A DNA stretch of 64,000 nucleotides, from assembly GCA_902794035.1 (NCBI GenBank), contig CADBFN010000003.1:452-64451 (forward strand), written 5' to 3'. The notes below the pieces were generated by a model. That model saw only the letters and a program-made list of their open reading frames with translations. It had not been told where the DNA came from and did not search any database. The translations under genes were made by a program, and so were the position numbers. Position 1 is the first letter of the stretch. The number at the start of each line of letters is the position of its first letter. Positions 1 through 64,000 of this stretch are shown here, piece by piece. This stretch comes from an uncultured bacterium (GTDB lineage: Bacteria; Cyanobacteriota; Vampirovibrionia; Gastranaerophilales; Gastranaerophilaceae).

Positions 1-453
1 GAACGTGCAAATAAATTAGCAGTAGAAAAACAATATGTAGAAATGGCATCAAAAAAATATTCAACTAATGACTGGATGGTAAGATACCAAAAGAATTCTT
101 CAACAGGTTCATACGAACCGGTTTTATACAGTAAAAAAGAATTAGACAATGCAGATTACAATGAAAAAACAGGTGCATCTTTAAGCGGTATTAAACAATA
201 TGTATTTGGGCAAACAACAGAATCAAGAGAGATTAAAAATGCTCATGCAAAAGTTGAGCAAGATGCATCAGGCAGATATATAAGTTTATTTATCTATGAT
301 GATTATGCCAAAGATAAAACAAGCGGTACAAAATATGATTTAACAACAACAACCGAATCAGATGAGGCTGCTTATAATGATGCAATGAACCAGTATTACT
401 ATGACAAAGCACAGTATGATCAAAAGGTTCAGGACAAAAGGTTCAGGAGGTAA
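1..453 (+). CDS. Coiled-coil protein, 5'-partial and frameshifted
   Basis: The reading frame is open from base 1, so the true start lies upstream of the window. It runs to a TAA at 451-453. The visible part is hydrophilic, rich in Lys, Tyr, Thr and Asn, and becomes helical near its end. No enzymatic motif is visible. The frame stops immediately after two tandem copies of CAAAAGGTTCAGGA (421-434, 435-448). Removing one 14-base copy joins this frame to the coding-quality frame at 441-611, so the gene is very probably frameshifted rather than naturally ended here. The helical C-terminal style resembles the coiled-coil protein at 16503-17111. Function unknown; a cell-surface or flagellum-associated role is only a guess. 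Confidence 0.6.
   Translation, partial: ERANKLAVEKQYVEMASKKYSTNDWMVRYQKNSSTGSYEPVLYSKKELDNADYNEKTGASLSGIKQYVFGQTTESREIKNAHAKVEQDASGRYISLFIYDDYAKDKTSGTKYDLTTTTESDEAAYNDAMNQYYYDKAQYDQKVQDKRFRR
421..448 (+). repeat. 14-bp perfect tandem duplication causing a frameshift
   Basis: CAAAAGGTTCAGGA occurs at 421-434 and again, identically and without spacer, at 435-448. Fourteen bases is not a multiple of three, so the duplication changes the frame and creates a stop at 451-453. Confidence 0.9.
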
Positions 454-611
454 ACTCTAAGATTGAAATTATTCAGGTTCAGGATAAGAACTTAGAATTA
501 AAATTAAAACAACTTGATACTGAACAAAACGCTATTTCGACAGAAATGGATGCAGTTAAAAAAGTTATTTCTAAAAACGTTGAATCTTCCTTCAAGACAT
601 TCAATGCTTAA
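441..611 (+). pseudogene. Displaced 3' end of the frameshifted coiled-coil gene
   Basis: Read from 441, this frame is open to a TAA at 609-611 and encodes a typical amphipathic coiled coil: segments such as QDKNLELKLKQLDTEQN followed by DAVKKVISKNVESSFKTFNA. It has no start codon or ribosome binding site of its own. It is the natural continuation of the upstream frame once one copy of the 14-base duplication is removed. A rho-independent terminator follows at 721-750, which agrees with this being the real gene end. The two fragments may be a true disrupted gene, a reversible slipped-strand variant or an assembly error. Confidence 0.7.
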
Positions 612-720
612 TAAAATAAAACAAAACAAAATAACTAAAACAGACATATGCAATAGAGCATAATATGCTTTGTTGTGAATATAACAGACTTTCCTTTCCC
701 TTTTTTCCTATTGATTTTCC

Positions 721-750
721 AACGACTTGTAACTAAGTCGTTTTTTTTTG
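721..750 (+). terminator. Rho-independent terminator
   Basis: Stem AACGACTT (721-728) pairs with AAGTCGTT (735-742) around loop GTAACT and runs into an uninterrupted T tract. It is placed to end transcription of the coiled-coil gene. Confidence 0.85.
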
Positions 751-932
751 CGGATTTTGTGTCAGGGTGATGCGAACGATAGTGAGCAAACCCGCGGAAG
801 TGAGGACAAAAGTGAATGGCAACGAAGTGAAATGAACAATTGTCCGAACTTTAACAAAATCAAAGACAAGCCCGAGCAGAGGCAGGAGCGATAGCGACAG
901 TTGAGCAATCATGTAAGTAATATATCAAAAAC
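751..932. other. Gene-free spacer with degenerate repeated motifs
   Basis: No convincing gene is present. The stretch is more G+C-rich than its surroundings and repeats a loose pattern of GCGAACGATAGTGAGCAA, GCAACGAAGTGAAATGAACAA and GCGATAGCGACAGTTGAGCAA. This looks like a decayed short interspersed repeat; no clear secondary structure or reading frame was found. Confidence 0.45.
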
Positions 933-1008
933 TCGCCCCGGCGCGAGTCGAACGCGCGGCAGACGCGGTTTAGGAAACCGCCGCTCTATCCTGCTGAGCT
1001 ACGAGGCG
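933..1008 (-). tRNA. tRNA-Arg (anticodon CCT)
   Basis: The reverse complement folds as a full cloverleaf. The acceptor stem CGCCTCG pairs with CGGGGCG, followed by discriminator A. The D arm contains TAGCTCAG. The anticodon stem GCGGT/ACCGC encloses loop TTCCTAA, giving CCT, which reads AGG. The T arm is GCGCG-TTCGACT-CGCGC. No CCA is encoded. It lies alone between the repeat-rich spacer and the acetyltransferase gene. Confidence 0.95.
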
Positions 1009-1035
1009 ATACAAAATTAACATAACACAAAATTA

Positions 1036-1620
1036 TTATCTATCAAATATATCTTTTGTCCATGTAAAAGCATTTACATCCGGCATAATTTCCATAAAGC
1101 CATTTTTCTTATAAAAATTTTTTACGGATTCTTTATTAGAAGAAGTTAGTGATATTTTATTACATAAATTTTTTAAAGATTTTATTATTGCTGTTCCTAT
1201 TCCCTTATATTCCGGATCAGGGCTGTAGATATATGAGGGCTTTACCTGTAAGTGTTCAAGAAACAGGTAATCTTTGTCAAATGGAACTACATGCGCAACA
1301 CCTAATATTTTATCCGGATCCAAGTCTTCATAATTTCCGGCTTGAGATGTTAGCGCATATATTTTGTGTGCGGCATAATAGCTATTCTGATTTTTAATTT
1401 CGCATGCTGCATAATATGCGTTTCTGGCAAATTTATCGTTTTCCCAGTATTTAACTGCATTTCCTAAGGCTTCTAAATCAGGTTCATGCTCAGGAAAAAT
1501 TTGAACAAAACCAATCCATCTTTTTGTATATTTATTTTCGGGAGGCGTGAGTTTTACAACGCTTGCAGTATTTATAAGTTTAGCACCAAAAGTCTGATTA
1601 TTTGAAATTGTAATATTCAT
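1036..1620 (-). CDS. GNAT-like N-acetyltransferase
   Basis: A 194-residue protein whose C-terminal half looks like a GCN5-related acetyltransferase: a strand with LEHLQVKPSY, an acetyl-CoA loop-like EYKGIGTAIIKSLKNLC, and a closing SVKNFYKKNGFMEI typical of the last helix and strand of the fold. The substrate cannot be predicted. The first 20 residues (MNITISNNQTFGAKLI) are a separate low-complexity leader resembling the N-termini of the proteins at 44095 and 50400. It is a single gene downstream of no obvious operon partner and divergent from pnp. Confidence 0.7.
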   Translation of the reverse strand: MNITISNNQTFGAKLINTASVVKLTPPENKYTKRWIGFVQIFPEHEPDLEALGNAVKYWENDKFARNAYYAACEIKNQNSYYAAHKIYALTSQAGNYEDLDPDKILGVAHVVPFDKDYLFLEHLQVKPSYIYSPDPEYKGIGTAIIKSLKNLCNKISLTSSNKESVKNFYKKNGFMEIMPDVNAFTWTKDIFDR

Positions 1621-1760
1621 AGTGATGTGTATAAAATATGTAAATATATTTTTTTGCTAATAATTATCAATATATTAATTTTTGTAGTAAAATAAAATAG
1701 TACTTATAGGAAGTGTATAGATTATAAAGCGCAAAGGTGCGCAGAAAGAAAGGGTATTAT

Positions 1761-3905
1761 ATGAAACCTGAAACAAAAAGTTTTCAATTAGAAATTGGCG
1801 GAAAGACCGTCACAATTGAAACAGGGAAGTATGCACAATCCACTAATGGTTCTGTTACCGTAAGATGCGGTGATACAATGTTATTTGTTCACTGTGTAGT
1901 GTCTAAAGAACCAAGAGTTGGTATAGATTTTTTCCCATTATTAATTGATTATGAAGAAAGAATGTCTGCTATCGGTAGAATCCCAGGCGGATACAACAGA
2001 TCTGAAGGAAAAGCAAGCGACAAGGCTATATTGGTATCCCGTTTAATCGACAGACCAATCAGACCTCTTTTCCCGAAGGGATATAGAAATGATATTCAAA
2101 TCGTTGCTCAGTTATTTAGCTATGATCAGGAAAATCAGCCTGATACATTGGCAATGTTAGGTGCATCTTGTGCTTTAATGCTTTCAGGTGCTCCATTTGA
2201 AGGGCCTATCGGCGCAGTAAGAGTTTCAAGAGACGCAAATGGTAATTTTATTGCTAACCCAACTCACAAGCAAGCTCACGAATCTGACTTAGATATCGTT
2301 GTTGCAGGTACTCACGATAGCGTAATAATGGTTGAAGCAGGATGTAAATTTGTTACAGAAGACGATATTATGAACGCTGTTGAATTTGCTCAAGGTGAAA
2401 TCAGAAAACAATGTGATGCACAGGTTGAATTTGCAAAAACTTGCGGTGTTGTTAAAGAAGAATTTACAAATCCTTATGATACTTCAAGAATTGCTCAAAT
2501 TATTGAAGAAACTGCACACGATATGATTTTTGATGCTTATCATAATTTTGACAGAGAATATCGTCAGAATAAACTTGAAGAAGCTAAAAAATTAGTAAAA
2601 GAAAAAATTGACGCACTACCTGATGATGACTATATAAAGCAAATAATCGAAGAAACAGGTATAGATTTTGTTGCAGAAGAATTTAAAGCAGCAGAAAAGC
2701 ATATTATGCGTGCAATGATTCTTGACGAAGGTGTAAGGGCTGACGGAAGAAAGCCAACCGAAGTTCGTCCTATCTGGTGCGAAGTAGGTGTTATTCCTAG
2801 AGCGCATGGTTCAGCTGTATTTACAAGAGGTCAAACACAAATCCTTTCAGTTGCAACTTTAGCAGGCCCTGCGATGAAACAGGAACTTGACGGCGTTGAC
2901 CCTCAAACTGAAAAAACATATATGCACAAATATATATTCCCTGGATTCTCTGTTGGTGAAGTTAAACCATTAAGAGGTCCTGGCAGACGTGAAGTCGGTC
3001 ATGGTAATTTGGCAGAAAGAGCAAATATTCCTGCACTTCCTTCACAAGATGAATTTGGTTATACAATTCGTGTAACATCTGATGTATTAGAATCAAACGG
3101 TTCAACATCAATGGGTTCAACTTGCGGTTCTTCAATGGCATTGATGAACGCAGGTGTTCCTGTTAAATGCATGATCGGTGGTGTTGCAATGGGTATGATT
3201 AAAGAAGAAGGATATGAACCTGTTGTATTAACTGATATTCAGGGTATTGAAGACTTCTTAGGCGACATGGACTTCAAAGTTACAGGTAATGATACAGGAA
3301 TCACTGCTTTACAAATGGATATGAAGGCTAAAGGCATTCCTAATGAAACATTACGCCGTGCATTGTTCCAGGCTAAAGAAGGAAGATTACATATCTTAGG
3401 TAAAATGAGAGAAGTAATCACTGAACCGGCTAAGGAATTGTCTCCATTTGCACCAAGCATTACAACACTTACAATCCCTACTGAAGATATCGGAGCAGTA
3501 ATCGGACCAGGCGGAAAACAAATCAGAGAAATTATTGACGCATCAGGTGCTGAAATTGATATTCAGGATTCAGGTCTTGTAACTATCACTTCAAACGATC
3601 AGGAAGGTGCTAAAATCGCAATCAAAATGATTAAAGATATCACTTTTAAACCTGAAGTTGGTATGGTTATCAAAGGCAAAGTTGTAAGAATTATTCCTAT
3701 CGGAGCTTTTGTTGAATTAGGCGGCGGTAAAGATGGAATGATTCACATTTCTCAGGTTTGCCAGGAAAGAATCGAAACAATTGAACCTCATCTGAATATC
3801 GGTGATGAAGTTATTGTTAAGGTTATTAAAATTGACGAAAAAGGTCGTGTAAACTTAACATTAAAAGGTGTTACCGATGAAGATAAAGCTAATTGCGTAA
3901 ATTAA
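1761..3905 (+). CDS. pnp: Polyribonucleotide nucleotidyltransferase (PNPase)
   Basis: A phosphorolytic 3'-5' exoribonuclease of mRNA turnover. The start chosen is ATG 1761, preceded by AAAGGG, giving 714 residues, the usual family length; the GTG at 1737 would add eight basic residues and lacks a better ribosome site. Two RNase PH-like domains are recognisable (N-terminal with IGRIPGGYNRSEGK and LIDRPIRPLFP; second with DGRKPTEVRPI and ESNGSTSMGSTCG), then a KH domain near residues 560-620 with the loop IGPGGKQ, and an S1 domain near 633-705. A terminator follows directly. A single transcription unit is likely. Confidence 0.97.
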   Translation: MKPETKSFQLEIGGKTVTIETGKYAQSTNGSVTVRCGDTMLFVHCVVSKEPRVGIDFFPLLIDYEERMSAIGRIPGGYNRSEGKASDKAILVSRLIDRPIRPLFPKGYRNDIQIVAQLFSYDQENQPDTLAMLGASCALMLSGAPFEGPIGAVRVSRDANGNFIANPTHKQAHESDLDIVVAGTHDSVIMVEAGCKFVTEDDIMNAVEFAQGEIRKQCDAQVEFAKTCGVVKEEFTNPYDTSRIAQIIEETAHDMIFDAYHNFDREYRQNKLEEAKKLVKEKIDALPDDDYIKQIIEETGIDFVAEEFKAAEKHIMRAMILDEGVRADGRKPTEVRPIWCEVGVIPRAHGSAVFTRGQTQILSVATLAGPAMKQELDGVDPQTEKTYMHKYIFPGFSVGEVKPLRGPGRREVGHGNLAERANIPALPSQDEFGYTIRVTSDVLESNGSTSMGSTCGSSMALMNAGVPVKCMIGGVAMGMIKEEGYEPVVLTDIQGIEDFLGDMDFKVTGNDTGITALQMDMKAKGIPNETLRRALFQAKEGRLHILGKMREVITEPAKELSPFAPSITTLTIPTEDIGAVIGPGGKQIREIIDASGAEIDIQDSGLVTITSNDQEGAKIAIKMIKDITFKPEVGMVIKGKVVRIIPIGAFVELGGGKDGMIHISQVCQERIETIEPHLNIGDEVIVKVIKIDEKGRVNLTLKGVTDEDKANCVN

Positions 3906-3925
3906 GCTTTGAAATATGTTAAAAA

Positions 3926-3957
3926 GGCATCGATTTTATTATCGGTGCCTTTTTTAT
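3926..3957 (+). terminator. Rho-independent terminator of pnp
   Basis: GGCATCGAT (3926-3934) pairs with ATCGGTGCC (3941-3949) around TTTATT, followed by TTTTTTATT. It lies about 20 bases after the pnp stop codon. Confidence 0.9.
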
Positions 3958-3959
3958 TA

Positions 3960-4235
3960 CTTTTGTGGTTAAGGCGATTCTCCGCAATTATATTGTTGCT
4001 CAAAATGACAATCAACCGTCATGCCGCACTTTACCAAGCACTCTGCCGAGCAAAAACATCCGGTGAATGTTTTTGCGAAAACCGCAAAGTTTTAGTTCTG
4101 AGCCTGTATGCATGTAAGCGTATCGAGTCGCTGATGCGGAATCTGATTATTAGTTTTGAACCAGATACGAAATCCGATAATTCAGGAGATTCTTCGCTGC
4201 GCTATTGAGGGTTCACAACGACACTTGTGTGGTCA
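3960..4235. repeat. Remnants of dispersed palindromic repeats
   Basis: No gene is supported here; the open frame across it has no ribosome site or family resemblance. The stretch contains GATTCTCCGC, CTCAAAATGACAATCA, a perfect 10-bp hairpin GCAAAAACAT/ATGTTTTTGC (4050-4059, 4067-4076), and GATTCTTCGCTGCGCT near 4190. These words resemble the short interspersed GATTCT...AATGACA repeats that I know from many bacterial genomes. The palindrome inside the transporter at 51759-51779 carries a related AATGACAATCA tail. Confidence 0.5.
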
Positions 4236-4243
4236 AAGAAAAG

Positions 4244-4278
4244 CCCGAGGGAATTTAGTTGGATAAAGATCCCTCGGG
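4244..4278 (-). terminator. Candidate terminator for the minus-strand prepilin transcript
   Basis: CCCGAGGGA (4244-4252) pairs with TCCCTCGGG (4270-4278). Read on the minus strand the hairpin is followed by CTTTTCTTT, so it could end transcripts from the prepilin gene that stops at 4552. The loop is long (17 bases) and about 270 bases of spacer separate it from that gene, so this is tentative. Confidence 0.45.
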
Positions 4279-4376
4279 TTCATGTTAAAAGCCAATAATA
4301 AGTATTTTTATTTTACCTTATTTTCGCTCATTAAAGGTAAAAATGTCAATCCCATTTTTTTGCTCCTTTAGGAATG

Positions 4377-4459
4377 AATGCCTTTTTCCTTTTCCCCTTG
4401 CCACCTTTTAAGTGGGAAATGCCTTTTCCCTTTTCCTTTTGCCCCCCTTTTAAGGGGGA
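4377..4459. repeat. Two imperfect 41-42-bp tandem repeats, each ending in a small hairpin
   Basis: Copy one spans 4377-4417 and copy two 4418-4459. Each begins AATGCC, continues through a C/T-rich tract of CCTTTTCC type and ends in a palindrome (CCACCTTTTAAGTGG in copy one, CCCCCTTTTAAGGGGG in copy two). A third AATGCC starts at 4460. On the minus strand this would lie in the 3' untranslated region of the prepilin gene. Confidence 0.7.
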
Positions 4460-4517
4460 AATGCCGTCAGGTAAAGGGGGTTATATATATTGCAGTCAGA
4501 CAAGTGAGCCACGATTT

Positions 4518-4535
4518 GGTGCGTATTAACGCACC
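4518..4535. repeat. GGTGCGT hairpin of interspersed-repeat type
   Basis: GGTGCGT (4518-4524) and ACGCACC (4529-4535) form a perfect 7-bp stem around ATTA, followed by CTACC. The form GTAGGGTGCGT...ACGCACC is a familiar intergenic repeat in cyanobacteria and other bacteria. No run of T follows, so it is not a convincing terminator. Confidence 0.5.
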
Positions 4536-4551
4536 CTACCGAGCTTGCTAC

Positions 4552-6078
4552 TTACTCTTTTCCTATTTGCCTTAGTTCATCATCATACAACCAACCGTTA
4601 TATTCATACAAATCATCATCTCTCTTTTTATATACTCTATCATTATAACTCACAATATTACCTTTATTATCTTTTCGAACAAAAGTTTTTGCGCTGGTTA
4701 CAGGATAAAATATACCATTATGATAAGCACCTAATTCTTTCATATTACTGTCATAAATATATTTATAGGCTCCTGTAGAATATTCATACCCATTAGATGT
4801 TTTTTTATAAATATTTTGTGTCCATAATTCAACTAAATCTCCATTAGGGGTTTCTTTTAAATTCGGCATTGACCTTCCTGTATAAGTTGTCTTGTAAAAT
4901 TCATTATTAGAATATATGCCAACTCGCTTAAGATTGTTATCGTAAACATGTTTTTCGTTAAAAGCAATAAATTCATAACCATCCGAAGTTTTTGTAAAAA
5001 TTGTACCATTATCTGATATATAACTACCATCAGAATTTTTCTTTACGTATATCCCACTAATGCTATCTGGCATATAATCATACCATTCTCCATTTTTGTA
5101 CTTGCCAAGTATATTCCAGTTTTCATCTCTGACATAATTACTTGGATTAACGTAATTACCATCCGCATTTTTTGTCCATGTACCATTGCCTAAAGCAATA
5201 CGATTACCATATTCATCATTTCTAACATAATATCCATTCATTAAAATATATTCATTATTCTTATAAGTTATTGATTTTTTGCCAGATGAAACTTGTCCAT
5301 ATATAGGTTCACCTGAAGATGTATAACCTATTATATTACTATCTCCTGCACTGACGGATGACCCTCCTGAGAAAAAGGCTTTTGCTGCGTTGGTAGCCGG
5401 TTCTACTGTGCCGTTATGAAATACTACAGGGAACACATCTCCTAATCCAAAGCCGCTTGATTTCAACGTACATGGATTATTTGGCTCTAATGCACTTGTT
5501 CCGTCGGAGCAAGTGACTTCTTTATTTGGTAAGCTTACTCCGTTTACATCTATAAATCCGATACAGTTTGCAAGTTTGTTTGAGTCTGTTAATACTGATT
5601 TTGTTAATTCTCCGCTCAATGAACAATTTTTCATACTCGGGTTAAAACCAACGATTGAACCGTCTGCCATTGAATAGATTAAAAAGTTTGCAGGATCAAA
5701 ACCGTCTGTCTTTTTCGTAAACTGATATTTTGTCAAAATCATTGAGCCTGCTACTTCACCATATACACCCATATATGTTTTACCTGCTAATGTGTTATTT
5801 AATAATGCGCACATTGTCGATTGTCCGCCTGAAAGTGAATCCGTTGCACAAGTGGAAGGGGTACTGTCTGAAGTCAGTGTTCCGTAATCCATATCATACT
5901 GAGCCTGAGCAGATATTGCTGCCTGATTTAAAGTAGATAAGGATTTTCTAAATTGAGTGGTAAATTTTTTGTAATTTGAATTCTGAATTAATAAAGGAAT
6001 AGTTATCGCCGCAACTACGCCAACTACACCTATGGTTATCATTAATTCTGCCAGAGTAAAGGCATTGTTTCTTTTCAT
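4552..6078 (-). CDS. Type IV prepilin-like protein with C-terminal YD-like repeats
   Basis: A 508-residue protein starting with a class III leader: MKRNNA then FTLAELMITIGVVG, a hydrophobic helix with Glu at +5 and Ala rather than Gly at -1. Residues to about 240 look like a pseudopilin globular region with Cys pairs. From about residue 275 to the end the chain is a string of short beta units with the themes YDxNxKxLGxYxNGxFY and YxKxxDGxYE (DENWNILGKYKNGEWYDY, YDNNLKRVGIYSNNEFYK, YDSNMKELGAYHNGIFY, YDDELRQIGKE). A good ribosome site GAGGTAATGT precedes ATG 6078. The prepilin peptidase at 46511-47575 could process it. It probably acts at the cell surface; adhesion is an inference. Confidence 0.85.
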   Translation of the reverse strand: MKRNNAFTLAELMITIGVVGVVAAITIPLLIQNSNYKKFTTQFRKSLSTLNQAAISAQAQYDMDYGTLTSDSTPSTCATDSLSGGQSTMCALLNNTLAGKTYMGVYGEVAGSMILTKYQFTKKTDGFDPANFLIYSMADGSIVGFNPSMKNCSLSGELTKSVLTDSNKLANCIGFIDVNGVSLPNKEVTCSDGTSALEPNNPCTLKSSGFGLGDVFPVVFHNGTVEPATNAAKAFFSGGSSVSAGDSNIIGYTSSGEPIYGQVSSGKKSITYKNNEYILMNGYYVRNDEYGNRIALGNGTWTKNADGNYVNPSNYVRDENWNILGKYKNGEWYDYMPDSISGIYVKKNSDGSYISDNGTIFTKTSDGYEFIAFNEKHVYDNNLKRVGIYSNNEFYKTTYTGRSMPNLKETPNGDLVELWTQNIYKKTSNGYEYSTGAYKYIYDSNMKELGAYHNGIFYPVTSAKTFVRKDNKGNIVSYNDRVYKKRDDDLYEYNGWLYDDELRQIGKE

Positions 6079-6110
6079 ACATTACCTCATTAATCATTTT
6101 ATCAATTAAA

Positions 6111-6130
6111 ATAATCATAATAATGATTAT
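6111..6130. promoter_or_regulatory. Inverted repeat in the divergent prepilin/XRE promoter region
   Basis: ATAATCAT (6111-6118) and ATGATTAT (6123-6130) form a perfect inverted repeat spaced by AATA in the 105-bp gap between the divergent prepilin and XRE genes. It has the size expected of an operator for a small helix-turn-helix dimer. The region is very A+T-rich, so chance palindromes are common. Confidence 0.35.
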
Positions 6131-6183
6131 ATTTATCATTATTATATGCGATAATTATTTTGTCAATGCTGTAAAATATTTTT

Positions 6184-6411
6184 ATGAAGTATCCTGTGCT
6201 TATAGAATTTGGAAAAAATTTAAGGGCTGAACGTGTTCGCAGAGGGTATTCTCTTGAAAAACTTGGTTTAGCTTCAAATTTAAATCCTACTCATATAGGT
6301 AAAATTGAACGAGCAGAAATGGCACCGACACTTTTAACTATTATATCTTTACTGGAAACATTAGAAATAAATTTTAGTGATCTCATAAAATATGATTATA
6401 AAAATAAATAA
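6184..6411 (+). CDS. XRE-family helix-turn-helix regulator
   Basis: A 75-residue single-domain DNA-binding protein. Residues 8-65 match the lambda Cro/C1 fold: FGKNLRAERVRRGYSLEKLG as helices 1-2, then LASNLNPTHIGKIERAEMAP, with the recognition helix around THIGKIERAE, and a closing helix LLTIISLLETLEINFSDLI. It has no effector domain. Divergent transcription from the prepilin gene and an inverted repeat between them suggest control of that gene or of itself, but this is inference. Confidence 0.85.
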   Translation: MKYPVLIEFGKNLRAERVRRGYSLEKLGLASNLNPTHIGKIERAEMAPTLLTIISLLETLEINFSDLIKYDYKNK

Positions 6412-6517
6412 TTTTTCAATTTAAAATGATTAAAAGCTTGTGTTTTGTATTTATTGTTTATTTATAATTATAAGTTCTTATTTTGTGTTAATATATTTAT
6501 TAAAGGAGTACATAAAT

Positions 6518-9339
<2,822 letters not shown>

Positions 9340-9351
9340 AAGGATAGGTGT

Positions 9352-9798
9352 ATGAAAATATTTCAGATAAATGGATTTAAAGGTTTAATAATGGCAGCAT
9401 TTATTGCTTGTTGTCTGTTTGCCGGATTCGTAGTTTTCCCCGGAATTGTTGCAATGTTTTTGTGGAACAAGTATCTTGTAGGATTATTATCTTTCCCTGT
9501 ATTAAATATTTTTCAGGGCGTGTTGTTATGGGGAATAACAGCAGTTTCATATTATATAATTACTAACGGAAAATTACCTGTTTCTCTTGAAACTCCTGAA
9601 ACCCTTAGTGATGCAGAATTGGGAATGATTATGAAACAGGCGCATATTAAATCTGATTTAAGAAAGATTAATCGTATGATTCAAAAATCTGACAGGTTTG
9701 AAAAGAATCCAAAGATGGAACATAATTCTTCAATGACCTCTCCTATGTCTGAAAAAAAAGAAGAGGATGAAAATATTAAATTTACCAATGTTAAGTAA
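9352..9798 (+). CDS. Small membrane protein of unknown function
   Basis: A 148-residue protein with two hydrophobic segments (about residues 11-35, IMAAFIACCLFAGFVVFPGI, and 45-72 with LLSFPVLNIFQGVLLWGIT) and a charged cytoplasmic-type tail rich in Lys, Glu and Ser. The segment LSDAELGMIMKQAHIKSDLRKINRMI may be a helix. It is not recognised as a known family. It sits 12 bases after ligA and 18 bases before the SIMPL gene, so it is probably part of one operon with them. Confidence 0.7.
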   Translation: MKIFQINGFKGLIMAAFIACCLFAGFVVFPGIVAMFLWNKYLVGLLSFPVLNIFQGVLLWGITAVSYYIITNGKLPVSLETPETLSDAELGMIMKQAHIKSDLRKINRMIQKSDRFEKNPKMEHNSSMTSPMSEKKEEDENIKFTNVK

Positions 9799-9816
9799 TA
9801 TTTAAAGGAGTTTATT

Positions 9817-10575
9817 ATGAAAAAAATTATGGCGTCTTCGCTTTTTTTATCGTTGATAGTGATGTCTTTGTCTGTATTGCCGGTTGGTGCTGATAATAAT
9901 CAGCAATGTCAGAAAGGTACATTATCTGTATCTTATTCAACAGAAAAAGAAGTATCTCCTGATACTGTAGAGTTTTCTATCAGTATAAAGACATCTGATA
10001 AAAAATCTATGCAGGAAGCTTCAGCAAAGAATAAAGAAATATCAAATAAAGTATATGAGTACTTAAAATCAAATATTAATACTACAGGCGGAGATTATAT
10101 AAAAACTTCTAATTTCCATGCCAGCCCTGTTTATAATTATGTAAATAATAAAAGAGTTCTTGACAGGTATGAGGTAACTAACAGTATATTTGTTCATACA
10201 AAATCGCTTGATAAAGTATCTACATATATAGACAAATCAATCTCTATGGGTGCAAGTGATGTAAATAATCTTAATTTTACATTGTCAAATAAAGATAAAC
10301 AATGTGCCGAACTCCTGTCTGCTGCTGCAAAACAAGTTAAAGGCAGAGCTGATATTGTCGCCTCTGCTCTGGGTACTTCTGTTACCGGTTATCAAAGTGT
10401 AAGCACTTCATGCTCTTTAAATCAGCGCAGAGTTAATTATGCTTATTCTAATATGAAATTGATGAGAAGTGCAGGTGCAGTTATGGACGAAGCTGTTGAA
10501 ATGCCTGCAACAAGTATTGAAGTCGGAAATATAACAATATATGCTAATGTTGATGTTTCCGTTTATGTTAAATAG
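9817..10575 (+). CDS. Exported SIMPL-domain (DUF541) protein
   Basis: A 252-residue protein with a signal peptide (MKKIMASSLFLSLIVMSLSV...VGA, cleavage near residue 25) followed by a SIMPL/DUF541 domain: GTLSVSYSTEKEVSPDTVEFSISIKTS, the region YEVTNSIFVHTKSLDKVSTYIDKSI, ADIVASALGTSVTGYQSVSTSC and the closing TSIEVGNITIYANVDVSVYV. Members are periplasmic or surface proteins of poorly defined role. AAAGGAG precedes the start and a terminator follows, so it is the last gene of the speB-ligA operon. Confidence 0.85.
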   Translation: MKKIMASSLFLSLIVMSLSVLPVGADNNQQCQKGTLSVSYSTEKEVSPDTVEFSISIKTSDKKSMQEASAKNKEISNKVYEYLKSNINTTGGDYIKTSNFHASPVYNYVNNKRVLDRYEVTNSIFVHTKSLDKVSTYIDKSISMGASDVNNLNFTLSNKDKQCAELLSAAAKQVKGRADIVASALGTSVTGYQSVSTSCSLNQRRVNYAYSNMKLMRSAGAVMDEAVEMPATSIEVGNITIYANVDVSVYVK

Positions 10576-10601
10576 TTTTATATAGTTATTAATTTTTATT
10601 A

Positions 10602-10630
10602 AAAACTCCCTAATTTAAGGGAGTTTTTTA
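10602..10630 (+). terminator. Rho-independent terminator after the SIMPL gene
   Basis: AACTCCCT (10604-10611) pairs with AGGGAGTT (10618-10625) around AATTTA and is followed by T residues. Confidence 0.88.
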
Positions 10631-10676
10631 GCAAATTATTTTTTTTTGATTTTTAAATCCTAAAAAGGTTGTAAAA

Positions 10677-11663
10677 ATGTCAATTATTATAAATGCTTTG
10701 AAAAATGGTCAAAAAGCCGTAAGATATTTCGATAAAAATCAAAATAATGTACAAAAATTTTATCGTCAGCAAAAAATTAGCCAAAGTGAACCTAATTTAA
10801 TGACTGACAAGTTTTTTAGACAGGATGAACTGTACAATAAGTCAATTGATAATGTTCACAAAGGCTATCGCGTATATGATACAGACGATTTACCTGTATA
10901 TGATTATACTCAGACAGACAGAGATATTGATTATTTGTTTGCTCAGCAAAGACCGTTTATAGAATATAAAAATAATTTCATAAAGCTTCGAAAAGACAAC
11001 AGTGTTGTTGATTTAGATAAAGTATATATGTCAAATCTAAATAACAGTTCTTCAAATATCATATCCGAAAAATTAAATGAAGGTTATGACGTAGAACATG
11101 TTTTAAATGTTTTATATTCTTCACGAATTAATGGCGTATTACGTAATAATCTGGCTGATTCAGGCTTCAGCTTGCTTAGGCGTGGTTACCCTATTGAAAC
11201 GGTTGTTGAATTAATGGAAAAATCAAAGCTTAGAAGAAAAAACGGTACTAAAAAGTATAGTGAAGGTATGCTTGAATTTCTTGAACAATTCCCTGATTTA
11301 AGACATCTTGTTGTCTCAAAAAATCGTATAGGCGAAGAAATGTTTGACAAATATGGAGCAAAAAATTTTCCATACTTATTTGATTTGGCAAAGGATGAGC
11401 AAACGGCTGTAAAAATATTTAAAGATTGTCAAGTATATAATGCTTATGACGGCTTTGTAGTTGATGATTTGTTATGTAATTCTGCTTTTCATATATTAAA
11501 ACGTTCCGGTGAATATACAAAAAATGATGCAAAATTAATGAATATTCTCAGACAAAATGTCAGGAAAGATTGTTGCTATGATGTCGAAGATTTATTAGCA
11601 CGAGGTGAGAAATCTGAAGACATTTTAAAAAATTACTTTAATTTGGATTATTTTGAGCCTTAA
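10677..11663 (+). CDS. Unknown cytoplasmic protein
   Basis: A 328-residue soluble protein without signal peptide or membrane segment. The first 120 residues are polar and rich in Asn, Gln and Tyr. From about residue 125 the protein looks helical, with recurring patterns such as ISEKLNEGYDVEHVLNVLY, LLRRGYPIETVVELMEKSK and LLARGEKSEDILKNYF, which suggest a helical-hairpin repeat scaffold. I do not recognise the family. Its end overlaps the convergent GIY-YIG gene by 26 bases, and a terminator isolates it from the operon before it. Confidence 0.75.
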   Translation: MSIIINALKNGQKAVRYFDKNQNNVQKFYRQQKISQSEPNLMTDKFFRQDELYNKSIDNVHKGYRVYDTDDLPVYDYTQTDRDIDYLFAQQRPFIEYKNNFIKLRKDNSVVDLDKVYMSNLNNSSSNIISEKLNEGYDVEHVLNVLYSSRINGVLRNNLADSGFSLLRRGYPIETVVELMEKSKLRRKNGTKKYSEGMLEFLEQFPDLRHLVVSKNRIGEEMFDKYGAKNFPYLFDLAKDEQTAVKIFKDCQVYNAYDGFVVDDLLCNSAFHILKRSGEYTKNDAKLMNILRQNVRKDCCYDVEDLLARGEKSEDILKNYFNLDYFEP

Positions 11664-11904
11664 TTAATTCAAATTTTTGAGATCTTGTAAGTTTATGTTT
11701 TATCCTGTATTCTTCTTTTTGGGCATCAGATTTTGACAGAAATTCTTGTGTATAAACTATTTTTACGGGCTTATTTGCACGGGTATATTTTGCTCCTTTG
11801 CCTGATAAATGTTCTTTAAATCTTTTTTCTACGTTGTCTGTATATCCGCAGTAGAGAGTATTGTTTTCTGTTAATAATATATAGACATAATATTTATTAT
11901 TCAT
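11638..11904 (-). CDS. GIY-YIG domain protein (UPF0213 type)
   Basis: An 88-residue single GIY-YIG nuclease-fold domain: YYVYILLTENNTLYCGYTDN supplies the two-tyrosine core, followed by VEKRFKEHLSGKGAKYTRANKP with the catalytic-type Arg and His, and AQKEEYRIKHKLTRSQK with the conserved Glu. This length and motif set are typical of the YhbQ/UPF0213 group, whose cellular role is uncertain (possibly DNA repair). The 3' end overlaps the convergent gene by 26 bases. Confidence 0.92.
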   Translation of the reverse strand: MNNKYYVYILLTENNTLYCGYTDNVEKRFKEHLSGKGAKYTRANKPVKIVYTQEFLSKSDAQKEEYRIKHKLTRSQKFELIKAQNNPN

Positions 11905-11951
11905 TTTATTATATTATTACTATTTTTATATATTTGGTATAAACTGAATGT

Positions 11952-12761
11952 ATGAAAAATAAATTCGCTATATGCTTTAATGATGAAATATCGGGATATA
12001 TTGATGTTGTCAGTAAATTAGAATTTTTGTTACAGGATAATTCGTTAGTATATTCAAAGTTTAATGTGAATAATTTGAGTTCTGATTGCGATTTTGTATT
12101 CGTAATTGGTGGTGATGGTACTATATTAAAGGCTGCCAGATATTATTCATCTTTAGATGTCCCAATTTTTGGGATAAATATTGGTCATTTAGGCTTTTTA
12201 TCTCAGGCTTCTGATAACAATTTAGAAAGTGCTTTCTTTAAAATTATAAATAATGATTATAAAATAGAAAATCGTGTAATGCTAACGTGCGGCGATAATA
12301 TTGCCTTAAATGATTTTGTTATAAAAGGGTCAGAAGCATCGCGAGCTTCAAAATTTTCCTTGCAAATAAATAATAAATTTGTTTGTGATTATTTCGCAGA
12401 TGGTTTAATAATATCAACACCAACCGGATCTACGGCTTACGGTATGGCATCTGGTGGCCCGATTTTATCACCTGAAACAGATGCGATTGAAATCGTACCA
12501 ATTTGTCCTCATACTTTTTCGGCAAGACCAATTGTTGTTCCATCTGATTCTGAAATCAAAATTTCTGCTAAAAATAACCAAAAATATTGTGTCAGTGCTG
12601 ATGGACAAATTGTTTTTGAATCTTCTGACAATCTTATAATTCGTAAATCTGATTATTGTGCGAAGTTGGTTTTATTGGACGATAATGATTTCTTCTCAGT
12701 TTTAAGAAATAAATTAAATTGGGGATTTTCTCCTATAAGTGAAATAAATAAAGGCAAATAA
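11952..12761 (+). CDS. nadK: NAD kinase
   Basis: Makes NADP from NAD using ATP or polyphosphate. The 269-residue protein has the family hallmarks: VIGGDGTILKAAR near residues 51-64 with the catalytic Asp, GINIGHLGFL, ADGLIISTPTGSTAYG and SGGPILSPE near 155-172, and ICPHTFSARPIV. The acetyltransferase gene starts two bases after the stop, so the two are cotranscribed. Confidence 0.96.
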   Translation: MKNKFAICFNDEISGYIDVVSKLEFLLQDNSLVYSKFNVNNLSSDCDFVFVIGGDGTILKAARYYSSLDVPIFGINIGHLGFLSQASDNNLESAFFKIINNDYKIENRVMLTCGDNIALNDFVIKGSEASRASKFSLQINNKFVCDYFADGLIISTPTGSTAYGMASGGPILSPETDAIEIVPICPHTFSARPIVVPSDSEIKISAKNNQKYCVSADGQIVFESSDNLIIRKSDYCAKLVLLDDNDFFSVLRNKLNWGFSPISEINKGK

Positions 12762-12762
12762 T

Positions 12763-13248
12763 ATGATTAAGTATGAAAAAGCGGTTAATATTGATAAGTT
12801 AATTACTCTATCTTCTCTTATTTGGCATGAGTATTGGAAGGATTATCTTTCAGATGAACAAATAGAATATATGATAGAGAAATTTCAGTCAAAAGATGCT
12901 ATAGAAAATCAAATAAAAAATGAAAATTATACATATTATTATATATATTTAAACCGCGAAATGGTTGGTTATATTGGACTTGCCAATAAGGAGGATTATT
13001 TATTTCTTTCAAAATTTTATTTGAAAAAAGAAGTGCGTCATCAGGGCGTTGGGACAAAAACTTTTCAATTTATTAAAGATACTGCTAAATTCCAAAAATA
13101 TAACAGAATTGTTTTGACAGTAAACAAGGGAAACGTTAATAGTATAAATGCTTATAAAAAATGGGGCTTTAATATTATTGATTCAGTTGTAACTGACATA
13201 GGCATGGGTTTTGTTATGGATGATTATATTATGGAGTATAAATTCTAA
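12763..13248 (+). CDS. GNAT family N-acetyltransferase
   Basis: A 161-residue protein with the complete GNAT pattern: an N-terminal AVNIDKLITLSSLIWHEYW, YYIYLNREMVGYIGLA as the central strand, LSKFYLKKEVRHQGVGTKTF as the acetyl-CoA pyrophosphate loop, and a closing VNKGNVNSINAYKKWGFNI. The substrate is unknown. Its TAA stop forms the first bases of the 19-bp terminal inverted repeat of the downstream hairpin element, so that element abuts the gene exactly. Confidence 0.9.
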   Translation: MIKYEKAVNIDKLITLSSLIWHEYWKDYLSDEQIEYMIEKFQSKDAIENQIKNENYTYYYIYLNREMVGYIGLANKEDYLFLSKFYLKKEVRHQGVGTKTFQFIKDTAKFQKYNRIVLTVNKGNVNSINAYKKWGFNIIDSVVTDIGMGFVMDDYIMEYKF

Positions 13249-13725
13249 TAATCTATATTATAGGAAGTTTTTAAGAGTTATAAATGCATGTTAGTTCATT
13301 TCTTTTCTTTTGTTTGCGAGGCAAAAGAAAAGAAATGAACCAAAGAAAAGAAAACTTCGCTGATTACAATACCGCCTTCGGCGGCATAAGTACAATACCG
13401 CCTTCGGCGGCATAAGACCGCTTGCGCGGTAACATGCGTTTTGCCTTTCAGGCAAAAATCTCTTAGCACGGCTAAGGACAACGCCGTGCGCTTGTTAAGC
13501 TTATATCAAAGGCGCCGTTGTCTTAGGCGCCTGATTGATTTTTGTCCGTCAGGACAAAAACGTATGTACAATTTGTACTTATATCTTATGAGCGGAGCAA
13601 TGCCTTTGAGCATTGCTATAATTAGCGTGTTTTTCTTTTCTGTCTGCTTTTCTTTTTGCATCGCAATCAAAAAGAAAAGCAGACTATTAAAATAGAAGAT
13701 TTTAATTTCCTATAATATAGATTAT
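13248..13725. mobile_element. MITE-like element: 19-bp terminal inverted repeats with many internal hairpins
   Basis: ATAATCTATATTATAGGAA at 13248-13266 is the exact reverse complement of 13707-13725. Between them are a 19-bp perfect hairpin (13294-13312 with 13322-13340), a 26-bp tandem duplication (13365-13390, 13391-13416) whose units each contain CCGCC-TTC-GGCGG, further short hairpins (ACCGC/GCGGT, TTTGCC/GGCAAA, AGGCGCC/GGCGCCT, TTTTGTCC/GGACAAAA, GCAATGC/GCATTGC) and a 17-bp perfect hairpin near the right end (13642-13658 with 13668-13684). No transposase or convincing gene lies inside; the open frames crossing it simply read through hairpin arms. It could be a non-autonomous transposable element or a structured RNA locus. 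Confidence 0.75.
13365..13416. repeat. 26-bp perfect tandem duplication inside the hairpin element
   Basis: The unit at 13365-13390 begins TACAATACCGCC and ends GGCATAAG. It is repeated exactly at 13391-13416. Each copy carries a CCGCC-TTC-GGCGG hairpin. Confidence 0.9.
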
Positions 13726-13731
13726 GACAAA

Positions 13732-13760
13732 TAAAAAGCGGTCTTTTGACCGCTTATTTA
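13732..13760 (-). terminator. Terminator of the 78-residue protein gene
   Basis: AAGCGGTC (13736-13743) pairs with GACCGCTT (13748-13755) around TTTT. On the minus strand the stem runs into TTTTTATTTG. It lies downstream of the minus-strand gene ending at 13820 and just outside the hairpin element. Confidence 0.85.
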
Positions 13761-13819
13761 ATGATTTTCCTATCCTTTTCCAAACTTTTTCTTTTTTCTT
13801 TTCTCTTTTAACCTGTTGA

Positions 13820-14056
13820 TTATCCAACCACTTTTGAAATAAAGTTTATTGTGTCAAATATAGTATCTTCGACAAATTCCTTCGCTAACTTGCTTACAGG
13901 ACGATTTTCGATACAATCAAAAATATAATAAATCGGATCCTGTGAATTGTTAAATCTCATTCTTCTGTCTTTATGCTGTAAATATTTAAATTCCTTAACT
14001 GCATTTTTTCTCCCTGCAGTAGGTTTAATAATAGTTCCAAATTGTCCGGTAGCCAT
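13820..14056 (-). CDS. Small conserved-looking protein of unknown function
   Basis: A 78-residue soluble basic protein, MATGQFGTIIKPTAGRKNAV at its start and a C-terminal helix KLAKEFVEDTIFDTINFISK. It has no known motif. It ends at a strong terminator and is preceded by a purine-rich AGAGAGATTAAGC stretch. Coding status is supported by isolation in its own transcription unit and good composition, but the family is not recognised. Confidence 0.6.
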   Translation of the reverse strand: MATGQFGTIIKPTAGRKNAVKEFKYLQHKDRRMRFNNSQDPIYYIFDCIENRPVSKLAKEFVEDTIFDTINFISKVVG

Positions 14057-14188
14057 AATGCTTAATCTCTCTCTTATCTCTTACATATATATAAAGTATA
14101 TAAGTTAAAAAAAATTGCCTTTTTAAATTTAATAAGCTTCATATTTCTTAACAATTATAAATAGTCGAGAAATCGCATAAGTGGAATA

Positions 14189-15517
14189 CTATTTAATTAT
14201 TTCGCCGTTTAAATACCATGTTTTACATCCGGTAATTTTTACATTGATAAACTCACCTGTTAAGTCTTTATCAAATGGTATGTGTACAATTTTATTATTT
14301 CTTGTTCTGCCTGTTATTATATTTTTTCCTTTATGATTTTCAAAGCTTTCAACAAGCACTTCCATTGTTTTTCCTACGAATTTTTTATTTGATGCAAGAC
14401 AACATTTTCTGTTTTGCTCGTTAAGACGGGCAAGTCTTTCGAATTTTGTATCTTCATCAATAAATTTATCAACCCAGCGTGCAGCAACTGTTTTTTCTCT
14501 TGGAGAATATGCTGCAGTATTTGAATAATCAAGGCATAATTCTTCCATAGCACTGAGTGTATTTTGGAATTGTTCTTCTGTTTCACCCGGAAAACCCGCT
14601 ATAAAATCGCTTGTAATTGTTACATCAGGAACCATTTTTCTTATTTTATTTGCTATTTCAAAATATTTTTCTCTGTCATAGCGCCTGTTCATTGCTTTTA
14701 GAACTATACTATCGCCTGATTGCATTGGAATATGAAAATACTCACATACTTTATCAAGTTCAACTGCGGTTTGTATAAGCTCGTCTGTAATATCAGTCGG
14801 GTATGATGTAACAAATCTGATTCTGAATTTGCCTTCGATCGCATTTACATCCCGTAAGAGGTTTGAAAGTCTGTAATTCTTATCTTTAAAGTCTTTGCCG
14901 TAGCTATCTACATTTTGTCCAAGTAATGTTACTTCTTTAAAACCTGCATTAAGTGCGTCTTTGACTTCTTTCAATATTGTTTCAGGTTGTCTTGAACGCT
15001 CACGTCCTCTTGTATATGGAACAATACAATATGTGCAGAAATTGTTGCAGCCTTCTGTTATTGGTATCCATGCATTGATTGATTTTACACGATTAATTTC
15101 ATATTTGTTTGCTTCATTATCTTCGGTTTGATGAGTTTCTTCACATTCACAAACTTTTTCACCCTGTTCAATTTTTTTTATGATATCAGGTAAAGAGTAT
15201 ATTTTGTGAGTTCCAAGTACAAAATCTACATAATGAGCTCTTTTAAATATTTCTTGAGCTTTTTGTTGGGCAACACAACCACAAAAACCAATTTTTAACT
15301 CAGGCTTTGATTTTTTCCATTTACCCCATAAGCCAATTAAACTGTATGCTTTATCTTCGCTCAGTTGCCTTATGGAACAGGTGTTTACCATTAATAAATC
15401 GGCATCTTTGGGCTCTTTTGTTTCCTCATAATCAAAATGGGATAGCATTCCTAACATTCTTTCCGTATCGGATTTATTCATTTGGCATCCCATTGTTTCT
15501 ATATAAACTTTTTTCAT
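14189..15517 (-). CDS. miaB: tRNA-2-methylthio-N6-dimethylallyladenosine synthase MiaB
   Basis: A radical-SAM methylthiotransferase that converts i6A37 to ms2i6A37 in tRNAs reading UNN codons. The 442-residue protein has the N-terminal auxiliary cluster cysteines C11, C47 and C81 (TMGCQMNKSD, NTCSIR, GCVAQ), the radical-SAM triad C157-x3-C161-x2-C164 (CNNFCTYC), the GRERSRQPE segment after it, and a C-terminal TRAM domain. The substrate i6A would come from MiaA, encoded at 38022-38906. It appears to be transcribed alone. Confidence 0.97.
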   Translation of the reverse strand: MKKVYIETMGCQMNKSDTERMLGMLSHFDYEETKEPKDADLLMVNTCSIRQLSEDKAYSLIGLWGKWKKSKPELKIGFCGCVAQQKAQEIFKRAHYVDFVLGTHKIYSLPDIIKKIEQGEKVCECEETHQTEDNEANKYEINRVKSINAWIPITEGCNNFCTYCIVPYTRGRERSRQPETILKEVKDALNAGFKEVTLLGQNVDSYGKDFKDKNYRLSNLLRDVNAIEGKFRIRFVTSYPTDITDELIQTAVELDKVCEYFHIPMQSGDSIVLKAMNRRYDREKYFEIANKIRKMVPDVTITSDFIAGFPGETEEQFQNTLSAMEELCLDYSNTAAYSPREKTVAARWVDKFIDEDTKFERLARLNEQNRKCCLASNKKFVGKTMEVLVESFENHKGKNIITGRTRNNKIVHIPFDKDLTGEFINVKITGCKTWYLNGEIIK

Positions 15518-15556
15518 ATTCTTCCTCTTTTTTATAACTATACAATAAAAATAAAT

Positions 15557-15952
15557 CTATTTCTTGCTGATATCCCCAAAAATACTCATTCTCGGATTTG
15601 ATTTATAGTAATCTTTTGTTTTGATGTTGTTTTTTAGTGATTTTCTTTCAAGATGGCGTATAATTCGGTATCTTGATTTTTGTCTTTTGTCTAAAAATTT
15701 TTTTACTTCTTTGTCTTCGCTTTTGCTTATTTTAATTATTTGTTTAATGTTTGTACTGTTTTTGTATTTTTTGTTAAATACCTCTGTTATATATTCAAAT
15801 TCAGATGCTTGCTCAGGTGTTAATTGAAGTGCGTTAAAATACAGAGGATAAAATTTTATTCTTTTGTCCAATATATCTTGCAGATTATCATTTTTTGCGT
15901 TTACACATAAACCTGATAAGCAAATAACAATTATTATGATTAGTTTTTTCAC
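15557..15952 (-). CDS. Exported small helical protein, CpxP/Spy-like
   Basis: A 131-residue protein with a signal peptide (MKKLIIIIVICLSGLCVNA) and a basic helical mature part. LQLTPEQASEFEYITEVFNK followed by IKQIIKISKSEDKEVKKFL resembles the LTxxQ motif and helical layout of periplasmic CpxP/Spy chaperone-like proteins. The match is by pattern only and the second LTxxQ repeat is not clear. It is probably periplasmic. Confidence 0.6.
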   Translation of the reverse strand: MKKLIIIIVICLSGLCVNAKNDNLQDILDKRIKFYPLYFNALQLTPEQASEFEYITEVFNKKYKNSTNIKQIIKISKSEDKEVKKFLDKRQKSRYRIIRHLERKSLKNNIKTKDYYKSNPRMSIFGDISKK

Positions 15953-16051
15953 TTATAAATTCTGCCATTAAGTTTGTTATATAGAAATTCTACAACAGTA
16001 CATAATATAATTTTTCTTTAGTTAAATTAAATTTTGTAGTAATATCTCTGT

Positions 16052-16423
16052 ATGAGTGAAATAAATCTTAGAAATTATGCTTATTTGGGTGATGCGGTAT
16101 GGGAATTGTATATTCGTAACAAGACTGTTTTGATGACTAACAATGCAAAAAAGCTTCACCAGATTACGACCTCATTGGTAAAAACTCAATTTCAGGCTGA
16201 CTTGTTAAAATTTTTGGATAATTTTTTAAATGACAATGAAAAAGAGTTAATAAAACGAGCAAGAAATTTACCTATTCCTGTCGGACGACGCAGTATTCAG
16301 CATGAATACAGGCAGGCTACTGCATTTGAAGCTCTAATCGGATGGTTATATTTAAATGAAAATGGCAGGTATAATGAAATACTTAAATTAATTGAGGGTA
16401 GTGATTTAATCTCTTATGCATAA
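16052..16423 (+). CDS. mrnC: Mini-ribonuclease III
   Basis: A 123-residue RNase III catalytic domain without a double-stranded-RNA-binding domain, as in Bacillus MrnC, which trims 23S rRNA precursor ends. The signature NYAYLGDAVWELYIRN contains the catalytic Asp, and RQATAFEALIGWLYLNE carries the second acidic cluster. Mini-III occurs in Firmicutes and cyanobacteria and their relatives, which fits the proposed lineage. A bidirectional terminator follows. Confidence 0.93.
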   Translation: MSEINLRNYAYLGDAVWELYIRNKTVLMTNNAKKLHQITTSLVKTQFQADLLKFLDNFLNDNEKELIKRARNLPIPVGRRSIQHEYRQATAFEALIGWLYLNENGRYNEILKLIEGSDLISYA

Positions 16424-16458
16424 AAAAAAAACGGGGCTTTGCGAAAGTCCCGTTTTTT
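16424..16458. terminator. Bidirectional rho-independent terminator
   Basis: ACGGGGCTTT (16431-16440) pairs with AAAGTCCCGT (16444-16453) around GCG. It is flanked by A residues on the left and T residues on the right. It serves both mrnC on the plus strand and the convergent coiled-coil gene on the minus strand. Confidence 0.88.
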
Positions 16459-16502
16459 GTAAATTATATCCCTTGCCTTTGTTTTCCTTAAATTGAAGTT
16501 CC

Positions 16503-17111
16503 TTAGCCTTGTCCGCCGGTGTAGTTTGGTGTAAGCATCTTGACATCTGACTGTTCCATCTTCTGACATGCTTCGTAATCTGCTTTTGCAACCTGAATTT
16601 GAGATTCCAAAGTGTCTTTTTCGAGTTGCAACGAATCTTCTTCGTCTTTGAGAGGTTCCAGCATTGTATCTCTTAAATTTTCGATGTAGTTTTCGATTTG
16701 TGATTTGCTCATTGCAGCCTGAGTATCGCAGTAAGAGTTCATTGACGATATCTGTTGCTGATATTGTGATTGAGCAGTAGATACAATAGAAGAGTACTTT
16801 TGAATATCTTCGTTTGATAAGTTGCCGCCCTGCATTTTCTGCATTGCTTCTGAAACTGAAATTCCACTATCACCTTTATAAGCCATCATAGCAGCGTACA
16901 TAGTACCTTGATATAATTGCTTAGCTGAACTACTTTGTAATGTGATACTTTGTTCCATGGATTTCTGCTGACGGTCAATCATTTTTTCCATGTTGGCAAC
17001 ATCTCGGGAAGCGCGTCTAATCTTAGATTGGATGCGCATCATACGAGCTTGTAAGGATCTGTATCTAGATCCCGCAGCCAATTTTCCGTATGCGCCTAAT
17101 AAGAAACCCAT
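16503..17111 (-). CDS. Coiled-coil protein of unknown function
   Basis: A 202-residue protein with no signal peptide. It starts MGFLLGAYGKLAAGSRYRSL, then a long basic helical stretch (MRIQSKIRRASRDVANMEKM), a Ser/Gln-rich middle and a C-terminal coiled coil (EEDSLQLEKDTLESQIQVAK). I associate proteins with this N-terminus with Gastranaerophilales, though no function is known to me. The C-terminal coiled coil is of the same kind as the broken gene at 1-611. Upstream lies the FliK-like gene at 17316-18410. Export by a flagellar-type route is possible but not shown. Confidence 0.75.
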   Translation of the reverse strand: MGFLLGAYGKLAAGSRYRSLQARMMRIQSKIRRASRDVANMEKMIDRQQKSMEQSITLQSSSAKQLYQGTMYAAMMAYKGDSGISVSEAMQKMQGGNLSNEDIQKYSSIVSTAQSQYQQQISSMNSYCDTQAAMSKSQIENYIENLRDTMLEPLKDEEDSLQLEKDTLESQIQVAKADYEACQKMEQSDVKMLTPNYTGGQG

Positions 17112-17315
17112 TGTCCTTGTATCCTTGTGTTAGTGTCCTCGTATTTATATAAAAAAAATTTGTTTTCAATAATTGCCTTTTTATTTCTTTTTTATTAAGA
17201 AATGTTACAAAACTAAAATATAAATATTTCAAAAACAAGGTAAAATGCTTATTTGTAATGGATTTTCGGTATTTTCAAAAATCTACAATTTTAGCCTGAT
17301 TAATATATTAATTAC
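17112..17315. other. Intergenic spacer
   Basis: About 200 bases of A+T-rich sequence between the coiled-coil gene and the FliK-like gene. No RNA gene, terminator or repeat stands out; it probably holds the coiled-coil gene promoter and its leader. Confidence 0.4.
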
Positions 17316-18410
17316 CTAAATTCCAATAGAAGTATTGTTATCAATATCTATTACATGCTTAATTATTGAGTGAGCAGTAAGAAGTAAATACGGGTTTATT
17401 TCAGTTGTTTGCGACATATTTACACTAGCTTTTGCTTTGTCGCTATTAGGTTTAAATTCTTTTTTTACTTCGTATGAGGTCAAAGTTTCCATTGAATAAT
17501 GCTTTTTATCACTATTCAATCTGTTATCAAGTTCTTCTTTCGGAAAATTCTCGCTGCATTGAATTGCAACCTGAACAGAATTTGATGTTTCAAGATATAA
17601 TGTTGCGATTACTGTTCCAAAATTAATTGTCGTGATTGTTACTGTTAAAATACTGTCACTTTCTTCTGTATTCTCTTTTTTTGTAACTTCAAGATCAAAA
17701 TCAACACCTTCTTTTAATGGCAGCCAAGGAAGATAAAGAAGTAATAGTAGCTTCATTGTTTTAGTCGGTTCATTTTCTGCGGCAACTGAAATACTCGCAT
17801 TGATGAATTTTGCCATGTCTTTTAGCTGTGACAAGTCATTTATCCCCATTTTAGAAGCCTGAGTCATTGTCATTATCAGTTTGGTCAGAGCGTCTTTTCC
17901 GTTAGTTTGAATCATTTGTGCAATTTGGTTAAGATTAATCATGCCGTTTGACAGTATCTCTAAATTTTTTAATGATGCCTGAAGTTGGGTTGTCATTTGT
18001 TTGTTAACAATCTCTGACATATTAGAAAAATCAAGTCCCTGTAATTGAGCAAGTATTTGAGCCTGTAATTGCGATATTGAATTCCTTTGTGCAGCAAGCT
18101 GAGAAGAAAACATTGCATTAAATTGCCCTGTTGTCATCCCTCTTTGCATCATGTATATAAATTCATTAATATTTTTGGGAACTCCCATTAAATCTTTAGC
18201 ATAAATTGCTCGGTCAAGACTTTTCAGGGTATTCATCTGTAAATTTTGTTGTGGCAGATTTGGCTCAGGTTTTGGAATTACAGGTTTAGGCTGTACCTGC
18301 GGCTGAGGTTCAGCAGGTGTATTCATAGGTTTATTATTTAACGCAGCATTTCTTATTTGCTGTTGTCTTAGTGCGTCATTATTAAAATTACCTATAAAAA
18401 AATCTGACAT
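17316..18410 (-). CDS. Proline/glutamine-rich protein with FliK-like C-terminal region
   Basis: A 364-residue cytoplasmic-type protein. Residues 30-60 are a Pro/Gln linker (PAEPQPQVQPKPVIPKPEPN), residues 60-215 are helical and Gln/Met-rich, and from about 220 a beta-rich region reads LYLPWLPLKEGVDFDLEV, SILTVTITTINFGTVIATLYL and SVQVAIQCSENFPKEELDNR. The last part has the alternation of strands and length typical of the FliK hook-length-control C-terminal domain (strand with an FG pair, then strand, then helix). This is a pattern-level assignment only. Confidence 0.55.
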   Translation of the reverse strand: MSDFFIGNFNNDALRQQQIRNAALNNKPMNTPAEPQPQVQPKPVIPKPEPNLPQQNLQMNTLKSLDRAIYAKDLMGVPKNINEFIYMMQRGMTTGQFNAMFSSQLAAQRNSISQLQAQILAQLQGLDFSNMSEIVNKQMTTQLQASLKNLEILSNGMINLNQIAQMIQTNGKDALTKLIMTMTQASKMGINDLSQLKDMAKFINASISVAAENEPTKTMKLLLLLYLPWLPLKEGVDFDLEVTKKENTEESDSILTVTITTINFGTVIATLYLETSNSVQVAIQCSENFPKEELDNRLNSDKKHYSMETLTSYEVKKEFKPNSDKAKASVNMSQTTEINPYLLLTAHSIIKHVIDIDNNTSIGI

Positions 18411-18448
18411 ATACTAAATTTAAACGATTTTTATTAAAAAGTCTATAT

Positions 18449-19429
18449 TTATCTAAAATCTGAAATCGGCAAATAAGCCTGCGGATAACTGTAATCTTCT
18501 ATAAATCCCAAATTTTTGTATAATCTGAGCGCCTGAAGATTATTGGTTTCTGTTGTTGTATTAATTTCTGTGACATTTGACAATACTCTGTTATTAATAA
18601 TTTCATCCATAGAACGTTTTAACATTATTGTTGATAAGCCTTTGCCCTGATGTTCATCAGTGATACCAACAAGCGGTATGTTTACGATGGAATTATTTGT
18701 TATATTCATAAATGAAAAACCTACGGGACATTCTTTATATAGTAATACACTTGTTGCATCAGGCAAAAATTTTGCGTAAACGTCATTTACAACTTTTGAT
18801 AAAATATCCGTACAACCTGATACAGACTTAAATCTTGGGTCAAACAATGCGTCAGAACTATTTACAAAAGATTCCTGTATTACTTTTACTGCATCATTAA
18901 AATATTTCATGTCCCAGCCAACGACCCTGTAATCGCTTGGTAATTCTACAATCCTTGCTCTTGAGAATAATTCTTTTGAATCAGTGCCGTGCATTTTGAA
19001 GCGCAAAACTTCTATGCCGATAAACTGAAAACCATATTTTACGACAGAACTAATCAAATCTTTTTGCTTACCAAGCATTGGATAACAAACAATTTTATTT
19101 CTTCTTGTTGAGGATGTTAATTCAAGAAATTTCTCTAACAAAGCATTTGCATGTACAAGATAATTCTCACTGTCTATGCAATGTATAATATTTAATTCAA
19201 TTGCTTCAGATATCGCTGTAGTATAAACCAAAAAGCCCGCTAATCTGTGATTATCATATAAAATAATGCAGTCAATATATTTTTTTTCTACGGAGTCTAA
19301 AAAACCGTCATAATCAATTGGTTCAAGCTCAAAATTGTATTCTTCCGCTGCTTTTGCACAAAAATCATCATAAATAAGCTCAAAATTTTCATAGTCTTCA
19401 ACGGTTAATAATTTGGTGCTGTACATCAA
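18449..19429 (-). CDS. Tandem GNAT acetyltransferase
   Basis: A 326-residue protein apparently built from two GNAT folds. The N-terminal one is degenerate (YDNHRLAGFLVYTTAISEAI but no clear acetyl-CoA loop). The C-terminal one is complete: LLYKECPVGFSFMNI, PLVGITDEHQGKGLSTIML as the pyrophosphate loop, and ETNNLQALRLYKNLGFIED. Substrate unknown. It begins seven bases after the ribBA stop, so it belongs to the riboflavin operon and could act on a metabolite or protein linked to it, though this is unproven. Confidence 0.85.
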   Translation of the reverse strand: MMYSTKLLTVEDYENFELIYDDFCAKAAEEYNFELEPIDYDGFLDSVEKKYIDCIILYDNHRLAGFLVYTTAISEAIELNIIHCIDSENYLVHANALLEKFLELTSSTRRNKIVCYPMLGKQKDLISSVVKYGFQFIGIEVLRFKMHGTDSKELFSRARIVELPSDYRVVGWDMKYFNDAVKVIQESFVNSSDALFDPRFKSVSGCTDILSKVVNDVYAKFLPDATSVLLYKECPVGFSFMNITNNSIVNIPLVGITDEHQGKGLSTIMLKRSMDEIINNRVLSNVTEINTTTETNNLQALRLYKNLGFIEDYSYPQAYLPISDFR

Positions 19430-19436
19430 AATCTCC

Positions 19437-20648
19437 TTATAGTGAATGGTGCATTTTTTCTTTTTTAGTTTCGAGATATCTTTTATTATATGGAGTCACC
19501 TCGGATTCTACTTTTATTATATCTTTTATTTTTAATCCGTAACCCTCTAAACCAATGACTTTTTTAGGATTGTTTGTTATTAAATTGAATTCGTTATATC
19601 CCAAATCCAAAATAATTTGTGCTCCGGTTCCGTAATCTCTTAAATCTGATTTAAAACCAAGAGATATATTTGCTTCTATCGTATCCTGCCCCTGTTCCTG
19701 AAGTTTATATGCTTTAATTTTGTTGCATAAACCAATGCCTCTGCCTTCGTGATCCGTTAAATACACTACTGCACCTTTGCCATATTTTTCAATATATCTC
19801 AGAGCATTGTGAAGCTGAGAATTGCAATCGCATTTTAAACTGTGAAAAATATCTCCTGTCAGGCACATACTGTGAACTCTGACTGCCGGAACTTTGTCTG
19901 TTCCGTCGTCTTTAACAAGTGCGACATGTTCGTGCCCGTTGATTTGGTTCTTGTATCCTATCAGTTTAAAATCACCGTATTTTGTAGGTAAGTTTACTTC
20001 AGCTTCTCTTGTTACAAGTTTTTCTGATTTTAATCTGTATGCAATTAATTCAGATACAGTAATAAATTTTAAATCATATTTATCCGCAAATTCTCTTAAA
20101 TAATCCCTTCTTGCCATGTGCCCATCTGGTGCCATAACTTCACACATTAAACCTGCCGGTCTTTGTCCGCAAATCTTAGCTAAATCAACAACTGCTTCTG
20201 TGTGTCCTGCACGTTCAAGCACTCCACCCTTACGGGCTACGCATGGAAACAGGTGCCCCGGTCGTCTTAAATCAGACGGAAGCGCATCAGGTGCTATTGC
20301 AACTTCGACTGTTTTTGCTCTGTCATATGCTGATATCCCTGTTGTAACTCCAAATTTTTCCTGGGCATCAATGCTTACGGTAAATGCTGTTTTCATCCCT
20401 TCCGTATTTTGTTCAACCATTTGCGGCAAATCCAATTTTTGCGCTATATCACTTGAGATTGCAAGACATATTAAACCTCTTACTTCTGATGCAAGAAAAT
20501 TTACGATTTCAGGGGTTACCATCTGAGCTGAAACAATAACATCTCCTTCATTTTCTCTGTCTTCATCATCCGCTACAATAATTGGTTTACCTGACTTAAA
20601 GTCCTTTATAGCATCTTCTATACTGTCAAATCTAAATTTTTCTTCCAT
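19437..20648 (-). CDS. ribBA: Bifunctional DHBP synthase / GTP cyclohydrolase II
   Basis: Provides both entry reactions of riboflavin synthesis. Residues 1-200 are 3,4-dihydroxy-2-butanone-4-phosphate synthase with DDEDRENEGD and the His motif GHTEAVVDL. Residues 205-400 are GTP cyclohydrolase II with the zinc cysteines in VHSMCLTGDIFHSLKCDCNS and the catalytic loop YLTDHEGRGIGL. Length 403 is normal for the fusion. Its ATG overlaps the ribE stop (TAATG), a sign of translational coupling. No FMN riboswitch was seen upstream of the operon, and ribD and ribH are not in the window. Confidence 0.97.
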   Translation of the reverse strand: MEEKFRFDSIEDAIKDFKSGKPIIVADDEDRENEGDVIVSAQMVTPEIVNFLASEVRGLICLAISSDIAQKLDLPQMVEQNTEGMKTAFTVSIDAQEKFGVTTGISAYDRAKTVEVAIAPDALPSDLRRPGHLFPCVARKGGVLERAGHTEAVVDLAKICGQRPAGLMCEVMAPDGHMARRDYLREFADKYDLKFITVSELIAYRLKSEKLVTREAEVNLPTKYGDFKLIGYKNQINGHEHVALVKDDGTDKVPAVRVHSMCLTGDIFHSLKCDCNSQLHNALRYIEKYGKGAVVYLTDHEGRGIGLCNKIKAYKLQEQGQDTIEANISLGFKSDLRDYGTGAQIILDLGYNEFNLITNNPKKVIGLEGYGLKIKDIIKVESEVTPYNKRYLETKKEKMHHSL

Positions 20649-21295
20649 TACACAAATCCATTCTCTTTTAAAAATTCAATATTAATTTTTCTATTTTGAT
20701 TATTATTGCCTAATCCCAGCATTTTTTCAACATATTTACCTATTATATCCGTTTCTATATTAACTCTATCTCTGATATTAAGATATTTAAGTACTGTGTT
20801 ATTAAATGTATGCGGTATAACAGCAATGCTGAAAGTGTTATTTTTTATTTCCGATATCGTAAGGCTGATTCCGTTTATAGTTATTGAGCCTTTATATATT
20901 ATATATTTTAATTTATCTTCAGGAATTTGAAATGTCATATTGGTAAATTCGTTTTGTTTTTCTGTTGAAACAAGTTTTCCCTGACAGTCTATATGTCCTG
21001 TAACTATATGGCCTCCAAGTCTTGAGTCTATTTTCATTGCCCGTTCTAAATTTACATAATTACCTGATTTTTCATTTGCAATATTCGTTATCTTTAGTGT
21101 TTCATCACTTAGCATAGCTTTAAAACTGGTATCATCGTAAGAGGTAACTGTTTGACAAACTCCGTTTACGCAAATGCTGTCACCTATTTTAATATCATTT
21201 AAAATTTCAGAGCAACTAATGATAATTTCTGCTCCATTTGATAACATTGATATATTTTTAATCTGACCTATTTCTTCAATTATACCCGTAAACAT
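20648..21295 (-). CDS. ribE: Riboflavin synthase alpha chain
   Basis: Dismutates two 6,7-dimethyl-8-ribityllumazine molecules to riboflavin. The 215-residue chain has the MFTGIIEEIGQI signature and two tandem lumazine-binding barrels: IGDSICVNGVCQTVTSYDD with RLGGHIVTGHIDCQG at the boundary, and YIIYKGSITINGISLTISE in the second half. It is first in the rib operon, 40 bases downstream of the PBP1a gene, with which it may share transcription. Confidence 0.96.
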   Translation of the reverse strand: MFTGIIEEIGQIKNISMLSNGAEIIISCSEILNDIKIGDSICVNGVCQTVTSYDDTSFKAMLSDETLKITNIANEKSGNYVNLERAMKIDSRLGGHIVTGHIDCQGKLVSTEKQNEFTNMTFQIPEDKLKYIIYKGSITINGISLTISEIKNNTFSIAVIPHTFNNTVLKYLNIRDRVNIETDIIGKYVEKMLGLGNNNQNRKINIEFLKENGFV

Positions 21296-21335
21296 AATTA
21301 TAGAATATCACAAGCATATGATATTTTCATACTTA

Positions 21336-23465
21336 TTATCTCAAACTTTCAGGAACAGCCATCGGAATAGGTTCTGCTTTTGGAACGGGAGCCTGATTAT
21401 TTGAAGCTGATGGCACCGGAGCCTGAGGTGTTACGTTGCTTTGAGAACTCTGGGCAGCTTCAATGGCACGTTCTTTAAGTTCTTTTGCTTCTTTTAGAAG
21501 TGAATCATCTTCAGGTAATTCATTATTTTCTTCATTTTCTTTTTTCTCAAGTTCTTTACCTTTATCGCTTAATACAATTTCAGGGTAATCAAAATCTTTT
21601 GCACCATACTTTTGAGTTGCAACTGTCATTATATCTTTCCAGATTTTCGCAGGTATTGTACCGCCTGTTAATCCATGCATTTGTTTGTTATTGTCATCCC
21701 CAACCCAGACACCTGTAACAATATCAGGTGTATAACCAACAAAGTACGCATCTCTGTAGTCATCTGTTGTCCCTGTTTTACCTGCGGCAGGTTTACCGAT
21801 ATTTGCACCCATTCCTGTACCGTGTGTTATAACAGTTTTAAGCATTGCAGTCATTTCAGCTGCTGTATTAGAACTCAGTTGATGAGAAGATTTAGTCGCA
21901 GAAGCACGATATAATACTCTGCCTCGTGAATCTTCTATTCTTTCTATAGCATATGGTTCTACTACATATCCGCCATTTGCAAATGCTCCGTAAGCACGAA
22001 CGAATTCAAATAATTTTACTCCATTAGATCCTAATGATATTGTATAATCTTTTTCTAACGGCGTAGTTATACCAAGAACTCTGGCAAGTTGTATTACGGA
22101 ATGTACTCCAACTTCTCTGATTACTCTTGCTGCGCATACGTTTGATGATACCATCAAAGCCTTATATATCGGGATTTTACCTCTGTATTTATTGCCGTAA
22201 TTTCGTGGTGACCACTTAGCAAGGGTAACAGGACTATCATCAACGATATCATTTGGCGAAAATCCTTTTTCCATAGCTGTCGCATATACAATTGGTTTAA
22301 ATGCTGATCCCGGAGGTCTTATTGCCTGCGTAACCCTGTCATATTGAGATTCTCCGTAGTTCTTTCCGCCTGCATAAACAAGTATTTTCCCGTCTATCGG
22401 ACTAAATGAAAATACTGCCGCTTGTTGGGATTTGCTTGTCAGACCGTATGCTTTCATATTAGCCAATATTGATTCATTTGCCTTTTGCTGTGCTTTTGAA
22501 TCTAATGTTGTAATTACTTTATAACCGCCATTAATTACGTCTGTTTCATGAAAACCAAGTCTTTCAAGCTCTTTTATTATGTAATCGCTGAAATATGGAG
22601 CCTTATTTGTTGTGTATAACTGTGGTAATTCACTAAGTTTTATATCAGCTTCAATGGCTTTTTCATATTCTTCTTTTGTAATATACTTCATTGTCAGCAT
22701 TCTTTTCAGAACCTGATTTCTTCTTTGCTTTGCCAAATCTTTGTTATTATAAGGATTATATACTGACGGAGCCTGAGGTAAGCCTGCAATTAATGCCAAT
22801 TCAGGAAGGGTAAGTTGGTCTAATCTTTTGTTAAAATACGTTTTTGCAGCTCCGGAAACACCATAAGCACCTGCCCCAAGATATACATTGTTTAGGTACA
22901 TTTCAAGAATTTTATCTTTTGATATAGTTTTTTCAATTCTTGTTGCGACTTCAAGTTCTTTAATTTTTCTTATAAATGTTCTTTCATTTGATAAGAAAAG
23001 AATCCTGGCAAGTTGTTGTGTAATAGTACTTGCTCCCTGAACCGTATGCATTGCCAAAACGTTTTGGATTGATGAACGTACTATCCCAAATAGGTCATAT
23101 CCTTTATGGTGATAAAAGTTTTTATCTTCGGTTGCTATAATTGCTTTTTGAAGATTTTCCGGTATATCTTTCAATTCAGCTTTGTCGTATGTATATGCAG
23201 TAAATGTTTTAATAATTTCTCCGTCAGATGAATAAAATTTTGTTACAATATTGGGTCTGAAATCTCTTAAATTCTCTATTGGTGGTAAAGAAGATAAGTA
23301 CAAGTTTAAAGCCAAAAAACCTGCTATCATAAGAGCTGTTGAGACTATAATAAACATTTTTACTGCTGTGAAAAAATTATTCGTCTTTTGTGAACGACGC
23401 TTATCTTTTGATATATTGTGTTCTTCTCTTTGTTTTTTATATGCTTCATATGACTTTGACATCAT
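21336..23465 (-). CDS. mrcA: Class A penicillin-binding protein (PBP1a type)
   Basis: Bifunctional peptidoglycan glycosyltransferase and transpeptidase. It has a basic cytoplasmic tail, one membrane segment near residues 35-57, the glycosyltransferase motif IATEDKNFYHHKGYD with catalytic Glu113, and QGASTITQQLAR. The transpeptidase has SxxK in RPPGSAFKPIVY near residue 388, SSN in MVSSNVCAARV, and KTG in AAGKTGTTDDYRDAYF near 560. A Pro/Ala-rich tail follows (residues 640-709). The length of 709 is ordinary. AGGGAG precedes the two adjacent ATG codons, so the start may be one codon later. Confidence 0.95.
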   Translation of the reverse strand: MMSKSYEAYKKQREEHNISKDKRRSQKTNNFFTAVKMFIIVSTALMIAGFLALNLYLSSLPPIENLRDFRPNIVTKFYSSDGEIIKTFTAYTYDKAELKDIPENLQKAIIATEDKNFYHHKGYDLFGIVRSSIQNVLAMHTVQGASTITQQLARILFLSNERTFIRKIKELEVATRIEKTISKDKILEMYLNNVYLGAGAYGVSGAAKTYFNKRLDQLTLPELALIAGLPQAPSVYNPYNNKDLAKQRRNQVLKRMLTMKYITKEEYEKAIEADIKLSELPQLYTTNKAPYFSDYIIKELERLGFHETDVINGGYKVITTLDSKAQQKANESILANMKAYGLTSKSQQAAVFSFSPIDGKILVYAGGKNYGESQYDRVTQAIRPPGSAFKPIVYATAMEKGFSPNDIVDDSPVTLAKWSPRNYGNKYRGKIPIYKALMVSSNVCAARVIREVGVHSVIQLARVLGITTPLEKDYTISLGSNGVKLFEFVRAYGAFANGGYVVEPYAIERIEDSRGRVLYRASATKSSHQLSSNTAAEMTAMLKTVITHGTGMGANIGKPAAGKTGTTDDYRDAYFVGYTPDIVTGVWVGDDNNKQMHGLTGGTIPAKIWKDIMTVATQKYGAKDFDYPEIVLSDKGKELEKKENEENNELPEDDSLLKEAKELKERAIEAAQSSQSNVTPQAPVPSASNNQAPVPKAEPIPMAVPESLR

Positions 23466-23510
23466 TTTCTCTCCCTAATCAAGCAAAAATATTATATCAC
23501 AAATATAAAA

Positions 23511-23545
23511 AAATAAGGTGCATATTTATGCACCTTATTCTTAGA
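23511..23545 (-). terminator. Terminator of the SLH protein gene
   Basis: AATAAGGTGCATA (23513-23525) and TATGCACCTTATT (23528-23540) form a 13-bp perfect stem. On the minus strand it continues into a T-rich tract, right after the SLH gene stop. Confidence 0.9.
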
Positions 23546-23560
23546 GCTACATATAATTGC

Positions 23561-25540
23561 TTATTCGTTGCAACCGAATGCGATTGTAATGTGTTCTCTT
23601 GGGTTAACTGCCGAGATTTTATATCCTCTTGGATCAACAAGATATGCAAATTCGTCGCCTGTTGTCTGGAATAACCCCATTGTACCTGATACAGCGGTTC
23701 TGGTTACATCAACCGGAGCTTTGACAGTTTCAAATACGCCATCAGCCAAACTTCTTGATGCTGCACCAAATTGTCCGCTGAATGTGTGACCTAACATGTA
23801 GCCTGCGTCATTTGTAACGTTTTCAGCAGCGTTACCAACATTTGTCAAAATACCGCCTGCTGTTCTGCCGACTACACCAACAAGGGATCCTGCCCATGTG
23901 AATGGCATTTGTACAAGTCTTGCAACAGGGTTAAGGTTCTTTTGTTTATTTACCTGAGCCTGTAAAATTTGTTTTGGTAATTTTGCTTTACATTTACCGT
24001 GCGAAATGTTTGTAAATGCAAGTTTTAACGCACCTTTGTTGCAGCCTGAAGGTCTGATAACTTCTACAACCTGACCGGTTACGGTTGAACCGCATGGATA
24101 TTTAACACCATTAATTGTTACATCTTCAAGTGTATTAGCTCTAAAGTACTGACCAACGTGTGAAGATTTTGCATTAACCTGATCTATCATAGATAATTTT
24201 AACGTAGGAATTTTTACAATTTCTTCCTGTTCAATTAATGCTTTCTTTTCAATAGGACATGCAGGACAAGCTGCGTTTGCGGTTTGTGGGTTTTTATCAT
24301 AACCAAGAGCAACTCTTGTTGTCTGCATCATAGACGCAATTTCAGCACGTGTTGCATCTTTGTTTGGCATAATCATGTTAGGATTTGGAGAATTATTTAA
24401 TGCTCCGTTTTGCAATGATTTTGCTACAGGTATTCTTGCCCAGTTTGGAACAAGACTACCGTCTGAATATTTACTTAATATTTCGTCTGCCTTACAAGAA
24501 TCAATATCACATGTCATCCCTTTTGAAATTGAAGTCAATGCTTCGACACGAGTTACATTGTTGTGAGGTTTAAAAGTGTGGTTTGGATAACCTCTTAACA
24601 AATCTGCATCAACTGCTTTTGCAATTGCGGCATTTGCCCAGTTGCTTCTTGAAACATCAGAAAATTGTGATGTTGTTGCGCCATGCGCATCCATGTTAAA
24701 TCCTTTAACAAGCATTGTGGCAAATTCTGCACGGGATATATTTCTGTTTGGTTTATATAGACCGTCAGGATATCCGACAACAACGTCGTTAATTGCAAGT
24801 TTATCAATGTCACATGCTGCCCAGTGACCGTTTGGTACATCAGGGAACATGCACCCGCCGTTTGAATTGTAATTATACGCAGGAGCTGCTGCGCCTGTTA
24901 TGTTTTCTTTAATAGTATATGGGACTAATGACTTTTTAATTGCGTTTATAGAATTTGCAGATTTAATATCTATAGGGCAACCTTTGTTTTCACCCATATT
25001 AACGCTTACCCCGTTGTTACATCTCGGTAATTCATTTAAACAAGGCATTGATGCAGCAGCCCCTGTAATCTGACTTTGAGTCTGCGTTGATATTGTTGTG
25101 CCTGCTATATCAGATGATAATCTTGATGCAGGGCAGCCTCTCATTGCTGTTTCTGTTGAAAAGATGGAATTAGATGGTTCTCCGACATAATTATTTGTAC
25201 CGTAAATAGCCTGAGGATAACCATAAACCTGTTTCATTTCTGCTCTGTCAGGTTTTCCTGATTGTGGGCATAGAGCTGTTGAAGGAACTGCCGGCTTATC
25301 GCAGCTGATTTCGTCATTGCAAGGTGTTTTGACAGGGCATGCTTTTTTCTTTTTACACCCGCAATCTGCTTTTGCTCTCTTACACTTGTCGCACTGTGGT
25401 TTTGCACAGTCTGAAGCACCTGTTACAACAGGTAAAACTTCATTTTGTGTACATGGGCAGGCAGCCATTGCACTATTCAAGGAACATGTTGCTATTCCAA
25501 CAGCAATCGCCGCTGCCGCAGTTAGTTTTTTAATTGACAT
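23561..25540 (-). CDS. Exported S-layer-homology protein with cysteine-rich N-terminus
   Basis: The start is ATG 25540, just after a perfect AAGGAGG, giving 659 residues; the 21 residues upstream in the same frame are not needed. A signal peptide (MSIKKLTAAAAIAVGIATCSLNSAMA) is followed by about 65 residues with roughly eleven cysteines (CPCTQNE, CDKCKRAKADCGCKKKKAC). Three SLH repeats lie near residues 230-425 (FPDVPNGHWAACDIDKLA, FSDVSRSNWANAAIAKAVD, a third with KYSDGSLVPNWARIPVAKSL). The C-terminal 230 residues are of mixed type with beta-like and Gly/Ala-rich stretches. The protein probably anchors to cell-wall polysaccharide. The strong ribosome site and own terminator suggest abundant expression. 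Confidence 0.92.
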   Translation of the reverse strand: MSIKKLTAAAAIAVGIATCSLNSAMAACPCTQNEVLPVVTGASDCAKPQCDKCKRAKADCGCKKKKACPVKTPCNDEISCDKPAVPSTALCPQSGKPDRAEMKQVYGYPQAIYGTNNYVGEPSNSIFSTETAMRGCPASRLSSDIAGTTISTQTQSQITGAAASMPCLNELPRCNNGVSVNMGENKGCPIDIKSANSINAIKKSLVPYTIKENITGAAAPAYNYNSNGGCMFPDVPNGHWAACDIDKLAINDVVVGYPDGLYKPNRNISRAEFATMLVKGFNMDAHGATTSQFSDVSRSNWANAAIAKAVDADLLRGYPNHTFKPHNNVTRVEALTSISKGMTCDIDSCKADEILSKYSDGSLVPNWARIPVAKSLQNGALNNSPNPNMIMPNKDATRAEIASMMQTTRVALGYDKNPQTANAACPACPIEKKALIEQEEIVKIPTLKLSMIDQVNAKSSHVGQYFRANTLEDVTINGVKYPCGSTVTGQVVEVIRPSGCNKGALKLAFTNISHGKCKAKLPKQILQAQVNKQKNLNPVARLVQMPFTWAGSLVGVVGRTAGGILTNVGNAAENVTNDAGYMLGHTFSGQFGAASRSLADGVFETVKAPVDVTRTAVSGTMGLFQTTGDEFAYLVDPRGYKISAVNPREHITIAFGCNE

Positions 25541-25675
25541 TTTAACCTCCTTGTGTTGTTCAAGTTTTTGTTTCTGACAAAAACCTTTAAAAAACAAACT
25601 CATAGAAGATTATGTATATTTGATAACTTTAAAACATTAGCAATTTTTCTAATCCTGTTGTACAGTTTGAAATGA

Positions 25676-26569
25676 TTAATAGTCTATTTCTAATGAGCCA
25701 TCATGGAGTATGCCGTATCCGCCTGTTGGTATGGTTAATTTTGATATAGAATGTGTTATTTTATATCCGCCAAATACAGGAATATTTAATTCTTCAGATA
25801 TTTCATTAAATAATATATCAAGTTGGTCTTTATATTCGTCTATGCCTAAAAAATCGCCTAAAACTACCGCACAAATGTTTTGTCTAAATTTATTCGTATT
25901 CAAAAGTTGCCTGAATGAACGGTCGATTTTATAAACAGGTTCATTCAAATCTTCTGCAAAAAATATAAATTTATCGTCTGGAATAAAGTCAAGCCCGCAT
26001 AAAGAACAAATAGTTGCTAGATTTCCGCCCCAAATAATTCCCTGTGCATCTCCGTTTTTATAAGTTTTTTGTTCCGTAGGCGTAATTGTTATATTATTAC
26101 TTTCGAGAGTTTTCCAAAAATTTTCAACTGTATATTTATCAAGTTCTTCAGGCTGAAAATCCCCTTTGGGCATTGGTGCAGAAAAGGTTATCAGTCCTGC
26201 CTTTTTAAAAAACATTAGCGATAAAGCTGTAATATCTGAATATCCGCAAAATATTTTAGGGTTATTTTTTATTAAATCGTAATCAATTTTGTTTATAAGT
26301 CTTATTGATCCGTAACCGCCTCTTGCACAAAATATTGCTTTAACTTCTTTATCTGAAAATGCGTTATGTAAATCTTCAAGGCGGTCTTTGTCGCTTCCTG
26401 CAAGATATCTGTCAGATTTGAAAATATTATTCCCCAACTTGATTTTATAGCCCAAACTCTCAAAATATTTGACACTAGTTAGTATCTTATCTTTATCAAC
26501 ATTACCTGCCGGAGCAATTATTGATATTGTATCGTCTTTTTTAAGTTTGTTTGGTTTAATAATGTTCAT
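25676..26569 (-). CDS. ldcA: LD-carboxypeptidase (murein tetrapeptide carboxypeptidase)
   Basis: Serine peptidase that removes the terminal D-Ala from muropeptide tetrapeptides in wall recycling. The 297-residue chain has the family start DTISIIAPAGNVDKD, the region AIFCARGGYGSIRLINKID, and the nucleophile elbow FCGYSDITAL. The Glu and His of the Ser-Glu-His triad fit FAEDLNEPVYKIDRSF and GYKITHS. No signal peptide is seen, in keeping with a cytosolic enzyme. It is divergent from dnaX. Confidence 0.93.
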   Translation of the reverse strand: MNIIKPNKLKKDDTISIIAPAGNVDKDKILTSVKYFESLGYKIKLGNNIFKSDRYLAGSDKDRLEDLHNAFSDKEVKAIFCARGGYGSIRLINKIDYDLIKNNPKIFCGYSDITALSLMFFKKAGLITFSAPMPKGDFQPEELDKYTVENFWKTLESNNITITPTEQKTYKNGDAQGIIWGGNLATICSLCGLDFIPDDKFIFFAEDLNEPVYKIDRSFRQLLNTNKFRQNICAVVLGDFLGIDEYKDQLDILFNEISEELNIPVFGGYKITHSISKLTIPTGGYGILHDGSLEIDY

Positions 26570-26611
26570 ATTTTGTCCTTTTAGAGAATTCTTTGTTATA
26601 ATAACAATATC

Positions 26612-28450
26612 ATGAATAAAAGTTATATACCTTTATATCGTAAATACAGACCGCAAACAATAGAACAAATTGTTGGGCAAGAACATGTAAAAAAAGCCCT
26701 TACTAATGCTATTGAATCTGACAGAATTTCTCATGCGTATCTGTTCACTGGTCCGCGTGGAACGGGTAAAACTTCTACTGCCCGTATTTTTGCAAAGTCT
26801 TTAAATTGCGAAAAAGGTCCGACAATTTCTCCCTGTAACGAGTGCGAAAATTGTATAAATATAACAAAATCTATTCCAATAGATGTAATTGAAATTGATG
26901 CTGCAAGTAACCGCTCAGTAAGTGATGCTGAAGAAATTATCCAAAATGTGGCAATGGCTCCTGTTCACAGCAGATATAAAATTTATATTATTGATGAAGT
27001 TCATATGCTTACACCAACTGCTTTTAATGCGTTATTAAAAACACTTGAAGAACCGCCGGAAAATGTAATTTTTATACTTGCTACAACTGAGGTTCATAAG
27101 GTTCTTGATACAATAAAAAGCCGTTGTCAAAGATTTGATTTTAAACGTATTACTACTGATGATATCTCAAAACATTTGAGATTTATTTCTGACAAAGAAA
27201 ATATAAATATTACAGATGATGCTCTTAATTATATTGCATCTAATTCAGCAGGCGGAATGAGAGATTCTATTGCCTTGTTAGATCAGTTGAGTGTTTTAAA
27301 TTCTGCAAAAGAAGCTATTTCTGTTGAAGATATAAATAAATTATTAGGACGGCTGTCTTTTGAATCTTTGAGTAATCTTTTTGAAAGTATCTCAAAATCT
27401 GATTCAAATTCCGCTCTTGAAATTCTGAATAATATTTATAACCAAGGGAATGAACCATCACAAATTTTGTCTAATTTTCTTGAATATCTGCGTAACGCTT
27501 TAATTCTTAAATCAACTGATATAAAATCCGTTTCCGGTTCAGTTCAGTTGAATGAAGAACAGATTAAAAAACTTGAAGGATATTTAAAAAATATCGAAGT
27601 TCATCAGATAGTTTCTTTGATTGATAAGTGTTCTTCTTATATAAAAGAATTAAAATTAACAACAAATCCAAAATTATGGCTTGATGTTTCGGTTTTGGAT
27701 ATGTCAAATCTTGTTGAAAATACAAGACTTGAAGATTTACAATCAAGACTTCAGCAGCTTGAATCTGGACATTTAAAACCTGCTCCGGCTTATAATACTC
27801 CTCCTATGCCTGTCAATAAAATGAGTGTTAGTGAGAAAAGAGAAGATATTAAACCGGCAAAGCCTGTGGTAAAAGAAACTGATTCAGATACACCAGCGAG
27901 TGTAACTCTATCTGAACCTGTAAATAAAGCAGCTTCTTCAGATTTAAAAGCAATTTGGAATAGATTTCTTGATAATGTTTCAAGCTTTGCTTCAAGAGCA
28001 ATTTTAAAGCAGCATGCTATACCTGTTAAGTTTTCTCCCGATGAAGTTATTATTGCTATCAAAAGTGACAGTTGGCTTTCAAAATTCAGAGATGAATCTG
28101 ACAGGCTCTCATTAATTGAGTCTGCTTCAAAAGCCGTAACAGGAGGAAATCCTAAGATTATTTTGCGTTCTCCTCAGGCAGGAGATGATAAGTTAAGAAA
28201 TGAATCTGCAGACTCTTTACCTAAAATAGATCCTAAAAAACCTTTAATTCCTGAGAAAACGGAGTCTGCTGATGAAATTTCTCAGTCAGTTGAACAAATT
28301 AATGAATCAAATCAAGAAGATAATATTGATATAAATGAAGAAAAAAAAACTTCAAAACTAAATAATCTCCCGAAAAGAGAGGATTCGGCATTCCATTCAG
28401 ATAATGTAAATATGGTATTAGATCTTTTTGAAGGCAAAATTATTGAATAA
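26612..28450 (+). CDS. dnaX: DNA polymerase III subunit gamma/tau
   Basis: Clamp-loader ATPase of the replicase. The 612-residue protein has YRPQTIEQIVGQEHV, Walker A GPRGTGKTSTARIFAKSLNC, a zinc module (CEKG...CNECENC), Walker B YIIDEVHMLTPTAFNALLK, and the sensor-1 and arginine-finger region ATTEVHKVLDTIKSRCQRFDF. Residues from about 370 form a Pro/Ser/Lys-rich linker and a C-terminal tau-like region. No A6-type slippage site for a short gamma form was clearly identified. Confidence 0.96.
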   Translation: MNKSYIPLYRKYRPQTIEQIVGQEHVKKALTNAIESDRISHAYLFTGPRGTGKTSTARIFAKSLNCEKGPTISPCNECENCINITKSIPIDVIEIDAASNRSVSDAEEIIQNVAMAPVHSRYKIYIIDEVHMLTPTAFNALLKTLEEPPENVIFILATTEVHKVLDTIKSRCQRFDFKRITTDDISKHLRFISDKENINITDDALNYIASNSAGGMRDSIALLDQLSVLNSAKEAISVEDINKLLGRLSFESLSNLFESISKSDSNSALEILNNIYNQGNEPSQILSNFLEYLRNALILKSTDIKSVSGSVQLNEEQIKKLEGYLKNIEVHQIVSLIDKCSSYIKELKLTTNPKLWLDVSVLDMSNLVENTRLEDLQSRLQQLESGHLKPAPAYNTPPMPVNKMSVSEKREDIKPAKPVVKETDSDTPASVTLSEPVNKAASSDLKAIWNRFLDNVSSFASRAILKQHAIPVKFSPDEVIIAIKSDSWLSKFRDESDRLSLIESASKAVTGGNPKIILRSPQAGDDKLRNESADSLPKIDPKKPLIPEKTESADEISQSVEQINESNQEDNIDINEEKKTSKLNNLPKREDSAFHSDNVNMVLDLFEGKIIE

Positions 28451-28518
28451 GCAGAAATTTTTAATTTCTTCTGATCTATGTAAAAAAGTTTATTAAGATT
28501 CTAATTTTGTTTCGTTAG

Positions 28519-30324
28519 TTAATTATAAATTTTTCTGTTTAAGTCTGCTTTTCTAAGTCTTATATTTTCAGGTGTAACTTCAACAAGTTCATCATCTGAA
28601 ATATATTCCAGAGCTTCTTCAAGAGATAGTATTTTTGGAGCCTGAAGGGTAACCATTACATCTGCCGTTGAACTTCTCATATTAGTAAGTTTTTTTGTTT
28701 TGCAGATATTTACAACAATATCTTGTGGTCTGTTACCTTCTCCGATAATCATTCCACGATAAACTTTTGTTTTTGGAGTAACGAAAAATACACCTCTGTC
28801 CTCAAATTGGGCTAATGCGTACGGTATAGCTTCACCTTGTTCGTGTGCGATAATTGATCCGCATCTTTGTCTGTTTATATCTCCTGCATATGGTCTGTAA
28901 TGCAGGAATGTATGGTACATTATACCTTCGCCTCTTGTCATTCTTATAAATTCATTTCTAAAACCGATTAAACCTCTTGCAGGGATATGAAATGTCAGAT
29001 GTGTTCTGCCTTTTGCTGATTTCATATCTTTCATTTCGCCTTTTCTGTTTGAAAGTCTTTCAATTGCTGAACCTGCATATTCATCAGGAACATCAACAAT
29101 AAGGTTTTCATAAGGTTCGCATTGTTCACCATTAATATTTTTGAAAATTACTTCAGGTTTTGATACTGCAAATTCATAGCCTTCACGACGCATTGTTTCG
29201 ATTAAAATACTCAAATGCAGTTCACCACGCCCTGATACCTTAAAACAATCAGTTGAATCAGTGTCTTCAACTCTTAAACTTACGTTCTTTTCAAGCTCTG
29301 TATATAATCTTTTTCTCAATTGACGGGAAGTTACAAATTTTCCTTCCTGACCCGCAAACGGGCTGTCATTTACAGAAAAATTCATTTGTAATGTTGGTTC
29401 ATCAACTTTAATAAGCGGCAATGCCTGTGGATTTTCAGGGTCGCAAAGTGTTTCGCCAATCTGAATATCAGAAAAACCTGCAATACCAACAATATCTCCT
29501 GCTTGAGCCTGTTCTATTTCTACTCTGCCCAAGTCATGGAAACCAAATAATTTTGTAATTTTACCTTTAGATTGAGTCCCGTCAGCCTGAATCCAGCACA
29601 CTGTATCCTGACTGTGAACAACGCCTTGTGCAATTCTGCCTATTACAATTCTGCCTACATATTCGTTATAATCAAGTGTTGTCGCTCTGAATTGGAATGG
29701 TTTTGTTGAATCACCTTCCGGTGGAGCAATGTTTTCTAATATGCAATCAAGCAATGGAACCATATCCTTTTGTTCATCTTCAAGCTCTTTTATAGCAAAA
29801 CCGTTTAAACTGCTTGCGAAAATAAACGGAAAATCTATTAAATCTGCTCTGTCAGTTAATTCTGTAAATAAATCAAACACTTTATCAAGTGCAGTTAAAG
29901 GTTCGGCTGCAGGTTTATCTATTTTATTGATTACTACTATTATTTTTAACCCAAGTTCTAATGCTTTAGATAATACAAATCTTGTTTGAGGCATAGGACC
30001 TTCCGCTGCATCTACAATTAATAATGCACCATCAACCATTCCTAACACACGTTCAACTTCACCGCCAAAATCTGCGTGACCCGGAGTATCGACTACGTTA
30101 ATTTTTGTGTCTTTATAATTAATTGCTATATTTTTAGAAAGAATTGTTATACCTCTTTCTCTTTCTAAATCATTACTATCAAGAACACGTTCTTCAACAT
30201 GTTGATTTTCTCTGAATACACCTGCCTGTTTTAAAAGGCAATCAACCAATGTTGTTTTACCATGGTCTACGTGAGCAATTATTGCTATATTTCTTATTTT
30301 ATTATCTGTCATAATTTCCGCCAT
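28519..30324 (-). CDS. typA: Ribosome-associated GTPase TypA/BipA
   Basis: Translational GTPase involved in ribosome assembly and stress responses. G-domain motifs: AHVDHGKTTL (G1), RERGITI (G2), DTPGHADF (G3), NKIDKP (G4). The EF-G-like domains and the TypA-specific C-terminus (GIMYHTFLHYRPYAGDI, KLTNMRSSTADVMVTL) are present. The 601-residue length is normal. The segment MAEIMTDNKIRN offers a second possible start at the internal Met. Confidence 0.96.
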   Translation of the reverse strand: MAEIMTDNKIRNIAIIAHVDHGKTTLVDCLLKQAGVFRENQHVEERVLDSNDLERERGITILSKNIAINYKDTKINVVDTPGHADFGGEVERVLGMVDGALLIVDAAEGPMPQTRFVLSKALELGLKIIVVINKIDKPAAEPLTALDKVFDLFTELTDRADLIDFPFIFASSLNGFAIKELEDEQKDMVPLLDCILENIAPPEGDSTKPFQFRATTLDYNEYVGRIVIGRIAQGVVHSQDTVCWIQADGTQSKGKITKLFGFHDLGRVEIEQAQAGDIVGIAGFSDIQIGETLCDPENPQALPLIKVDEPTLQMNFSVNDSPFAGQEGKFVTSRQLRKRLYTELEKNVSLRVEDTDSTDCFKVSGRGELHLSILIETMRREGYEFAVSKPEVIFKNINGEQCEPYENLIVDVPDEYAGSAIERLSNRKGEMKDMKSAKGRTHLTFHIPARGLIGFRNEFIRMTRGEGIMYHTFLHYRPYAGDINRQRCGSIIAHEQGEAIPYALAQFEDRGVFFVTPKTKVYRGMIIGEGNRPQDIVVNICKTKKLTNMRSSTADVMVTLQAPKILSLEEALEYISDDELVEVTPENIRLRKADLNRKIYN

Positions 30325-30399
30325 TCATATTTTTGTATAGTGTAAATAATACACTTATATAATAATATGGTAAATTATTAATTTCAATATCAAATATTA

Positions 30400-31785
30400 T
30401 TATGAATTTTTATAGTCTTTATACGCGATTATTGCACATGAAAGACAGATAATTCCAAATAATATACCAACGCACATTGTTGTGTGGTAAGCCTGTAAAA
30501 AAGCGGTTTGTTCGCCGTTAGCCATAAAATGGTTTCTGAAACTTTCAAATAATGTGATGGTTATTGCAACTCCAAGAATATTTCCTAAATTTCTGGATAA
30601 TGATAAGATTCCGCTGGCTACGCCAAGTTCATTTGTTTTTACGCTTGTAATGATTGCATTATTTGATGGCGACTGAAATAAGCCGTTACCTATTCCCATA
30701 ATTATTGACGCAACAACTACTTGCCACATTTGAGTCTTAAGTCCAAATGTTGTAAATATTAACAAGGCAAATATATAAATTGAAGGTCCTATTCTTGTTA
30801 AAATTTTACTGCCATGTATGCCTGAATATGCTCCGGCAAATGGTGCGACAGTTGCAGATGCGACAGAATAAGGTAAAATTAATAAACCTGTTGTAAAAGC
30901 ATCATATTTCAATATCCCTTGTAAAAACAGCGGAAGTAAAATTGCGTTTGTAAACATTGTCATATATGAAGTCATAACCGCAATATTCCCGAATGTAAAC
31001 GGTTTAATTTTAAACATCTTAAAATTGATCATGGGATAAGATATTTTTTTATCCCTAAAATAAAATAGTCCGCCAAATAGTAAAGTTAAAATCCCCAGTA
31101 AACCGATTTGCAGTGATTTCCAGCCCCAGCTGTGACCTTGTGAGATTGCAAGTAAAAGTGAAAGTAATGAGATTCCAAAGTATAAAAAACCTTTGTAATC
31201 AAATTTAAATTCTTTTCTTCTGATATATGTCGGTACCATTTTAAAAGCTAAATAACCACATATTACAGATACAGGAATTGAAGGTATAAATATTGTTCTC
31301 CATCCAAAATAGTTTATCATTATACCTCCGACTGCAGGACCAAGCATACCGCCGATTGCAACAAGTGAACCATTAATTCCAAGTGCCTTCCCTCTGTTTT
31401 TACCATGGAATAATGTTGCAATTACTGCAGGACCGTTTGCCATCATAATAGATGCCCCAAGTGCTTCAATACATCTTGAAAATATTAAAAGACCAAAATT
31501 TGGTGATAGCGTGCACATCGTTGCGCCAAGTGCAAATGTGAAAAAGCCTGTAGCATATACTTTATTTTTCGGAAATAAGTCGCCAATTTTCCCAAAAAAT
31601 GGTAAAAATACTGTCATAACAAGCATATATGATATAATAACCCACTGAACTTGAGTAAGGGTGATTTTTAACCCCTGAGAAATAGGATATAGTGCCAGTT
31701 GGACTGTTGTTGAATCCAGCATTCCCAAAAAGTTACCAAGAATTATTATTATACATATTATCCACTTTACCGATATATTTTTCAT
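30400..31785 (-). CDS. MFS drug-efflux transporter, DHA2 family
   Basis: A 461-residue polytopic protein with about 14 hydrophobic segments. GNFLGMLDSTTVQLALYPIS is the DHA2 motif of the first helix, and FGKIGDLFPKNKVYATGF is the loop 2-3 signature. Later motifs include GRCIEALGASIMM-like SRCIEALGASIMMANGPAV and GGMLGPAVGGIMINYFGWR, the latter matching motif C of antiporters. Export of drugs or other amphiphiles by proton antiport is the family norm; the substrate here is unknown. Confidence 0.9.
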   Translation of the reverse strand: MKNISVKWIICIIIILGNFLGMLDSTTVQLALYPISQGLKITLTQVQWVIISYMLVMTVFLPFFGKIGDLFPKNKVYATGFFTFALGATMCTLSPNFGLLIFSRCIEALGASIMMANGPAVIATLFHGKNRGKALGINGSLVAIGGMLGPAVGGIMINYFGWRTIFIPSIPVSVICGYLAFKMVPTYIRRKEFKFDYKGFLYFGISLLSLLLAISQGHSWGWKSLQIGLLGILTLLFGGLFYFRDKKISYPMINFKMFKIKPFTFGNIAVMTSYMTMFTNAILLPLFLQGILKYDAFTTGLLILPYSVASATVAPFAGAYSGIHGSKILTRIGPSIYIFALLIFTTFGLKTQMWQVVVASIIMGIGNGLFQSPSNNAIITSVKTNELGVASGILSLSRNLGNILGVAITITLFESFRNHFMANGEQTAFLQAYHTTMCVGILFGIICLSCAIIAYKDYKNS

Positions 31786-31842
31786 ATTAATTAAATCTTA
31801 TCATATACAAATTTTTATGTAAGTTAATATTTTATCCAACAA

Positions 31843-31866
31843 AAAAAGAGGTAATAACCTCTTTTA
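31843..31866 (-). terminator. Terminator after tRNA-Val
   Basis: AAAAGAGGT (31844-31852) pairs with ACCTCTTTT (31857-31865) around AATA. On the minus strand it ends in a T run just after the tRNA gene. Confidence 0.88.
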
Positions 31867-31870
31867 GAAA

Positions 31871-31946
31871 TGGTGGGCGTTATAAGACTCGAACTTATGA
31901 CCCTCTCCTTGTAAGGGAGACGCTCTACCAACTGAGCTAAACGCCC
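31871..31946 (-). tRNA. tRNA-Val (anticodon TAC), CCA encoded
   Basis: The reverse complement begins GGGCGTT and ends AACGCCC-A-CCA, giving a full acceptor stem with an encoded CCA. The D arm contains TAGCTCAGTTGGTAGAGC. The anticodon stem TCTCC/GGAGA holds loop CTTACAA, so the anticodon is TAC. The T arm is ATAAG-TTCGAGT-CTTAT. It is transcribed alone with its own terminator. Confidence 0.96.
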
Positions 31947-32095
31947 TTATAACTATTTAATTTCAGCATTGCTAATTGCTTAGCAAATTTATACTATCAA
32001 GAACATTTTTTTATGTCAAGAGTTTTGTCGGAACTTTTTATAAATTATTTCGTCATTTATTTTGGAAGTTAAAAATTTAAGTTGAGGAAATAGTA

Positions 32096-33001
32096 ATGGC
32101 ATATGATGTATTAGAGTATGAAAAACTAAATATTAACAATGATGGTACAAAATGCTTTGATAACGTTCTATTTGAGGATGATATTTTACAGGACTATCTG
32201 AAAGAAATAAGTCGTTTTAAATTGCTAAAATCAGAGCAGGAAAGAGAGTTAGGCAGGCTAATTAAAGAACAAAAAGATAATAATGCTTTTAAAAAGCTTG
32301 TTCAGGCCAATTTACGTCTTGTTGTAAGTATTGCAAAAAAATATACCGGCAGAGGAGTTCTTTTTATGGATTTATTACAGGAAGGAACAATAGGATTAAT
32401 GAGGGCAGCTGAGAAATTTGATTACCGAAAGAATTTTAAATTTTCGACTTATGCAACGTGGTGGATTAAACAGGCTATTGCAAGAGCTATAGCCAATACA
32501 TCCAAAACCATAAGAATTCCTGTACATATGTTGGATAAAATTAAAAAATATAACTATTATGTTAATTATCTTAGTGATAAATTCGACAGACTCCCTACAG
32601 ATGAAGAAATTTGTGATTATATGGGTTTAAATGAAAAACAATTATTAAAAATAAAAAATTCTATAATATTAGAACCATTAAGCTTAGAAACTGCTGTTAC
32701 TGAAGATTTAAATATAGGGGATTTTATAGAAGACACTTCTCATCTATCTCCTGAAGACTGTATTGATGATAATTGTTTAAAAAATTCAATTCCGCAGTTA
32801 CTTAGTGTACTTTCAGAAAAAGAAAAAGAAGTCATAATAAAAAGGTTTGGAATCAAGAATGAACAGTCCAAAACACTTCTTGAAATTGGGAATCAACTCG
32901 GATATTCAAAAGAACGGATAAGACAACTTGAATGTTCGGCTTTGGCTAAAATTCGAGAAAACAAAAATACAAAACACTTTAAAGATTTTATAAATGATTA
33001 A
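32096..33001 (+). CDS. RNA polymerase sigma-70 factor, group 2 type
   Basis: A 301-residue sigma factor lacking region 1.1. Region 1.2: [20 protein letters not shown]. Region 2: [54 protein letters not shown]. Region 3: [14 protein letters not shown]. Region 4.2: [20 protein letters not shown]. This size and the near-canonical region 2.4 and 4.2 resemble the group 2 sigma factors of cyanobacteria. It may instead be a shortened primary sigma, since no RpoD is in the window. GAGGAAA precedes the start. The stop overlaps the convergent gene by four bases. Confidence 0.92.
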
Positions 33002-33831
33002 AATACAAAGTCTTCTAAATCAAAATCTCTAAATTTTTTATTATTATCAGTATCTAATTCCTTGCGTATATGCGGATCAGAAAGATGCTCAAGTGCATTT
33101 GGTACAAACTTTGTCTGAGCATCTTCTGATTGTTTTTTTACCTGAAATGTCCTGACATCTTTCGGGAAAAATCTCATATAAACATTTTGGCTTATGTTTT
33201 TAGATACGATGTCATATGAATATTGCTTAATTTTTTCTAAATGAGATAAAGCCTGAGTCTGATTTGAAGCGTTGTAATAACCAAATGTATCAGAAACATT
33301 TTTTGAATATTTTCCACTCCACATTACAACTGAATTTACACAATCTGTCAGAACAGCAGATGTCTTTAATTCAAACGGGTAAGTAATTTTAAAAGCACTT
33401 GTAATCTCTAATGTGTCCCAGAGATTTCTGCGTAAAGATGTTTTATCATTTATTGCATATGTATCAACTATAAGAACTGATTTTACTTCAAAAGCTCTGG
33501 CTAAATCATTTAAGTTTGTAAAGTCAATCTTGTCTTTTTCTCCGTACGATTCAATTACCTTAATTGCCTTTTGCTTTAACTGATAATCAGAATTAAGCTT
33601 TTGTCTTACCTGATATAATGTTTTAATATTTATGTTTTTATACTGCTCTAAATTTTGTATGATGTCTTCTGCTACGATATTTGAAACTTCCGGAAAACAA
33701 AAATAATTGTCGCAAACGGAAAATATGTCTGTAGGCAGTACTAATAAATCAAATTGTACTGCCTGAGTTTTAGTTATTCCTCCGACAAATAACAGCAAAA
33801 TTAACATTATTTTAAAAAATATGTTTTTCAT
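32998..33831 (-). CDS. Exported protein of unknown function
   Basis: A 277-residue protein with a signal peptide ([20 protein letters not shown] then TQA). The mature part starts [20 protein letters not shown], with one Cys pair, and alternates strands and helices ([34 protein letters not shown]). The pattern of asking for a named periplasmic 'tone' of strands, with [12 protein letters not shown] after an early helix, distantly recalls CsgG/TolB-N-like lipoprotein domains, but there is no lipobox and the assignment is weak. It is probably periplasmic. Confidence 0.7.
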
Positions 33832-33880
33832 TATGCTTAAATTATAGCATAATTATTGTTAATGTGTTATAATTATCTAT

Positions 33881-34597
33881 ATGGACAGAAATCTTGTTAA
33901 TATACTGGGATATGGAGTTGATACTTTTTCAATGGATGAGGCCGTTGATTATATTGTAAAAAATCATGGTCAGGTTGTTACTATTAATCCTGAAATGATT
34001 GAGTGCGCTTCTTCAAATGAAGATTTTAAAAGAGTTATTCAAGATGCTGAAATGGTTTTGCCTGATGGTATAGGTATTAAATTAGGGCTGAAAATTTTAG
34101 GTCATGATGTTGCCCGTATTCCGGGGATAGATTTTGGAAAAGCACTTATAAAACGTGCTTATTATCTCAAAAAATCTGTTGCTTTAATAGGTGCAACACA
34201 AGATGTTGTTGAAAATGCAGTTGTTAATCTTAAGGCTGAACTTTCAAATCTCAATATTGTTTACTATCATAACGGTTATTTTGATGATAATAATGAGGTT
34301 TATAATGAGTTACTTTCGCATAAACCTGATTTAGTTCTTGTTGCACTGGGTGCCCCAAAGCAAGAAATGTTTATCAGTAATATAAAATCTCAGTTACCTG
34401 ACTCTGTTTTTATTGGTTTAGGCGGTAGTTTCGATGTATGGGCAGGTGCTGTAAAAAGGGCGCCAAAATTCTACAGAGACATAGGGTGTGAGTGGCTTTA
34501 TCGTGTAATTTCTGAACCTAAAAGATTAAAAAGAATTTTTCCAACGATACCGCTGTTTTTACTAAAAGTTATAATAGAAAGGTTTAAAAGTAAGTAG
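33881..34597 (+). CDS. WecG/TagA/CpsF family glycosyltransferase
   Basis: A 238-residue enzyme of the family that adds N-acetylmannosamine or a related sugar to a lipid-linked sugar. Signatures: NILGYGVDTFSMDEAVDYIV, VVTINPEMIECASSNEDF, MVLPDGIGIKLGLKILG, RIPGIDF, VALGAPKQEMFI and FIGLGGSFDVWAGAVKRAPK with WLYRVISEPKRLKR. It would act in cell-wall polymer or glycan synthesis on the inner face of the membrane. The transketolase gene starts two bases after its stop. Confidence 0.93.
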   Translation: MDRNLVNILGYGVDTFSMDEAVDYIVKNHGQVVTINPEMIECASSNEDFKRVIQDAEMVLPDGIGIKLGLKILGHDVARIPGIDFGKALIKRAYYLKKSVALIGATQDVVENAVVNLKAELSNLNIVYYHNGYFDDNNEVYNELLSHKPDLVLVALGAPKQEMFISNIKSQLPDSVFIGLGGSFDVWAGAVKRAPKFYRDIGCEWLYRVISEPKRLKRIFPTIPLFLLKVIIERFKSK

Positions 34598-34598
34598 T

Positions 34599-35423
34599 AT
34601 GTTATCAAATGATGAAATAAATGAATTAAAAAAATTGTGTAAAGAAAACAGAAGAAATATTATTGAAATGGTATATTCCGCTCAATCAGGTCATATTGGC
34701 GGATCATTGTCAGCCTGTGAACTATTAACTGTTTTATATCACAAAATTATGCATAATGTTGTTGATTGGCGTGAATCAGATGACTTCGAAAAAAGAGACA
34801 GATTTGTTTTATCAAAAGGTCATATATCGCCTTTGTTATATTCTGTTATGGCTCAGGTTGGTTATTTTGATAAAAATGAGCTTAAAACTTTCAGAAAACT
34901 TGGTACAAGACTGCAAGGGCATCCAACTGCATTTATCCCCGGAGTTGAAATTGCGACAGGTTCACTTGGTCAAGGCTTATCATTTGCATGCGGAATTGCA
35001 ATGGCACTTAAATTAGATAAAAATAGTGCTAATGTTTTTGTCCTTCTCGGGGATGGTGAACTTCAAGAGGGTAATATCTGGGAAGCTGTTATGCAGGCAT
35101 CTCACAGAAATTTAGATAATCTTATTGCGATTGTTGATAGAAATAAATTACAAATAGATGGTAATACTGAAGATGTTATGGCACTAGGTAATGTCTGCGA
35201 AAAATTCAGAACTTTCGGATGGAATACCATTGAAATTGACGGTCATGATATTGAGCAGATATATAGCGCATACAAAGATGCATTATTGTCTGACAAACCT
35301 GTTGTTATTGTTGCAAATACAATAAAGGGCAAAGGAGTTAGTTTTATGGAAAACAATGCCGGTTGGCATGGAACTGCACCAAAGGAAGCTGACTACCTTA
35401 AAGCTATGTCTGAATTAAATTAG
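34599..35423 (+). CDS. Transketolase, N-terminal subunit
   Basis: A 274-residue protein equal to the thiamine-diphosphate-binding half of transketolase: MVYSAQSGHIGGSLSACELL, FVLSKGHISPLLYSVMAQVG, LGTRLQGHPTAFIPGVE, TGSLGQGLSFACGIAMAL and the ThDP motif GDGELQEGNIWEA ending in RNKLQIDG. The pyrimidine-binding C-terminal subunit that split transketolases need is not next to it, where it normally would be; a prepilin-like gene follows instead. It links to the pentose phosphate pathway together with rpiB at 61658, but the two are unlinked. Confidence 0.93.
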   Translation: MLSNDEINELKKLCKENRRNIIEMVYSAQSGHIGGSLSACELLTVLYHKIMHNVVDWRESDDFEKRDRFVLSKGHISPLLYSVMAQVGYFDKNELKTFRKLGTRLQGHPTAFIPGVEIATGSLGQGLSFACGIAMALKLDKNSANVFVLLGDGELQEGNIWEAVMQASHRNLDNLIAIVDRNKLQIDGNTEDVMALGNVCEKFRTFGWNTIEIDGHDIEQIYSAYKDALLSDKPVVIVANTIKGKGVSFMENNAGWHGTAPKEADYLKAMSELN

Positions 35424-35445
35424 GCATGTTATGAGAGGATAAAAT

Positions 35446-37569
35446 ATGAAAAATTTTTCTGATAAATCAAAAATTGCTTTCACTTTAATGGAAATCGGTT
35501 TGAGTTTATTAATTATTAGTATTCTTGTCATTTTATGTATTCCTGTTGTTGTTAATCAGGCAAAAAAAACTGACGAATATTCATATTTTACCGCTTATAA
35601 AACTGTAGAAAAAATGGGAGCTCAAATTGTTGCTTTTGGCGATCCTGGGACGGAAGTTGAGGTAGAAAATCAGACAGGGAACCTTAAAAATAATAAATTC
35701 GCATCAAATGCTTCTGTATATTTGAGTTTATTGTCAAAAGTATTAACGCCAAAAGCTAATGCAGCGATTCATACTTCTGAAATTGTATCTTTTCCCAGTT
35801 ATGAGTACGATTATGTCAGACTGTGTCTTGGTAATGAACATGTTGTAAAAGAAAATCAGGCTTATGCCGGTATGCTTTACAATGCACAAGAAATTGCGAG
35901 TATTCAATCGCAAACATTATGTTCAAATTTATATAGCAAAAATGAATTTATAAGCAAACGTTTTATGTGTCCTAATATGTCAATTAATGATGTAAGGGAA
36001 ATGCTTTCTACAACCGGTTATAGCGCATCAGAATATTGCACTTGGCTGGCGGCAAGATGTTCTAATGCTTATAAATGTGACTCTGATAAGAAAAGTTGCT
36101 ACAGATATCTGAAGTTGAAGCAAGAATATTGGGAATGTATTATTACAATAAATGATCCTGACTTAAATTACACTCCTCCATCATTAGTTTCAGTTTCAGA
36201 TGATACCATTTCTAATGATGCAGATTGTGACAGATATGGCTATACAAATATGACAAGTGCAGGAGATGTTCTAAATTGTACTTGTGATGCAACTCATCCT
36301 GTTAAAGCTTTAAATAATCGAAATGTTTGTTGTGCAGAGCCTGAATCTGGATATTATCCTTACTATGCAAGTTCAACTTCTCCTTGTGTAAATTGTAAAC
36401 TTGGAGCTTTTAATGAGCAACAAAAAAAATGTTGCCCTGATAATTCTGTATATAGTCCTTCTCTCGGGAAATGCGTTTGTTCTGAAGGATATACTCTTGA
36501 TGGAAATGTTTGCAGAGTCGCAGGTAAGAATTGCCCTGCAGGCTTGCACTTGTTAAATAATGTTTGTGTAAGCAATCCCCCTATAATAAAAGCTAAAAGA
36601 TTGTGCGAATTAATCAGATACAATTGGAACGTTTCCACCTACTCCTGTGATTCTTTTAAAGATCAGGACGGAGAAGGCATGGAATATAATAAAGCTTTAT
36701 ATGATGCTATAACAGCCAATAATACTCCTTATTTGTCTGCAAAAGCTGTTGAGGGTGCATTTAGAGATATAGAACCAAATATTGTCTTTGCAAATGGCTT
36801 AATGATGTGGATACTTGGAGATAAAGCTGCATCAATATCCGGTTTATCATATAATCCTGATGGTTATGTTCCAAATGTCAATGTTTGTACATTACATGAA
36901 GATTTGAATTCTGATAACTGTAAAGGTGGTACAAATTTCTATTGTAAGACTGATCAAAAATGCTTTTCCATAAATAGTACCGGTTCTGATGAAGATAATA
37001 CTCCAAAATTAAAAGATGCCAGGAATTGTTGTTCTACAACTGATACTTCAGACTATATAAATTTATATGCAGGAAATGACTACCTCAGAGATCCAAGAAC
37101 ATATGCCGTTCCGGGATTTACTGTATTTATTGATATTAATGGTACAAAAGATAATGATGAACTAGGCGGAGGCGGTACAATGTGGAAAGATGTATTCCCG
37201 TTTTTCGTATCGTCAAATGGCAGAGTTTATCCGGCATTCCCATTGAATGCTGCTAAAGCATCAGGAAGTCAAAAGGATAGTTCTGCGTTGTTTCAGGGGG
37301 GGAACAGCTCTGCTCTTAGTGCAGATGTATTTTATTATGATGTAGTAAATGAAAAACGTAAAAAAGTCACTGCATTCCCTGCAATTCCTTATGCCAGAGC
37401 GCTCTGTCTGTCTATGGAAATAAGTGCTTATACGCCTTATTGTCAAAACCTAGGTTCAAAATACAGAGATAGCCAAACTCCTGTTGATAAGTATATATAT
37501 TCTGATAATAATCCGTGTTATAAGCACAGATGTACGGTTAAATTAAAAAATAAAATAAAATTTTTATAG
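35446..37569 (+). CDS. Prepilin-like protein with cysteine-rich EGF/TNFR-like middle
   Basis: A 707-residue protein beginning with a class III-like leader and helix: KSKIA then FTLMEIGLSLLIISILVIL, with Ala before the predicted cleavage site and Glu at +5. Residues about 260-400 contain many closely spaced Cys in EGF- or tumour-necrosis-receptor-like spacing (CTCDATHPV, VCCAEPESGYYPYY, CVNCKLGAFNEQQKKCC, CVCSEGYTLDGNVC). The C-terminal 300 residues contain more Cys and a DINGTKDNDELGG loop resembling a calcium-binding or pseudopilin end. It is probably a very large pseudopilin or minor pilin displayed at the surface. AGAGGAT precedes the start. Confidence 0.85.
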   Translation: MKNFSDKSKIAFTLMEIGLSLLIISILVILCIPVVVNQAKKTDEYSYFTAYKTVEKMGAQIVAFGDPGTEVEVENQTGNLKNNKFASNASVYLSLLSKVLTPKANAAIHTSEIVSFPSYEYDYVRLCLGNEHVVKENQAYAGMLYNAQEIASIQSQTLCSNLYSKNEFISKRFMCPNMSINDVREMLSTTGYSASEYCTWLAARCSNAYKCDSDKKSCYRYLKLKQEYWECIITINDPDLNYTPPSLVSVSDDTISNDADCDRYGYTNMTSAGDVLNCTCDATHPVKALNNRNVCCAEPESGYYPYYASSTSPCVNCKLGAFNEQQKKCCPDNSVYSPSLGKCVCSEGYTLDGNVCRVAGKNCPAGLHLLNNVCVSNPPIIKAKRLCELIRYNWNVSTYSCDSFKDQDGEGMEYNKALYDAITANNTPYLSAKAVEGAFRDIEPNIVFANGLMMWILGDKAASISGLSYNPDGYVPNVNVCTLHEDLNSDNCKGGTNFYCKTDQKCFSINSTGSDEDNTPKLKDARNCCSTTDTSDYINLYAGNDYLRDPRTYAVPGFTVFIDINGTKDNDELGGGGTMWKDVFPFFVSSNGRVYPAFPLNAAKASGSQKDSSALFQGGNSSALSADVFYYDVVNEKRKKVTAFPAIPYARALCLSMEISAYTPYCQNLGSKYRDSQTPVDKYIYSDNNPCYKHRCTVKLKNKIKFL

Positions 37570-37576
37570 GTTGATA

Positions 37577-38029
37577 ATGATTACAGATAAATTGATTAAT
37601 ATTGACAGATATAAATACTTCCCTGAGGTAGTTATTAATTTTATCAAAAATTTAAGTTTGGATATTACTTCTGGTAAACATATATTGGGTGACGGTATTT
37701 ATGCAAATGTTGAAGAGTATAATACAAAAAATATTAATATCGCAAAATACGAGTCCCATAATGAATACGTTGATATTCAAATTCTTTTGTCAGGGCAGGA
37801 ATACATATACTATACCGACATAAATTTGTTAAATACTGATATACCATATGATTTAAAAAAAGATATTACTTTTTATTGTGATGTTGTTAAAGGACAAAAT
37901 ATTTTATTAGACGGATCTAATTTTGTCACTTTGTATCCGAATGAAGCGCATGCCCCGCAAATTGCGGTAAATAATGAACCTCAAAATGTAAAAAAAGTTG
38001 TCATAAAAGTTAAAAAAGATCTTATTTAG
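37577..38029 (+). CDS. YhcH/YjgK/YiaL family protein
   Basis: A 150-residue cupin-like protein (start ATG 37577 chosen; TTG 37571 adds two residues). Signatures: ITSGKHILGDGIYANVEEYN, ESHNEYVDIQILLSGQEYI, and the metal-binding-type LYPNEAHAPQIA. Family members include NanQ-like sialic-acid anomerases and the beta subunit of evolved beta-galactosidase, so a carbohydrate anomerase role is likely. The end overlaps the convergent miaA gene by eight bases. Confidence 0.88.
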   Translation: MITDKLINIDRYKYFPEVVINFIKNLSLDITSGKHILGDGIYANVEEYNTKNINIAKYESHNEYVDIQILLSGQEYIYYTDINLLNTDIPYDLKKDITFYCDVVKGQNILLDGSNFVTLYPNEAHAPQIAVNNEPQNVKKVVIKVKKDLI

Positions 38030-38906
38030 GCAACTTTTCCGGATAAATGTCCCATTTAATATTTTGATTTTTTCTAAACCATGTCAGCTGTCTTTTAGCA
38101 TAATTTCTTGTATTCTTTTTTAATAATTCTTTTGCCTCATTCAAAGATAATACACCGTCAAGGTACTGAATTATTTCACGATAACCAATTGTATTTACTA
38201 AGTTGTACACTCTGCCATATTTATTTAGTAATTCACTTGTTTCATCAATTAATCCGGCATAAATCATATTCTCAACTCTATCATCTATCCGCTGATAAAG
38301 TTCATTACGCCTGAAATTCTTTCCAATCCATTCAATTTCATAACTACTATCAGTCATGCCTCTTGATTCTTCAAGTTTTTTACCTGTTGAAGATATAATT
38401 TCGATAGTTCTGATTATTTTTTTTCTGTCATTTATTTCTAAACCTGTTATTGCTGATGGATCTAGTCTGCTTAGCATTTCAAATAATTCATTATTCGATT
38501 TTTTATTTAAATTTTCTCTTAATTTTTTATTTGCCTCCACTCCCGGAAGATTATAGCCTTTTAAAAGAATATCAATATATAATCCTGTCCCGCCGACAAT
38601 TATTGGGACTTTGCCTTTTGAGTTTATTTCTTCAATGATTTTAGATGCTGATTCTTTGTATAAGCCTGCAGAATATTCAACGTCAGGTTCAACAATATCT
38701 ATCATATAATGTGGAATATTGTTCATTTCTTCTTTAGTTGGTTTTGCAGTTCCAATGTCAAAACCTTTATATACTAATCTTGAATCCGCAGAAATAATTT
38801 CGCCATTAATCTTCTGAGCGAGATTAATGGAAAATTTTGTTTTCCCGCTTGCAGTTGGTCCTACAATAGCTATTACCTTTATTTTATTCAATGAAACACC
38901 GCTCAT
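38022..38906 (-). CDS. miaA: tRNA dimethylallyltransferase MiaA
   Basis: Transfers the dimethylallyl group to A37 of tRNAs, the step before MiaB. The 294-residue enzyme has the P-loop IVGPTASGKTKFS, the substrate motif EIISADSRLVYKGFDIGTAKPT, IPHYMIDIVEPD, GGTGLYIDILLKG and the C-terminal RNYAKRQLTWFRKN. It is the last gene of a tight minus-strand operon; its start lies inside the end of the upstream membrane-protein gene (23-base overlap). Confidence 0.96.
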   Translation of the reverse strand: MSGVSLNKIKVIAIVGPTASGKTKFSINLAQKINGEIISADSRLVYKGFDIGTAKPTKEEMNNIPHYMIDIVEPDVEYSAGLYKESASKIIEEINSKGKVPIIVGGTGLYIDILLKGYNLPGVEANKKLRENLNKKSNNELFEMLSRLDPSAITGLEINDRKKIIRTIEIISSTGKKLEESRGMTDSSYEIEWIGKNFRRNELYQRIDDRVENMIYAGLIDETSELLNKYGRVYNLVNTIGYREIIQYLDGVLSLNEAKELLKKNTRNYAKRQLTWFRKNQNIKWDIYPEKLPK

Positions 38907-39615
38907 ACAATCTAAATACTAACAATACTGAGTATAATATAAAATAATAAGAGATAATCAACAAAATAAAATAGAAGTATGGAGATACTTGTGAATGGAT
39001 AAGCAAATGTCGTATTGCAAATGCAGATAAAATTATAAATAAGTATATTGGGCAGGATATTTTAAAACTTATGTAAGCTTTTTTTACAGAATTTATCAGT
39101 GCTTTAAACGGATTAACATAGTTATAAACTATTTCAGGAATCCAAAATATTGCCCAATACATAATTACAATCGCTACTACAACACCTGTATTTGATATAA
39201 AATCATAAACTGATGCATCTTCAATATTAAAAACATAGATAATAGCAAGAATTTTCACAATTTTAAAGCAAAAGCATAATGCAATCACTGTAAGAAACGA
39301 AATAAAAAATTTGCCAATACCTTTTATCAGGCACAGAAAAAGTTTTGAAAGTGCTTTTGCTCTGTCTTTATCAAACAGATATGTTCTTTTATAAAACTGC
39401 AGCGTTTTTTTTACCATGTAAAACCAGCCTGCAAAGCATCCGCTAAACAATATCCATAATGTTATAAAAAAGGCTATTATATGGGCAGCATTATCTAATG
39501 AATATTTAAAAGTATGTACATACCACTGTACTGCCATAAAAAATAAAATCATTGGGGTGGCTAGTATAATACAATTATTTGTTGTTTTAAAGTTGTCCTT
39601 TAAAATATTAATCAT
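38884..39615 (-). CDS. Polytopic membrane protein of unknown function
   Basis: A 243-residue protein with about five or six hydrophobic helices (CIILATPMILFFMAVQWYV, HIIAFFITLWILFSGCFAGW, FFISFLTVIALCFCFKIVKI, GVVVAIVIMYWAIFWIPEIV, IYLFIILSAFAIRHLLI, FYFILLIISYYFILYSVLL). No transporter signature is recognised; the layout resembles YesL/DUF-type integral proteins of Firmicutes only loosely. It is three bases from the CoA-activase-like gene and overlaps miaA, so it is part of this operon. Confidence 0.8.
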   Translation of the reverse strand: MINILKDNFKTTNNCIILATPMILFFMAVQWYVHTFKYSLDNAAHIIAFFITLWILFSGCFAGWFYMVKKTLQFYKRTYLFDKDRAKALSKLFLCLIKGIGKFFISFLTVIALCFCFKIVKILAIIYVFNIEDASVYDFISNTGVVVAIVIMYWAIFWIPEIVYNYVNPFKALINSVKKAYISFKISCPIYLFIILSAFAIRHLLIHSQVSPYFYFILLIISYYFILYSVLLVFRLYERCFIE

Positions 39616-39617
39616 TG

Positions 39618-40778
39618 CTATACCTTACATTTATCAGTACTTTCTGAATTATTTTCTGAGAGTTGAATTTTTCTTTTGCGTCTGCGCATTAAATCAACAA
39701 AAGCTTCAATCCTTGTGATATAACCTGCTCTGCCTGTTTGTTCATCCATAATAAGAGCTAAGATAGGGATATCGCAATCTTCACGCATAGCCGGGAATAT
39801 ATTTTGTGACATAATCTCAGGCATACAGGTAAACGGACTTAAATGGATAATACCATCTGCACCCTTTTTCTGAGCATAAACAACATCAGATACACATTCC
39901 AGAGAATCTCCGCCAATATCGCGCATTAAATACGGCTTAGCAAGTCTGAATGCACGTTGCAAATGAGTCTCGCCTTTTCTGAAGATTTTTGGTATAATGG
40001 CATCTTTCAAAAAACTTGTCAATGTCAGGCTTCTGCGAACCTGAACTCCCATTCTGCCAAGTTCTCTTTCTATGTTTTGATTTGAAAATTCGTCATTTAC
40101 AACATAAATTTCACCTGTTATATCAACGTGTAATACATCTCTTTTAGCATCAATTTCGACTTTTTGCATTTCTTCTTTAATCTGTTTCTTTGCTTTTTTT
40201 AATCCAAGAAGGGTATCATTTTCGTCAATATATTTTAATGCTTTTTTATAGTGCTTTTCTGCGTCGCCAAAATGTATTTCTCTTGCTCTGTAATATGAAA
40301 GTAAATTTTCAAGACTATCAAGCATAAATGCCTTTGTTATACCGATAATTATTGCTCTTGAGAATAAGAATAAATTATTTTTTCCGCTTACGGTTTTAAG
40401 GAAATTATACATTCCTTTTATGCCGTCATAGAGTTGCATTTCGACATAATTTGCTTCGTAACCGAGATCTCTGAGTGCATTTGATATACATTTACCATAT
40501 TCACCCAGTCTGCAACACCCCGGAGAAGTAATCATTGCAACATAATCAGCGCCGCCTTCAATAGCTTCTATAAAATTACCTAAAATCAATTTATAAGGTA
40601 TGCATATTGCCTCAGGAGAATGCTTAGTTCCAAGCGAAAGTGTCTTTTTACTTGTATAAGGTTCAACATAAGGTTCGCAGCCTATAATTCTCAACGCTGC
40701 TGACCATGCATAACTTACTGTTCCCATATGTGGAAATGATACTTTTTTCTTTTGATTTGTTGTATTATCTTTACTCAT
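39618..40778 (-). CDS. 2-hydroxyacyl-CoA dehydratase-like / CoA-activase-associated protein
   Basis: A 386-residue soluble protein of the family annotated as CoA-substrate-specific enzyme activase-related (HgdB-like, without the ATPase). Key elements: SFPHMGTVSYAWSAALRIIG, HSPEAICIPYKLILGNFIEA, the cysteine motif TSPGCCRLGEYGKC and HLSPFTCMPEIMSQNIFP. These cysteines could hold an iron-sulfur cluster. No HgdC-type activase or partner subunit lies nearby. Substrate unknown. It starts two bases after gcvPB. Confidence 0.8.
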   Translation of the reverse strand: MSKDNTTNQKKKVSFPHMGTVSYAWSAALRIIGCEPYVEPYTSKKTLSLGTKHSPEAICIPYKLILGNFIEAIEGGADYVAMITSPGCCRLGEYGKCISNALRDLGYEANYVEMQLYDGIKGMYNFLKTVSGKNNLFLFSRAIIIGITKAFMLDSLENLLSYYRAREIHFGDAEKHYKKALKYIDENDTLLGLKKAKKQIKEEMQKVEIDAKRDVLHVDITGEIYVVNDEFSNQNIERELGRMGVQVRRSLTLTSFLKDAIIPKIFRKGETHLQRAFRLAKPYLMRDIGGDSLECVSDVVYAQKKGADGIIHLSPFTCMPEIMSQNIFPAMREDCDIPILALIMDEQTGRAGYITRIEAFVDLMRRRKRKIQLSENNSESTDKCKV

Positions 40779-40780
40779 AA

Positions 40781-42202
40781 TTATCCTTTAAAATTTAAAT
40801 CCGGATGACGTGCTGCATTTACCTCATCAATTTTTAATACCGGTGTATTGTGTGGTGCATCCAGCACATATTGCGGATTATTTCTGCATTCGTTCGCAAT
40901 TTCAATCATTGCATTAATAAAATCATCTAAAACTTGTTTATTTTCTGATTCAGTTGGCTCTATCATAATTGCTTCGTGAACAATTAGCGGAAAATATACC
41001 GTTGGAGGATGTGTATCCTTATCCATTAGAGCTTTTGCTATATTTAAAGTCGAAACACCGTTTTCTGACTTTTGCTTTTCACCTGTTATGACAAATTCAT
41101 GCATGCATGGCTCGTCATAGGGAAGATTATAATATTTTTTTAATTTTTCTTTTAAATAATTTGCATTCAAAACAGCATTTTCAGAGGCATGTTTTAAATT
41201 TTTACCCATCATTAATATATATGCATATGCTCTTACCAGAACCCCAAAATTTCCGCTAAAATCTTTTACACTGCCGATTGAATGTTTTATATCGTAATTT
41301 CTAAAATACATTTTGCCATCATAATCAATAATTGGAGAAGGCAGGTAATCTCTTAATTTTTCAACAACTGCAACTACACCTGCTCCCGGACCTCCACCAC
41401 CATGAGGAGTTGAAAATGTCTTATGAAGATTAAGGTGTACAACATCAAATCCCATAAGTTTAGGATTTGTATAACCCATAATTGCGTTGAAATTTGCTCC
41501 GTCATAATACAATAATGACCCGTTTGAATGCATTATATCAGAGATTTCTTTTATATTCTCTTCAAAGATACCAAGTGTATTAGGATTTGTCATCATAATA
41601 GCCGCAATATCTGCATTTAATACTGATTTTAAGGCTTCAATATCAACCTGCCCTTTGTCGTTTGATTTTATTTCCACAATATCAAATCCTGCCATTTTCG
41701 CACTTGCAGGATTTGTGCCGTGAGCAGAATCAGGTACGATAACCTTTGTTCTTTTTTCACCAATTGTGTCAAAATATTTTTTTATAATCATCATTCCTGT
41801 AAGCTCGCCATGAGCTCCTGCAGATGGCTGTAAAGTAATTGCATCCATCCCTGTAACTTCTAACAGTGCATTTTGCAGGTTATACATTAATTTAAGCGAA
41901 CCCTGAGATTTTGAATCTTCAGTATTTGGATGAATATCAAAACCTTCTAATGATGATAAAAATTCATTAACTTTAGGATTATATTTCATTGTGCATGAAC
42001 CCAAAGGATAAAATCCTTTTTCAATACAGAAATTTTTATCCGATAACTCTTTATAGTGACGCATAACGTCTAACTCTGAAAGTTGAGGTAATTTTACATT
42101 TTCAGATCTTAATAAATTTTCAGGCAGAAAATCAATTTTATTTACTTCATTAACAAGATTGATTCCTTCTGCATCGTTTGATTTCTCAAATATTGTTTTC
42201 AT
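40781..42202 (-). CDS. gcvPB: Glycine dehydrogenase (decarboxylating) subunit 2
   Basis: PLP-dependent half of the two-subunit P-protein of the glycine cleavage system. The 473-residue chain has CTMKYNPKVNEFLSSLEGF, ITLQPSAGAHGELTGMMII, VPDSAHGTNPASAKMAGFD and the PLP lysine motif HLNLHKTFSTPHGGGGPGAG. GcvPA, GcvT and GcvH genes are not in the window. It lies two bases after the sigma-factor gene and upstream of the CoA-activase-like gene. No glycine riboswitch is seen. Confidence 0.95.
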   Translation of the reverse strand: MKTIFEKSNDAEGINLVNEVNKIDFLPENLLRSENVKLPQLSELDVMRHYKELSDKNFCIEKGFYPLGSCTMKYNPKVNEFLSSLEGFDIHPNTEDSKSQGSLKLMYNLQNALLEVTGMDAITLQPSAGAHGELTGMMIIKKYFDTIGEKRTKVIVPDSAHGTNPASAKMAGFDIVEIKSNDKGQVDIEALKSVLNADIAAIMMTNPNTLGIFEENIKEISDIMHSNGSLLYYDGANFNAIMGYTNPKLMGFDVVHLNLHKTFSTPHGGGGPGAGVVAVVEKLRDYLPSPIIDYDGKMYFRNYDIKHSIGSVKDFSGNFGVLVRAYAYILMMGKNLKHASENAVLNANYLKEKLKKYYNLPYDEPCMHEFVITGEKQKSENGVSTLNIAKALMDKDTHPPTVYFPLIVHEAIMIEPTESENKQVLDDFINAMIEIANECRNNPQYVLDAPHNTPVLKIDEVNAARHPDLNFKG

Positions 42203-42204
42203 CC

Positions 42205-42837
42205 CTATATTATCCCTTGTTTTGCGAGGTCTTTTTTAATTCTGTCTAATCCTGACTGAATTATTCTTGATATTCTTGACTGTGAAATATTAAATTCATC
42301 AGCTATTTCTCTTAATTTTTTATCTTTAAAAAACTTACATTCGATAAATTCTTTTTCTCTTGGCGGAAGTTTTTCCATTGACTCTAAAATTCCTTTTTTA
42401 AGTTCAGAAAAAACAATACTTTCTTCCGGATTTTTGTCATCGGACTTTATTTGTGTTGGCACTTCAGCATCTTGCAGTTCGTCAATAGAAAGAATATTTT
42501 TATAAACCTCTGCTCTGATTTCAACAGGATCGTGTTCTATAATCTCGCCGTCTTCACCAAATTCAATTTCTTCCTGTTTTTTGTTTTTTAATGTGTACCA
42601 CTTAAATCTTCGCCTTACTTCGTTGCGAATTGCCCATTTTATAGCAGTAGATAAATAAGTATTATTGAATCGTTCAGGATTATTATTTTTAAACAGAATA
42701 TACAAAGCATGTGTGCCAATATTAACAAGTTCGGGCAACTCAATTAAATGAGAGGAGGAAAATTTTTGATACTCTACCTTCGCAATAATTTCGATTAAAT
42801 CTTTGTATTCTCTTAGTTTTTTATCTTCAACTGACAT
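42205..42837 (-). CDS. Sigma-70 family factor, short group 3-like
   Basis: A 210-residue sigma factor. Region 2-like: HLIELPELVNIGTHALYILF and the helix NNTYLSTAIKWAIRNEVRRR. Region 4: MEKLPPREKEFIECKFFKDK followed by the helix-turn-helix KLREIADEFNISQSRISRII. The middle is an acidic linker with little region 3. It resembles sporulation- and flagellar-type alternative sigma factors. It is the first gene of the gcvPB-miaA operon, so it may autoregulate those genes. No anti-sigma gene is adjacent. Confidence 0.85.
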   Translation of the reverse strand: MSVEDKKLREYKDLIEIIAKVEYQKFSSSHLIELPELVNIGTHALYILFKNNNPERFNNTYLSTAIKWAIRNEVRRRFKWYTLKNKKQEEIEFGEDGEIIEHDPVEIRAEVYKNILSIDELQDAEVPTQIKSDDKNPEESIVFSELKKGILESMEKLPPREKEFIECKFFKDKKLREIADEFNISQSRISRIIQSGLDRIKKDLAKQGII

Positions 42838-42947
42838 AGCGATTTTATTATGTATAATACTACATATTTATAATATCAAAAAAATATTATATTACCAGCT
42901 AATGTAATTTTCCTTAACATGTATAATCCTTTTAATTAGGAGGGTAT

Positions 42948-43802
42948 ATGAAAGTATTATTTTGTACTGATGGAACATCAATAGCAAACAATGCCATATT
43001 AAATTATTTAAAGTGGTTTAACAATGTAGAAGTTGATATTATCAGCGTTTCAGATATGACAAATTTTGATGATAATATTTTTATTCATAGTGATAAGTTG
43101 ATAGAATTATGTGCTAATAACGCGGATGTGACACTAAAATCTGCAAATAAGTTTTTAAACGACAATGAAATTACCGTAAAACAGGTTATAAAAAGATGCG
43201 GTGGAGCAGTTGATAATATATTAGATGTTGGAGAAAAAAATAATTATGATTGTATAATCTTAGGTTCAAACGGCAAAAAAGGAATACAAAAATGGCTGGG
43301 ATCAGTTTCTCAGGATGTTGCGTCAAAAAGTAACACATCTATTTATATATCAAAAAAAAATCAACAAACTAAGAAAATTCTTTTTGCACTTTCTCAGGAT
43401 ATGTACATGAAAAATAATATTGATAAATTAATTAGTAATATGAATTTGACACAGAGTGATATAACTCTTATGACAGTCTATCAGATGCCTGATTTTTTGT
43501 TTTTAAGCGGTAATGTTGATCAAAACTGGATAACTGATATTGAATTAAAGCAGCAAAAAGAGAGTAAAAGCTTAATTAATTCTATTGAAAAAATATTTAT
43601 AAGCAAAGGAATAACGGTAAAGGAAAAAATCATAATAAAAGGTAATTCTTCCGAAGAAATTCTTAATTACTCTGAGGCAAATGACATTTCATTAATAGTT
43701 GTCGGGACCTCAAAAGAGAGAAAATATTCCGGTAATAATTCTGTAAGCAAAAGAATTTTAGAGTTCGCTAATTGTGATGTTTACATAGATAAATATATTT
43801 AA
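42948..43802 (+). CDS. Tandem universal stress protein (UspA family)
   Basis: A 284-residue protein made of two Usp domains. The first runs from MKVLFCTDGTSIANNAILNY to IILGSNGKKGIQKWLGSVSQ, with the ATP-binding-type G-x2-G-x9-G pattern preserved. The second starts near residue 143 (KKILFALSQDMYMKNNIDK) and ends LIVVGTSKERKYSGNNSVSK. It probably binds nucleotides and helps stress survival; its target is unknown. AGGAGG precedes the start. It is divergent from the sigma-factor gene. Confidence 0.9.
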   Translation: MKVLFCTDGTSIANNAILNYLKWFNNVEVDIISVSDMTNFDDNIFIHSDKLIELCANNADVTLKSANKFLNDNEITVKQVIKRCGGAVDNILDVGEKNNYDCIILGSNGKKGIQKWLGSVSQDVASKSNTSIYISKKNQQTKKILFALSQDMYMKNNIDKLISNMNLTQSDITLMTVYQMPDFLFLSGNVDQNWITDIELKQQKESKSLINSIEKIFISKGITVKEKIIIKGNSSEEILNYSEANDISLIVVGTSKERKYSGNNSVSKRILEFANCDVYIDKYI

Positions 43803-43893
43803 TGTAACAAATTTTTAATACTGCGCAAATTTTTCAAAAATAATGTTTTATTATATATGTGTAGTTAATTTATTTTTGTGTGTAAGGAGTAAT

Positions 43894-44040
43894 ATGTATA
43901 GCAACGAATTTATGAAATTTTTATTTTCGTACCAAAAAGATGATTCAGTAAAAAAAGAACCTAAAAATTATCAAATTCGTTTTAAAAACAGACGCGGTGG
44001 TAAGCCGGCTGAAGTATATATTACTGCAGAGGGTAAATAA
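43894..44040 (+). CDS. Small basic protein of unknown function
   Basis: A 48-residue protein if translation begins at ATG 43894, which follows AAGGAGT at ideal spacing; the upstream in-frame start would add a hydrophobic stretch lacking a ribosome site. It reads MYSNEFMKFLFSYQKDDSV then a basic segment NYQIRFKNRRGGKPAEVYIT. It has no known family. The strong ribosome site and good composition support it as a gene. Confidence 0.6.
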   Translation: MYSNEFMKFLFSYQKDDSVKKEPKNYQIRFKNRRGGKPAEVYITAEGK

Positions 44041-44094
44041 TACAAAAGGCAAAAAAATAATTTATCCGTTTTATAAGATTTGGAGGTATCTAAT

Positions 44095-44400
44095 ATGAAA
44101 ACAAATTCTGTTAACTCAAATCAAAATTTTACGGCGAGAATTAAGATTAATAAAGATGTAAAAGTTGATTTAACAAACTCTGCAGTTCTCTCATCTATGG
44201 GAACATCTTCGACTGGCTCGGGGATTCTCAGTAGTTTACCCGCATTTGAACCGGCTCATCATATTCATCCGATGGCAAAATCTGTTGATATGTCATCTTC
44301 TATAGGCGGTCTTGGACTTGTTAGTTATGGTGCTTATTATGTAAAAAAAGCTGCTTTTATTCTTTATAAATCATTAAAGAATATAAATATCAATGACTGA
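44095..44400 (+). CDS. Small protein with NxNF-type N-terminus, unknown function
   Basis: A 101-residue protein. The start is ATG 44095 after GGAGGT; the TTG at 44080 lies within the ribosome site region and is less likely. The N-terminus MKTNSVNSNQNFTARIKI resembles those of the proteins at 1036 and 50400. The middle is Ser/Thr-rich, and one C-terminal segment (SIGGLGLVSYGAYYVKKAAFI) is moderately hydrophobic. No family recognised. Confidence 0.65.
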   Translation: MKTNSVNSNQNFTARIKINKDVKVDLTNSAVLSSMGTSSTGSGILSSLPAFEPAHHIHPMAKSVDMSSSIGGLGLVSYGAYYVKKAAFILYKSLKNININD

Positions 44401-44460
44401 TAAATTACAAAAGTTTATTTTTTTGTTTAAAACAGTTCTATTTTATTGTAGTATTTAGTT

Positions 44461-45882
44461 ATGGATATTAATCAAGTTAAGGAAGTATGGAACAAGGTTA
44501 AACAAGAACTGACTCAGACTTTACCTGAGCATGTTTTTAATACATGGATAGTGCCGTTGGAAGCTGTTGATTATGAAAACAATACCTTGGTTTTGTTATC
44601 ACCGCAACAGATGTCAGTTAATATATTAAAAAATTCGTGGACTAATGAAATTAAAACTGCTGTGAAGAATGCCATTGACAATTCTGCATCATTTTCATTA
44701 AATTACGATGCCGAGCTTGGGCGTAAATATATTCAGACAAGAAAGAAACAAAAATCAAAGCTTCTTGACGGGCAGACTGATGAAGAAATAAAACAGGTTG
44801 AAATTAAAAAATCTCTTGCACAGATGCAGTCTGAGGCTAACCTGAATTTAAATTTTAAATTTGATAATTTTGTAGTTGGTGATAATTCGAAATTTGCTTA
44901 TAATGCGGCTTTGGCCGTAGCTAAAAATCCGGCACAGAAATTTAATCCTCTTTTTATATATGGTGCTTCAGGACTTGGAAAGACACATTTATTGCAAGCT
45001 ATAGGTCATTATTTATTATTTAATTCTAAGTTAAAAGTTCGATACATAAGGATGGAAGAATATTTTAAAGAATGGATTAAATGTTTTCAGTTAAATGAAT
45101 CCTCAACTGTAAATCGCAGAAGTTGTAATGAATTGAAAATGCGTAAATTCAGACAAAAGTTTGAAAATATTGATGTCTTATTAATGGACGATATTCAGTT
45201 TATAGAATCAAGAGCAAAGACAATGCAGGACTTTTTCAGCACATTTCAGTCTCTTTACACGAATAATAAACAAATTGTTATAGCATCTGACAGGCAGCCA
45301 AAAGATATACCAAATCTTGATAACAGGCTTCGTACACGTTTTGAAATGGGGCTGGTAGTTGATATTGTGTCGCCTGATTATGAAACACGATTTGAGATTG
45401 TAAAAGCATATGCAAATGAGCTGCAGGTAAACTCCAGCGATGATGTTTTTGAATACATTGCTCAAAACTTTACTGACAATGTCAGAGAATTAAAAGGTGC
45501 TTTTAATAAAGTAAGTGCTTATGCTGAAATCTTTGGTGGGGACATCAATCTTGACACTGCTCAAAAAGCACTGAAACTTGAAGTTAAAAAGAAAGAACTT
45601 ACTGCTGATATTCTAGCTCAAAAAGTAGCAGAATATTTTGATGTGACTGTTAAAGACCTAAAAGGCAGTGCTAGAAATCAAAAGGTTGCTAATGCCCGTC
45701 AAATTGCGCTTTATTTGTGTCGTGAAGTATTAAAAATGAGTTATGAAAGTATAGGTGAATTTTTCAATAAAAAACACTCTACAGTTATATATTCCTGCAG
45801 AGATGTTGTTGAAGAAAAATTAAAAACAGATGCAAACCTAAAAAATATAATTGATAATATTATATTAAGCTTAAAGGGATAA
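44461..45882 (+). CDS. dnaA: Chromosomal replication initiator DnaA
   Basis: AAA+ initiator binding oriC. The 473-residue chain has the N-terminal DnaB-interaction domain (VWNKVKQELTQTLPEHVFNT), a linker, Walker A GASGLGKTHLL near residue 168, Walker B DVLLMDDIQFIESR, sensor-1 IVIASDRQPKDIPNLDNRLR with the arginine finger, and the DNA-binding helix-turn-helix near the end (KHSTVIYSCRDVVEEK). An unusual stretch NESSTVNRRSCNELKMRKF lies between the Walker motifs. dnaN and gyrB are not adjacent and no DnaA-box cluster is visible, so oriC is probably elsewhere. ruvA follows four bases later. Confidence 0.97.
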   Translation: MDINQVKEVWNKVKQELTQTLPEHVFNTWIVPLEAVDYENNTLVLLSPQQMSVNILKNSWTNEIKTAVKNAIDNSASFSLNYDAELGRKYIQTRKKQKSKLLDGQTDEEIKQVEIKKSLAQMQSEANLNLNFKFDNFVVGDNSKFAYNAALAVAKNPAQKFNPLFIYGASGLGKTHLLQAIGHYLLFNSKLKVRYIRMEEYFKEWIKCFQLNESSTVNRRSCNELKMRKFRQKFENIDVLLMDDIQFIESRAKTMQDFFSTFQSLYTNNKQIVIASDRQPKDIPNLDNRLRTRFEMGLVVDIVSPDYETRFEIVKAYANELQVNSSDDVFEYIAQNFTDNVRELKGAFNKVSAYAEIFGGDINLDTAQKALKLEVKKKELTADILAQKVAEYFDVTVKDLKGSARNQKVANARQIALYLCREVLKMSYESIGEFFNKKHSTVIYSCRDVVEEKLKTDANLKNIIDNIILSLKG

Positions 45883-45886
45883 AATC

Positions 45887-46510
45887 ATGTACGATTATAT
45901 AAAAGGATTATTAACATATAAAAGTTTAAATTCAAAAAGCAAAGTTGTAACTGTCGAAACATCCGGTATTGGTTACATTTTTGAGGTTTTAGAGAGAGAT
46001 TATTCTCAACTAACAGATGAAAACAAAGAAGTAAAAATTTACGCTTCTTTAATTCATAAAGAGGATAAAATGTCTTTATGCGGATTTTTAAAACGTGAAG
46101 ATCGTGATATGTTCAACGTATTAACAGGTGTTTCAGGTGTAGGTTTAAAAATGGCTCTCGCCTTACTGGATTCATTTTCAACCTCTAGTTTAATTAGTCT
46201 TGTTTTGAATGAAGATTATAAATCTATTATGTCGGCAAAAGGAGTCGGACAAAAATTAGCACAAAAAATTGTAATTGAGTTAAAGGGTAAATTAAATTCA
46301 TATAGTGAAAATCAATCAGGCTCAGGTCAAGACTCCGGTACATTTGACAATGAAAATATAAAAGATGCAAAAATGGTGCTGCTATCCCTTGGATATGAAA
46401 AATCCGAGATAGAAAAATCCATTGATATCGCGCTCAAATCATTGGATAGATCTTCCGGAGCTGAAGAGATTCTTAAAAAAACTTTGCAGGTATTGTCTTT
46501 GCAAAATTAA
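45887..46510 (+). CDS. ruvA: Holliday junction branch-migration protein RuvA
   Basis: Tetrameric junction-binding protein that loads RuvB. The 207-residue chain has the N-terminal OB-like domain (ETSGIGYIFEVLERD), two helix-hairpin-helix motifs (LTGVSGVGLKMALALLDSF and IMSAKGVGQKLAQKIVIELK), an acidic linker and the C-terminal domain III (DAKMVLLSLGYEKSEIEKS). ruvB and ruvC are absent from the window. It is cotranscribed with dnaA and its stop abuts the convergent prepilin-peptidase gene. Confidence 0.95.
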   Translation: MYDYIKGLLTYKSLNSKSKVVTVETSGIGYIFEVLERDYSQLTDENKEVKIYASLIHKEDKMSLCGFLKREDRDMFNVLTGVSGVGLKMALALLDSFSTSSLISLVLNEDYKSIMSAKGVGQKLAQKIVIELKGKLNSYSENQSGSGQDSGTFDNENIKDAKMVLLSLGYEKSEIEKSIDIALKSLDRSSGAEEILKKTLQVLSLQN

Positions 46511-47575
46511 TTATATTATTCCTAAAGTAAATGGGATAGCAAACAAAGCTATCAGGCCTGAAGCGCATAATGCCGGACCAAACGGAATCGTCATCAATGG
46601 CTCTTTTTTCTCTTTAATTGAAGATATAATTTTGAAGCACAATGTCAATCCTAATAAAACTATAATTAATGTAGCAACGAGTAATACAACAGTGTTTTCA
46701 AACCATCCCAAATGCCCTGCGACAAAGTAGAATATTGCATAAACAATAAACGATACTAATGTCGTAAGCAGCGGCCATTTTTTGGTGTTTATTAATTGTT
46801 TTACATATGACGGGAATGAGCAAATAACTGATATAAGAACACTAAGTATAAATAATCCTATAATGTGTAATGTAATATAAGACAAGTTAGTTACACCTGA
46901 TAAAGCTGTTAATGTTCCTGCAATTCCTGAAAAAATATATGAATCTCCATCTCCAAATGTCTCTGTAGATAAAAGATAATTCAGTCCTCTTCTCAAACCT
47001 TCCATTAATAAAAACGAAATTACAACCGCAAATAATGTAACGGCAACAGGAATAAAAAGTCTTTTCCACTCATAAATCCCATATTTTATGTCCGGTATAA
47101 ATGTCATTAAGCCGATGGTAATACTGTAAATAAAACTTATTGCTATAAGAGAATAAGTGTGTGCGTCACTAACTTTCATTTCTTTAATATCTGTTCCTGA
47201 AATTACAATTAACAATGAAGAACAAATTAATGAAAATAAACACATTATTATAAAGACAGGAAGTAATATTTTATTTGAGGCATAAGAGAAATTAAAATAT
47301 ATCACGGTAAATGCACAAAAAATAATACCGGTTAATAATTCAATAACTGGATATTGCAAACTTATTTTTTCATGACAAAATGCACATTTCCCTCTCAAAA
47401 ACACATAAGATATGACAGGTATATTATGGTACCATTTAAGAGGAGTCTGGCATTTAGGGCACTTTGATCCCGGAAATACTATTGACTCATTACTGACCGT
47501 TCGCAATATGACAACGTTTAAAAAACTCCCTATAACAAGTCCTATTATAAACATCAAAGCAAATATCGCAGTCAT
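46511..47575 (-). CDS. pilD: Type IV prepilin peptidase / N-methyltransferase
   Basis: Membrane aspartic protease that cleaves class III signal peptides and methylates the new N-terminus. The 354-residue protein has the N-terminal zinc cysteines (CPKCQTPLKWYHNIPVISY, CAFCHEKISLQYPVIELLTG) of the methyltransferase loop, about eight membrane helices and the two catalytic aspartates in GTDIKEMKVSDAHT and TFGDGDSYIF. It should process the prepilin-like proteins at 4552-6078 and 35446-37569. Confidence 0.94.
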   Translation of the reverse strand: MTAIFALMFIIGLVIGSFLNVVILRTVSNESIVFPGSKCPKCQTPLKWYHNIPVISYVFLRGKCAFCHEKISLQYPVIELLTGIIFCAFTVIYFNFSYASNKILLPVFIIMCLFSLICSSLLIVISGTDIKEMKVSDAHTYSLIAISFIYSITIGLMTFIPDIKYGIYEWKRLFIPVAVTLFAVVISFLLMEGLRRGLNYLLSTETFGDGDSYIFSGIAGTLTALSGVTNLSYITLHIIGLFILSVLISVICSFPSYVKQLINTKKWPLLTTLVSFIVYAIFYFVAGHLGWFENTVVLLVATLIIVLLGLTLCFKIISSIKEKKEPLMTIPFGPALCASGLIALFAIPFTLGII

Positions 47576-47585
47576 ACTTCCTCCT

Positions 47586-48353
47586 CTAAATAAAATCTTC
47601 TTTCATAATATCATATAATCTGTTTAATGCACGTTTTATTAATCTTGAAACCTGAGTTTGAGAAATATTAAGCACTTGAGAAATCTTCTTTTTGGTTTCC
47701 CCTTCTATATAAAACATAAATATAGAAACCCGTTCATCAGCGGGAAGTTTTTTTAAGGCACCCTCAATTATTTTTTTGTTCTCATAACTGTTTGAAATTT
47801 CATCTTCATCACCTGCCTGAATTCTGTCTGCAAGTGTTTCAACCCCATCAGAAGAATACACACTCTGATCAAGTGATATGATGTTTTTTAGTGTTTCTGC
47901 ATTCAATATTTCTTCAACTTTGCTTTCAGGCAGATTTAAACCTTTTGCTATTTCTTTATTTGTTGGTGGGTTATCCGAATCAAAATTATCAATATAATTT
48001 CTGACAATATTAATTTTTTCTACAGCATCTCTTGGCGGTTTTACAAGATTTGATTTATCCCTTAAATACTGCAATATTTTTCCTCTGATAAATTTTGATG
48101 CATAAGTCTTGAAACTGCCTTTTTCCTGAATTTTGTATGTCTCAATTGACTTTAATAAACCGATTGCACCAACCTGAACTAAATCCTCTCGCGAAACTGA
48201 AACAGGCACAGGATAAATCGAAGAAACAATTTTGCGGACAAGTTTAAGTGATTCCTGAACCAAATTTAAATACAATATGTGCTTTTTTTTACCGTCTGAT
48301 TCAAACTTAAACTGGCTTACTATATCTTCTAATTGCTCTATACTAGCCTGCAT
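47586..48353 (-). CDS. Alternative sigma factor, SigF/SigB/WhiG-like group 3
   Basis: A 255-residue factor with region 2 (LVQESLKLVRKIVSSIYPV, REDLVQVGAIGLLKSIETY, FKTYASKFIRGKILQYLRD), region 3 (NNKEIAKGLNLPESKVEEIL-like PPTNKEIAKGLNLPESKVEE) and region 4 (ALKKLPADERVSIFMFYIEG, ETKKKISQVLNISQTQVSRL). This order fits the SigF/SigB group. In Vampirovibrionia such factors could drive motility or stress genes. No anti-sigma partner is adjacent. It is 10 bases upstream of the prepilin peptidase, probably in one operon. Confidence 0.9.
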   Translation of the reverse strand: MQASIEQLEDIVSQFKFESDGKKKHILYLNLVQESLKLVRKIVSSIYPVPVSVSREDLVQVGAIGLLKSIETYKIQEKGSFKTYASKFIRGKILQYLRDKSNLVKPPRDAVEKINIVRNYIDNFDSDNPPTNKEIAKGLNLPESKVEEILNAETLKNIISLDQSVYSSDGVETLADRIQAGDEDEISNSYENKKIIEGALKKLPADERVSIFMFYIEGETKKKISQVLNISQTQVSRLIKRALNRLYDIMKEDFI

Positions 48354-48465
48354 TCCAAGTAAAACTCCCTTTATTAATTATAATATCATAAATATTTATT
48401 AAATTCTCATTTGTTATAAATTGTTTATGTTATTATATTAATATAGTTAAAGGTTAGGAGACAGT

Positions 48466-48747
48466 ATGATTACGGTAAAAGATGTAGAACACGTTGCAAA
48501 GCTTGCAAGACTTGAATTAACAGAAGATGAAAAAGTTTTATATACAAAACAACTTGGTGATGTTTTAAAATATGTTGATCAAATGAATGAAGTTGATACA
48601 ACAAATGTAAAACCCATGACACAGGTTGTAGATTTTTGTAATGTTATGAGAGAAGACATTCCTAATCAGGAAATATCGAAAGAAGCATTAATGTCAAATG
48701 CTCCTGATGAAGAAAACGGTTTCTTTAAGGTTCCAAAAATTAACTAA
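48466..48747 (+). CDS. gatC: Aspartyl/glutamyl-tRNA amidotransferase subunit C
   Basis: A 93-residue subunit that stabilises the GatA/GatB complex converting Glu-tRNA(Gln) to Gln-tRNA(Gln). VEHVAKLARLELTEDEKVLY, LGDVLKYVDQMNEVDTTNVK and the closing EENGFFKVPKIN are all typical. gatA and gatB are not in this window. It lies 42 bases before pyrG. Confidence 0.95.
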   Translation: MITVKDVEHVAKLARLELTEDEKVLYTKQLGDVLKYVDQMNEVDTTNVKPMTQVVDFCNVMREDIPNQEISKEALMSNAPDEENGFFKVPKIN

Positions 48748-48789
48748 TTTTATATAGACTAGGGGATAATTTTATTACGGGGTATTAAT

Positions 48790-50400
48790 ATGACAAAATA
48801 TATATTTGTAACTGGCGGTGTTGTCAGTTCTTTGGGTAAAGGTATTGTTGCAGCATCTTTGGGAAGATTATTAAGATCAAGAGGGTATAGTGTAATCAAT
48901 CAAAAATTTGACCCTTATATAAACGTTGATCCGGGTACAATGAGTCCTTTTCAGCATGGAGAGGTCTTTGTTACTGATGACGGTGCTGAAACAGATTTGG
49001 ATTTAGGGCATTATGAAAGATTCACTGATACAAATCTGGGAAAATATAACAATGTTACTTCTGGCAGTGTATATCAAAAAGTAATTGAAAAAGAACGCAA
49101 AGGTGATTATTTAGGCGCAACTGTTCAGGTAATTCCGCACATTACAAATGAAATTAAGTCAAGAATTGTTGGTGCTACAAAGCAATTCAATCCGGATTTT
49201 CATATAATTGAAATCGGCGGAACAATCGGTGATATTGAATCTTTGCCATTTGTTGAAGCTATAAGACAATATAAGGCTGAAATGGGTTATGGAAATGCAA
49301 TTTCAATTCATTGTACTTTGTTACCTTATCTTCCGACTTCAGGGGAATTAAAGACTAAACCATCTCAGCACAGTGTAAATGTATTAAGAAGTTACGGTAT
49401 TCAGCCTGAAATTTTGGTTTGCAGAACTCAAAAGCCTATACCTAAAACTGAACGTGAAAAATTGGCTTTATTCTGTTCATTGTCTAAAGATGCAGTTATT
49501 GAATGCAGAGATATGAAGACCATTTATGAAGTACCATTGGCACTTGAAGAACAGGGGCTTTGCTCTGTTGCTTTAAAAATGCTCGGAGTTAAAGATAAAA
49601 AGCCTGATTTAAAATCCTGGGAAAAACTTGTTGAAAAGATTAAAAATCCGCAAAAGTCTTTAAAAGTAGGCATTGCAGGTAAATATACGAAACTTTCAGA
49701 TGCGTATATTTCTGTTGTTGAGTCTTTAAAGCACGCAGGATATGCTGATAGTGCCTCTGTAGAAATTAAATGGATAAATTCTGAAGACTGTGTTGATTAT
49801 GAATGCTGCAAAAAAGCATTATCCGATATTGATGCGGTTGTAGTTCCTGGAGGTTTTGGCGTAAGAGGTATTGAGGGCAAACTTAATGTAATTCGATATG
49901 CCAGAGAAAACAATTTGCCGTTTTTAGGGTTGTGCTTGGGCTTGCAATGCACAGTTATTGAGTATGCAAGAAATGTTCTTAAACTTGAAGATGCAAATTC
50001 AAAAGAGTTTGATGATAATCCTGCAAACCCTGTAATAGATATGATGCTTGACCAAAAGCATGTAAAAGGTTACGGCGGCACAATGCGTTTAGGAGCTTAT
50101 GATTGTCATCTTAAAAAAGGCACTGTTGCGCATAAGGCTTATGGTAAAGATGTTATTTCAGAACGTCACAGACACAGATATGAAGTCAATTATGAGTATA
50201 TTGACAGATTATCAAAAGCAGGATTGGTATTTTCCGGAATGTCACCTGATGGCATGCTGGCAGAAATTGTTGAGTTGCCAAAACTTGACTGGTTCGTTGC
50301 CTGCCAATTCCATCCTGAATTCAAATCAAGACCTGACAGACCGCATCCGTTGTTTAAAGGTCTTGTAGATGCGGCATTAAAACAAAGGAGCAAAAAATAA
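48790..50400 (+). CDS. pyrG: CTP synthase
   Basis: Amidates UTP to CTP with glutamine. The 536-residue protein has the N-terminal synthase domain (FVTGGVVSSLGKGIVAASLG, INQKFDPYINVDPGTMSPFQ, GEVFVTDDGAETDLDLGHYE) and a C-terminal class I glutaminase domain (GGFGVRGIEGK, PFLGLCLGLQCTVIEYAR with the nucleophile Cys, HRYEVN, QFHPEFKSRP with the triad His and Glu). The stop overlaps the next start (TAATG), so it is coupled to the small gene downstream. Confidence 0.98.
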   Translation: MTKYIFVTGGVVSSLGKGIVAASLGRLLRSRGYSVINQKFDPYINVDPGTMSPFQHGEVFVTDDGAETDLDLGHYERFTDTNLGKYNNVTSGSVYQKVIEKERKGDYLGATVQVIPHITNEIKSRIVGATKQFNPDFHIIEIGGTIGDIESLPFVEAIRQYKAEMGYGNAISIHCTLLPYLPTSGELKTKPSQHSVNVLRSYGIQPEILVCRTQKPIPKTEREKLALFCSLSKDAVIECRDMKTIYEVPLALEEQGLCSVALKMLGVKDKKPDLKSWEKLVEKIKNPQKSLKVGIAGKYTKLSDAYISVVESLKHAGYADSASVEIKWINSEDCVDYECCKKALSDIDAVVVPGGFGVRGIEGKLNVIRYARENNLPFLGLCLGLQCTVIEYARNVLKLEDANSKEFDDNPANPVIDMMLDQKHVKGYGGTMRLGAYDCHLKKGTVAHKAYGKDVISERHRHRYEVNYEYIDRLSKAGLVFSGMSPDGMLAEIVELPKLDWFVACQFHPEFKSRPDRPHPLFKGLVDAALKQRSKK

Positions 50401-50768
50401 TGAAAGTCAGTCCTATAAGCAATACATATTTTCAAGGATTATATAAAATTGACAGAAAGTATGTCGGGGATAATACCGAAAATTTTATTTTATCAAATGA
50501 TGATATTATCGCGACTCAAAAACAATGGGAAGATGATATTTTTGTTCTTACTCCTGCAAGTAAGGATAATGAATTTGAAGAAAGTGTGAAAAATGACAAT
50601 GGTAAATATTGGAAATCAAAGCCACTTGAGCGGCTTATGATGTATTCTAATCTACTAAAGGAAATATACAGGACAAATTATGTAAGTAATGATTATCGTG
50701 AGAATTGGGTTGATTATACCGATAAATTTGTCCCAAAAACTGATAATTTTGATGATATTCCATTTTAA
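50400..50768 (+). CDS. Unknown protein coupled to pyrG
   Basis: A 122-residue soluble acidic protein starting MKVSPISNTYFQGLYKIDRK. It overlaps pyrG by one base in a TAATG junction, strong evidence that it is expressed. The N-terminal ten residues resemble those of the proteins at 1036 and 44095. The rest is Asn/Asp/Lys/Tyr-rich (YWKSKPLERLMMYSNLLKEI) with no known motif. Confidence 0.75.
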   Translation: MKVSPISNTYFQGLYKIDRKYVGDNTENFILSNDDIIATQKQWEDDIFVLTPASKDNEFEESVKNDNGKYWKSKPLERLMMYSNLLKEIYRTNYVSNDYRENWVDYTDKFVPKTDNFDDIPF

Positions 50769-50797
50769 TTAAATTTGAATTTTAAGGAGTAAAATAA

Positions 50798-51064
50798 TTG
50801 ATTATTTCTGACCAAAATATTAAAAAGCCGTTAGGTTATATAGTAAGAAATCGCAAAGGTTATCAAAGTGACCTAAAAAAGTATGATATCTATATAAAAA
50901 GTTTTAAAACCGTCGGATTTATTAATACAGGTCATACTTTAAAAGCGGATACATACAGCATAACAGACCTTGCTGACAATTATTATAAAGACTTGTTCGG
51001 TAGAACTTCTTATTATAAACAAAGAATATTGGGATTTTTGGATAAGTTGTTGAAAAAGATATAA
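50798..51064 (+). CDS. Small basic protein with TTG start
   Basis: An 88-residue protein starting at TTG 50798, seven bases after a clear AAGGAGT; no ATG is available in phase near it. It is basic, with KPLGYIVRNRKGYQSDLKKY at the front and a cationic amphipathic tail (YKQRILGFLDKLLKKI). Family unknown. It lies between the pyrG-linked gene and the transporter and is probably cotranscribed. Confidence 0.6.
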   Translation: MIISDQNIKKPLGYIVRNRKGYQSDLKKYDIYIKSFKTVGFINTGHTLKADTYSITDLADNYYKDLFGRTSYYKQRILGFLDKLLKKI

Positions 51065-51083
51065 ACAGGAGTTAATTAACATA

Positions 51084-52442
51084 ATGAGTGAAAATACGGA
51101 ACTAAAAAGATTTACGACAATCAATTTTTTAAATTTGGCACTTGGCTTTTTAGGGTTGCAATTTGCATGGCAGATGAGAATTGCACTTGCAGAGCCCGTA
51201 ACATCAAGTTTGGGGGCTTCACCATTTTTATACAGTCTGATTTGGCTTGCAGGTCCGTTTTCAGGTATGGTTGTTCAACCGATTGTCGGTGTTTTGAGTG
51301 ATAATACAAAATCAAAATTCGGCAGACGCAGACCATATTTATTGGGAGGTGCAATAATTACCGCTCTTGCACTTTGGGCATTCCCTCATTCGGCAGGAAT
51401 TTCTGATATGATTAGTAATTTATTTCATATAAATATGCCTGCTTGGGGCGGTTTGCTTATTGCTGCAATTCTTATTTGGGTAATTGATGCTTGTATTAAT
51501 ATTGCTCAAGGTCCTTATCGTTCTCTAATTCCTGATGTTGTACCTAAAGAGCAGCATGCAAATGCTAATTCATATATAAGTTTGGCGATTGGCTTAGGTT
51601 CAGTTATAGCAATGATTGTTGCTCCTTTACTGAAATTTATTTTTAACTATCAGATGCCGATTGAAGCACAATTTTTGATGGCAGGTATTGCATTTACTCT
51701 TGCTATGATTTGGACTTGTTTAACTATAAAAGAAAAATCTACTTTAGGTAAAAAGGAGATTCTGAATCAAGTTCAGAATGACAATCAGGGCAGTTTTTTG
51801 CAGAATTTGAAAGAATTCTTCTTATTGTCACCGGAGGTTAAAAAGATTTGTTTTATGCAATTTTTTACATGGATAGGTATGATGTGTTTATTAATTTATA
51901 TAACACCATTTGCTATTCATACAGTTTATAATATACCTGATTTTGCAGGAGCTGTTGTAGATAAAGCATTAGAACAAACTGCTCAAAACTATGCGCTTAT
52001 CTGTCTTGCAGTATTCAATTTGGTTTGCTTTTTAATTGCAATTCCACTTGCAAATTTAGCTAATAAATTCGGGAATAAGAAAGTACACATTATCTCTATG
52101 CTGTCAATGGTGTTTGCATATCTGGGACTAGCGTTATTCAGACATAATCCTGTTGCAGTACTGTTTTTTATGGGGTTGTCTGGTATAGGTTGGGCAAGTG
52201 TTTGCGCGCTTCCGTTTGCAATGTTATCACGCTATATTAAGCCGGGCACAGAAGGTTCTGTTATGGGTATATTTAATATATTTATTGCAGGTCCGCAGGT
52301 GTTTGTATGTACTTTGGTAGGGTGGTTAATTAATATATCTGTTATGAATGGTGGGCAAAATCACCACTATGAATTAACATTCTACATTGGTGCAGGCTGT
52401 TTGTTGCTTGCATCTCTTGTAACATCAAAAATAAAAGAATAA
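51084..52442 (+). CDS. GPH/SLC45-like sugar-cation symporter (MFS)
   Basis: A 452-residue polytopic protein with 12 hydrophobic segments. NLALGFLGLQFAWQMRIALA, LAGPFSGMVVQPIVGVLSDN and KSKFGRRRPYLLGGA match the sucrose-type MFS (SLC45) loop 2-3 signature, and DACINIAQGPYRSLIPDVVP is the helix 4-5 motif. Import of a di- or oligosaccharide is likely. Oddly, the central loop contains KKEILNQVQNDNQGS, which is encoded by a palindromic interspersed-repeat-like sequence at 51755-51787. Confidence 0.9.
   Translation: MSENTELKRFTTINFLNLALGFLGLQFAWQMRIALAEPVTSSLGASPFLYSLIWLAGPFSGMVVQPIVGVLSDNTKSKFGRRRPYLLGGAIITALALWAFPHSAGISDMISNLFHINMPAWGGLLIAAILIWVIDACINIAQGPYRSLIPDVVPKEQHANANSYISLAIGLGSVIAMIVAPLLKFIFNYQMPIEAQFLMAGIAFTLAMIWTCLTIKEKSTLGKKEILNQVQNDNQGSFLQNLKEFFLLSPEVKKICFMQFFTWIGMMCLLIYITPFAIHTVYNIPDFAGAVVDKALEQTAQNYALICLAVFNLVCFLIAIPLANLANKFGNKKVHIISMLSMVFAYLGLALFRHNPVAVLFFMGLSGIGWASVCALPFAMLSRYIKPGTEGSVMGIFNIFIAGPQVFVCTLVGWLINISVMNGGQNHHYELTFYIGAGCLLLASLVTSKIKE
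51755..51787 (+). repeat. In-frame palindromic repeat inside the transporter gene
   Basis: ATTCTGAA (51759-51766) and TTCAGAAT (51772-51779) form a perfect 8-bp stem around TCAAG, followed by GACAATCA. Read in the gene's frame it adds EILNQVQNDNQ to the cytoplasmic loop between helices 6 and 7. The word resembles interspersed repeats of the GATTCTGAA...TTCAGAATGAC type. Confidence 0.75.
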
Positions 52443-52459
52443 TAGTTAAACAGATTTAA

Positions 52460-53401
52460 TTATTCTTCAACAATCTGTGCACCATTAGGTTCAACATTTA
52501 ATGTTTTTATATCACATTTAATATTTAAACCAGACCAAATTTCTTTAACCTTTGAGTGGATTTTTTCGATATTATCTTTTTCTGATATAACCAAAATAGA
52601 AGAACCTGCACCGCTGATAACACAACCTAATACATCATCATCGTGCTTAAAACTTTCCATAATTTCATCTAAACCCTGAATTAGTTTTATTCTGTATGGT
52701 TGATGTAATTTGTCTTTTAGCGCAAGCTTCATTAATTCTTTATCTTTTTCATGAACAGCCTGAATAAACATACCTAATCTCTGAGCATTAAATACGGCAT
52801 CAGAAAGAGGTACTTCTTTTGGCAGAACAGAACGAGCAATATTGGTTGATAATTCAAAATCAGGAATACAAACGGTAATTGCCCAATTTTCTGGCCACTG
52901 AAGTTTTCTGTAAACAACGGATCCGTCTTCTTCCTGAGAAGATATAACAAGTCCGCCAACAAAAGCAGGTGTAATATTATCAGGATGACCTTCAAGTTCA
53001 CAGGCAATTGATAGTAATGCCAAATCATCAGCAGGACGTCCAAGTAACTCATTAGCCGCAACAAGTGCGCCTACAATAACAGATGCACTGCTTCCTAAAC
53101 CTCTTGCAACAGGAATTCCTGACTTTATGGTAATCTTTAACTCACTTGGTGATTGACCTATTGAATTATATAAAAGCTCAACTGCCTTATAAACCAAACT
53201 GTTTTCATCAAGCGGAATATGTTCCAAGGCAAACTCATCCAGTAAAATCCCATCAGATATTACATTGATGTCAACGCCTGTACCGGGTAATACGGTTTCT
53301 TCAATTGTAATTGTATTGTACATTGGTAAAGCCATACCCAAACAATCAAATCCGGGACCGATATTTGCTGTTGTGGCAGGAACTTTCACACTCACTTTCA
53401 T
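52460..53401 (-). CDS. thrB: Homoserine kinase
   Basis: GHMP-family kinase of threonine synthesis. The 313-residue chain has the N-terminal VKVPATTANIGPGFDCLGMA, the GHMP motif GIPVARGLGSSASVIVGALV with its Gly/Ser-rich P-loop, HPDNITPAFVGGLVIS and the C-terminal GCVISGAGSSILVI. Its start is preceded by AGAAGGAATT. It is convergent with the transporter gene. thrA and thrC are not nearby. Confidence 0.95.
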   Translation of the reverse strand: MKVSVKVPATTANIGPGFDCLGMALPMYNTITIEETVLPGTGVDINVISDGILLDEFALEHIPLDENSLVYKAVELLYNSIGQSPSELKITIKSGIPVARGLGSSASVIVGALVAANELLGRPADDLALLSIACELEGHPDNITPAFVGGLVISSQEEDGSVVYRKLQWPENWAITVCIPDFELSTNIARSVLPKEVPLSDAVFNAQRLGMFIQAVHEKDKELMKLALKDKLHQPYRIKLIQGLDEIMESFKHDDDVLGCVISGAGSSILVISEKDNIEKIHSKVKEIWSGLNIKCDIKTLNVEPNGAQIVEE

Positions 53402-53521
53402 AAAATAATTCCTTCTAATGTGATAATTATATCAAAAATATAATAAATTGCCTAATATACACTTATTTTTACAAAAATACATAATTTGAATTTATTGTAA
53501 ATGTAGGCTAAAATTCTATTT

Positions 53522-54790
53522 ATGAGCGAATTTCAAGCATATTTTACCAATGACGGATCAGTAGGATTATATAGCAAGGATTATGATGATATCTATCATA
53601 GCGCCTCCGGGGCTCTTACAGAAGCATATGAGAAGTTTGTCTGTCCTGTAAACTGGGATAATCTTTTAAAATATGATGACATAAAAGTATTGGATATATG
53701 TTATGGAATTGGATACAATACTAAAAGTTTTTTAAATTATATTTTTGAAAATAAAAAAAAATTATTAAAAATAAAAAATGAAATAAAAAAAATTTTTTTC
53801 ATAGACGAGAATATCGATACGATACATACTGATAATAATTATAGCTTAAATAATCGAAACAATATCGATAAGATATATACCAATAATATTTTTAATAATA
53901 TTTCTGTAACAGCACTTGATAATGATGAAATTTTAACCGGATTATCTCCTTTTATTAAAACTGGTGTAAAAAATTTCAAAAAAAATCATGAGTTAATAGA
54001 TAAACTTAAACTAAACAAATATTTTTCAGATAAACCAGTTATTAATTATAAAATTAATAATTCAATAAATTATGAAATATTATCACAATTACTCGAAAAA
54101 AATCCCCAAATATTGAATAATGATGATTTATTAAAAGTTTTATCTGATAAATCAAATTCGTCTTATTTTATAGCCCATTTAAAGAATTTATTCTTGTCTA
54201 TGCATAAAAATACCTTTAAGAATATAAATCTCTTGAATTTACATAATATATATTATAGGTATCTAACTAATTGTTATAAAAGAGAACTAAAAGGCGCTTA
54301 TATCGAGAATATTGATTTTAACGTAAAAATTAATGATGCAAGACTATCGGTTAAAGAGGATAAAAATATATACAATTTAATTTTTTTAGATGCATTTACC
54401 CATTCAAAGTGTCCTTGCCTGTGGAGTTATGATTTTTTTAAAGAGCTTTATAATCATCTTTCTGAAGATGGAATGCTTTTAACATATTCATCTGCTGCAC
54501 AGATAAGAAGCGCAATGATTGCTGCAGGCTTTGCTGTTGGAAAAATTTTCAACACTCGTTTAAATAAATTTCAGGGAACAGTTGCAGTTAAAAATATCGA
54601 CTTAATAAAACACCCTCTGTCAGAGAGCGATTTAGGCCTGTTAAAAACTAAAGCGGGTATATTTTATCGTGATAGAAATTTATCAAGCCAAAATGAGGCT
54701 ATTATAATGGCTCATAAAACTGAAGTTGAAAACAGTAACCTTATGTCAAGTTCAATGTATCTCAAAACAAGGAGGAAAAATGTATTATGA
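53522..54790 (+). CDS. MnmC-like tRNA methyltransferase domain protein
   Basis: A 422-residue protein with the MnmC methyltransferase domain (DUF752) that methylates nm5-type U34 side chains in tRNA. Motif I is KVLDICYGIGYNTKSFLNY near residues 55-73. The catalytic half is intact: YNLIFLDAFTHSKCPCLWSY, LSEDGMLLTYSSAAQIRSAM and AAGFAVGKIF. Between the two halves lies an insert that contains two 17-codon in-frame direct-repeat copies (see 53810-53887) and Asn/Ile/Lys-rich low-complexity sequence. The gene overlaps the next one by 11 bases. Confidence 0.82.
   Translation: MSEFQAYFTNDGSVGLYSKDYDDIYHSASGALTEAYEKFVCPVNWDNLLKYDDIKVLDICYGIGYNTKSFLNYIFENKKKLLKIKNEIKKIFFIDENIDTIHTDNNYSLNNRNNIDKIYTNNIFNNISVTALDNDEILTGLSPFIKTGVKNFKKNHELIDKLKLNKYFSDKPVINYKINNSINYEILSQLLEKNPQILNNDDLLKVLSDKSNSSYFIAHLKNLFLSMHKNTFKNINLLNLHNIYYRYLTNCYKRELKGAYIENIDFNVKINDARLSVKEDKNIYNLIFLDAFTHSKCPCLWSYDFFKELYNHLSEDGMLLTYSSAAQIRSAMIAAGFAVGKIFNTRLNKFQGTVAVKNIDLIKHPLSESDLGLLKTKAGIFYRDRNLSSQNEAIIMAHKTEVENSNLMSSSMYLKTRRKNVL
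53810..53887 (+). repeat. In-frame direct repeats inside the MnmC-like gene
   Basis: Two 27-base copies start at 53810 and 53861, 51 bases (17 codons) apart; about 23 of 27 positions match. They begin AATATCGATA and encode NIDTIHTDN and NIDKIYTNN. A related sequence with the IHTDN codons occurs at 55154-55180 in the following gene. Confidence 0.75.
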
Positions 54791-56066
54791 TGTTATAATA
54801 ATTGGCGGTGGTACTGCCGGTTGCTCCTGTGCGTATAATTGTGCAAAATTAGGACTTAAAACTCTTTTAGTTGAAAAAGAAAATTATCTTGGCGGCACTA
54901 TGACAGGCGGATTGGTTGTTCCTGTAATGAAATCGGGGGATAATCAAATAAATACTGATTTTTATAATGCTCTAATTGCTGAAATGAAACGTGTAAATGG
55001 CCAAGTAACATATCAAAATAATCCCGGATGGTTTGATCCAATCAAATTAAAATCCGTACTGCATAAAATGTTAATAAATAACAATGTAGATATTTTATTA
55101 AACTCGAATGTAGAAAGTGTAAAGTTGAAAATCAACAAAATATTATCGGTAAATATCAATTCGATACATACAGATAATATATCTCACGATCTTAACAACA
55201 TTTTATCGGTATATATCGATGCGAAGTACTTTGTAGATGCAACCGGAAATTTAAATTTTTCTGACAAAATTAATTGCAATTTTTTAGAAAATAAAAATGA
55301 ATTTCCTCCGATTAGTTTCAGATTTATAATGTCAGGAATTGATAATAATAAATTTGCAGATTGGATATACAACTTTGACTATGACATAGATGTTACAACT
55401 GTAGAGTATATCAATTCTGAAGCATATTTTTCCACTGCATACACCTGGGACACTGATAAACATTGGGCGTTAGCACCTTTATTTGAGGATGCAGTATCAA
55501 AAAATATATTGAAAGACACTGACAGAAACTATTTTCAGATATTCAGCATTGCAGGAAGTCCTCAATCTGTGGCTTTTAACTGTCCTCGGTTGTTAGAAAG
55601 TTACAATTTTGAGGATGAAAGCGATATTTTTATTGCGAAAAGACGTGGAGCAGAGGCTATTTCAAGAATTGCACGTTTTTGTAATATTTATTTACCGGGT
55701 TTTGAGAATGCTTATGTATCAGAAATAGCTGATATTATTGGTATAAGAGCATATCGCAGAATAAAAGGGAAATATGTTTATACAATAGAGGATTTAAGAT
55801 GTGGTAAGAAATTTGATAATCCTGTATTGATTTCTAATTATCCTGTTGATATCCATTCAAAAGATAAAAACTCGTCAGCACTTGAAATGACAGGCGAATA
55901 TCAACTGCCTATAGAGAGTTTAATGAGTGCTGATTACGATAATTTATTTGTTGCAGGCAGAGGGTTAAGTGCAGATGAAATGGCGCAGGGTGCATTGAGA
56001 GTTCAGTCAAGCTGTTTTTCTATGGGTGAGGGAGTTGCTAAGTATATTAACGAAATACTAACATGA
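54780..56066 (+). CDS. FAD-dependent oxidoreductase
   Basis: A 428-residue flavoprotein (start ATG 54780 after AAGGAGG). The N-terminal dinucleotide-binding motif IIGGGTAGCSCAYNCAKLG, the LGGTMTGGLVVP segment and the C-terminal FAD motif LFVAGRGLSADEMAQGALRV match the FAD_oxidored family (Pfam FAD-dependent oxidoreductase). Substrate unknown. Its start lies inside the end of the MnmC-like gene, so the two are coupled. In-frame repeats at 55143-55223 (encoding KILSVNINSIHTDN and NILSVYID) interrupt it. Confidence 0.85.
   Translation: MYYDVIIIGGGTAGCSCAYNCAKLGLKTLLVEKENYLGGTMTGGLVVPVMKSGDNQINTDFYNALIAEMKRVNGQVTYQNNPGWFDPIKLKSVLHKMLINNNVDILLNSNVESVKLKINKILSVNINSIHTDNISHDLNNILSVYIDAKYFVDATGNLNFSDKINCNFLENKNEFPPISFRFIMSGIDNNKFADWIYNFDYDIDVTTVEYINSEAYFSTAYTWDTDKHWALAPLFEDAVSKNILKDTDRNYFQIFSIAGSPQSVAFNCPRLLESYNFEDESDIFIAKRRGAEAISRIARFCNIYLPGFENAYVSEIADIIGIRAYRRIKGKYVYTIEDLRCGKKFDNPVLISNYPVDIHSKDKNSSALEMTGEYQLPIESLMSADYDNLFVAGRGLSADEMAQGALRVQSSCFSMGEGVAKYINEILT
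55143..55223 (+). repeat. In-frame repeats inside the FAD oxidoreductase gene
   Basis: Two near-identical 21-base words starting TTATCGGTA occur at 55143-55163 and 55203-55223, 60 bases (20 codons) apart; 18 of 21 positions match. The first is followed by an inverted partner (55160-55176) so that a 17-base imperfect hairpin forms. The words are related to the reverse complement of the repeats at 53810 and 53861. Confidence 0.7.
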
Positions 56067-57416
56067 TCGTGATGTTTTATTACACAAAATTTGCATAGCA
56101 TTTAATAAAGGGTCTATTGTTGGAGAATATGGCGGAGAGTATGTTATATCATTACTGCTAAATTGCTCTACAGTAAGATGCCCTAATAGTGCTGAAGTTA
56201 TAGTGTTTACCCTTTTATCGGCACCAACCGAGCCAACAGCCTGAGCTCCGAGTAACAGTCCTGTGACCTTATCAGCGATTACTTTTAATGTTATTTCATC
56301 GGCATCAGGCATATAGGCGACCTTATCAAATTTATTTACAATAACTGATACGGGGTTAAAACCTACCTTATGCGCGGCTTGTTCTGTTAAACCTGTCATT
56401 GCTATTGTGGTATTTAAACATCTGGTAACCATTGAACCAAGAACCCCCTCAAATTCGCAGTAAATTCCTGCAGCATTCATAGCCGCACATCGTCCTTCTT
56501 TATTTGCTGTTGAACCAAGAGGAACCCAAACTTTTTGCCCAGAAACTATATGAGTTTTTTCTGCACAATCACCACAGGCAAATATGTTTTCATATGATGT
56601 ACGCATTAGCTTATTAACCTTAATTGCACCTGTTTCTCCAATCTCAATTCCTGCATCATATGCCAGTTCAGCGTTTGGTTTTACTCCTGCACAAATAACA
56701 ACGATATCGCAATCATATTCAAGATTATTTGAAGTGAATATTTTATTTGCTTTGCCGTTTTCGCCTATAATTTCAGTTACAAATTCATTAGTATGTATTG
56801 TAAAATTCTTATTTTCGACTTTATCAAGTCTTTTTTGGATAGAAAGCGAAATATCAGAGTCAAGTGACGGCATTATATGCGAATTTTTTTCAAATAAGTG
56901 TGTATTTAAACCATTTTTTGAAAATGCCTCTAATATTTCAATGCCTATATATCCACCGCCAATTATTATTGCATTTTTCGATTTTAGCATTTGGTTACGA
57001 ATATTGATGCCATCTTCTATTGTTCTTACCGTATAAACATTATCGAAATACTTTATACCTTTAATTTCAGGAATAACAGGGCTTGCGCCTGTTGCAATAA
57101 TCAGTTTATCGTAAGGTACTAATTCAGCATTATATGAGTTTGCAACTAAAATATCTCTTTGTATCGGTAATATCTTTTCTACGTTGGAATTTAAATATAC
57201 ATCAATACCTGCTTGTGCAAATTCTTCAACAGAACGCACTAATAATGCCGTGTAATCAGTAAAATTACCCTGAATATAATATGGTAAACCACACGAGGAG
57301 TATGATACATGTGTATCTCTTGTATAAATTTTTACACTTGCATCAGGTAAAAGACGCTTTACTTTCGCGGCCGCTTTAGCTCCTGCTGCGACACCACCAA
57401 TAATTACTATATTCAT
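56058..57416 (-). CDS. CoA-disulfide reductase-like pyridine nucleotide-disulfide oxidoreductase
   Basis: A 452-residue flavoprotein with the N-terminal FAD motif IVIIGGVAAGAKAAAKVKRL, the redox-active single cysteine in VSYSSCGLPYYI as in CoA-disulfide reductases and NADH oxidases, an NADH motif AIIIGGGYIGIEILEAF, a second FAD motif NIFACGDCAEKTHI and the dimerisation domain. It probably reduces CoA-S-S-CoA or polysulfide, or acts as NADH oxidase. It is convergent with the FAD oxidoreductase gene, overlapping it by nine bases. Confidence 0.9.
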   Translation of the reverse strand: MNIVIIGGVAAGAKAAAKVKRLLPDASVKIYTRDTHVSYSSCGLPYYIQGNFTDYTALLVRSVEEFAQAGIDVYLNSNVEKILPIQRDILVANSYNAELVPYDKLIIATGASPVIPEIKGIKYFDNVYTVRTIEDGINIRNQMLKSKNAIIIGGGYIGIEILEAFSKNGLNTHLFEKNSHIMPSLDSDISLSIQKRLDKVENKNFTIHTNEFVTEIIGENGKANKIFTSNNLEYDCDIVVICAGVKPNAELAYDAGIEIGETGAIKVNKLMRTSYENIFACGDCAEKTHIVSGQKVWVPLGSTANKEGRCAAMNAAGIYCEFEGVLGSMVTRCLNTTIAMTGLTEQAAHKVGFNPVSVIVNKFDKVAYMPDADEITLKVIADKVTGLLLGAQAVGSVGADKRVNTITSALLGHLTVEQFSSNDITYSPPYSPTIDPLLNAMQILCNKTSRSC

Positions 57417-57463
57417 ATATATATTTTTTGAATATTAAAGCAATTATTAAATCCCACAAAAGA

Positions 57464-57613
57464 CTAATTTATTCCGTAAGTATTTAATATTACTTCTTTC
57501 ATAAACTGAGCATAAGAATCAATATCATTATTTTCATCTTTTGCATTTTTTACAAGCTTCTTAAACTCAATAATAATACGTTTTTTTAGTAAATCTTCAT
57601 ACATAATACACAT
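57464..57613 (-). CDS. Candidate small protein, 49 residues
   Basis: A small open frame in the gap between two larger minus-strand genes, not found by length filters. It reads MCIMYEDLLKKRIIIEFKKL then VKNAKDENNDIDSYAQFMKE and ends VILNTYGIN. It is charged and helical with normal composition. GAGGG lies close upstream but only one base before the first ATG; the second ATG (57604) has it at ten bases. No homologous family is recognised. Confidence 0.45.
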   Translation of the reverse strand: MCIMYEDLLKKRIIIEFKKLVKNAKDENNDIDSYAQFMKEVILNTYGIN

Positions 57614-57668
57614 GCCCTCATTAGCTTCACATGTATATATACGGCGAATTATTTGAAAACTTTAATAA

Positions 57669-58550
57669 TTACTTTTCATTGTAAACAATTTTTTTTCTTA
57701 TATGCCATTGAAATAGAGTCAAAATAAGTATTATGAAAAATAAAACATAGGCTATAGCACTGGCTTTGCCGATGTTAAAATACTCAAATGCGTTTTTATA
57801 TATCGCATAAACCAAAACATTAGTAGAGTCAAACGGTCCGCCTTCTGTCATAAGATAAATTAAATCAAAAACCTGAAAAGAGCTGATAGCAGTTATTATT
57901 ACAACAAAAAATATAGTAGGGGAAAGCATTGGTATGGTTATAAATCTTAAAGTTTGAACTGAATTTGCTCCGTCTATTTTAGCGGATTCAAATAAACTGT
58001 TTGAAACAGATGAAAGTCCTGAAAGAAAAATAATCATATTATAACCGATAAGCTTCCAGACCGACACAATTATAAGAGCAGGCATTGCATAAGCAGAATC
58101 ATAAAGCCAGTTTATATGCAGATTCAGAATTTGTGATAAAAAACCGATATTGGGGTCAAAAATCCAAGCCCAGACAATTCCTACTACTACCATAGGTGTT
58201 ATAAACGGTAAAAAGTACACACTTTTAAAAAATTCACTCCCTCTTATTTTAGAATTTATAATTGATGCCAAAATTAAAGGTATAATGACACCTAATATTG
58301 ATACTGATACCGAAAATACAACGGTATTGAGCAAAATTTTAGAAAAAAGCGGATCGTTAAAAAGTGTTTTATAATTAGATAAACCGACAAACTCTATATT
58401 CCCAAGCAAATTCCATTTTGAAAAACTTAACCCGAATGAGCAAAATATTGGTATAATTATAAATATAAAAATGCCAAATATAGCAGGAAGTACAAATATC
58501 CACGCCGAAGCAGTTTCATTGTTAAAAATTTTATTAATTAAGTCTTTCAT
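57669..58550 (-). CDS. Sugar ABC transporter permease, MalF/UgpA type
   Basis: A 293-residue integral membrane protein with six hydrophobic segments. WIFVLPAIFGIFIFIIIPIF starts the protein, and the cytoplasmic EAA loop ESAKIDGANSVQTLRFITIP contacts the ATPase. NIGFLSQILNLHINWLYD and DLIYLMTEGGPFDSTNVLVY are typical of the UgpA/MalF group. The second permease, binding protein and ATPase are not beside it. It is divergent from the phosphohexomutase gene. Confidence 0.92.
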   Translation of the reverse strand: MKDLINKIFNNETASAWIFVLPAIFGIFIFIIIPIFCSFGLSFSKWNLLGNIEFVGLSNYKTLFNDPLFSKILLNTVVFSVSVSILGVIIPLILASIINSKIRGSEFFKSVYFLPFITPMVVVGIVWAWIFDPNIGFLSQILNLHINWLYDSAYAMPALIIVSVWKLIGYNMIIFLSGLSSVSNSLFESAKIDGANSVQTLRFITIPMLSPTIFFVVIITAISSFQVFDLIYLMTEGGPFDSTNVLVYAIYKNAFEYFNIGKASAIAYVLFFIILILTLFQWHIRKKIVYNEK

Positions 58551-58584
58551 GATATTCTTTTATTATAAATAAAGGGGATATAAT

Positions 58585-60018
58585 ATGCAAAAATATGAAC
58601 ATTCATTCGGTAAAAATGACATCAGAGGGATATATGGCGATGATATTACAGAAGAACAATTCTATAATATTGGTTTTGGCTACACAAATTGGCTTGTAAA
58701 ACAAAATAAAAAGAATATATCAGATTTAAGAATCAGTGTATGTATGGATGCAAGGTTACACTCAAATTCTCTTAAAACGGCCCTGATAAATGGTCTTATT
58801 GATTCAGGGGTAAAATATATTGAGGATTACGGAATTGCACCAACTCCGATTGGATACTATTCAGAATTTGCACATAGTCTTGATGGCGCAATGATTATAA
58901 CCGCAAGTCATAATCCTAGTGAATATAATGGTTTAAAAATGACTTATAATCATCAGACTCTAAATGAAAGACAAATTAAAGAAGTAAAAGAAGAAACTTT
59001 TTCACTTTGGAAAAATCCGCCAGCAAGTTATACCAGCTATGATTTTTCAACTGAAATTATTTCTGAATATATAAACGATATGAAAAACAGATTTGGTAAT
59101 ATCGGAAATGGTGTAAAAGTCGTTGTTGACAGCGCAAATGGGACTGGTGGCGTTGTTGGACCTGAGTTATATCGTCAAATTGGGTGCGAAGTTATTGAAT
59201 TATACTCTGAGCCAGACGGCAGATTTCCAAACCACCATCCAAACCCGAGTGTTTTTTCAACATTAAAGGATTTATGCAAAACTGTTGTTGAACAAAAAGC
59301 TGATTTAGGTATCGCATTTGATGGGGATTCTGACAGAATAGGCGTAGTTGATTCACAAGGGAATCCAATGACCGGTGATAAACTTCTTCTAATTTATGCT
59401 TTAGAAATGATTAATGATTTAGGTACAAACGTAAATGTTGTATCAGAAGTAAAATGCTCTCAGGTATTGTATGACACTATAAATAATACCGGCGCAAAGG
59501 CTATAATGAGCAAAACAGGTCATGGATACATCAAAGAAAAAATGAAAGAAACAGGTGCATTGCTCGGTGGAGAAATGAGTGGTCATACATTTTTTAAAGA
59601 CAGATATTTTGGATTTGATGATGCAGTTTATGCAGGTTGTCGTATGATAGAAATAATATCTAATCACAAGAAAACGGACAAATCTTTTAAAGTCGAAGAA
59701 TTACTTGCTCCGTTTAATAAAGTATATACAAGCTCTGAAGTTCGTTATCCTTGTCCAAATGAGCTAAAAAAATCCACGCTTGAATATATTAAATGTACCG
59801 TTGAAAATAATCCTGATATGTTTGGTTCAAAAATAGAGGAAATTGTAACATTAGACGGTATGAGAATCGTTTTTAAGGGCGGTTTTGCACTTATAAGACA
59901 AAGTAATACCGAACCTGTGTTTACTCTTCGATTTGAGGCAAATAACGAGAATGAATGCAACAGATTTAAGGATACTATGATTAAATGCCTTGATGAATAT
60001 TTAAGTGCTAAGGTTTAA
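58585..60018 (+). CDS. manB: Phosphomannomutase / phosphoglucomutase
   Basis: Alpha-D-phosphohexomutase that interconverts 1- and 6-phosphates of mannose or glucose. The 477-residue enzyme has the phosphoserine loop ITASHNPSEYNGLKM, the magnesium loop AFDGDSDRIGVVD, the sugar loop LGGEMSGHTFF and the phosphate-binding loop RQSNTEPVFTLRFE. It is the first of two genes, 10 bases upstream of the DUF3137 gene. It could supply sugar nucleotides for surface glycans. Confidence 0.94.
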   Translation: MQKYEHSFGKNDIRGIYGDDITEEQFYNIGFGYTNWLVKQNKKNISDLRISVCMDARLHSNSLKTALINGLIDSGVKYIEDYGIAPTPIGYYSEFAHSLDGAMIITASHNPSEYNGLKMTYNHQTLNERQIKEVKEETFSLWKNPPASYTSYDFSTEIISEYINDMKNRFGNIGNGVKVVVDSANGTGGVVGPELYRQIGCEVIELYSEPDGRFPNHHPNPSVFSTLKDLCKTVVEQKADLGIAFDGDSDRIGVVDSQGNPMTGDKLLLIYALEMINDLGTNVNVVSEVKCSQVLYDTINNTGAKAIMSKTGHGYIKEKMKETGALLGGEMSGHTFFKDRYFGFDDAVYAGCRMIEIISNHKKTDKSFKVEELLAPFNKVYTSSEVRYPCPNELKKSTLEYIKCTVENNPDMFGSKIEEIVTLDGMRIVFKGGFALIRQSNTEPVFTLRFEANNENECNRFKDTMIKCLDEYLSAKV

Positions 60019-60028
60019 TGAGTAATGT

Positions 60029-61240
60029 ATGGAAAATGATTTTAAACAATTATATAGAGATTTTTTAATAGAAAATGTATTATATTCACAAAAGCAGATA
60101 AATGAGCAAAAAAACAAGTCTTATAATCCATCACAAAATTATAAACATTATACATATACCGCAATTGGTCTATTGCTGGGCGGATTAATTTCTTGTTTTA
60201 CAATATTATTATTGCCGATCGGTGTAATACTTATAATTTCAGCCATAGTAATGTTTATATTTATGCCAAGCGAATTAAAAGAAGAGGCCATGCACTTAAA
60301 AGAAATAAATAATCAAATAGTTGACCAGGTCAATAATGATGCCGATAACTATTCTGCTATAGTTAACAATTATTTTACTGACACACAAGTAAAAAGATTA
60401 CTTATGGACAAGTTTTTATCAATATTTGGTGATTTTATGTGGACTAAAAGCCATTCATTTCTTGATATTAGCAATATGATAATTTTACCTGACAAGCTAT
60501 CATTAGACACAGATGATTGCATTAAAGGGAAATATTCAAATGTCAAAATCGCACTGACTGAAGTTTATTTTGGTTTTGATTCTATACGTCGAATGATAAG
60601 TAAACATAGTAAGTTGCTTGGAAAACTTACGGCTCTTGTATTTATAACGGGCTTTATAATGTTTGCTTTTAATAGTGTTTTCAGTAATAATCCTGACATT
60701 AAATCAAAAATAACCATATCTTATTTTATATTTTTTATTTCTGTGTGGTCACTGGGCTTTTTCTCCCCTTTGATATACTTAGTTGGATATTTACTGAATA
60801 AGAATTCTAGAGGCTTAATTATTGAAATAGCTATGCCGAAAAGTTTTGAAGGAGAGACAGTCATTTTTGAAAATTCTCCATCAAATTTTGTTGTTAATAG
60901 AACAAAACTCAAAAACTTTTCGAGAACTGAACTGGAAGATGTCGAGTTTAATAATAAATACCTTACATATACAACTAATCAGGTCGAGGCAAGATATATT
61001 CTCCCTACAGCATTCATTGAACGTTTAAAAGATATCAAGTTTGCCTTTAATGCAAAATATCTGAGGATGTTATTCAGAAATAATAGTATTACTATTTTTG
61101 CAGAAGTTAATAAAGACCTGTTTTTAATGGTCAAAGACGATAAAGTAGATAAAGAAGTATTTGACAAGCTTTTTGAGGAAATATACTCTGTTCTGTCGCT
61201 TGTTGATGAATTAAAGCTAAATATTAAAACAGGTTTGTAA
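60029..61240 (+). CDS. DUF3137-family membrane protein
   Basis: A 403-residue protein with two pairs of membrane helices (about residues 45-85, YTAIGLLLGGLISCFTILLL, and 198-255, ALVFITGFIMFAFNSVF and ISYFIFFISVWSLGF). The C-terminal cytoplasmic part matches the DUF3137 pattern: TELEDVEFNNKYLTYTTNQV, ARYILPTAFIERLKDIK and NNSITIFAEVNKDLFLMVK. These proteins are often described as galanin- or LemA-linked, and the role is unknown. Convergent with rsfS. Confidence 0.85.
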   Translation: MENDFKQLYRDFLIENVLYSQKQINEQKNKSYNPSQNYKHYTYTAIGLLLGGLISCFTILLLPIGVILIISAIVMFIFMPSELKEEAMHLKEINNQIVDQVNNDADNYSAIVNNYFTDTQVKRLLMDKFLSIFGDFMWTKSHSFLDISNMIILPDKLSLDTDDCIKGKYSNVKIALTEVYFGFDSIRRMISKHSKLLGKLTALVFITGFIMFAFNSVFSNNPDIKSKITISYFIFFISVWSLGFFSPLIYLVGYLLNKNSRGLIIEIAMPKSFEGETVIFENSPSNFVVNRTKLKNFSRTELEDVEFNNKYLTYTTNQVEARYILPTAFIERLKDIKFAFNAKYLRMLFRNNSITIFAEVNKDLFLMVKDDKVDKEVFDKLFEEIYSVLSLVDELKLNIKTGL

Positions 61241-61244
61241 TACC

Positions 61245-61646
61245 TTATTTTGTATATTCACTGTATTCAGAAGCTTCTTTGCGCCATTCCTCTTCACTGA
61301 CAGAGAAGGCATGGCTCCAGAATTTTTCAAGCGCATAATTTTCACGTTCTTCCTTATGAAGTATATGGACAACTACATCTCCATAATCAAGCAAATTCCA
61401 GCGATTTTTCAAATCATTTTCATTTCTGACAGGTAATCTTGAAAATAATTTTTTAATTTTGTCTTTAACAGTTTCCATTAAAGCTTTTACCTGAGGAGTT
61501 GAATCTCCTGAAACAATTACGAAATAATCAGCCAAAGATGACACATGGCTTATATTCAAAATCGTGATATCTTTACCTAATTTATCATCAAGAATCTGCG
61601 CAACTATGCAGGCTAATTTATGTGAATTTAACACTCCATTACCCAA
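61245..61646 (-). CDS. rsfS: Ribosomal silencing factor RsfS
   Basis: A 133-residue protein that binds L14 and blocks subunit joining in starved cells. HVSSLADYFVIVSGDSTPQV, the MNWLL-type RNENDLKNRWNLLDYGDVVV and HILHKEERENYALEKFWSHA are the family core. It lies 11 bases downstream of rpiB on the same strand, so the two are cotranscribed. Confidence 0.95.
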   Translation of the reverse strand: MGNGVLNSHKLACIVAQILDDKLGKDITILNISHVSSLADYFVIVSGDSTPQVKALMETVKDKIKKLFSRLPVRNENDLKNRWNLLDYGDVVVHILHKEERENYALEKFWSHAFSVSEEEWRKEASEYSEYTK

Positions 61647-61657
61647 AATATAATCTC

Positions 61658-62092
61658 CTACTCAATCATATCGACACGTTTTTTGTGACGTCCGCCTTCG
61701 AAACCTGTTTTTAACCATGTATCAACAATATCAAGTGCCAAATGCTCTCCTATAACTCTGGAACCTAAGCAAAGCACATTTGCGTTATTATGAGCCCTTG
61801 AAACTCTTGCACTATATGTATCTCCGCAAAGAGCCGCTCTTATTCCATGAACTTTATTTGCAACTATTGACATACCAATGCCGGTGCCGCATACTAATAT
61901 TCCACGATTTGCTTCATTATGAATAACTTTTTCACATACTTTTCTTGCTATTACAGGGTAATCACAAGATTCTGGGGTATAAGTACCCATATCATCGTAT
62001 TCAATTCCTCTAAATTTAAGATAATCAATTATTGCCTCTTTATAATGTAATCCTGCATGATCACAGCCTATAGCTACTTTTAATTTATCCAT
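61658..62092 (-). CDS. rpiB: Ribose-5-phosphate isomerase B
   Basis: Converts ribose-5-phosphate and ribulose-5-phosphate. The 144-residue protein has the N-terminal IGCDHAGLHYKEAI, the active-site Cys loop ILVCGTGIGMSIVANKV, and SARVSRAHNNANVLCLGSR with VIGEHLALDIVDTWL. A GGAG-type site precedes the start. It is the first gene of the rpiB-rsfS unit. Confidence 0.96.
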   Translation of the reverse strand: MDKLKVAIGCDHAGLHYKEAIIDYLKFRGIEYDDMGTYTPESCDYPVIARKVCEKVIHNEANRGILVCGTGIGMSIVANKVHGIRAALCGDTYSARVSRAHNNANVLCLGSRVIGEHLALDIVDTWLKTGFEGGRHKKRVDMIE

Positions 62093-62170
62093 AATTACTC
62101 CTTAAATAAAAAATAAAACTCTATATTTATATTTTACATATTTATTCTAAAATTGTAAATAGCAACAAAT

Positions 62171-62195
62171 AAAAAAGAGGCTATAGCCTCTTAAA
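62171..62195 (-). terminator. Terminator of the flagellar gene cluster
   Basis: The perfect palindrome AAGAGGCTATAGCCTCTT (62175-62192) becomes a hairpin that on the minus strand ends in TTTTTTATTTG. It lies about 40 bases after the stop of the flagellar gene. Confidence 0.88.
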
Positions 62196-62229
62196 ATGGA
62201 GTTTAATACTGTGTAAACATTTTTAAATA

Positions 62230-63069
62230 TTATGAACCACCAACAAGCTGTAATGCCTGTTGAAGTAAATCTTTATTAGAAGAAATTATTTTATTAACGA
62301 CTTCCATTTGCTGTTTTGCCATTTGATAATAAGATATATTAGCTTTCAAATCTGCATTTGATAATTCTAATAACCCGGAACGTATTTCCCCAACACCTAA
62401 TACCGGTTTACCTGATTCTTCAGTTTCAAGGAAAAGACCATCTTTGTATTCATAGAGTCCTGAAACATTATGAAAATTTCTTGTAGTTATTTTATATAGC
62501 GGAACAACTTTTTTGCCGCTTTCGGCTTTTCCAACAATTGTTCCGTCATTTTTAATTTCGTATTCATCATATTTACCTAAATATTTCCCGTTATTTGGAT
62601 CAATCCACATTTTTATTGTTGTGGTTGGTATATCTAAAGCACCGCCTTTCATCGCTGTTTCCTGATATAAATCAGAACTTATTGAGCGAGTCCCCTGCAT
62701 TATTTCGCCTTTATCATTTAAAATGTAACCCTGAACAGTATTACCATTTTTTGCTCTATATACTCCCTCGCCGTCAAAATCAAACTCGCCCAAACGAGTG
62801 TAAACACTCTTACCTTCAGGCGTTTTTGTTAAGAAGAAACCTTTACCTTCAATAAACAGATTATTTTTCGAAGTACCCGGTGTTGATTTCCCCTGACCAT
62901 TATTTTTTTCAAAGTCATCAACAATAGCACCATTTAAAAAGGTCTTAAAATTAACCTGCTTTTCACGGTAACCCGGAGTATATGTATTTGTCATATTTTC
63001 TGACAATACATCTATCCAATTAACCGTTGCGTATTGAGTATTTAATGCTGTGATAAAAGCATCATTCAT
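62230..63069 (-). CDS. Flagellar hook / basal-body rod protein (FlgE/FlgF/FlgG-like)
   Basis: A 279-residue axial flagellar protein. The N-terminal rod motif is NWIDVLSENMTNTYTPGYRE (the ANANTPGY-type element), then KNNLFIEGKGFFLTKTPEGK and VYTRLGEFDFDGEGVYRAKN, then the C-terminal helix EIRSGLLELSNADLKANISY ending QMEVVNKIISSNKDLLQQAL. It would be exported by the flagellar type III system and could be FlgE, FlgF or FlgG; the length of 279 fits FlgF/FlgG best. The FliK-like gene starts two bases upstream. Confidence 0.9.
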   Translation of the reverse strand: MNDAFITALNTQYATVNWIDVLSENMTNTYTPGYREKQVNFKTFLNGAIVDDFEKNNGQGKSTPGTSKNNLFIEGKGFFLTKTPEGKSVYTRLGEFDFDGEGVYRAKNGNTVQGYILNDKGEIMQGTRSISSDLYQETAMKGGALDIPTTTIKMWIDPNNGKYLGKYDEYEIKNDGTIVGKAESGKKVVPLYKITTRNFHNVSGLYEYKDGLFLETEESGKPVLGVGEIRSGLLELSNADLKANISYYQMAKQQMEVVNKIISSNKDLLQQALQLVGGS

Positions 63070-63071
63070 TA

Positions 63072-63938
63072 TTATTCTCCTTGTCGTTTTTCTTCACGTC
63101 GTCTCTGGTTTTGTTCTTTTGAACTGTTTGAATATGAAAGCTCTGAATATGGTAAGTCCTGTTCATCAAAAGAGGATTTTAGTGAATCTATATTATTTCT
63201 TAAATATTGTTCTACTGCTTTATCTCCAGGTATAAATTGTGCTGATATAGCTCCATCACGTCCAACACGCAAAATTACCGAAATATTTTGATCAAAATCA
63301 ATTCTGATAGGTTGATTATTCTCTCTTGCTTCACTTAAAGCATTTAATAATGTTTGAGAAACCTGAACATTTTGTTTAATATCAGAAACATCTGCGCCGT
63401 TATTTACCATATTTTGAGCCTGAGCTTGTACAGATGCTAAATTGACATTCTCGGACTGAGTAAGAGTAATGAAAAAATCTGCATCAGATTCTGTCATTTT
63501 TAAATTTGATGTTTCTCCATTTCCTAATCCAATAGTCCAATTTTTAGAATTAATAGCATTTGATGTTGCTGTCGATTCTATCATTTGCTGTATATCATTA
63601 GTCAGCATCATATTAGCATTATTCATTGACAATTGAGCATTCATCACATACTCTTTCATTTTGGAATTATCTTCAATATAAGACTGCTGCTTTTTATCTT
63701 GTTTTACTGATGATAACTCTTTTTTATCTGATTTAGCTTCTAATTTTTTATCTGCTTTAGTATTTTTATCATTATCAGATGATTTAACATCTTTATTCTC
63801 TTTTTCGCTTACTTTTGAAATTTCATCTTTAAAGGAAGCATCAGAGGAACTTGACTTAGCAGAAGCCACCGAAGTCGTTGGTGACGACTGAGTTGATGCA
63901 GCTGTAGTTACTGATGATGATGTTGCGTCTATACCCAT
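63072..63938 (-). CDS. fliK: Flagellar hook-length control protein, FliK-like
   Basis: A 288-residue Ser/Lys-rich protein (TTAASTQSSPTTSVASAKSS at the start, then charged linkers with KKLEAKSDKKELSSVKQDKK). The C-terminal 100 residues fit the FliK domain: RIDFDQNISVILRVGRDGAI, SAQFIPGDKAVEQYLRNNID and a closing LKSSFDEQDLPYSELSYS. AAAGGTAG precedes the start. The adjoining hook/rod gene supports the assignment. Confidence 0.72.
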   Translation of the reverse strand: MGIDATSSSVTTAASTQSSPTTSVASAKSSSSDASFKDEISKVSEKENKDVKSSDNDKNTKADKKLEAKSDKKELSSVKQDKKQQSYIEDNSKMKEYVMNAQLSMNNANMMLTNDIQQMIESTATSNAINSKNWTIGLGNGETSNLKMTESDADFFITLTQSENVNLASVQAQAQNMVNNGADVSDIKQNVQVSQTLLNALSEARENNQPIRIDFDQNISVILRVGRDGAISAQFIPGDKAVEQYLRNNIDSLKSSFDEQDLPYSELSYSNSSKEQNQRRREEKRQGE

Positions 63939-63952
63939 AAATTCTACCTTTA

Positions 63953-64000
63953 CTATTCTGATTTTTCTGCTTTGCTTCGGAAAAATCTTGTAACACCTAA
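63953..64000 (-). CDS. 3' end of a gene extending beyond the window
   Basis: Reading leftward from base 64000, the frame gives LGVTRFFRSKAEKSE and a TAG at 63953-63955, 14 bases before the FliK-like start. This is probably the C-terminus of another flagellar-cluster gene. Only 15 residues are visible, so no function can be given. Confidence 0.5.
   Translation of the reverse strand, partial: LGVTRFFRSKAEKSE

Follow-up and report, generated by a model that had tools for sequence, protein, structure and literature searches.

The 478-base segment at positions 13248–13725 of the window (the whole 64,000-nucleotide stretch of Gastranaerophilaceae DNA that was analyzed) is probably a copy of a non-coding, multicopy mobile element, bounded by inverted dif-like Xer sites and flipped by the XerC/XerD recombinases of the host. 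The elements constitute a family whose loci are polymorphic between species; their ends are dif-like and carry a central hexanucleotide (N6) that is matched within each copy, and at several orthologous loci their interiors are inverted between sister species. We infer that XerC/XerD catalyze this inversion. No prior description of these elements was found in the open-access literature searched, although an earlier one elsewhere is possible, and a search of that literature for Gastranaerophilales in connection with Xer or inverted repeats returned nothing relevant.

The ends and the chromosomal dif site

The two arms of the window copy, located at 13248–13266 (+ strand) and 13707–13725 (− strand), are exact reverse complements (19 of 19 positions) and lie 440 bp apart, as reported in the first-pass annotation. 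They form the only such inverted pair in the whole window (k = 19, gap of 150–1000), and none arose in 50 Markov-1 simulations of the window. The left end is a dif-like site with the XerD-type arm outside and the XerC-type arm inside, and comprises ATAA (13248–13251), the N6 TCTATA (13252–13257) and the XerC-type arm TTATAGGAA (13258–13266). The right end is the same site inverted, again with the XerC-type arm inside, and its N6 (13716–13721) reads TATAGA on the + strand and TCTATA on the − strand. The significant part of both ends is the dif-like core ATAA-N6-TTAT; in Xer sites, ATAA-centre-TTAT has been described as the conserved flank needed for XerC/XerD binding and cutting (PMC11705084). 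The outer part of the left end is decayed (TTCTA where TTTAC would be expected), and the decay of the outer arms in this copy counts against the XerC/XerD reading.

The setting of the element also agrees with the first-pass annotation. The left arm starts on the last base of the stop codon of an acetyltransferase gene (12763–13248), and the GC content of the element (0.374) is distinct from that of its flanks (0.286 and 0.312) and from that of the window (0.327). As a whole, the element has no assigned strand, and its interior contains nothing but short spurious ORFs.

The chromosomal dif site, TTTAC-ATAA-TATATA-TTAT-AGGTAT, was located at 54238–54262 on the − strand (TTTACATAATATATATTATAGGTAT on the + strand), inside the coding sequence (53522–54790) of a Methyltransf_30 (MnmC-type) protein, where the peptide reads LHNIYYRY. 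On first view the match at 54243 was taken for chance, since it lies within a gene, but conservation across congeners overturned this view: the core is invariant at the DNA level in 28 of 29 congeners, at one orthologous place, while the surrounding codons vary. Of the 15 genomes covered by a further search, 14 had one and only one occurrence of ACATAA-TATATA-TTAT. The site coincides with a local maximum of the cumulative GC skew. It is uninterrupted in 29 congeners, and the element copies are dispersed elsewhere.

Across the family, the copies end in TTTAC-ATAA-N6-TTAT-nGGwA in inverted orientation; N6 varies between copies and agrees at the two ends of one copy. In a listing restricted to pairs with no more than one mismatch, all 38 end pairs share the core ATAA-N6-TTAT; their N6 is identical in 36 cases and has a single mismatch in the other two. 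Without the mismatch filter, N6 matched exactly in 26 of 31 candidate pairs, versus an expectation of 3.4 of 31 on re-pairing and a maximum of 11 in 10,000 permutations. Four of the five non-matching pairs were spurious pairings, and the genuine one is L087. This copy (~86.4 kb) and L086 (~67.5 kb on contig C4 of G022) are 18.7 kb apart, and both are discordant, with ATAATA at the left, TATATG at the right and interiors in opposite orientations. The pattern looks as if a single crossover between two concordant elements had occurred, with the intervening segment inverted.

The consensus derived from 83 element ends, tttaC-ATAA-N6-TTAT-nnGwA, corresponds to the arms of dif, with the XerD-type arm outside and the XerC-type arm inside. 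The XerC-side trinucleotide of N6 matches the ATA of dif in 51 of these ends and is ATG in 18; the XerD side is variable, and the complete dif hexanucleotide TATATA occurs in none of the 83. Private spacers are not absolute, since N6 is AACATA in many copies of the genome to which the window belongs (G000). In the genera whose N6 ends in ATG (G046, G051 and G054), the XerC-proximal base differs from that of dif (TATATA), so that dif itself is an unlikely integration target. According to the proposed mechanism, the host XerC/XerD pair would synapse the two ends of an element and invert the segment between them. The central regions would then have to match, and N6 would otherwise be free to drift from dif and from that of other copies.

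Distribution, empty loci and inversion

The 1.79-Mb genome G000 contains 29 matches to the element and an estimated ~12–13 elements, with four complete copies and 17 half-copies at contig ends, of which those on C35 and C23 and those on C36 and C19 were joined by synteny. The copy search in relatives that the first-pass annotation had proposed gave matches in 22 of 46 congeners, and weaker matches extend to other families of the order. The elements range from ~280 to 740 bp in size, and the copies are scattered in chromosomal contigs. A hairpin-pattern search of the GTDB collection recovered 34 stretches, every one from an uncultured MAG that, to judge from the titles (RUG series, roe deer rumen), comes from a rumen sample; the first pattern tried on the genome contigs gave no matches. 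Among viral contigs, the element core had no match, and none of 29 end-pattern matches had a matched inverted partner.

At the window locus, the element is missing from four syntenic congeners. Filled and empty states are likewise mixed at 11 further loci (ten occupied in G022 and one in G000), which were compared across eight congeners. The element is therefore mobile, as the first-pass annotation had suspected; it had looked to relatives for a second copy or an empty site, and both were present there. Insertions are frequent in the T-tracts of intrinsic terminators, as in ..GGTCTTTT|ACATAA... Nearby empty sites read TA, GTAA or TATGTA, and one of them keeps a solo CATAA-ATAACA-TTACG. When empty, the window locus reads GCTA-AAATAAAAAG in G020 and TATGTA-AAATAAAAAG in G021 and G024, while at another locus (seg7) the filled TCT-TA[CATAA...TTATG]TA-AAAATG of G022 corresponds to the empty CCT-TA-AAAATG of G016. 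The long target-site duplication sought was not found at the loci compared; a duplication of TA is possible at some loci and absent at others. An explanation by inverted duplication of the target centre fits the window locus, seg3 and seg4, but fails at seg7 and for the G022 copy at the window locus, and is not claimed. In G024, beside the acetyltransferase end, a different palindromic repeat of the CCTCGCAATG type is present at the orthologous locus (L172, ~1340–1500), flanked by a direct AAACTAA duplication.

These insertion sites bear on an interpretation of the element as a MITE moved by a DDE transposase that targets TA (IS630/Tc1-mariner type), in which the terminal repeat starts at CATAA, TA is duplicated at the target, TA-TG-TA footprints remain after excision and the likeness to dif is a coincidence of AT-rich palindromes. 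The sequences of seg7 in G022 and G016 and of the window locus in G020 and G021/G024 fit such footprints, and the TA, GTAA or TATGTA remnants at the nearest empty sites could have been left by a transposon of this type. However, the ends used by a transposase are conserved between copies, whereas N6 varies between copies and matches within them. Moreover, the listed pairs have a spacer of exactly 6 bp, the arms equal those of the host dif, several copies lack a flanking TA, and inversion of a whole interior between fixed flanks would be unexpected, all of which renders this interpretation improbable. The MITE-like transposon proposed in the first-pass annotation thus holds in so far as the element is mobile, non-autonomous and provided with terminal inverted repeats, but not as an ordinary transposase-dependent MITE, given that N6 is variable and that no long target-site duplication was found at the loci compared. 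Its other suggestion, an attachment or integration site, came close to the mark, as the ends are dif-like Xer sites; the observation was right, and the link to dif and to inversion was overlooked.

The interior was compared in ten orthologous cases, six of which were inverted (four of them partially) and four in the same orientation. In local alignments with collinear flanks, the complete interior was reversed between L088 and L216 (G022 and G021; 411 bp, 85%) and between L003 and L081 (G000 and G022; 418 bp, 86%), while in L089/L223, L003/L266, L084/L244 and L092/L207 it was reversed over part of its length only. Since N6 is the same or nearly so at each locus, each of these cases goes back to one insertion that has since flipped, not to several insertion events. 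The inversion is one seen between species, over evolutionary time, and all of the genomes were treated as draft assemblies.

The genome itself encodes two full-length Xer-type proteins, both of which score far below the cut-offs for integron integrases. A third tyrosine recombinase (L166, G000:C2:67184), of 194 aa and FimB-like in size, scores with the XerA and tyrosine-type DNA invertase families, below their cut-offs. The existence of this protein counts against the XerC/XerD reading, since the elements could be inverted by it or by another tyrosine recombinase that shares the ATAA-N6-TTAT core. This alternative is nevertheless judged to have little likelihood: the arms beyond the core also equal those of the chromosomal dif, and the gene for the 194-aa protein adjoins an apparent phage terminase fragment.

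The hairpin interior

The hairpin-packed interior described in the first-pass annotation was recovered in all its parts. The left terminal hairpin (13294–13340, + strand) has a 19-bp stem, GTTCATTTCTTTTCTTTTG (arms at 13294–13312 and 13322–13340), carries TTGCGAG in its loop and is conserved across copies. The right terminal hairpin (13642–13684, − strand) has a 17-bp stem, GTCTGCTTTTCTTTTTG (arms at 13642–13658 and 13668–13684), with the same loop motif inverted. Adjoining the left hairpin, the purine tract recurs a third time as AAAGAAAAGAAAACT (13342–13356, + strand); this tract pairs with 13629–13641 as an inner long-range stem and, in other copies of the element, varies in step with the left stem. 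The 26-bp tandem duplication, containing the hairpin CCGCCTTCGGCGG (13365–13416, + strand), is a private expansion of the window copy, of which only a remnant occurs in L002/L026. A run of short GC-rich hairpins (13417–13618, no strand assigned) follows, and their pairing is kept by compensatory changes among copies.

The predicted fold energy lies ~14–15 SD below that of dinucleotide shuffles for both strands, whether treated as DNA or as RNA, and in the predicted fold of the single-stranded DNA the two ends of the element pair with each other. Among 17 aligned cores, 98.7% of the pair cells are paired, and two-sided changes were observed in 20 of 90 pairs, versus 4.3 in shuffles and 1–5 in slid controls. 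The terminal hairpin motif consists of the stem, the TTGCGA loop and the third purine tract, and all three strands covary between copies. The equal folding of the two strands, together with the flips in orientation relative to genes, renders a role at the DNA level likelier than an RNA gene, and we infer that the hairpin interior is selected at that level.

The terminal hairpin motif is widespread in the order, including loci of G063, G064 and G069 that lack dif-like ends. At L074, L075 and L110 (G069 and G063), it stands amid repeats of the GTCACTCTGAGCGAAGCGAAGAGTC or GTCATTGCGAAAAATGCGAAG type without such ends, and the terminal hairpin may therefore be an independent REP-like unit. The conserved TTGCGA loop and the covarying purine tract at these loci, as well as the position of the elements near terminators and gene 3' ends, which recalls REPs (PMC3733652), would suit a REP/BIME of the RAYT or IS200-IS605 type, whose hairpins are mobilized as single strands by a Y1 transposase and in which the dif-like ends hitch-hike secondarily. 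This account leaves the matched, variable N6 and the inversion unexplained, and is considered quite unlikely. The structured RNA suggested in the first-pass annotation, or a terminator array, can hardly be correct in spite of the strong, conserved fold with compensatory changes and the location downstream of terminators, since an Rfam search of the window returned just two tRNAs and no RNA family on the element, both strands fold equally well, the element is oriented differently with respect to its flanking genes in different species, and presence is polymorphic.

Spread and relation to known systems

New copies might arise by a route resembling that of CTXphi. In the model for this phage, a single strand carrying two inverted sites folds so that they make up a functional site, and homology is required on the XerC side only (PMC4246890). 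By analogy, a single strand of the element would fold so that its ends pair into one double-stranded dif-like site; XerC-type strand exchange would insert the folded strand, and replication would finish the process, as in CTXphi. Such a route is attractive but unproven, and a hairpin transposase would be an alternative means of producing new copies. That the family does move as a folded single strand, its paired ends serving host XerC as a dif-like duplex, is put forward tentatively, as a rather doubtful possibility; the family would then be the chromosomal, gene-free equivalent of the attP of CTXphi, and could plausibly stand midway between dif sites and the attC sites of integrons.

The closest kind of known system, of which the family is probably a non-coding, chromosomal relative, is represented by the dif modules of Acinetobacter (pdif/xrs, on Rep_3 plasmids), specifically those of the C type, in which the XerC sites are internal and inversion takes place between oppositely oriented pdif sites whose spacers are identical (PMC13141974, PMC11705084). 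The C-type modules and the elements have in common inverted dif-like sites, 6-bp spacers that vary between sites, and XerC arms inside. In contrast, the Acinetobacter modules are plasmid-borne and gene-carrying, and often have different end spacers, whereas the elements are chromosomal, scattered, gene-free and hairpin-packed, with matched spacers. The IMEX phages (CTXphi and VGJphi) use host XerCD and dif-like sites, in which homology to dif is largely confined to the XerC side of the centre, and in CTXphi the attP consists of two inverted sites on a single strand that is folded (PMC4246890, PMC5357621). They differ from the gene-free elements, which are located away from dif, in being phages, in carrying replication genes and in using dif as their integration site.

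The neisserial intergenic mosaic elements, in which dRS3 (ATTCCC-N8-GGGAAT) flanks small intergenic repeats, similarly combine inverted flanking sites and a conserved dyad with a variable centre; dRS3 differs in not being a dif site, and the text consulted reports no inversion of the dRS3 unit (PMC9778887). Like REP/BIME sequences and MITEs, the elements are short, palindromic, intergenic, multicopy and non-coding (PMC3733652). However, REP/BIMEs and MITEs lack Xer sites, a matched variable overlap region and site-specific inversion, and although the family resembles MITEs as a small, multicopy, non-coding element with terminal inverted repeats, its terminal repeat is not fixed among copies. 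Invertons are phase-variable segments that flip in situ between inverted sites of a tyrosine recombinase. The present elements, as far as seen, contain no promoter or gene switch, and are dispersed and multicopy. The elements do not fit integron attC sites, which are folded single strands recombined by IntI and associated with gene cassettes, given the lack of cassette genes in the interior and the low integron-integrase scores of the two host recombinases.

Xer recombination is known from chromosome dimer resolution, some phages and the Acinetobacter plasmid modules. If the XerC/XerD reading is correct, XerCD can drive the inversion of small elements across a bacterial chromosome. The family, with its private spacers, would supply many natural spacer variants with which the rules governing Xer pairing could be studied, and would bear on the origin of folded-DNA recombination sites (integron attC) from dif. 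On a practical level, many of the contig breaks in these genomes fall at the elements; in G000, the assembly breaks inside element copies at at least 17 contig ends, on contigs C1, C5, C7, C10, C12, C14, C17, C19, C23, C25, C26, C35, C36, C39 and C40.
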